Source of the DNA: a virus
Length of the DNA: 23,690 bases
Direction: 5' to 3' (one strand)
Virus record (IMG/VR): IMGVR_UViG_3300046524_000309
Location: 1 to 23,690 of that record
Part shown: piece by piece, positions 1-23,690 of the stretch
Layout: each line of letters starts with the position of its first letter
Numbering within the stretch: position 1 is the first letter of the stretch
The notes under the pieces: generated by a model
What the model was told of the DNA's origin: nothing
Databases searched by the model: none
Seen by the model: only the letters and a program-made list of their open reading frames with translations
Translations under genes and position numbers: made by a program

Positions 1-268
1 CGTTGGCCCCCAAGTGATCGAGGTCGCCGCGAATGGCGTGCGCCAGCAATAGCGCCTTGCCGGCGTCATTGACCCGGGCGCGGTTGCCGACCTTGTTGTA
101 AGCCCCAACCTCAAGCACTTTGACCACCGGATCGCTTTCCAGCGCGGCCGTCCAGTTGCCGCCCATGTACCCGCGAAACACGCCCAGCCCGTCCTGATAA
201 ACCTCTTCAAAGTCCAAAGGCTCCAACACGGTCGGTGCCGGCAACGACGACAGATCAACGGTACTCAT
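1..268 (-). CDS. Baseplate assembly protein J (P2 gpJ/gp47 family), N-terminal part only
   Basis: Only the first 89 or so residues are inside the window and the rest continues past the left edge. The N-terminus, read from the minus strand, begins MSTVDLSSLPAPTVLEPLDF, the typical opening of P2-type gpJ proteins. In P2-like phages gpJ builds the outer baseplate wedge together with gpW and gpI. The ATG at 268-266 overlaps the stop of the preceding wedge gene (ATGA), so the two are probably translationally coupled. The neighbours, gpW-type wedge and gpV-type spike, support the call. Nothing in the visible part suggests damage. Confidence 0.85.
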   Translation of the reverse strand, partial: MSTVDLSSLPAPTVLEPLDFEEVYQDGLGVFRGYMGGNWTAALESDPVVKVLEVGAYNKVGNRARVNDAGKALLLAHAIRGDLDHLGAN

Positions 269-591
269 GCGGCCACCTCCAACGTGACGCTGTCGCCCAG
301 GTACTTCCCGACGATTTGCAGATTGATTTGCCCGCCAATGACGGAAATGACGCGCACCTGTTCCAGCTTCAAACGCGGCTCCCAGCGCCCTAGAGCGCGG
401 GCGACTTCAGCCTGTACGGCGCTTTTCCAGCCCTCGTTTACGGGCAAATCGACAAACCGGCGCAGCTTGCTGCCGTATTCCATACGGTGCCGGCGACTGC
501 CCAGCGGCGTGCCCAAGATGTCTGCGACGGATTGGCGCAAGTGCTTGATGCCGGAAATGGGTTGGCCGGTGTGGCGATCCATTCCGATCAT
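265..591 (-). CDS. Baseplate wedge protein, GPW/gp25 family (P2 gpW type)
   Basis: The product has 108 residues, about the usual length of P2 gpW and T4 gp25 proteins. The N-terminal block MIGMDRHTGQPISGIKHLRQ, followed by DILGTPLGSRRHRMEYGS, is the family signature. These proteins have a lysozyme-like fold without enzyme activity and form part of the contractile-tail baseplate wedge. The start ATG at 591 is preceded by AAGGAG eight bases upstream, which favours it over the second ATG four codons in. It is five bases downstream of the small unknown gene and overlaps gpJ by four bases. This is unrelated to the lambda gpW-type connector found at 7011-7217. Confidence 0.93.
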   Translation of the reverse strand: MIGMDRHTGQPISGIKHLRQSVADILGTPLGSRRHRMEYGSKLRRFVDLPVNEGWKSAVQAEVARALGRWEPRLKLEQVRVISVIGGQINLQIVGKYLGDSVTLEVAA

Positions 592-596
592 CTATG

Positions 597-845
597 TCAC
601 TCCTTGAACGGCTCGTATTCTTCGCTGGCTTTCAGGAACTTGACCGCTTCGATGTCGGCGGCCGGCACCACGACCGTCGCCTTGTCGACCGGATAGGAAC
701 GGTCAGTACCGGGCACGATCACCAGTCGCGACGTGTAGAGCTTGTCGCGGAATTTCAAGGACTCAGGCGATGAGTAAGTTGAGGATGACAATGCCGGTTC
801 CGTGGACGTTTGCGCATCGGTTGAGGTCATATCGATCTTGGCCAT
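597..845 (-). CDS. Small phage protein of unknown function between spike and wedge genes
   Basis: The product has 82 residues and I do not recognise its family. It has a Ser/Thr-rich N-terminus (about residues 6-28), then a stretch with several beta-strand-like segments (LYTSRLVIVPG, KATVVVPAADI), and an acidic C-terminus. I chose the ATG at 845 because a good ribosome site (GGAGA) lies five to nine bases upstream. An upstream in-frame ATG at 875 would place the start inside the terminator hairpin. The gene sits directly after that hairpin and five bases before the gpW wedge gene, so a minor baseplate or assembly role is possible. That is inference from position only. Confidence 0.7.
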   Translation of the reverse strand: MAKIDMTSTDAQTSTEPALSSSTYSSPESLKFRDKLYTSRLVIVPGTDRSYPVDKATVVVPAADIEAVKFLKASEEYEPFKE

Positions 846-862
846 GTGATTCTCCAGGCATG

Positions 863-885
863 AAAAAGCCCGCACTGGGCGGGCT
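863..885 (-). terminator. Rho-independent terminator between gpV and the small baseplate gene
   Basis: Read on the minus strand this is AGCCCGC, loop CCAGT, GCGGGCT, then TTTT. It is a compact GC hairpin with a T-run. It lies inside the leftward structural operon, so it would lower expression of the distal baseplate genes unless transcription is antiterminated. A near copy lies at 3992-4015. Confidence 0.75.
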
Positions 886-900
886 GGATGAATGTTTGGG

Positions 901-1488
901 TTAATGCTTGTGGTGGTTGTCGCTGTTGCCGACGGCCATGATGTTGCCAGCGCCGTCGATGTTGCCCGTTACGGATAACGCTCCGTCGATATTGACAGGC
1001 CCTTTGATATTCACGGTCGCTTCAAGATCAATCGTTCCCGACTTCACCGTTACCGCGTTATCCGTAACGACGACGTCCGTGCCGCCGACCTTGATCGCCA
1101 CCGTGCCACTCGGCAGGGTGATGGTGTAAGACTTGGCCTGCCAGTCGTAGACCAGCGAGCCGCCATCATCAAAACGCCAGACCTCGACGTGGTCGCGGTT
1201 ATCTGGCGGCGGTCCGGCATTGCCATACAAGCCCGGGACAAACGTGCCTTGTGACACGTCACCGCTGGGACTGATCAAACTGCCCTGCTCGCCCAAAGAC
1301 GGCGCCCGCCAGTGCCTAGCCTTGCCGGCGGCGATGCTGTGCCACCGCACCCAAGCGCTGACCCATTCACTGCCATCCGACACGCGACATACCGGCGGCG
1401 AAGCGGACAGATCCAACGCAACCACATAGCAAGCCTTTATCGCCCCTGCGATCATGCGGTCATGCTGGGCGCTCGCGTAGCTGCTCAC
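901..1488 (-). CDS. Baseplate assembly protein V (P2 gpV, tail spike)
   Basis: The product has 195 residues, close to P2 gpV (211). The N-terminal two thirds match the gp45/gpV OB-fold region (for example [17 protein letters not shown] and [22 protein letters not shown]). The C-terminal part is a repetitive beta-strand segment ([38 protein letters not shown]) ending in NHHKH. This fits the trimeric beta-helix membrane-piercing spike, whose tip binds iron through an HxH motif, here H193 and H195. The start is GTG at 1488. It overlaps the upstream stop (GTGA) and has GGAGG just upstream. Its job is to puncture the outer membrane at the tip of the contractile tail. Confidence 0.92.
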
Positions 1489-2000
1489 ACATCCTCCGCA
1501 GGGGCAAAGTCCTCTTTGGCGTCGTTGTTGAATCCAATGAGCAACATGCCCGGCGGCTCGTCAGGCCAGAGCCATTCCTCCGGGCCGAGATAGACTTGCT
1601 GAGTCCACTCCACCAGCCACACGGTGTATCCATCCAGGTGCGGCTGGGTCCAGTCCTGCAGCGATTGCACAAACTCGGCGGGTTCAACTGCCAACCCCCA
1701 CGTCTGCGAACGCAGCAGCACCGCCAACTGCGTCGCCAATTGCACGGCCTGTTGATGGTGGTGCGGCTTGATCGGGTCAACAATGATGCGAGCCTCGAAC
1801 TTGCAGACCAGCGAGGTTTCGCCGGTGCCGATATCGGTACCCGGCTCGATCTCGGCCACCTCCAGAAACACCGCTGGCAGCAACACGCGATCCTTAATGT
1901 CTGGCCAGGCCGTGACGGCCTGCACGCCAGGCAAGTGGGTACGCAGATGCTGCTCTACCGCCCGATAAAGCTGGTCCAGGCTGAACGGTTCTTCAGACAT
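1485..2000 (-). CDS. Tail completion/terminator-like protein (gpU or Mu gp37-like position)
   Basis: The product has 171 residues. The visible pattern is an N-terminal helix ([23 protein letters not shown]), then alternating strands with [12 protein letters not shown] and [10 protein letters not shown], a helix rich in Ala and Leu ([19 protein letters not shown]), and [13 protein letters not shown] near the end. This layout resembles small tail terminator proteins such as lambda gpU or Mu gp37, and the gene sits directly after the gpZ-type gene, as U follows Z in lambda. The start ATG at 2000 has GAGGAT upstream and overlaps the gpZ stop by eight bases. The longer in-frame extension upstream is read-through of another frame and was rejected. 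Family assignment is tentative. Confidence 0.6.
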
Positions 2001-2658
2001 TGCCGATCCTCTTAAGGTATTTCTGCAGCTCAAAGTTGAGTTCCTGCTTGAGAATCTCCAGCAGACGCTCATCTGCCTTTTTGACCCAGCTGTCGAAATG
2101 CGGCCGGGCTTGCTCCAGCGACACCTTGGCCTTGGCCAGCGGGAAACGACTACCGTTTTCGGCGACCCACCCCGAACTCGGCCCGCGACCGGGTGACACC
2201 GTGCTGTCGGGGAAGTCATCCGCGTTGAAATGCTTGCTGGCCGTGCGTATCCAGATGTCGGGTTTGTTGCCGTACACCTTTTTGAGAAAGGCACCTTGGT
2301 AACGCCGCCCCGCCACTGACACGCCGCTCCCGGTCTGCCGCGCCCGCCCGATCCGGCTGGACTCGATGGCGTTCAAACCGAACCACAGTTTGCCGCTCGC
2401 GGCACCGCCGGAAACCGGATAGCTGCGCAACCGTTGACGCACCGCTGCTACGGCAATGCGCTCTGACCGGCTGACGGCTCGGGCGATGTGCGTGCGCAAC
2501 CAGCCCAACGTTTTGTTGATCGCACGCCGATGCGCCGCAGCAGCCGCTTTCGGCACCACCTTGGCAAAGTCTTGGAACGCCTGAAAATCTGCGGCCGAGG
2601 ACTGGATAGAGATCATCCCGCCCCCGGCCGAGGGTTTGAAATAGCTGCCGACGCTCAT
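1993..2658 (-). CDS. Prophage minor tail protein Z family (lambda gpZ-like tail completion protein)
   Basis: The product has 221 residues (lambda gpZ has 192). It shares the gpZ layout: an N-terminal helix leading to AAAAHRRAINKTLGWLRTHIARAVS, a basic segment (AVAAVRQRLRSYPV), then VAGRRYQGAFLKKVYGNKPDIWIRTA, which parallels the lambda block around NRRIPGAF. The C-terminus is helical and charged. In lambda, gpZ is needed for proper joining of head and tail and for DNA passage. The ATG at 2658 overlaps the stop of the connector gene (ATGA). Here the protein must serve a tail whose baseplate is P2-like, so it marks the border between the two modules. Confidence 0.8.
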   Translation of the reverse strand: MSVGSYFKPSAGGGMISIQSSAADFQAFQDFAKVVPKAAAAAHRRAINKTLGWLRTHIARAVSRSERIAVAAVRQRLRSYPVSGGAASGKLWFGLNAIESSRIGRARQTGSGVSVAGRRYQGAFLKKVYGNKPDIWIRTASKHFNADDFPDSTVSPGRGPSSGWVAENGSRFPLAKAKVSLEQARPHFDSWVKKADERLLEILKQELNFELQKYLKRIGNV

Positions 2659-2975
2659 GGCCGCAACCTCAGAATCAGGGCGACCAGTCCGTCGCCGCTC
2701 GGTTCGAGCTGTATCAGGTCGTAGTCACCGCCGCCATCCAGGGCAGGCAAGTCGACGCTGACCAGCATGCCCTGTTCCAGACCTTGCGAATCGCTGACGC
2801 GAATCTCGAAGCGCGGCTCGCGCAACCCGGTGTTGAGCTTGCCGAACTTGGGTTGCAGCCAGGGCGCGGCGAACATGCCGAACACTGGTTCGTCGCGACC
2901 CTCGATCCGTGCGGTATCGCCGAGCGTTTCGAACACCACCGCGTCGACCTCGGCGATCAGATCGCGAAAGCCCAC
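2655..2975 (-). CDS. Head-tail connector, lambda FII-like
   Basis: The product has 106 residues from a GTG start at 2975, two bases after the capsid stop. An extension to 3017 would overlap the capsid gene and reads as shadow sequence. The protein is predicted to be mostly beta (TARIEG, VFGMFAAP, REPRFEIRVSD, GMLVSVDLPAL, DYDLIQLEPSGDGLVALILRLRP), as expected for the head-tail attachment family related to lambda gpFII (117 residues). In lambda, FII completes the head neck and receives the tail. Its place directly after the capsid gene and before gpZ matches the lambda order. No strong ribosome site is visible, so translational coupling to the capsid gene is likely. Confidence 0.7.
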   Translation of the reverse strand: MGFRDLIAEVDAVVFETLGDTARIEGRDEPVFGMFAAPWLQPKFGKLNTGLREPRFEIRVSDSQGLEQGMLVSVDLPALDGGGDYDLIQLEPSGDGLVALILRLRP

Positions 2976-2977
2976 GG

Positions 2978-3973
2978 TCAGAGTTCCAACAGGATCTGGG
3001 CCAGTGGCCGAGTGCACAGGTGCAACGGGTTAGATTGCGCTTCACCGGCCATGCCTTTGTTGAACGGCATCGGTTCGATCTTGCTGTAGTACGGCACGCC
3101 TTCAGTGTTGACCGTTTCCATATAGTCAGCCGGTGCAAACACCGAGATGTAGAGGTCTGGCACGCCTTCGGGAATCAGCAGTGCTTTATCGTCGTGGACG
3201 AACGACACACCGGCGATCTTGCCGCGATAACGCTCCCAGACAATGCCGCCGAATTCGAAGCTTTCACGGGCATCACCGCGCAACGCTGCGGCTTGCTGGG
3301 TGTTGAGGAAAGTCTCCTTCACCTTTACGTTCTTTAGGAGCTGATTCCAGAAATTCTTACCGCAGAACGCTCTCGAACCACTGCTGGTAATGCTGCCTAA
3401 CTGTTCTTCCTGCAGATCCAGCGCTTCGCCGCACTTAACGCGAAATTCCGTGTCAGGATTGTCGAGTCCCATGGACATTTTTTTGCGGGTCACACCGAAC
3501 GTTTTGTAAATGTCGAGCAACACGGTTTTGCCATCTGCGTCCAGAATCTGGCCGTTCAGCGCACCCATGCGCTGGAATTCGTGCGTAGCGTCGAGCTGTC
3601 GACGAGCTTTACCCAAACGCTTGTTGACCACGTCCTGCACGGCTTGCAGTTCCGAACGGGTGCCAAAGGCGCGAATGCCTTGGATCTCATCGGCCTTGAT
3701 GGCGAAGCGTTGCGGCAGGTGCACGGTGTTGAACGGGATCAGGTTGCGCTTGCTGCCACCGACGACCAAACCGGATGTACCACGCTCACCGGCTGGTACC
3801 AAGGCCAGGGTGTCGCCGTCCTTTTCGATCTGGACCGTCAGAGTGGTGATGCCCTCCTCCTGAAACAGACCGAGGCTGCTGATGCGACCCGGGAGGTATT
3901 CCTGTTCGTTGATGGCGGCGGTCAGCGAAGAGACCGAGAACGCATCATCGTTAAAGATTTCAATGTCAGCCAT
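2978..3973 (-). CDS. Major capsid protein, lambda gpE family
   Basis: The product has 331 residues, close to lambda gpE (341), and fits the phage capsid E family. It begins MADIEIFNDDAFSVSSLTAAIN and continues with the long N-terminal arm (PGRISSLGLFQEEGITT), the strand block TLTVQIEKDGDTLALVPAGERG, and HLPQRFAIKADEIQGIRAFG. Near the end, GIVWERYRGKIAG and IPEGVPDLYISVFAPADYMETVNTEG are typical of the family. It forms the icosahedral shell. The ATG at 3973 has GGAGA about eight bases upstream, which favours it over the in-frame start at 3994. A terminator hairpin (3992-4015) lies directly upstream, between this gene and the decoration gene. Confidence 0.95.
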   Translation of the reverse strand: MADIEIFNDDAFSVSSLTAAINEQEYLPGRISSLGLFQEEGITTLTVQIEKDGDTLALVPAGERGTSGLVVGGSKRNLIPFNTVHLPQRFAIKADEIQGIRAFGTRSELQAVQDVVNKRLGKARRQLDATHEFQRMGALNGQILDADGKTVLLDIYKTFGVTRKKMSMGLDNPDTEFRVKCGEALDLQEEQLGSITSSGSRAFCGKNFWNQLLKNVKVKETFLNTQQAAALRGDARESFEFGGIVWERYRGKIAGVSFVHDDKALLIPEGVPDLYISVFAPADYMETVNTEGVPYYSKIEPMPFNKGMAGEAQSNPLHLCTRPLAQILLEL

Positions 3974-3991
3974 GAAGCTATCTCCAGAAAG

Positions 3992-4015
3992 CAAAAAACC
4001 CGCACAGGGCGGGCT
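3992..4015 (-). terminator. Rho-independent terminator between decoration and capsid genes
   Basis: Read on the minus strand this is a hairpin with CCCGC and GCGGG arms followed by TTTTTT. It sits in front of the capsid gene, the product needed in greatest amount, so either the operon is antiterminated or a separate promoter feeds the capsid gene. I see no clear promoter. The hairpin and its surroundings are nearly identical to those at 851-890. Confidence 0.75.
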
Positions 4016-4037
4016 GGATAATTGGTGGCGATCGTCT

Positions 4038-4382
4038 TTAGCGGACGATCAGGAAGTGGGTGGCCAGTGCTTTTTCGGCTGCCGGATCCAGACCGGTCAG
4101 GTGCGCTTCGCTGACTTCGGCCAGCCGCACCACAGCACGACCGCGCCGAACCACGTCCGATTCACCCAGCGGACCGTAGAGAATGGCGATAGCGTTTTCG
4201 CTGCCGTCTTCGGCCGTTGGGTTGTACGGGGCGAATTCGCCGGTCAGGCTGACTAAACCGAGGATCTGCCCCGGCTCTAATGCAGGGCCGGCAGCGACAT
4301 TGATTGCCTCGCGGGAAATGGTGCCAGCCGCTTCGGACAGGAGAAATTCACCTGCATGCATCGGCTCTCGTTGGATCGTCAT
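4038..4382 (-). CDS. Head decoration protein, lambda gpD family
   Basis: The product has 114 residues (lambda gpD has 110). The N-terminus MTIQREPMHAGEFLLSEAAGTISREAINVAAG, then LEPGQILGLVS, and later AIAILYGPL and the C-terminal AVVRLAEVSEAHLTGLD match the gpD family (HDPD). The protein binds as trimers on the expanded capsid and stabilises it after DNA packaging. The ATG at 4382 overlaps the stop of the protease gene (ATGA). The order protease, decoration protein, capsid is the same as C-D-E in lambda. Confidence 0.92.
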   Translation of the reverse strand: MTIQREPMHAGEFLLSEAAGTISREAINVAAGPALEPGQILGLVSLTGEFAPYNPTAEDGSENAIAILYGPLGESDVVRRGRAVVRLAEVSEAHLTGLDPAAEKALATHFLIVR

Positions 4383-5533
4383 CGTCTTGCTCCTGTAGCG
4401 GAATGGGATTTACCTGTGTGGGCAGCTTGGCGGGCCGACCAGATAGATGGCTGATCAATTTTCTTGGCTTGCACCTTAGGTGCCGGGTCATCGTCCAGTG
4501 GTAGGCTGTTGTCGATTTCAAAGCCTTTGCCGCTGGTAACGATCTTGTCGAACAGACGCGCCCGGACCGCCGCCGCATCCAGCCCTGCCGCGACATACTC
4601 GGCGCTGAATTCGGGCAGACGCGCGGCCACGCAGAGGTCGTTCACCGCCTTGGCGCGTGCTAGGCCGGCGAGAACGATTTCCTCGCTTTCGAGCTGGGTG
4701 GAATTGAGCAGCGGCTCAATCAGGTTGCTGATGCCCGCCGCCGTGCAGCGCTGAGTAATCATCAATGCCAACTTGGCCGAGTCCACTACAGGCGCCACCT
4801 GCGGCGGATCGACAGGTTCGAGTTCGGGATCCGGTTCAGGTGGCTCGTCGAGCTGGGCCACCAACTCAGCCGGAGCGTGCTGGAATCGTTGCAACACCGC
4901 GCCTTGACCGAGGCATGCTTTGACTTTGATGCCGTCCCCAACTTCGTCTGCAAGTCCAAGAGCCACTGCTTCGTTGGCAGTCAGCCAGGTTTCAGCATCA
5001 ACCATTCGCCGCAACTCGGCGTCATCAATGTCCGGCGCCTTGGCCTTATAGGCCGCGATGATCGCCTCCAAGGTTTGATCCAATACATCAGCGACCCGTC
5101 GAAAGTCCTCAGCGCCACCGCCTGCATAGGTGTATGGGTTGTGAATCATCAACATGGCGTTCGCCGCAATTACTACGCGGTGTGCACCGCACACGGCGAC
5201 ACTCGCGGCACTGGCAGCAAGCGCATCGATACGTCCGGTGCAACGCTCGCCCAAACGCGACAGCGCGTTGTGCATGGCCAGTCCGTCGAACAGGTCGCCG
5301 CCGATGCTGTTGAACGCGGCCACCACCGGAGACACGCCATCATCCATGGCGCGCAGATCCTGCACGAATTGATTGGCAGTGATGCCCCACGCGCCGATCT
5401 CGCCATAGACGAAAACCTCGATCACCCGCTCGGTGGCCTCTCCGCTGGCCTGCAGGGCGTACCAGGTCTTATCCTGAACTTCGACGCGTTTGCCTGCGCG
5501 GTTGTAAATGCGCGGTCGCGCTTGTTTGCTCAT
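4379..5533 (-). CDS. Head maturation protease, ClpP-type (S14 family), with C-terminal scaffold-like region
   Basis: The product has 384 residues. Residues 38-200 look like ClpP: NSIGGDLFDGLAMHNAL (about 75-91), catalytic Ser108 in DALAASAASV, His131 in MLMIHNPYTYAGGG, and the block AETWLTANEAVALGLADEV (180-198). The usual catalytic Asp position in that last block aligns with Glu181, with Asp179 two residues away, so the acidic member of the triad is uncertain. Residues 215-245 are Pro/Glu/Asp-rich, followed by a helical region to the end that could serve as scaffold, as in lambda gpC/Nu3. It cleaves the scaffold and portal during head assembly. The start overlaps the portal stop by four bases. 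Confidence 0.9.
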   Translation of the reverse strand: MSKQARPRIYNRAGKRVEVQDKTWYALQASGEATERVIEVFVYGEIGAWGITANQFVQDLRAMDDGVSPVVAAFNSIGGDLFDGLAMHNALSRLGERCTGRIDALAASAASVAVCGAHRVVIAANAMLMIHNPYTYAGGGAEDFRRVADVLDQTLEAIIAAYKAKAPDIDDAELRRMVDAETWLTANEAVALGLADEVGDGIKVKACLGQGAVLQRFQHAPAELVAQLDEPPEPDPELEPVDPPQVAPVVDSAKLALMITQRCTAAGISNLIEPLLNSTQLESEEIVLAGLARAKAVNDLCVAARLPEFSAEYVAAGLDAAAVRARLFDKIVTSGKGFEIDNSLPLDDDPAPKVQAKKIDQPSIWSARQAAHTGKSHSATGARR

Positions 5534-7011
5534 GGTTGCTCCTTGTCGTCAGTGTCTTCGACGGCATAAAGGGTGTTGTAGTTGAGGCCCAGTTCTGTAG
5601 CCCGTGCCAGATCGGCAGCGTTTTCCAGATCGACCGTTTCGGAGTCGTAGCCGGTGCGCAGCACCATCTCGCTGCGAGAAGAGAACCCGGCCTGTACCTC
5701 CATCCGGCGTGCCTGCACGTCCTGTACTGGCTGGATGTAGGCCCAGCCTTGTGGCACCCATCGAGTGCGCAGGTACTGGCGGCGTTTCTGTGCGTAATCG
5801 TCCAGCACCAGAACGCCAGACAGCACCGCCATGTCCATCCACGCCGCTCGGACCGGGCGGCAGAGTTGATGCACGTACACGCTGAATTGCAGTTGTTCCA
5901 GGCGGCGCCGAAACTCGTTGAGCACCACCCGCAGTGCTCGGTCGTTGATCCCGCGCATGTCACCAGTGAGGATCTCGTAAGGCGTGCCCGACCCCGCTGC
6001 AGCAGCCATCAGTTGTTGCCGCATGAAGTCCGGGTAGTTGTTGCCGGCGTCTGGTGGTTTGGAGAACTCAACCTCCTCTCCCGCGCCCAGTTCCTGCATG
6101 GTGCCGGGTTCGAGCGCGACCATCGGGGTGAATCCGTCGCGATCCAGATCCAGCAAGGCGCCGGTAACTGGATCGCGTGGCGCTTGCCCCGACTCCGGTG
6201 CCGGACGCTTGATGAAACCGGCAAAAAGGTTGGCCACTTCCTGACGGAACAGCACCGCGTCGTCGTAGTTGTCGAGACTGCGTAGACGCTTGAGCACCGG
6301 CGACAATCGCGGCACACCGCGCAACTGGCCCGGTTCCACCGGTTCGAAGATGTGCAGCACCTGAGCCGCCGGCACGCGGACCAGCTGGTTGTAGCCGGCG
6401 TTCAGCGAGGCTGCATCGCGCGGATGCGACAGGTACATCCAGTACGCCACCCGCTTGCCGCCCGGGGTGAACTCGATGCCGGCGCGGATGACGTTGCCGT
6501 TTTTGGTGCTCTCGAATTTGTCGTGCGGCACGAATTCCGGCGCCAAGATTTGCAGCTGCAGCGGAACCGCCAAACCTTCGTCCAAACTGCGAGGACGCAA
6601 CCGGACGAAGCACTCGCCCGATGTTTCCACCGTGCGCGCCACCAGCGCCTGCTGGCCGTAAAAGTCGGTGCGATCATCCGCATCAGACTCATCGACCCAA
6701 TCGCACCAGAGTTCCTGCAGCAGCTTGCGCAAAGCATCATCGTCGGTTGTCGGCCGAGGCGTTATACCGGTGCCGATCAGGTTGCTGACGCGCTTGTCGA
6801 TGACATTGAAGGCGTAGGGGTCGTTGCGAACCGCCGCCCGCGAGCGCGACCGCAGATTGCGCAGGGCGGGAGTGTTGATGCTGTTGATCCCGTTGTCGGG
6901 AGCGTCCCAGCCAGTAGAGCGGCGCCCTTCTCCAGCGCCTTCGTAACTGGCCTTGATGTTGGACGGCAGGACAAATCCGTTGCGGGTCAGCGTTGGGAAG
7001 TGTCGGGCCAT
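5530..7011 (-). CDS. Portal protein, lambda gpB family
   Basis: The product has 493 residues (lambda gpB has 533). Recognisable blocks are TPALRNLRSRSRAAVRNDPYAFNVIDKRVSNLIGTGITPRP near the N-terminus, ETSGECFVRLRPR, IEFTPGGKRVAYWMYLSHP, LHIFEPVEPGQLRGVPRLSPVLKRL and GTPYEILTGDMRGINDRALRVVLNEFRRRLE. These are hallmark segments of lambda-type portals. The protein forms the dodecameric ring through which terminase drives DNA and to which the neck binds. The ATG at 7011 shares one base with the stop of the connector gene (TGATG). The reading frame is intact across its full length. Confidence 0.95.
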   Translation of the reverse strand: MARHFPTLTRNGFVLPSNIKASYEGAGEGRRSTGWDAPDNGINSINTPALRNLRSRSRAAVRNDPYAFNVIDKRVSNLIGTGITPRPTTDDDALRKLLQELWCDWVDESDADDRTDFYGQQALVARTVETSGECFVRLRPRSLDEGLAVPLQLQILAPEFVPHDKFESTKNGNVIRAGIEFTPGGKRVAYWMYLSHPRDAASLNAGYNQLVRVPAAQVLHIFEPVEPGQLRGVPRLSPVLKRLRSLDNYDDAVLFRQEVANLFAGFIKRPAPESGQAPRDPVTGALLDLDRDGFTPMVALEPGTMQELGAGEEVEFSKPPDAGNNYPDFMRQQLMAAAAGSGTPYEILTGDMRGINDRALRVVLNEFRRRLEQLQFSVYVHQLCRPVRAAWMDMAVLSGVLVLDDYAQKRRQYLRTRWVPQGWAYIQPVQDVQARRMEVQAGFSSRSEMVLRTGYDSETVDLENAADLARATELGLNYNTLYAVEDTDDKEQP

Positions 7012-7217
7012 CAGACCCCCTTCCCTGCGTGGTACAGCCGGACCACACGTGAGCGTGGCCCGGCGGCGCTGGCAAGTGACGAGCGTATTTCTTCACGCGC
7101 CTTGAGCAGTTCATCGACCGTGCGGTATTCCACGGTACGGTCGGTGTAGCGCACAGTTTTCTCACCGCGTGCGATGGCCGCCTCAACCGCGTCGAGGTGC
7201 TTTTTCGTAAAGGACAT
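7011..7217 (-). CDS. Head-tail joining protein, lambda gpW family
   Basis: The product has 68 residues, exactly the length of lambda gpW. The helical N-terminus MSFTKKHLDAVEAAIARGEKT, then a short strand region (VRYTDRTVEYRTVDELLKAREEI) match the alpha/beta fold of gpW. It binds the portal after DNA packaging and is the platform for the next connector, FII, which is also present in this operon. The start at 7217 is one base after the large terminase stop. The gene lies between terminase and portal, as in lambda (A-W-B). Confidence 0.88.
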   Translation of the reverse strand: MSFTKKHLDAVEAAIARGEKTVRYTDRTVEYRTVDELLKAREEIRSSLASAAGPRSRVVRLYHAGKGV

Positions 7218-7218
7218 A

Positions 7219-9243
7219 TCAGCGTCTCTTCAGGTAGCCGCTGGCTGAGCTGCGGCGTTGAGGGGGTGCTGCCGGTCGCGCTTGCGCAACCGGTGCAGCG
7301 GGTGGTGGTGCGGGCTGGGCTTGGCGCACAGCGGCGGGCGCCGCTGTTTGCTCAACATCAAGTCGCTCGCCCTGAACAGGCTTGATGCTCAAGGCGTCAT
7401 CGAACAAGCCGGACTGAGCGAGGGCTTGTCGCACCCTGTCCCAATCGTGTTCCTGGTAACGGTTGATGCCGAGGTAATGCGCCATCGCGAGGCAGTACAC
7501 CATCAGGTCGAGCGCTTCGTTGCGTTCAGCCTTGCCCTTCACCCATTCGATGCGCTTGTGCCCGCGCACGTATCGAACGACTTTGCGTTCGGCGACGCAT
7601 TGGGCGAAAAACTCGTCCGGAAGGTCGTTGGCAAAGTGCAGCGATCCCGGCCCGTCTGGGAATGGATAGCGGTTGTAGATCCAGTCTTTGGCGGTGTCAG
7701 TGCCAACGAACCACAGCTCGGCGCCGTTGCGTTCGGTCTGGCCTTTCCACGTCACGTCAACCATGGATGGGCGCTGTGCAATCACCGGCCTACCAGGCTT
7801 GCTTGCGCCCTTGATGGCGAAGATGTTGCGCCAGCGGCGAACGCGGCAGAACTGGTAGACCTCATCGGTGTGATGACCGCCGGAGTCGACACCCACGGCG
7901 AGAATCGCTAGACCCACACCGCAGGGATGCCGGTAACGAGCCTTAAGTTTCTCGTCCAGCACCGCCCAGGTGCGTTCGTCTGCCGGGTCGCCCCAGATGA
8001 TCTGGTGGTCAACAACCCACCGCTCCATGCCGACGCCGAAGCCCATCACCATCAGCTCCAGGCGGTTAGCCTGGACGTCGACGGCGCCAGTCAGCATCAG
8101 TACGCCGGTCGGCATAGCGCCTAGGGTGTAGCTTTCCAGACGCGCCCGCGCGATCAAGACTTCCGCCTTGGTCTGTTCAAGCGCGCTGTCCCAGACCTTC
8201 GCCAGACGGGTGTTGTAGAACACCTGCATCAGGCTGGTATCGCCTTGTGACTGGGCTTTTTTCGCATCCTCGAACTCGACGGCGAGCGAGGCCCAATCCA
8301 TCCAGCCGGTCGGCGAATACAGGGCGCTGAGATGAAACCCCACGGTCTTGCCATCGCCACGACCATGCGCGCGCCACTCACCTCGGGCGAGCATATCGCT
8401 TTTGTGGTGCTCCTCGATCAGCACGTCGCATTCAGGAGCGGCGCACTCGTAATGCACGGTGGCGAAGTCCGCGCTGTAGTGCAGCCGCTCCCACTCCAAC
8501 ACCTGCATATGGCCGCAGGTGGGGCACGGCACATAATAGTGACGCTGGTCGCTGGATTCGAACAGATCGGCGATCCGCGAGGCACCCTTGATCGTCGGCG
8601 AGCTGGAAAAATAGATCTTGGCGTTGCGCCCGAAGTTGGTCGCCCGCGTTTCGGCCAGCCTGATGGGATCCCCCTCCTGACCGACATCGTTTTCCCAGCG
8701 GTCGACTTCGTCGCCATAGATGTAACGTGCCGACAGCTCCGAGAGGTTGGCCGCAGAACCGGCGGTGGTCACGTACAGCGAACCACCTTCAAATTCCTTG
8801 GTGTCCATCGTATTGCGGGCATCCCGTGAGCGGCTGGTGGCCACGCGCTCACGCAGCACCGGGGTGGCCTTGATGGTTTTGCTGATCCGCCCCGAGACCC
8901 GCTTGGACAATCCAAGGCTGGGCAGCAAGGCCAGGATGTTTGAAGGCGCCATGTGGATCAGGCCACCCATCCAGTTGAGGGCGATCTGGGTTTTCATCAA
9001 CTGCGAGGCCACCATGGTGACCACGCGCCTGCAAGGGTGAGCTGGCGACAGGCAGCGCATCGGTTCGCGAGCATAAGGTGTCCGCGAGGTGCGGTACTGG
9101 CCTGGCTCTGGGGCGCCGGTGTCTCGCGGGATTCGCATGTACTCGTCGGCCCATTCATCGATCCAGAGATCGGGATCAGGACGCAGTCCACGGAAGTAAT
9201 TCTCACGGTACACCTTTGCACCGTCAGAAAATTCCGTGTGCAT
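7219..9243 (-). CDS. terL: Terminase large subunit, lambda gpA family (DNA packaging ATPase and nuclease)
   Basis: The product has 674 residues (lambda gpA has 641). Seen in order: LWIDEWADEYMRIP near residue 27, a variant Walker A at ASQLMKTQ (79-86), Walker B YIYGDEVDRW (174-183, Asp178 and Glu179), coupling motif FSSSPT (212-217), a zinc-binding knuckle with Cys240, Cys243, Cys267 and Cys272, and an RNase H-like nuclease with Asp389 in GAVDVQANRLE and Asp453/Asp460 in VGVDSGGHHTDEVY. The C-terminal 60 residues are Pro/Ala/Gln-rich and end in YLKRR, probably the portal-binding tail. It cuts concatemers at cos and pumps DNA into the prohead. It follows the small subunit by four bases. The family implies cos packaging. 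Confidence 0.96.
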   Translation of the reverse strand: MHTEFSDGAKVYRENYFRGLRPDPDLWIDEWADEYMRIPRDTGAPEPGQYRTSRTPYAREPMRCLSPAHPCRRVVTMVASQLMKTQIALNWMGGLIHMAPSNILALLPSLGLSKRVSGRISKTIKATPVLRERVATSRSRDARNTMDTKEFEGGSLYVTTAGSAANLSELSARYIYGDEVDRWENDVGQEGDPIRLAETRATNFGRNAKIYFSSSPTIKGASRIADLFESSDQRHYYVPCPTCGHMQVLEWERLHYSADFATVHYECAAPECDVLIEEHHKSDMLARGEWRAHGRGDGKTVGFHLSALYSPTGWMDWASLAVEFEDAKKAQSQGDTSLMQVFYNTRLAKVWDSALEQTKAEVLIARARLESYTLGAMPTGVLMLTGAVDVQANRLELMVMGFGVGMERWVVDHQIIWGDPADERTWAVLDEKLKARYRHPCGVGLAILAVGVDSGGHHTDEVYQFCRVRRWRNIFAIKGASKPGRPVIAQRPSMVDVTWKGQTERNGAELWFVGTDTAKDWIYNRYPFPDGPGSLHFANDLPDEFFAQCVAERKVVRYVRGHKRIEWVKGKAERNEALDLMVYCLAMAHYLGINRYQEHDWDRVRQALAQSGLFDDALSIKPVQGERLDVEQTAAPAAVRQAQPAPPPAAPVAQARPAAPPQRRSSASGYLKRR

Positions 9244-9247
9244 GGGT

Positions 9248-9838
9248 TTAATCCGCTATCAGGGCGTGTTCAAGATCCGCTGAAGAGAGGCGCTCAGCTT
9301 CTTCCAGCGTCCGACGAATTGTCGCCGTCAGGTGTTTTTCGATTTGCCAGGGATCCGTCATCGCCGCCAAGTCATAGGACAGTTGCGGCAGCGGTCCAAA
9401 CAGCTGGTCGCGCAACAAACGACCCGCGTCATAGGCACCGGTCTCTACTGCCTCCCGGGACACCAATGAGCCTTGCGCTTTGCCCAGTTCGATCTCGGCC
9501 AGTTTGGCCATGTTGTGTTCGCGCAGCGCGCGGGACTTCTGGTAGTCGGGGTGTTTGCCATCGACTGGTATGAGTTGCGGCGGCGCAGCCGTGGAAGTCG
9601 GCTCAGTCAGTGGGGACAGTTGACTGTAAACGTCACGCTGAATCCGCTCTTGCTGGTGACGTTCGGCGACTGCGGCCTTGCTTGGGTCGCTGGTCTTATC
9701 GAGCAGCGCTTCAGTAGCCTCAAGATCAATCTTGCCGTTTTCGGTAAGCACCAGCCGATCCTGGCTGGCCAATTTGGAAACATAGGATTTGGCCCACCCG
9801 CGCCGGGCCGCAAACTCCGTTTTGCTGATGATTGTCAT
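9248..9838 (-). CDS. terS: Terminase small subunit (DNA-recognition subunit)
   Basis: The product has 196 residues from the ATG at 9838, which has GGAG nine bases upstream. Longer in-frame starts run into the repeat region. The N-terminal 55 residues look like a winged helix (ISKTEFAARRGWAKSYVSKLASQDRLVLTENGKIDLEATEALLDKT), as in lambda Nu1. A linker rich in Pro/Ser/Thr follows, then a long helix (DYQKSRALREHNMAKLAEIELGKAQGSLVSREAVETGAYDAGRLLRDQL) and a C-terminal helical part that contacts the large subunit. It binds the packaging site and recruits the large subunit. The repeats at 9853-9913, just upstream, are its most likely DNA target. Confidence 0.85.
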   Translation of the reverse strand: MTIISKTEFAARRGWAKSYVSKLASQDRLVLTENGKIDLEATEALLDKTSDPSKAAVAERHQQERIQRDVYSQLSPLTEPTSTAAPPQLIPVDGKHPDYQKSRALREHNMAKLAEIELGKAQGSLVSREAVETGAYDAGRLLRDQLFGPLPQLSYDLAAMTDPWQIEKHLTATIRRTLEEAERLSSADLEHALIAD

Positions 9839-10005
9839 GGTTAATTTCTCCAGTTCACCCCGCGAGTTCACCTGTTCACCCCCAGTTCACCTCAGTTCAC
9901 TAAGCAGGTGAACCGCCCGCTAACACGATCCCGCGGGTTTCCGACCCCGTGTCCTTCAGATACCCCTAGGGTCCCCGGCGCTTTTTGGCGCACCAGATCG
10001 GTGCA
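9839..10005. other. Candidate cos region (packaging start and virion end)
   Basis: The 167 bases between holin and small terminase genes carry no ORF. They hold the GTTCACC cluster (9853-9913), an 8-bp palindrome CCCGCGGG at 9930-9937, a second palindrome around CCTAGG near 9966, and a small inverted repeat GCACC-N5-GGTGC at 9990-10004. In lambda the order is lysis genes, cosN, cosB, small terminase. Here it is holin, palindromes, repeats, small terminase, which is the same order. The cut position cannot be read from the sequence. Confidence 0.5.
9853..9913. repeat. Cluster of GTTCACC repeats upstream of the small terminase gene
   Basis: Four exact GTTCACC copies start at 9853, 9866, 9874 and 9885, a fifth with one change (GTTCACT) starts at 9895, and one inverted copy (GGTGAAC) is at 9907-9913. 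Start-to-start distances are 13, 8, 11 and 10 bases. By position they match the R sites of lambda cosB, where the small terminase binds. The inverted reading, GGTGAAC, also resembles the core of the P4 alpha-protein iteron, so a role in replication initiation is the alternative. Confidence 0.75.
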
Positions 10006-10350
10006 TCACCCCTTTTCGCCCCCGGCTGGTGGGACTTCGCAGACGCCCAGCCGCTTGGCAGCCCAGCGTTCGTAAAGCCCGATGGCAACATCTGCGCCCG
10101 CCATCGCCGTCAGGCAACCCAGCGCGCCCGCCGTCCAAAGCGACATCCCGGCGGCGATCATCAGCATCATCGCCGACACCCCGCAGACAATGCAGGCACC
10201 GGAACGAAGCGCGAGCCTGCGCAACAACGCCCAGCCCCGCGCCCCATCCTTGTCTGCTCGCCACATCTCCCCCGATACGCCACCGACCAGAGCCAGGACG
10301 ATCACTAACCAGATCGGCATTTCTGCCAGTGCTTGTTGCTCGCTTGTCAT
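10006..10350 (-). CDS. Holin family protein (LydA/HP1-type), inner-membrane
   Basis: The product has 114 residues with three likely membrane segments: about 12-28 (PIWLVIVLALVGGVSG), 51-68 (GACIVCGVSAMMLMIAAG) and 70-92 (SLWTAGALGCLTAMAGADVAIGL). A basic loop (RADKDGARGWALLRRLALR) lies between the first two and a charged tail (YERWAAKRLG...GGEKG) ends the protein. This is the pattern of phage holins, which permeabilise the inner membrane at the end of infection. The ATG at 10350 is preceded by GGGGT. A terminator and a candidate late promoter lie directly upstream. No endolysin or spanin gene is next to it, and these may lie beyond the left edge. Confidence 0.75.
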   Translation of the reverse strand: MTSEQQALAEMPIWLVIVLALVGGVSGEMWRADKDGARGWALLRRLALRSGACIVCGVSAMMLMIAAGMSLWTAGALGCLTAMAGADVAIGLYERWAAKRLGVCEVPPAGGEKG

Positions 10351-10368
10351 CGCCTACCCCATGAACGC

Positions 10369-10394
10369 AAAAACCCGGCGCAATGGCCGGGTTT
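10369..10394 (-). terminator. Rho-independent terminator directly upstream of the holin gene (tR'-like)
   Basis: A 9-bp stem is formed by AAACCCGGC (10371-10379) and GCCGGGTTT (10386-10394) with a six-base loop. On the minus strand it ends in TTTTT. It lies about 45 bases downstream of a candidate minus-strand promoter and 19 bases before the holin start, where a Q-dependent late terminator would be expected. The symmetry means it could also act rightward, with a shorter T-run. Confidence 0.75.
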
Positions 10395-10446
10395 GGTGGT
10401 GTGGTGCCTGCCGCTCTCTGCGGTCGCACCTATCGAAGATGGCTAC

Positions 10447-10475
10447 TTTTTACAGGTCGATTCCGGTGGCAGCAA
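10447..10475 (-). promoter_or_regulatory. Candidate late promoter reading toward holin and structural genes
   Basis: On the minus strand, TTGCTG (10475-10470) and TAAAAA (10452-10447) are separated by exactly 17 bases, a moderate sigma-70 match. An imperfect inverted repeat (10463-10496, arms CCGGTGGCA and TGCCACCCGG) overlaps the upstream element. Transcription from here would meet the terminator at 10394-10369 before the holin gene, as lambda pR' meets tR'. The match is not strong enough to call without transcript data. Confidence 0.4.
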
Positions 10476-10575
10476 CCCTGTTTTAATGCCACCCGGTGAA
10501 TAAGTGGGTAACACAGGGTGAACGCCTAGCGAATGTCGGCGAATACACCACCACGGCATTCTGTTGTTGCGGCGG

Positions 10576-10853
10576 TGTCCCATACGTCCCACTTTTCAAA
10601 ATCGAAGTGGGACGCCTGAGAGCGCCTAAATTCGGGGCTTCGCCCCACTGTCCTACTTATCCTTCTCCTTTCTCGTGTAAAGGAAGAAATTTAAAGAACA
10701 CGCGTTCGCGCGTAAGCGCGTACTGCTCGCCCGCTACGCTTACACGGGCGGGAGGCACTACTAGGCGGGACGGTGGGACACCCCAACAACGACAAGGCCC
10801 GCACCTGTCCCACTGCATCAAAACGCAGCGAGACAAGACGGGCCAGTGGGACA
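10576..10853. repeat. GTGGGAC repeat family in both orientations
   Basis: GTGGGAC(A/G) occurs forward at 10607, 10773 and 10846 and reversed at 10585 and 10806. Close variants are at 10576 (reversed ATGGGACA) and 10765 (GCGGGACG, directly abutting the copy at 10773). Two pairs form perfect 10-bp inverted repeats: 10585-10594 with 10605-10614, and 10806-10815 with 10844-10853. The set lies just downstream of the primase and Q-like genes. The function is unknown, and protein-binding iterons or transcript hairpins are both possible. Confidence 0.7.
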
Positions 10854-10878
10854 ACCTCAACCGGAACAATGCCTGGGG

Positions 10879-11238
10879 TCACGCAGCCAGCCCCATCATC
10901 ACGCCGAAGATCTGCAGATGCGCCTCATGCAAACGCTGGTAGTACGTGTCGCGGCCACAACCGCAGTGGGCATACCGCAAGCGCATATCCACATCGAGCG
11001 TGCAGTAATGCTCCCGCACCACCGTCACCAGCTCTGGCGCGAGGTGCTTGGTCACGATCAGCTCAATGTCCAACGAACTCTCCAGCGGCGCGCGGAAAGC
11101 ACGTCGCCCCCTGATCAATTGCCCGTTGCTCTCCATCATCATGGCAACCATATTTCCCCCAGCCAGCCCTCCTTTCGAATGTTCTGAATGCAGCTCCTGC
11201 GCCCACAACCTAAGCAGCGAATCGATCTCCTTAATCAA
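10879..11238 (-). CDS. Q-like antitermination protein (phage antiterminator Q family)
   Basis: The product has 119 residues from a TTG start at 11238. This start is favoured because AGGAG lies seven bases upstream and the gene then overlaps the primase stop by eight bases. The longer frame to 11325 reads through the primase gene. The N-terminus IKEIDSLLRLWAQEL and the C-terminal block APELVTVVREHYCTLDVDMRLRYAHCGCGRDTYYQRLHEAHLQIFGVM resemble the phage Q family, whose C-terminus is a sigma region-4-like helix-turn-helix. Q loads on RNA polymerase at the late promoter and lets it read through terminators. Its position at the end of the early operon, upstream of a promoter-terminator-holin-cos series, supports the call. 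Confidence 0.75.
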   Translation of the reverse strand: MIKEIDSLLRLWAQELHSEHSKGGLAGGNMVAMMMESNGQLIRGRRAFRAPLESSLDIELIVTKHLAPELVTVVREHYCTLDVDMRLRYAHCGCGRDTYYQRLHEAHLQIFGVMMGLAA

Positions 11239-13447
11239 AACAAGGCTCCTCGAACGCTTCACGCTGTAACGCCGAAGCACCGCCCCACCCTGACGGCTTC
11301 TTGTAAGCCCAAGGCCGCTGTCCACTCTTCACCAATGCAGGCAACCGAACGCGCCGCCAACCTAGCCGATGCATGATCGCACCGACCCGCATTTGCTCAG
11401 GTTTGCCCCAATGCCCAAAGTCCAACTTAAGTGCACTGGCCAGCACCTCGCTCCCGGTGGTCGTCTCACCGATCTGCGACTCCTCCAGCCAGGTCAGAAT
11501 CGGCCCTTCCCATTCATCCACAACAAAACGCTCGTCCTGCTCCTCGCCGAACATCGCAGCCTCATCCAGCGTCACCCACCAAAGATCGCCCGCGTCGTAA
11601 CAGAACACCGCCTCGGCCCACAGCTGATCGCGTATCGAGCGCAACAACTCCAGATCCACCTTGGTACACGCGACCGGCCAATAACGCCGGTTGCCGGTGG
11701 CGTCCTTCAGGTACTCGTCTTGGTTAGTTGTACCCACGAAAACACACTGGCGTGGCACGTCCATCGTTCTGCGGCCGTAGCTCTCGCGGTAAGTGTCCGT
11801 GGACGCTGAAAAAAACTGTTTCGCCTTGGTACTCTCAGCCTTATTGAAACTGTCCAGTTCGCCCAGCTCAACGATCCACTTGCCCCGGATCGCCTGAAAG
11901 CCGTCCTTGTCGCCCAGCGCAAACGGCGTGTCCATGAACCACTCGCCGCCAAGAATGCTCATTGCGGTCGACTTACCAGCGCCCTGCGCACCTTCGAGAA
12001 TCATCACCGAGTCAGCCTTGCAGCCGGGCTTCATTACCCGCGCTACAGCCGATAGCATCCAGCGCTTGCCAACCTTCGCCGAATAATCTGTCGCCTTCAC
12101 GCCCATGACATCGGTAAGCCAACTTTCAAGCCGAGGCACCCGATCCCACTGCAGCTTGCGCAGGTACTGCCTCACTGGATGAAACGCATGGTCATGCGCA
12201 ACCACACTCACCGCCTCGATCACATGCGAGGCCTTGACCCGCAAGTTGTACTGCTGCGCGAGCCACTTCATCACCCTCACATCATCAATGTCCGCCCAAT
12301 CGCCCGTGCCGCCGCCATAAGGCGCCGCACGCAGCTTCACGATCTTCGAACTGAATGCGCTGTAGCTGATCACCCCGGCCCAACGCTCATCGTTGGCCAG
12401 GATCAACTCGACGTTCTGCATGTGCGCAATCAGCGCGCCGCTTTCGCTACGGGCTAGCAGATCCTTCCAACCACCAGCAGCCGGCGGCTTGACCACCGCC
12501 AACACCTGACGGCGCACAGCCTCCAAACCTTCCGCAACATGCAGATCGTTGAAGTCGGTCCACTTGGCTTCCCGCTCACTGGAAAAGATCGGCGCGACCA
12601 CCTGGCCGCCGACAATTAACGCCGCGTTGTTGGCTTTCTCTTCACCGGGGTTCCACGCGTCGCCATTCGGCTTCGTTGTCTTCCAGTCATCGTCTCGGCA
12701 GATGATCAGCGGGCAACCGGCGAAACGCTCGCGCATGGCCTTGCAAACCACCAGCAAATTGCCCGCATCAAACGCAACGGCCACGGTCAATGACGTGGCC
12801 ATATGCAGACTTGCGCCGGTCGCGTAGCCCTCACACACCAGCACCGGCTCGCCCGGATCCGGGTGCGGCCCGATCAGATGGAAAGCGCCCTCCTTCGACA
12901 TGCCGTAAGGCCAATAGGACTTGTCCCGACCGGTGTCCTCTTGCTTGGTGGGGAACACCACCTGCAGGCCGACAATCTCGTCACGCACATTGCTCATCGG
13001 CACCAGAAACGCACCGGAGCGCGGCGCATACCGAACGCCGAAGCCGACAATCTGCTTGCGATCCAGATAGTCGCTACGGCCCTTCTCCGGCATGCGCTTG
13101 AACATGCCCGCCGCCCGCTTTGCCGCACGGCGTGCCGCGTTTGCAGAGATCTCAGCCGCCCGGCGCTTGGCCTCTTCCTGTCGAGCGCGCATAACCTCGC
13201 GCTCTTCAGGCGACATCCGCCCGGCCTTGACCTTGATCTTCTGAGACTCACCCGAACGCCAGTCACCGAACGCACCGAAGATCAGCGTCTCGCCTTTCTC
13301 GGTGCGCTGCTCATGAACGACATACCAGCCGTTCTTTTCCTTGCCCTTGTCTTGTATCGTCTTGCAGCGGGTCAGCTTGCCGAATACCAATGGCTGCGCA
13401 GGCTCAAGGCCATAATCCGCGAATTGCCCCAGTACCTCATCGAGCAT
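11231..13447 (-). CDS. Phage primase-helicase: TOPRIM domain plus VapE/VirE ATPase
   Basis: The product has 738 residues. Residues 1-75 resemble the N-terminal part of P4-type primases. A charged helical linker (80-125) is followed by a TOPRIM region: GEPVLVCEGYATGASL (199-214, catalytic Glu206) and CPLIICRDDDW (245-255). Residues 440-640 are a virulence-associated E (VapE) ATPase: Walker A EGAQGAGKS (485-493), Walker B-like WIVELGEL (524-531), SASTDTYRESYGRR and FVGTTNQDEYLKDATGNRRYWPV. It should prime and unwind phage DNA. The ATG at 13447 has AAAGGGG upstream and overlaps the zinc-finger gene by 11 bases. The C-terminal part carries a predicted winged-helix region. Confidence 0.93.
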   Translation of the reverse strand: MLDEVLGQFADYGLEPAQPLVFGKLTRCKTIQDKGKEKNGWYVVHEQRTEKGETLIFGAFGDWRSGESQKIKVKAGRMSPEEREVMRARQEEAKRRAAEISANAARRAAKRAAGMFKRMPEKGRSDYLDRKQIVGFGVRYAPRSGAFLVPMSNVRDEIVGLQVVFPTKQEDTGRDKSYWPYGMSKEGAFHLIGPHPDPGEPVLVCEGYATGASLHMATSLTVAVAFDAGNLLVVCKAMRERFAGCPLIICRDDDWKTTKPNGDAWNPGEEKANNAALIVGGQVVAPIFSSEREAKWTDFNDLHVAEGLEAVRRQVLAVVKPPAAGGWKDLLARSESGALIAHMQNVELILANDERWAGVISYSAFSSKIVKLRAAPYGGGTGDWADIDDVRVMKWLAQQYNLRVKASHVIEAVSVVAHDHAFHPVRQYLRKLQWDRVPRLESWLTDVMGVKATDYSAKVGKRWMLSAVARVMKPGCKADSVMILEGAQGAGKSTAMSILGGEWFMDTPFALGDKDGFQAIRGKWIVELGELDSFNKAESTKAKQFFSASTDTYRESYGRRTMDVPRQCVFVGTTNQDEYLKDATGNRRYWPVACTKVDLELLRSIRDQLWAEAVFCYDAGDLWWVTLDEAAMFGEEQDERFVVDEWEGPILTWLEESQIGETTTGSEVLASALKLDFGHWGKPEQMRVGAIMHRLGWRRVRLPALVKSGQRPWAYKKPSGWGGASALQREAFEEPCFD

Positions 13448-13667
13448 GGCGCGCCCCTTTCAGTTCTATGAGAGAAAGGCAGTCCACGCACTGCGTACAG
13501 CCGGGCTGCGCCAAACGGCGCGCCTCGGGGATCGGGCCATCGCAGGTTTCACAGAACAGAAACGAATGCGCCGCCAAAGCTGGCTTGGCGGTGAGGAGAC
13601 GTGCGGCGAGCGCTTGATCAATACGCTCCTGCACCAGGTCGTTAGCGAAGTCGACGATATCAACCAC
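13437..13667 (-). CDS. TraR/DksA family C4 zinc-finger protein
   Basis: The product has 76 residues from a GTG start at 13667, with GGGGT upstream and an eight-base overlap with the CII-family gene. It begins with a helix (VDFANDLVQERIDQALAARL) and ends in a zinc finger: Cys39-x2-Cys42 followed by Cys57-x2-Cys60, with the typical GPIPEARRLAQPGC between them. Phage TraR/DksA-like proteins of this size resemble P2 Orf82 and may act in the secondary channel of RNA polymerase to retune transcription. The longer reading frame to 13850 is shadow sequence of the neighbour. The gene overlaps the primase by 11 bases, so it belongs to the replication operon. Confidence 0.85.
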   Translation of the reverse strand: MVDIVDFANDLVQERIDQALAARLLTAKPALAAHSFLFCETCDGPIPEARRLAQPGCTQCVDCLSLIELKGARHAR

Positions 13668-14178
13668 GATCAGTACCCCGCGTCGTCTGATTGACGTAGG
13701 TGGCGCGGTTGAACAACCCCAACAGCCCTTGAATGCCTCGAAACACCTGCAGGCGAATCGCGGCCAGTTCTTCATCAGAAACCACACCATCGCCAATGCT
13801 CTTGGCCCAGGTATCCGCCAGATCCGCGACTTGTCGGAAGTACTCGGCAATCCCCGTGGTCAACGTCTCGGGCATATCGTTGGTGTACGCCTCCGCCAGT
13901 TCCTGCCAAGTCGTGTCACCGACCAACGCATGCACCGCATCCAGAATGCGGCGATCCTTGGTCAGCTCCAGAATCTCGCCGAACTCTTGAATATTCACCG
14001 TGTGACTTGGGTGGGTTGGGGACAGCTTGTGTTGCAGCGTGGTCGCATTACGGCCGGTGGTGGCGGCGATGGCTGCGGCGCCGCCGGGGTAGTCCCGCGC
14101 GGCATGGTAAAGCGCGAGATCGAGCGGCAAAACTTCCCGCTGCGCCCGCTCAACAGAACTCAGAGCGATACGGCTCAT
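13660..14178 (-). CDS. Phage regulatory CII family protein (CP76 type)
   Basis: The product has 172 residues. The N-terminal 75 residues contain the family pattern LDLALYHAARDYPGGAAAIAATTGRNATTLQHKLSP...HTVNIQEFGEILELTKD, which reads as a helix-turn-helix with a conserved NPT/SPT-like turn. The C-terminal half is helical. The family includes P2/186-type CII, a lysogeny establishment activator, although some members are only known by position. The ATG at 14178 has AAGGAT seven bases upstream, and this ribosome site lies inside the last codons of the Ash-like frame. It is the third gene from the Cro-like start of the operon, a common place for a CII regulator. Confidence 0.85.
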   Translation of the reverse strand: MSRIALSSVERAQREVLPLDLALYHAARDYPGGAAAIAATTGRNATTLQHKLSPTHPSHTVNIQEFGEILELTKDRRILDAVHALVGDTTWQELAEAYTNDMPETLTTGIAEYFRQVADLADTWAKSIGDGVVSDEELAAIRLQVFRGIQGLLGLFNRATYVNQTTRGTDRG

Positions 14179-14182
14179 GGCA

Positions 14183-14428
14183 TTAATCCTTGTAAGTTGC
14201 CAGTGCCGCGCGACATGCGGTGGTGATACATTTGCCGCGTGGCTTGAAAGGGCCCAAACGCCGGCTAGATCTTAGGGATCGATACCGGCACCGTGCCGGG
14301 GCAAGCAATCCGTTGCTCACCCCTGGCGCAACAGCTGCCAAATCTGTGGTGGAAGAGGCAGCAACACCAAGGCTTCCAAGCCTTGGAAAAGCGCGATAAA
14401 GGAAGGTGGTTGCATGTGGTGTGCCCAT
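14183..14428 (-). CDS. Ash-like small phage protein (uncertain; may be a structured RNA region)
   Basis: The product would have 81 residues. It begins MGTPHATTFLYRAFPRLGSLGVAASSTTDLAAV and ends RRLGPFKPRGKCITTACRAALATYKD. This resembles proteins annotated as Ash or Icd-like in many prophages, found in the same place between Cro-like and CII genes. The ATG at 14428 follows an in-frame TAA within three codons, so the start is clear, but the ribosome site is weak (AAGAAAG). The frame ends five bases before the CII start and contains that gene's ribosome site. The function of the family is not established, and the DNA is full of perfect inverted repeats (14285-14299, 14304-14317, 14367-14386), so an RNA element is a real alternative. 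Confidence 0.55.
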   Translation of the reverse strand: MGTPHATTFLYRAFPRLGSLGVAASSTTDLAAVAPGVSNGLLAPARCRYRSLRSSRRLGPFKPRGKCITTACRAALATYKD

Positions 14429-14482
14429 CTTTCTTTAATCGCGACCCGACAGCGCTGTGGTGGTGCGTGCCGGGAGGAACTG

Positions 14483-14506
14483 GGCGGCCTATGGGTCGCC
14501 TTTTTT
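14483..14506 (+). terminator. Rightward Rho-independent terminator between Ash-like frame and cro
   Basis: GGCGGCC (14483-14489) pairs with GGTCGCC (14494-14500), including one G-U pair, with a four-base loop TATG, followed by TTTTTT. The T-run is on the plus strand only, so it would end a rightward transcript antisense to the Ash-like and CII genes. No plus-strand gene is present to need it. A weak promoter-like pair, TTGAAA (14244) and TAGATC (14266), lies about 220 bases upstream. Confidence 0.6.
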
Positions 14507-14510
14507 CTTA

Positions 14511-14771
14511 CTACGCTGCAGTTTTTTGAGGGGCTGAAGCGCTCAGCAGCCAAGCTGCTTGGAAAGCGTTGCCTTTCTGCTTCGCTGCAGACGCCAACAA
14601 CTCAGCGTATTGGGTTTCACCTGTGTAATCCGTTCGCGGCAAGCATGCAGCCTGACGCCATTTATTCAGTGCTTGGTAGCTTCTATTGCATACCTTCGCA
14701 GCGGCCCCGATGCCGCCAACGGCTTCAAACGCGAACGCAATCGCGCTCGGAAAATCTGCGGGGTCCAACAT
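14511..14771 (-). CDS. Cro-like helix-turn-helix regulator, first gene of the leftward early operon
   Basis: The product has 86 residues. I chose the ATG at 14771 because the GGAG of the apparent upstream start (14783) is ideally placed as its ribosome site, six bases away. The protein has a helix-turn-helix region with GGIGAAAKVCNRSYQALNKWRQAACLPRTDYTGETQYAELLASAA, the pattern of Cro/YdaS-type regulators with a conserved PRTDYTGET-like block. It should bind the operators in the 79-base gap to the repressor and oppose it, favouring lytic growth. It diverges from the CI gene and leads the operon cro, ash, cII, zinc finger, primase, Q. Confidence 0.85.
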   Translation of the reverse strand: MLDPADFPSAIAFAFEAVGGIGAAAKVCNRSYQALNKWRQAACLPRTDYTGETQYAELLASAAKQKGNAFQAAWLLSASAPQKTAA

Positions 14772-14785
14772 GACAATCTCCATTT

Positions 14786-14859
14786 ATCAACTTGCGGTTG
14801 ATGTTATAGATCAACTGACTATTGCGCAACCTTTATGAGACTCTCAACTCATGGTTGAT
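14786..14859. promoter_or_regulatory. Repressor operators between cro and cI (17-bp dyads)
   Basis: O1 at 14786-14802 is a perfect dyad, ATCAAC-TTGCG-GTTGAT. O2 at 14810-14826 keeps only the left half, ATCAAC. O3 at 14843-14859, cTCAAC-TCATG-GTTGAT, has one mismatch and covers the ATG of the repressor gene. O1 and O2 start 24 bases apart. The same 17-bp dyad with the same 24-base spacing recurs at 16899-16939. The layout suggests that the repressor blocks cro and that O3 occupancy limits its own expression. Confidence 0.8.
14803..14829 (-). promoter_or_regulatory. Candidate promoter for the leftward early (cro) operon
   Basis: On the minus strand, TATAAC (14808-14803) is a good -10 element between operators O1 and O2. 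TTGCGC (14829-14824) is 15 bases upstream, a shorter spacing than ideal. Repressor on O1 or O2 would cover this promoter. The -10 is better supported than the -35. I could not settle on a promoter for the repressor gene. Confidence 0.45.
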
Positions 14860-15582
14860 AAAAATACTCTCCGCGCAGCTTTTAGCGAGCGCCTAAACGA
14901 AGCACTTGACGATGCTGGTGTACGCAGCCGTGGTCGTGGTGTGGATATCCATCGTCAGTTGAAAAATTTTGGAGTCGATAAGACCACCCAGGCCATCAGC
15001 AAGTGGCTTAATGGAGAAGCGATTCCCGAAGCAGACAGCATGACTGCACTCTGCGTCTGGCTCAAAGTACGTCGCGAGTGGCTGGAGTATGGAGTTGTAC
15101 CAAAGGCACAGACTGGTGAGAGCAACGTTCTTCCGTTATCCGGCGGGGACGCAGCCAATGTCCGGGAAATTAACCAGCGGTTCGGGAGAGTTCCGCTCAT
15201 ATCTTGGGTACAGGCCGGAGCTTGGTGTGAAGCGATATCGAACTTCGAGGCCTACGACGCAGACTCATGGTTATCCTGCCCTGTTTCGATCAGTAAGCAT
15301 GGATATGCATTAAAGGTTCTTGGAGACTCCATGACAAATCCGGGACCAGGCCGCAGCTATCCCACAGGGTGCATTATATTTGTTGATCCTGATGCTGAAA
15401 CAAAGATGGGGGATCGTGTTATCGCACGAGTACCGCGAACAAATGAAGCTACATTTAAAGTTTTAGCAGAAGATGCCGGCACGCAATTTTTGAAGCCGAT
15501 CAACCCTCAGTATCCGATTATTGAAATAACAGAAGAAACGCATATTTGCGGAAAAGTTGTTGGATCATTCATACCCGAATAA
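14851..15582 (+). CDS. CI-type repressor with LexA-like S24 self-cleavage domain
   Basis: The product has 243 residues. Residues 5-80 are a helix-turn-helix (VDIHRQLKNFGVDKTTQAISKWLNGEAIPEADSMTALCVWLKV). The C-terminal part is an S24 peptidase: cleavage site Ala122-Gly123 in SWVQAGAW, nucleophile Ser160 in LKVLGDSMTNP, and general base Lys203 in EATFKVL. It should keep the prophage silent and cleave itself when RecA is activated by DNA damage, so induction is SOS-dependent. The start ATG lies inside operator O3. No good ribosome site is visible upstream, so leaderless or weak translation is possible. The next gene is convergent, 30 bases away, without a visible terminator. Confidence 0.93.
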   Translation: MVDKNTLRAAFSERLNEALDDAGVRSRGRGVDIHRQLKNFGVDKTTQAISKWLNGEAIPEADSMTALCVWLKVRREWLEYGVVPKAQTGESNVLPLSGGDAANVREINQRFGRVPLISWVQAGAWCEAISNFEAYDADSWLSCPVSISKHGYALKVLGDSMTNPGPGRSYPTGCIIFVDPDAETKMGDRVIARVPRTNEATFKVLAEDAGTQFLKPINPQYPIIEITEETHICGKVVGSFIPE

Positions 15583-15612
15583 TCCAACAATGCAAAGCCG
15601 ATACAATATCAG

Positions 15613-16779
15613 TTAGCCGATGATAGCGAAGTTTCCACCAGCACGCCGAACCAAAGTAGGCTGCTGGTCTTCTTCCAGGTACTGCTCCAGCGTCGTACCA
15701 ATTAAACGCACTTCTCGTGACCTCCCCATTTCTGGGTCTTCCAAAAGCGCATCCGTGATTGCAGCACGTATGTCTGGTGTGGTTCTCAAAAACAGGGCCC
15801 AGTCAGCCCTCAAGTTCTCATAATGTCTGCGAGGAAAACGACAACGGTAGAATGTACCATCTTCAACAATTAGGTATACCAACCCTCTAAAAGTGCCATC
15901 GACATCCTCCGAAAATTTAACTTCTACGATTTTAGCCTCCAGAAGCAGTTCTTCCCACTTCAGCTCTGAAAGTAAGGCCCTACGATGATCTTCCATATTC
16001 AAAGTGGAAACGAAACTGATCAAATGCCTAAACTGGATTGCACCCTTTGCGATATCCCTCAAATTGCGCTCTGAGATAGAAGCTAGAACAACCGCCTTTA
16101 AATCATCCAACCTTTCAGAAAAGTCTTGATAGCGCTTCGACTCTAATGCTCGAGTGCGATTTTCAGAAAGCAGCCTTTGAAATAAAAATGACCACTGAGA
16201 AACAAGATGATTCTTTATATCATCAAGCCTGGCGAAAGGTGTAATGCTATTATTTTGCACTCGGTGAGTTAAATAATTTATAAACTCAAAAATATACTTT
16301 GCGGTTTCTGACTTCTGAATAGAAGGAAATTTTATCTGCTCGATAACGGCCTGATTATCCTTGTTTTTTTCGTAAACAAGATGATCATGATAAACCTTCT
16401 CATCCACAAAAGCATATATAGGTATCGAGTGCTCGATAGCTTTTAGAACTTCCAGCTGAGTGATCGATAGATTTGTATGCTCCGTCAAAATCCCGTTACT
16501 TGAACTGGTTTTAGCTAGCGCTTCAAAATCGAATCCCTCCAACGCAGCGGGAGTGGCAGTACCGCCAAACCTTTGGCCCAAAACAAGAAGCAAAACATCG
16601 CAATTGGGGACTTCTTTGATACAGCTATCATGAGTGTGTGATCGCGGATCGTACAAAATATCCGAATAATCACTCATAATAGGCTCGTACCCCATATTGA
16701 CAATAAAGGGCCTGAGCTCGGATCTAATGACCCCAAGATCAAAACAGGTTGACGACACGAAGATTCTTGGCTTTGCCAC
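15613..16779 (-). CDS. Stand-alone DUF4062 protein, AT-rich cargo gene (candidate exclusion/defence factor)
   Basis: The product has 388 residues. The N-terminal 120 residues match DUF4062: PRIFVSSTCFDLGVIRSELRPFI, then GYEPIMSDYSDILYDP, DSCIKEVPNCDVLLLVLGQRFGG and LSITQLEVLKAIEHSIPIYAFV. This domain has a TIR-like outline and often sits at the front of large NTPase defence proteins, but here there is no NTPase. Residues 150-260 are charged and helical. The last 90 residues are a strand-rich unknown part (FRGLVYLIVEDGTFYRCRFPRRHYENL). The start is GTG at 16779 with AGGGA nine bases upstream. By hand count 16201-16380 is about one third G+C, far below its neighbours, a sign of separate origin. 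No function is known to me, and the exclusion role is inferred from its position beside the repressor. Confidence 0.85.
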   Translation of the reverse strand: MAKPRIFVSSTCFDLGVIRSELRPFIVNMGYEPIMSDYSDILYDPRSHTHDSCIKEVPNCDVLLLVLGQRFGGTATPAALEGFDFEALAKTSSSNGILTEHTNLSITQLEVLKAIEHSIPIYAFVDEKVYHDHLVYEKNKDNQAVIEQIKFPSIQKSETAKYIFEFINYLTHRVQNNSITPFARLDDIKNHLVSQWSFLFQRLLSENRTRALESKRYQDFSERLDDLKAVVLASISERNLRDIAKGAIQFRHLISFVSTLNMEDHRRALLSELKWEELLLEAKIVEVKFSEDVDGTFRGLVYLIVEDGTFYRCRFPRRHYENLRADWALFLRTTPDIRAAITDALLEDPEMGRSREVRLIGTTLEQYLEEDQQPTLVRRAGGNFAIIG

Positions 16780-16898
16780 TCTTTTATTTCCCTATCAATA
16801 ATTGTTATCAACTTCACAATGCAGAGCAGCCTGTGGCCATCATTATCACATCATAAATCTCACGTTTCTGGACAGCAAATTCATACGCAGCCGAAAAC

Positions 16899-16942
16899 AT
16901 CAACCATTGGTTGTTGACACAAACCAACCATTGGTTGATATT
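16899..16942 (+). promoter_or_regulatory. Repressor-controlled promoter of the rightward early operon
   Basis: TTGACA (16914-16919) and GATATT (16937-16942) are separated by exactly 17 bases, a strong -35 with a fair -10. Two operators overlap it: ATCAAC-CATTG-GTTGTT at 16899-16915 and ACCAAC-CATTG-GTTGAT at 16923-16939, each one mismatch from the cro-cI dyad consensus. Repressor binding would cover both promoter elements. The first gene starts 35 bases downstream of the -10. Confidence 0.8.
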
Positions 16943-16977
16943 TGCCTCACTCTTCCACCACAGAGCGAGGCAATACC

Positions 16978-17154
16978 ATGCACACCACAGCAACCCTGCA
17001 CGTCCACCCGGCCGCCGCCAACCCCTTCCAAATCTTTGAGATCCGGCGCCTAGCCCGCGAGCACGGCTGCGCGTTCGCCATCAGCAAACCGAAGCTGACA
17101 GTGCGCACCACTCCTGCCCCATTCAATCCGAACGGCGGAGGGCATGCAGCATGA
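16978..17154 (+). CDS. Small phage protein, first gene of the rightward early operon
   Basis: The product has 58 residues. I do not recognise it. The ATG at 16978 is supported by GAGCGAGG seven to fourteen bases upstream, and the longer frame to 16942 would start inside the promoter. The middle part, FQIFEIRRLAREHGCAFAISKPKLTVRTT, could fold as helix-strand and is weakly basic. It overlaps the next gene by four bases (ATGA), so the two are coupled. Being first after a repressor-controlled promoter, it is expected to be made early on induction. Confidence 0.7.
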   Translation: MHTTATLHVHPAAANPFQIFEIRRLAREHGCAFAISKPKLTVRTTPAPFNPNGGGHAA

Positions 17155-17741
17155 TCAAGTACAAAATTGACAACCGCACCTTGCAGCTGCTCAATGCCCA
17201 GGTCAACCTGACCGAGACCTTCAACCACATCCTGCGGACTGCGCCTAGGCGCGAGTGCCTGGCGTTTCGCCTCAAGGTTGAACGTGGCATCTCGGAAAGC
17301 ACCTTCGTCGTGGAGCTGGGCAGCGAACGCCACACGCTGACCCTACCGAACGAAAAGAAGATGCATCTCAAGCTGGCAGACTTCATTGAGGAGATCGCCA
17401 ACGGCCCGTTCGACGCGAGCAATACCAGCGACCTGCTGCATCGTCCCCACGCCAGCCGCGAATACGGCCGCTTCGAGGTATCGGATAAGCAGCGGGTGTT
17501 CGAGCTGGTGCGCACCGGCGGCGTGCTGAGCCTCGACATGGGCTTCGACTACCCACTCCAGGTTGCGCTGCACCGCACTCAATCGCGCTCAGGCGTCACC
17601 ACCATCCTTAGCATCGGTAACAAAAGCCCGCACACCCGGTGCTTCACCGTGTACGGCAGCGATGCAGAGATCTACGTCAAGGTAAGCGAGTCCATCAACC
17701 ATCTTGCTGCTGCGGCCACCCCAGCCGCGCACGCGGCATGA
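17151..17741 (+). CDS. Phage early protein of unknown function
   Basis: The product has 196 residues. It starts MIKYKIDNRTLQLLNAQVNLTETFNHIL and is mostly alternating strands and charged loops (LAFRLKVERGISESTFVVELGSERHTLTLPNEKKMHLKLADFIEEI, then REYGRFEVSDKQRVFELVRTGGVLSLDMGF). The C-terminus is Ala-rich. There is no signal peptide, membrane segment or catalytic motif I can name. The ATG at 17151 has GGAGG nine bases upstream and overlaps the preceding stop. The codon use and high G+C match the rest of the phage. Confidence 0.8.
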   Translation: MIKYKIDNRTLQLLNAQVNLTETFNHILRTAPRRECLAFRLKVERGISESTFVVELGSERHTLTLPNEKKMHLKLADFIEEIANGPFDASNTSDLLHRPHASREYGRFEVSDKQRVFELVRTGGVLSLDMGFDYPLQVALHRTQSRSGVTTILSIGNKSPHTRCFTVYGSDAEIYVKVSESINHLAAAATPAAHAA

Positions 17742-17751
17742 GGGGCACACC

Positions 17752-18036
17752 ATGGAACGCACCCTCGCCCAAGCCGCAACCCACCTCGGCCTGACCCGGC
17801 CAAAGCTCATCGCACGCATGCGTGAAAAAGGTCTGCTCAACGAGCGGAACCTACCGGCCTACCCCAACCGTGATCGCGACTACCTGCGAATCAAGGACGG
17901 CCAGTGGTACCACGACCAGCTCGGCATGCAGTACAGCCAGTCGACCCGGATAAAACAACCCGGCATCCGCTGGCTGGCGGAACAGTTGGACATCGACCTA
18001 CCTGCCATACCGGCAGACAACCGTGACGTGGCCTAG
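17752..18036 (+). CDS. KilAC-like DNA-binding protein (C-terminal antirepressor domain type)
   Basis: The product has 94 residues from the ATG at 17752, which is preceded by GAGGGG. The sequence RTLAQAATHLGLTRPKLIARMREKGLLNERNLPAYPNRDRDYLRIKDGQWYHDQLG follows the KilAC pattern seen at the C-terminus of phage antirepressors: a helix-turn-helix, then a short strand region with a conserved Tyr/Leu motif. Here the usual N-terminal Bro or AntA domain is absent, so it is a free KilAC domain. Its partner is unknown. It could modulate the repressor or bind DNA itself. It overlaps the next small gene by 14 bases. Confidence 0.7.
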   Translation: MERTLAQAATHLGLTRPKLIARMREKGLLNERNLPAYPNRDRDYLRIKDGQWYHDQLGMQYSQSTRIKQPGIRWLAEQLDIDLPAIPADNRDVA

Positions 18037-18202
18037 GGAATACGCACGCCAGATCATTGCCATGCGGACACGAGAGGAGCGCAACGCCGCGCTCCTCGAA
18101 GTGCCCGAACATCTGCGCGAGCTGACCAAACGCCACTGCCTGAACGCCTGGAATCACCCGGCCAGAAAACAACGCAAGGAGGCCCAACAAAGCCATGAGT
18201 AA
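18023..18202 (+). CDS. Small conserved phage protein (59 residues)
   Basis: The frame opens with GTG at 18023 inside the end of the KilAC-like gene and reads MTWPREYARQIIAMRTREER, then NAALLEVPEHLRELTKRHCLNAWNHPARKQRKEAQQSHE. The WP-x-EYA and VPEHLRELT-x-RH blocks are familiar from small proteins repeatedly annotated in Pseudomonas phages and prophages. I do not know a function. An alternative start is the ATG at 18062. The last codons overlap the ATG of the PrtN-like gene by eight bases, and the ribosome site of that gene (AAGGAGG) lies inside this frame. The charged, helical composition suggests a soluble protein. Confidence 0.6.
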   Translation: MTWPREYARQIIAMRTREERNAALLEVPEHLRELTKRHCLNAWNHPARKQRKEAQQSHE

Positions 18203-18512
18203 CACAGCACAAAACCCGCTACGCCTGCACCCGGCACCGGAGTCAGCCACCGTCGAATTGCTTTACCGCATCTTCGGCGACGTCCTGATACCGCTCGATA
18301 AAGTGCGTGAGCAGTACTTCCGCAACCTCAACGAGCAGTCTTTCGTCGCCGAGATCAGCAGCGGCCGCATCCAGCTCCCCATCACCACGCTGGACACCAG
18401 CCGCAAGGCACCGAAGTACGCACACATCCGGCACGTCGCCTCCCTGATCGACATCCGCGCCTACAAGGCCGACGAAGACATGCAGCGACAGCAGGACGAC
18501 ACCAACGAGTAA
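18195..18512 (+). CDS. PrtN-family pyocin activator protein, copy 1
   Basis: The product has 105 residues. After a 17-residue leader, VELLYRIFGDVLIPLDKVREQYFRNLNEQSFVAEISSGRIQLPITTLDTSRKAPKYAHIRHVASLIDIRAYKADED follows the PrtN family pattern (IPL-x4-EYF, then PI-x5-S-x-KAP and an IDxRA helix). PrtN of P. aeruginosa activates pyocin genes after DNA damage. In a prophage it could activate late genes or another resident element. The ATG at 18195 has AAGGAGG eleven to seventeen bases upstream. A second family member closes the same operon at 19617-19892. The two differ clearly, so this is not a recent duplication. Confidence 0.75.
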   Translation: MSNTAQNPLRLHPAPESATVELLYRIFGDVLIPLDKVREQYFRNLNEQSFVAEISSGRIQLPITTLDTSRKAPKYAHIRHVASLIDIRAYKADEDMQRQQDDTNE

Positions 18513-18568
18513 CACCCAAACCGAATGGCTGCCACCACCAGCCGAAGACTTCACCAGGAGCACACCAC

Positions 18569-18988
18569 ATGACTGCAATACAGATCTGCGCACTCATCGT
18601 TCTGATCACGCTGGCCGGGCTATTAGTTTGGGCTGGCTACTTCATGGGGCATAGCGACGGCAGATCCGCCGGCGCGAAAGAAAGCGACGATATCCAGCGT
18701 GCCGAAAGCGCCAAGACGGTTCGCGAATTGAGGGCATCTCTCGACTTCATCAAAGCCGACCACACCCGGTTGTCGCAACACTGCAAACGTCTGCAGATAG
18801 CGATGGCATTCGGAGGCCCCGAGCGCTTAGCACTTCTGGAAATCGCCGAGAAACTTCGCATTGCCGCCGAGACATTCAGTGCATTCCGCACAGGCAAAAA
18901 ACTGGAGCGCGACACTCGCGCACTGCGCGACCGAGCTCTCGACATGACTGAGCAACTGGCTCCCTTTGATGTGGGAGACGCCGCATGA
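18569..18988 (+). CDS. Membrane-anchored coiled-coil phage protein of unknown function
   Basis: The product has 139 residues. Residues 5-27 form a hydrophobic membrane segment (QICALIVLITLAGLLVWAGYFMG), followed by a long charged region (AESAKTVRELRASLDFIKADHTRLSQHCKRLQIA and EIAEKLRIAAETFSAFRTGKKLERDTRALRDRAL) with heptad-like spacing that probably forms a coiled coil in the cytoplasm or periplasm. The ATG at 18569 has AGGAG nine bases upstream. It overlaps the next gene by four bases (ATGA). Membrane-anchored small early proteins in phages sometimes act in exclusion or host takeover, but nothing here proves this. Confidence 0.75.
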   Translation: MTAIQICALIVLITLAGLLVWAGYFMGHSDGRSAGAKESDDIQRAESAKTVRELRASLDFIKADHTRLSQHCKRLQIAMAFGGPERLALLEIAEKLRIAAETFSAFRTGKKLERDTRALRDRALDMTEQLAPFDVGDAA

Positions 18989-19620
18989 GCGAGATCATTA
19001 CCCACTCCAACACCCACCGCGACACGGCATACGCCTCATTAGCGGCGGACGAACCAACCCGCAATCGAACCTCGGAGGAAAGCGGCATGCAAATGGACCA
19101 GCACAACACCCAATCCAAGACCGCTTTGCTCTGCGAAGCAGTGAGCGTCGACACGCCAGAAACAAACAGCCTCTGCTGCGCAGCAGCAGGCATTATTGCC
19201 CCTTCCTGCAGCACCACCGAGGCGCTTATACCCCACGAAAAGCTGCGCGAGGCAGCCACACCCAATGCAACGCTAACCGCTCAGAATCGCCCGCCCGCGC
19301 AGCCTGCTGTGGGGTGTACGCACCCTGAATGCATTCTCGAAAGACCGATAAGGATGGCCATCGACGTAGTCCAGATCGACGAGCGCGCCGAGTTCGAGAA
19401 AGAGTTTCCAATACCTGAAGGCCTGCAGTACTGCAAAAAGCGCGTGACGTACATTAGGACACGAGCAGCAAGTACATCTGACACGTTCGCCCGCGAGCAT
19501 TACGCCTATAAAGCGGGTTTCGCAGCATGGATGCGTCGGTCGTGGAAGCAGGCAGCGCTGGAGTGGTCGAAAAACAGCAGAGAACAACAGGATCAACCCG
19601 CACCCCAGGAGAAAAAATGA
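18985..19620 (+). CDS. Phage early protein of unknown function
   Basis: The product has 211 residues. The first 120 residues are low in predicted structure, with several Cys (LCCAAAG, CTHPEC) and many Thr/Ser/Pro. The C-terminal part (about 125-200) looks folded: DVVQIDERAEFEKEFPIPEGLQYCKKRVTYI, then EHYAYKAGFAAWMRRSWKQAALEW, resembling the C-terminal part of assorted small phage proteins that carry a YxAGFxAW motif. I cannot assign a function. The ATG overlaps the previous stop and its own stop overlaps the last gene of the operon (ATGA), so the whole set is translationally coupled. Confidence 0.7.
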   Translation: MSEIITHSNTHRDTAYASLAADEPTRNRTSEESGMQMDQHNTQSKTALLCEAVSVDTPETNSLCCAAAGIIAPSCSTTEALIPHEKLREAATPNATLTAQNRPPAQPAVGCTHPECILERPIRMAIDVVQIDERAEFEKEFPIPEGLQYCKKRVTYIRTRAASTSDTFAREHYAYKAGFAAWMRRSWKQAALEWSKNSREQQDQPAPQEKK

Positions 19621-19892
19621 ACACTGCTTTCATCCTGATGGCTCAGTACAACGGCCAGGCGATCATCCCATTGGACATGGTCTGTAAGGACTACTTTACG
19701 CACCTGACCACCGATATGTTCCAGCGCAAGGTCATGGCCGGGCAGATCAAAATCCCAATCACCAGGCTGGAGCCGAGTCAGAAAAGCGCCAAAGGTATCC
19801 ACATCACTGATCTGGCGGCCTACCTTGATCTGCAACGGGAAGCTGCGGTGAAAGAATTCAACCAGCTCAACGGATACCGCCGAGCCAGTTAA
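19617..19892 (+). CDS. PrtN-family pyocin activator protein, copy 2
   Basis: The product has 91 residues and is the clearer PrtN homologue: MNTAFILMAQYNGQAIIPLD at the start, then VCKDYFTHLTTDMFQRKVMAGQIKIPITRLEPSQKSAKGIHITDLAAYLDLQREAAVKEFNQL. The SQKSAKGIH-x-DLA block is diagnostic. The ATG at 19617 has AGGAG about six bases upstream and overlaps the previous stop. The gene ends one base before the stop of the convergent integrase, so transcripts of the two would collide or pair at their ends. As an SOS-linked activator family within a repressor-controlled operon, it is a likely regulator of late phage or pyocin genes. Confidence 0.88.
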   Translation: MNTAFILMAQYNGQAIIPLDMVCKDYFTHLTTDMFQRKVMAGQIKIPITRLEPSQKSAKGIHITDLAAYLDLQREAAVKEFNQLNGYRRAS

Positions 19893-19893
19893 C

Positions 19894-21018
19894 TCACTGC
19901 TTACCCCAGGCGCCCAGCTTCACGGGCGCCTGAATGATCCTCTCTAACCACGGCCATTCGGCATAGTGGTCACCTCGCCCGCGCAGATGGGTGTATCTAC
20001 GCAATGAATTCCAATCCCGATGCCCGGAAACACTGGCCACTCGCGGGATATCCCAGTCCATTTCAAATAACCGGCTCACACCGTCGTGCCGCAGATCGTG
20101 GAAGTGCAGATCTTCAACCATCAGAAACTTGCACGCCTTTGCCCAAGCAGTGGCGATCGATGACGAGTTGTAGGGGAAAATCTCTGCACGCTCCTTTGGC
20201 ATGCTCTTCAGAATGCGCCAAGCTTCATCCGGGAGGTGACACCAAACATCGTTGCCAATCTTTTGGCCTGGATTCTTCATGTCCCGCACCATCACCCGAT
20301 GACGCTCTTCATCGACGTCCTCCCAAAGCATTCGACCGATCTCGTCTTGCCTACGAGTGGAGAACAATGCGAAGCCGGTGACTTTGAGCATGTTGATCGA
20401 ACTAGGGCGACGCTGCTGAATACCTAAAAAGTGCTCCAGCACCTTATCCAGCTCGTCCTTGGTTGGCCGCCGATCTCGCTCGCGGCTTTTCATGTTGTAA
20501 CCGAGCTTCCTCAACACCTTCCGAGCGTCCGACATCGCGTGAGGGTCTACCTCATACCCCCAAGCGGGACGCGCAATCGAAAGGACAGCCCCAAGGTGCG
20601 CCAGATCGTTGCCAGCCGTCTGCGGCTGGACGCCGCCACCCTCTTTACTCATTCGCCAGAGTGCAAAATCCACCAATCGTTGACTGTTGATAGCCGAATC
20701 AACGGTCTGGCCAAACTCCGTCGCCGCAATAGCATTTAGGGTGGATTCCTTAGTTTTACCCAACGGCCGGACTTTCTCCATTTCATCCAGGTACTGCTTG
20801 ATCATGTCCTGTACGGTGACGCCCTTGCGGTTCGCCCGCTCAATCGCACCAGGCTGATCTAGCTCTGCCTCACGTCGCCGCACCCACGCTTGTGCCGCCT
20901 GTTTCCGGGCGAAGGTCTGGCTCTCTTGGTAGACTTGCGCTCCATCGCGAAACAGGCGTATCTGTGCCGTGTAACTGACTGAGCCATCGGTGCGTTTTCG
21001 TGCTCTGATCGTAGCCAT
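19894..21018 (-). CDS. int: Tyrosine integrase of the dusA-targeting type
   Basis: The product has 374 residues from the ATG at 21018. Longer in-frame starts at 21054 and 21120 enter the promoter and dusA. The N-terminus MATIRARKRTDGSVSYTAQIRLFRDG is the arm-binding domain. The catalytic domain carries Arg223 (FSTRRQDEIGR), Lys248, His307-x-x-Arg310 (HFHDLRHDG), His333 (SGHRDW) and the nucleophile Tyr342 (LRRYTHL). It recombines attP with a site at the 5' end of dusA, as inferred from position and the known dusA-associated integrase family. It is transcribed away from dusA, from a probable extended -10 promoter at 21053-21061. No excisionase gene is evident, although one of the small early proteins might serve. 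Confidence 0.93.
   Translation of the reverse strand: MATIRARKRTDGSVSYTAQIRLFRDGAQVYQESQTFARKQAAQAWVRRREAELDQPGAIERANRKGVTVQDMIKQYLDEMEKVRPLGKTKESTLNAIAATEFGQTVDSAINSQRLVDFALWRMSKEGGGVQPQTAGNDLAHLGAVLSIARPAWGYEVDPHAMSDARKVLRKLGYNMKSRERDRRPTKDELDKVLEHFLGIQQRRPSSINMLKVTGFALFSTRRQDEIGRMLWEDVDEERHRVMVRDMKNPGQKIGNDVWCHLPDEAWRILKSMPKERAEIFPYNSSSIATAWAKACKFLMVEDLHFHDLRHDGVSRLFEMDWDIPRVASVSGHRDWNSLRRYTHLRGRGDHYAEWPWLERIIQAPVKLGAWGKQ
19907..19932. other. Perfect 9-bp inverted repeat at the convergent ends of prtN-like and int genes
   Basis: CAGGCGCCC (19907-19915) and GGGCGCCTG (19924-19932) flank an eight-base loop. It lies inside the last codons of the integrase gene and just past the PrtN-like stop. 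Neither strand shows a T-run, so it is not a standard terminator, but the hairpin could stabilise or separate the two converging transcripts. Confidence 0.5.
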
Positions 21019-21025
21019 AGTCGAC

Positions 21026-21061
21026 TGGTACAACTCCGAAAGTGATTGGTACATTGTACCA
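21026..21061 (-). promoter_or_regulatory. Integrase promoter with TGGTACA repeats
   Basis: TGGTACA is found at 21026 and 21047 (21 bases apart), inverted at 21055-21061, and as the palindrome TGGTACCA at 21122-21129. On the minus strand TGGTACAAT (21061-21053) is an extended -10 element. The repeats thus overlap the promoter and reach into the first codons of dusA. They are candidates for integrase arm sites or for int autoregulation. Confidence 0.5.
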
Positions 21062-21120
21062 GCGCCATCGAAAAAACGCCTGAAAACGCCTAAAAACACG
21101 CTATAAATACGTTGAGCCAA

Positions 21121-22131
21121 ATGGTACCAAACAACCGCTCCAAGCCAGTAAACTCAAGCCCTGCGCTATCTCGGCGGTTTTCCGTTGCGCCTATGATGGA
21201 TTGGACTGACCGCCATTGCCGTTTCTTCCTACGCCTCCTGTCGAAGAACGCCCTGCTCTACACCGAAATGGTCACCACCGGCGCGCTGCTCAACGGCGAT
21301 CACGAGCGTTTCCTCCGTCACAACGAAGCCGAGCACCCTCTCGCCTTGCAGCTCGGCGGTAGCGTTCCGTTGGACTTGGCCGCCTGCGCCCGCATGGCCC
21401 AGGAACACGGCTACGACGAGGTAAACCTAAACGTCGGCTGCCCAAGCGATCGTGTGCAAAACAACATGATCGGCGCCTGCCTGATGGGGCACCCGCAACT
21501 GGTGGCGGACTGTGTAAAGGCAATGCGTGATGCGGTATCGATTCCAGTAACGGTAAAGCACCGCATCGGCATCAACGGTCGGGACAGTTACGAGGAGTTG
21601 TGTGATTTCGTCGGCACAGTGCGCGATGCCGGGTGTACGAGTTTTACCGTGCATGCGCGGATTGCGATTCTGGAGGGGTTGTCGCCGAAGGAGAATCGCG
21701 ACATTCCGCCGTTGCGCTATGACGTGGCGGCGCAGCTGAAGGCGGATTTTCCGGAGTTGGAGATTGTGCTGAATGGCGGGATCAAGACGATGGAGGCTTG
21801 CCATGAGCATTTGCAGACGTTCGACGGTGTGATGTTGGGGCGTGAGGCTTATCACAATCCGTATTTGCTGGCGGAGGTGGATCAGCAGTTGTTTGGCAGT
21901 TCGGCGCCGGTGATCAGTCGGGCTGAGGCGTTGGCGCAGTTGCGTCCTTATATAGCCGAGCATTTGCAGGCCGGTGGGGCGATGCATCACATCACGCGGC
22001 ATGTGCTGGGCCTAGGCACGGGGTTCCCGGGGGCGCGGAAATTCCGTCAGTTGTTGTCGGTGGATATTCACAAGGCCAAGGATCCGCTGGCGTTGCTGGA
22101 TCAGGCGGCTGAGTTGCTTGAAGGTCGTTGA
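21121..22131 (+). CDS. dusA: tRNA-dihydrouridine(20/20a) synthase DusA
   Basis: The product has 336 residues from the ATG at 21121. A TTG at 21112 is an alternative. It is an FMN flavoenzyme that reduces uridine 20/20a in the D-loop of tRNAs. Seen in order: FSVAPMMDWTDRHCRFFLRLL (20-40), LQLGGSVP, catalytic Cys107 in NLNVGCPSDRVQNNMIGACLMG, VKHRIGING, FTVHARIAILEGLSPKENRDIPPLRYD and the phosphate-binding LNGGIKT. It is full length. The first 17 or so residues (MVPNNRSKPVNSSPALS) are probably encoded by phage DNA, which would also supply the promoter and ribosome site. A TATAAA at 21102-21107 is a possible -10, but no good -35 or Shine-Dalgarno site is visible. Confidence 0.96.
   Translation: MVPNNRSKPVNSSPALSRRFSVAPMMDWTDRHCRFFLRLLSKNALLYTEMVTTGALLNGDHERFLRHNEAEHPLALQLGGSVPLDLAACARMAQEHGYDEVNLNVGCPSDRVQNNMIGACLMGHPQLVADCVKAMRDAVSIPVTVKHRIGINGRDSYEELCDFVGTVRDAGCTSFTVHARIAILEGLSPKENRDIPPLRYDVAAQLKADFPELEIVLNGGIKTMEACHEHLQTFDGVMLGREAYHNPYLLAEVDQQLFGSSAPVISRAEALAQLRPYIAEHLQAGGAMHHITRHVLGLGTGFPGARKFRQLLSVDIHKAKDPLALLDQAAELLEGR
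21171..21215. other. Probable attR core within the 5' end of dusA
   Basis: The segment encodes the conserved DusA N-terminal block SRRFSVAPMMDWTD, which is the usual target of dusA-specific integrases. Upstream of it the DNA carries integrase-region repeats, and downstream it is host dusA. The matching left copy is outside the window, so the core length and cut sites are not seen. Confidence 0.45.
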
Positions 22132-22149
22132 TTGAAGGTTTGAGTGTGG

Positions 22150-22178
22150 GGGCGACGCATGAGCGTTGCCCGGCGTTT
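22150..22178 (+). terminator. Probable terminator after dusA
   Basis: GGGCGACGC (22150-22158) pairs with GCGTTGCCC (22163-22171), including one G-U pair, around the loop ATGA. A short TTTT follows at 22175-22178. It is placed 19 bases after the dusA stop. It argues against starting the next gene at 22144 or 22159, which would lie inside the hairpin. Confidence 0.5.
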
Positions 22179-22206
22179 TGATGTACTGACAGGATGTCTT
22201 TTGTTT

Positions 22207-22578
22207 ATGCCCGCGTTTAGTTTTTCTGCTTTCAAGCGTTTCACCCTCCTCGCTTCGTTCAGCTTCACTTGCGACGTTTATGCACACTGCGATGGCTTTT
22301 GCATGGGCCGTACCGATACGCCGTGGGAGGTGACGCAGTTTTCCGGCTTCACTTTGGTGTCTTTAATCCTTGCACCTATTTCGTCTAGCCAAGAAACGAC
22401 CGACAGTCACAAGCGTGTTTACTCTGCTGAAGAACAGGAAGACGCGCGACTCTATCTCGCCAGCGACGGGATGCTGCAGGCTGCGTATTTCACCTCGGCC
22501 TTGCAGCGCTATCGCCAGGAGTCGTCGGATTCGGCGTTAAACGATCTCGCCGTTGCGGCGTTGATCAGCGCCCAGTGA
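22207..22578 (+). CDS. DUF2388-type exported protein
   Basis: The product has about 123 residues if started at the ATG at 22207, which has AGGA eleven bases upstream. The C-terminal 60 residues, KRVYSAEEQEDARLYLASDGMLQAAYFTSALQRYRQESSDSALNDLAVAALI, match the DUF2388 pattern of an acidic helix, ASDG, then a repeat-like helical end. Such proteins are small, exported and of unknown function, and are typical of Pseudomonas. The N-terminus AFSFSAFKRFTLLASFSFTCDVYAHC is a plausible but unusual signal sequence, so the start is not certain. The gene converges on uppP, the two stop codons abutting. Confidence 0.65.
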   Translation: MPAFSFSAFKRFTLLASFSFTCDVYAHCDGFCMGRTDTPWEVTQFSGFTLVSLILAPISSSQETTDSHKRVYSAEEQEDARLYLASDGMLQAAYFTSALQRYRQESSDSALNDLAVAALISAQ

Positions 22579-23412
22579 TCAGGCGGCCGCTGCTGCGGTC
22601 CAGTTGACCCAGCCAAACAGCCACGTTGCCAGAATCAACAAACCAAACGCGATCCGGTACCAAGCGAACGCGGCATAACTGTGGTTGGCAATAAACTTGA
22701 GCAAGCCGCGCACGGCGATCATCGCGAAGATGAATGCGGTGACGAAGCCAAGGGCGAAGACCGGCAGGTCGTTGGGCTGGAACAGGTCGCGGTATTTGTA
22801 GCCGGAGTACACGGCGGCGCCGACCATGGTCGGCATGGCGAGGAAGAACGAAAATTCGGTGGCGGCTTTGCGCGACAGGCCGAAGAGCAGACCGCCGATG
22901 ATGGTCGAGCCGGAGCGTGAGGTGCCGGGAATCATCGCCAAGCATTGTACGAATCCGACTTTCAGTGCGTGGGACCAACGCATGTCGTCGACGTGTTCGA
23001 CGCTGATCACATGGCTGCGCTGTTCGGCCCACAACATAATGATGCCGCCGACGACCAGGGCCACGGCAACGGTGATCGGGTTAAACAGGTATTCGTGGAT
23101 CGCATCGGCGAACAATACGCCCAAGACCACGGCAGGCAGAAAAGCGATCAGCAAGTTGAGGGTGAAGCGTTGGGCATTACGTTCGGTGGGCAGGCCTTTG
23201 ATGATGTCGAAGATCTTCGGTCGAAACTCCCAGACGACGGCAAGGATGGCACCCAGTTGAATAATGATGTTGAACGCCATGGCGCGTTCGCCGCCGAATT
23301 CCAGCAAATCGGCGACGATGATCTGGTGGCCGGTACTCGAGATCGGCAAGAACTCGGTCAGGCCTTCTACCGCACCTAATATCAACACCTGGAAAAGGGT
23401 CCAGAAATCCAT
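22579..23412 (-). CDS. uppP: Undecaprenyl-diphosphatase UppP (BacA)
   Basis: The product has 277 residues, as usual for the family, from the ATG at 23412 with GGAGG upstream. The longer frame to 23514 has no support. The enzyme is an inner-membrane protein that dephosphorylates undecaprenyl diphosphate to recycle the lipid carrier for peptidoglycan, and its overexpression gives bacitracin resistance. Motif 1 is [14 protein letters not shown] (Glu16, Glu20, Ser25, Ser26, His29), motif 2 is PGTSRSGST with the catalytic Arg, and at least six further hydrophobic segments follow. It is a host gene unrelated to the prophage. Confidence 0.97.
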
Positions 23413-23690
23413 TAATCCTCCGTCAGAGCGCTCTTGATGAGCGACCGGGTAATAACACTCAGGGGTTGAGTATCTGCAGTGAGACCATTGACCTACATAA
23501 ACGCAAAAGTTCATCAGCCATAAAGATTACGTCTTATTAAAAGACACACTCAAGCCATGTTAGTAATCGTCGGCTGACGAACTACGCAGAAAATATTTAG
23601 GCCTTTTTGCAGAAAAAAGTTGCTCTGGTAATAAAGTGTGATCAATATCACATTATTCAGGGATGGCCAGACAGTGGCAATTAGACATGG
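23413..23690. other. Intergenic region upstream of uppP
   Basis: The 278 bases to the right edge contain no ORF of note. The half nearest uppP presumably carries its promoter, but I see no convincing element. The far half is AT-rich, with a small inverted repeat GTCTT-ATTAA-AAGAC at 23531-23545 and the CRP/Vfr-type site at 23637-23652. A rightward gene may begin just outside the window. Confidence 0.6.
23637..23652. promoter_or_regulatory. CRP/Vfr-type binding site
   Basis: TGTGA-TCAATA-TCACA is a perfect match to the CRP half-site pair with a six-base spacer. In Pseudomonas the CRP homologue Vfr recognises similar sites. It sits 225 bases upstream of uppP and probably serves a gene to the right, beyond the window. 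Confidence 0.6.

What the first reader, a model, noticed from the sequence alone, without database searches (positions are those of the whole stretch)
15613..16779. AT-rich stand-alone DUF4062 gene in the lysogeny region: candidate undescribed exclusion or defence factor
Seen: a 388-residue protein with an N-terminal DUF4062 domain, a helical middle and a strand-rich C-terminus with no domain I recognise. The gene is oriented against the repressor and the second early operon, and its DNA is about one third G+C over 16201-16380 against a GC-rich background. Known: DUF4062 is usually the sensor or effector front of large NTPase defence proteins, and genes beside a phage repressor often act in the lysogen, as lambda rexAB does. 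Inferred: this is a cargo gene expressed from the prophage, where the NTPase has been replaced by a different C-terminal sensor.
Basis: partly seen in the sequence, partly recalled or inferred. Interest (0 to 1): 0.8.

Follow-up and report, generated by a model that had tools for sequence, protein, structure and literature searches.

The report
Prophage TIR-like NADase in defence slot
A virus dormant in Pseudomonas-type bacteria carries, beside its master repressor, a gene for a probable NAD-destroying suicide enzyme that would stop rival viruses; it is one of dozens of interchangeable defence genes that related viruses carry in the same spot.

Summary
A 388-aa DUF4062 gene lies on the minus strand (16779 to 15613), tail-to-tail with cI and divergent from the second early operon, and is AT-rich (43% G+C against 59%).

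A May 2026 preprint shows that DUF4062 is a TIR-like NADase and that a DUF4062 protein (Swarozyc, KpSwz) is an abortive-infection defence. Here the predicted fold is TIR-like. E110 aligns with the active-site Glu of KpSwz-like proteins and is invariant in 39 homologues. A long helical stalk leads to a confidently modelled C-terminal domain with no significant match among solved structures; it is unlike Swarozyc's in sequence and diverges fastest.

The stronger evidence is the location. In 91 distinct intervals from the same Pseudomonas prophage group, the space between cI and the CI operators is a cargo slot: about 280 bp when empty (8), 0.9-4.6 kb and 43% G+C when filled (83). At least 45 filled slots match PADLOC families (Septu, PARIS-like, Lamassu, CBASS, DRT5, retron RT, SIR2 and others), 54 with NACHT and DUF4062; 0 of 10 phage core genes do. 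The slot recurs in whole Pseudomonas genomes.

Best reading: interchangeable prophage defence cargo that aborts infection by NAD+ depletion. Neither NADase activity nor defence was tested.

The parts
15613..16779 (-). DUF4062 gene, 388 aa, GTG start; predicted TIR-like NADase effector with stalk and C-terminal sensor
   Evidence: homologues; model
16264..16779 (-). residues 1-172: TIR-like domain (Pfam DUF4062 covers only 5-74), with a long SDYSDILYDPRSHTHDSC loop
   Evidence: (RPS4, SARM1 TIR and nucleoside deoxyribosyltransferases among the top fold matches)
16450..16452 (-). codon of E110, putative catalytic glutamate in S105-I-T-Q-L-E110
   Evidence: invariant in 39 homologues; aligned with E83 of a KpSwz-like protein, which fits KpSwz E97 (PMC13174449)
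16069..16263 (-). residues 173-237: long helical stalk (helix 185-236 in the model)
15616..16068 (-). residues 238-388: C-terminal domain, candidate sensor; fastest-diverging part, no significant fold match
16850..16878 (-). promoter-like TTGCTG-17-TATGAT reading into the gene; TATGAT and TTGnTn kept in both related phages although the flanks diverge
   Evidence: read from the alignment; below the scan threshold
15583..16898 (.). cargo slot from cI stop to CI operators; 276-288 bp cI-to-next-gene interval in empty relatives
14851..15582 (+). CI-type repressor (S24 peptidase domain), left border of the slot
16899..16915 (.). CI operator-like palindrome ATCAACCATTGGTTGTT, right border of the slot
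16923..16939 (.). second CI operator-like palindrome ACCAACCATTGGTTGAT
16914..16942 (+). TTGACA-17-GATATT early promoter of the divergent operon, inside the operator pair
17151..17741 (+). conserved gene of the second early operon (phrog_15582), used as right anchor of the slot survey
19894..21120 (-). tyrosine integrase at the dusA end of the prophage
21112..22131 (+). dihydrouridine synthase (dusA-type) gene next to the integrase
   Evidence: dusA prophages PMC4482086

Best explanation
The gene is interchangeable antiphage cargo of a dusA-integrated Pseudomonas-type prophage. Its product would be a latent TIR-like NADase. In the lysogen it would be made from its own promoter while CI shuts off the divergent early operon beside it. 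The C-terminal domain would sense a component or effect of a rival phage, the helical stalk would couple sensing to oligomerisation of the N-terminal domains, and the activated domain (E110) would hydrolyse NAD+, stopping growth or killing the infected cell before new phage is released. Shown by sequence: gene, conservation, TIR-like predicted fold, conserved Glu, slot, defence company. Inferred: expression, NADase activity, trigger, abortive infection.
For: DUF4062 match. Fold search of the model puts TIR domains (RPS4 4c6r E 2.2e-3, prob 1.00; SARM1) and NDTs among the top hits. Profile alignment to KpSwz-like proteins: prob 97.1, E 5e-11, residues 2-128, with E110 opposite the Glu that corresponds to the catalytic Glu. 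KpSwz shown to be an abortive-infection NADase that needs E97 and its auxiliary domain (PMC13174449). Modular design: the same front carries a receiver-like C-terminus in L038/L040/L042 and an extra C-terminal tail in L028/L033/L037; the C-terminal part is 64-71% identical among the three phages against 85-92% for the rest. Location: 83 distinct filled slots, G+C 0.433 against 0.578, 105 of 114 ORFs converging on cI (binomial p 7e-22), 45 with PADLOC matches at E <= 1e-8 (54 with NACHT and DUF4062) and 0 of 10 phage core genes. Replicated in whole Pseudomonas genomes: 11 filled, 1 empty of 12 readable.
Against: No biochemical or plaque data. Fold-search E-values are modest (none below 1e-3). 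The C-terminal domain resembles nothing of known sensing function. 29 of 83 filled slots carry no match to a defence family; some may be non-defence cargo, so location alone is not proof. The 40 cargo families scanned were chosen as promising. NWD1, NWD2 and NPHP3 carry DUF4062 but showed no NADase activity (PMC13174449), so the domain alone does not guarantee it. The promoter is weak by consensus.
Confidence: 0.72

Rival explanations
1. It is a Swarozyc proper: the C-terminal domain is a divergent KpSwz auxiliary domain that grips the portal of infecting phages and so activates the NADase.
For: Same order of parts and similar size (388 aa against 326 aa for KpSwz); mixed alpha/beta C-terminal domain; front aligns.
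Against: No alignment beyond residue 128. KpSwz profile match ends at residue 77. No fold match for the C-terminal domain, though the KpSwz structures did not appear in that library's results, so the folds were not compared. Its own phage encodes a portal (5530-7011), which a portal sensor would have to spare at induction.
Confidence: 0.15
2. It is a defence factor, but the TIR-like domain makes a signal nucleotide or acts on nucleosides like its NDT relatives, rather than emptying the NAD+ pool.
For: Fold neighbours include nucleoside 2-deoxyribosyltransferases; some TIR domains make signals (PMC13174449).
Against: The gene stands alone in its slot, with no receiver effector beside it in the window or in L001/L002; [quoted passage not shown]
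Confidence: 0.1
3. It is a lysogeny or host-fitness gene (regulator, stress or addiction factor) with no role against phages.
For: Position in the immunity region; 29 of 83 filled slots have no defence match; Fic, HipA and other non-defence families occur among chromosomal neighbours.
Against: The domain is an experimentally shown antiphage effector; most occupants of the slot match defence families; empty relatives (276-288 bp) show that cargo is dispensable for the lysogeny genes.
Confidence: 0.1
4. It is a decaying passenger gene without function.
For: Some chromosomal homologues are broken (L039, L043).
Against: Intact in all three phages, dN about 0.15-0.20 with dS saturated, invariant active-site residues, promoter-like site kept.
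Confidence: 0.03

Closest known systems
Swarozyc / KpSwz (DUF4062 TIR-like NADase, PMC13174449; PDB 10wc, 11cq, 11cv)
   Same: N-terminal DUF4062 domain with the S..T..E motif, helical stalk, small C-terminal domain, no NTPase, stand-alone gene in mobile or defence context
   Different: C-terminal domain not alignable; longer loops in the TIR-like domain (residues 36-53 and 77-104); carried by a prophage next to cI; activity and trigger untested
lambda rexAB and BstA at the cI to N region of lambdoid phages (PMC8585504; P. putida RexAB PMC12894663)
   Same: accessory gene in the interval between repressor gene and the operator/promoter of the second early operon
   Different: transcribed towards cI from its own promoter-like site rather than from the cI promoter; unrelated proteins; dozens of alternative occupants
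Prophage defence hotspots of P2/P4, K139-like Vibrionaceae and Bacillus phages (PMC9122126)
   Same: 1-5 kb of fast-turnover, mainly defence cargo between two conserved phage genes
   Different: different phage group (dusA-integrated, lambda-type portal, Pseudomonas) and different anchors (cI stop and CI operators)
STAND/NACHT proteins with DUF4062 front (TEP1, NWD1, NPHP3)
   Same: DUF4062 domain
   Different: no NTPase or repeat sensor here

Membership tests
DUF4062 (PF13271) TIR-like family | match to the family profile above its curated cut-off | tested here: met
   56.2 bits against 24.7, residues 5-74
DUF4062 (PF13271) TIR-like family | TIR-like flavodoxin-type fold | tested here: met
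   AlphaFold2 model, mean pLDDT 82; TIR domains and NDTs among the top Foldseek hits, prob 1.00 for several, but E >= 2e-3
DUF4062 (PF13271) TIR-like family | catalytic Glu in helix alpha-C | tested here: met
   E110 invariant in 39 sequences, aligned with the KpSwz-type Glu
Swarozyc defence system | C-terminal HTH/winged auxiliary domain with portal-binding hairpin | tested here: inconclusive
   no sequence or profile alignment beyond residue 128; fold not compared, since no KpSwz entry appeared in the Foldseek results
Swarozyc defence system | NAD+ hydrolysis dependent on the active-site Glu | not testable with these tools
   needs purified protein
Swarozyc defence system | activation by phage portal, abortive infection | not testable with these tools
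   needs phage assays and escapers
STAND/NLR defence proteins with DUF4062 | NTPase domain behind the effector | tested here: not met
   Pfam finds only DUF4062 above its cut-off; AAA_lid_1 is below; the model has a helical stalk instead
Prophage defence hotspot (sense of PMC9122126) | 1-5 kb locus of high turnover between two conserved phage genes | tested here: met
   83 distinct filled intervals, 0.94-4.6 kb, median 1.7 kb, and 8 empty ones; replicated in whole genomes
Prophage defence hotspot (sense of PMC9122126) | occupants enriched in defence genes | tested here: met
   45-54 of 83 intervals with a match; 0 of 10 core genes
Prophage defence hotspot (sense of PMC9122126) | occupants shown to block phages | not testable with these tools
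   no assay
lambda rex-type genes | location between cI and the operator of the second early operon | tested here: met
lambda rex-type genes | co-transcription with cI | tested here: not met
   gene runs opposite to cI
dusA-integrated prophages (PMC4482086) | integrase beside the 5' end of dusA, PrtN-like genes | tested here: met
   integrase 19894-21120, Dus gene 21112-22131, two PrtN-like genes; att repeats not examined

The most novel reading that the evidence does not exclude
The C-terminal domain is a sensor fold not yet seen in any defence protein and recognises a phage component other than the portal. Its slot, between cI and the CI operators of dusA-type Pseudomonas prophages, is an undescribed plug-in defence site whose unmatched occupants (for example the HIT-domain + membrane-protein pair and the DUF2806 proteins) are new antiphage systems.
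Probability: 0.35. Interest if true: 0.75.

Novelty: new variant of a known kind. Interest (0 to 1): 0.58.

Why it matters
It moves a just-described NADase defence family into a temperate phage and pairs the effector with a sensor domain that resembles nothing solved, so a new trigger could be mapped with one cloned gene. The slot matters more. It is short, has sharp, easily found borders, is carried by a prophage group whose anchor gene occurs in about 15% of sampled Pseudomonas species (29 of 199), and mainly holds defence genes, including roughly 30 protein families with no match found here. That gives a ready list of candidate antiphage genes and a test bed for how prophages swap immunity.

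Tried and rejected
Single-sequence scans found no homologue in genome contigs and only two in viral contigs; the alignment query was needed. The two 'Acinetobacter phage' hits lie in contigs of bacterial genes and are not evidence for phage carriage. A direct PDB sequence search found nothing; only profiles touched KpSwz (E 0.067 with A1, 0.49 with A5). Considered and rejected: gene as artefact (conserved, purifying selection), NTPase remnant (none), co-transcription with cI (opposite strand), CI operator over the gene's own promoter (operators start 20 bp upstream of the -35). No tRNA and no Rfam family in the window. A search for the name of the new system found no paper, probably because the name carries an accent. 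A search for an earlier description of this Pseudomonas slot found none, but subscription papers and preprints are largely missing.

Full report
Observation. The open reading frame 16779 to 15613 (minus strand, GTG start, 388 aa) is real. Its only Pfam domain above cut-off is DUF4062, residues 5-74, E 3.9e-15; it has no match in PADLOC of 2023. G+C is 0.431 for the gene, 0.328 over 16201-16380 and 0.592 outside the lysogeny region. The record is a 23,690-base virus record holding head genes (GpA terminase, lambda-family portal, Clp protease), a VapE-type primase, a CII-like gene, cI, the gene in question, a second early operon with two PrtN-like genes, an integrase and, beyond it, a dihydrouridine synthase and BacA. 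Integrase beside dus with PrtN-like genes fits the dusA-integrated prophages of PMC4482086.

Control region. Two palindromes, ATCAACCATTGGTTGTT (16899-16915) and ACCAACCATTGGTTGAT (16923-16939), enclose a TTGACA-17-GATATT promoter reading into the second early operon; a similar site lies at the start of cI. These are very likely CI operators. The layout, cI then cargo then operator/promoter of the second early operon, is that of lambda cI-rexAB-OL. In lambdoid phages the cI to N interval is a recognised hotspot of mosaic diversity and the site of rexAB and BstA (PMC8585504). Here the cargo faces cI instead of following it. Upstream of the gene, TTGCTG-17-TATGAT (16878-16850) is matched by TTGnTn-17/18-TATGAT in two related phages although the flanks differ. 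It does not overlap the operators, so expression in the lysogen is plausible but unproven.

Homologues. Two IMG/VR phages (L001, L002) carry the gene at the same place with 79-80% identity. dN is 0.15-0.20 with dS saturated, so the protein is under purifying selection; between L001 and L002 the gene is far more diverged than the primase gene nearby (75% against 96% identity), which suggests exchange of alleles. An alignment-based scan gave 80 chromosomal loci, about 30 of them full-length relatives in Proteobacteria, Bacteroidota, Bacillota, Planctomycetes, Verrucomicrobia and others. Most are more AT-rich than their surroundings. In 399 Pseudomonas genomes only four have a DUF4062 match at E <= 1e-15. 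Two are full-length; three of the four were examined and lie beside an integrase, a Vsr/methylase/recombinase group and an IS element. Among 108 neighbours of 34 homologues, phage integrase is the commonest Pfam family and several defence families occur.

What the protein is. AlphaFold2 on 35 homologues (mean pLDDT 82) gives an alpha/beta N-terminal domain, a helix of about 50 residues (185-236) and a C-terminal domain. Foldseek puts TIR domains (RPS4, SARM1) and nucleoside deoxyribosyltransferases among the top hits, with prob 1.00 for several but E-values of only 2e-3 and up. The preprint PMC13174449 reports that DUF4062 is a TIR-like NADase related to TIR and NDT domains; that a Klebsiella DUF4062 protein (KpSwz) depletes NAD+ and aborts infection; that this needs E97 and a C-terminal HTH/winged auxiliary domain; and that the phage portal is the trigger. 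The PDB copy holds KpSwz as 10wc, 11cq and 11cv. I gathered four KpSwz-like plasmid proteins and compared profiles: probability 97.1, E 5e-11, residues 2-128, with S105-I-T-Q-L-E110 opposite S-Y-T-E-K-E83. E83 would be E97 of KpSwz if the published construct starts at residue 15; I could not read the KpSwz sequence itself, so that step is inference. E110 is invariant in 39 homologues. Beyond residue 128 nothing aligns.

The C-terminal domain. Modelled alone it is confident (pLDDT 90, pTM 0.81), yet it has no significant match in the PDB (best E 0.96) or among viral models (best 0.05, KTSC). It is the fastest-changing part: 64-71% identity among the three phages, against 85-88% for the TIR-like domain and 92% for the stalk, and 30% against 59% and 47% to the wider family. 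Relatives keep the front and change the rear: three Clostridia-type proteins carry a receiver-like sequence there and three alphaproteobacterial ones an added tail. A constant effector with a variable sensor fits this best (inference).

The slot. I collected relatives of the flanking gene (phrog_15582) and of cI from IMG/VR. In 120 loci with both anchors (91 distinct intervals) the interval is 276-288 bp in 8 and 940-4,586 bp (median 1.7 kb) in 83. Filled slots average 0.433 G+C against 0.578 for the rest. Of 114 cargo ORFs of 100 aa or more, 105 converge on cI (binomial p 7e-22). Homology to the window ends at or just before the CI operators in most loci, and at the cI stop on the other side, so cargo brings its own promoter. 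The ORFs form about 60 families. I scanned 40 against PADLOC; 25 match at E <= 1e-8: PtuA/PtuB (Septu), AriA/AriB-like (PARIS), LmuA/LmuB (Lamassu), CBASS cyclase with 2TM effector, DRT5, a retron reverse transcriptase, two SIR2 families, PD-T7-3, AbiC- and AbiTii-like proteins and several PADLOC candidates. Another is a NACHT protein. By interval, 45 of 83 have a PADLOC match, 51 with NACHT and 54 with DUF4062; none of 10 core genes of the window has one. The scanned families were chosen as promising, so 25 of 40 is not an unbiased rate, whereas 45 of 83 is a lower bound per interval. DUF4062 fills three slots.

Independent check. The anchor gene occurs in 29 of 199 sampled Pseudomonas genomes. 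Of 20 regions fetched, 12 also held a related cI; 11 slots were filled with families seen before (Lamassu, NACHT, SIR2, DUF2971, DUF2806 and others) and one was empty at 286 bp. The hotspot is therefore not a peculiarity of IMG/VR contigs.

Interpretation. Structure, active site, relatives and location agree on a prophage-borne abortive-infection NADase (0.72). The trigger is open. A portal sensor like KpSwz is possible, but the rear domain gives no support and the phage would have to spare its own portal. Filing it as Swarozyc would be premature: the auxiliary domain was not matched, its fold could not be compared, and activity is untested. 'Works like Swarozyc' is the better claim.

Novelty. 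Domain activity, prophage defence hotspots (PMC9122126 describes P2/P4, a Vibrionaceae cI-integrase site and a Bacillus site) and the rex position are known. New here are the C-terminal domain, the DUF4062 effector in this phage slot, and the slot itself in dusA-type Pseudomonas prophages, for which I found no description in the library; absence there is weak evidence. P. putida prophage P1, with RexAB downstream of its CI-like repressor (PMC12894663), may be a related case; I did not test that.

Noticed in passing
L094:3400-4663, L195, L196, L296: HIT-domain protein plus a small membrane protein recur as a two-gene cargo in the slot with no defence match: candidate new system.
   Followed up: partly
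L240:5739-6935, L090, L098, L121, L129, L291, L293: DUF2806 proteins are a frequent single-gene cargo of the slot, unmatched in PADLOC.
   Followed up: partly
L106:2687-4603; L186:5759-7534; L093:3401-4711: Other slot cargo with no Pfam match in the proteins scanned (a lipoprotein-like gene with a protease-like partner, a 591-aa protein, a 436-aa protein).
   Followed up: no
L038, L040, L042 (C-terminal part of the DUF4062 gene): DUF4062 + stalk fused to a receiver-like sequence (ILWVDDYPINNE...DLIITDMG) in gut Clostridia; would couple a TIR-like NADase to a two-component signal.
   Followed up: no
L260:2486-3829: A P2-like prophage region in a Salmonella record carries a 447-aa DUF4062 gene between a virion morphogenesis and a baseplate gene: a second, unrelated prophage location for the family.
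   Followed up: no
L004, L005: Public 'Acinetobacter phage MD-2021a' contigs hold ordinary bacterial metabolic genes around the DUF4062 homologue, so the label looks wrong.
   Followed up: no
window 18195-18512 and 19527-19892: Two PrtN/excisionase-like genes in one operon (E 1.8e-28 and 1e-30), possibly a duplicated excision regulator.
   Followed up: no
L039, L043: Chromosomal DUF4062 homologues with broken frames, showing loss of the gene.
   Followed up: no
L138, L152, L166, L167, L233, L234, L246, L248, L307: Empty slots of 276-288 bp; useful as the ancestral or vacant state of the cargo site.
   Followed up: partly
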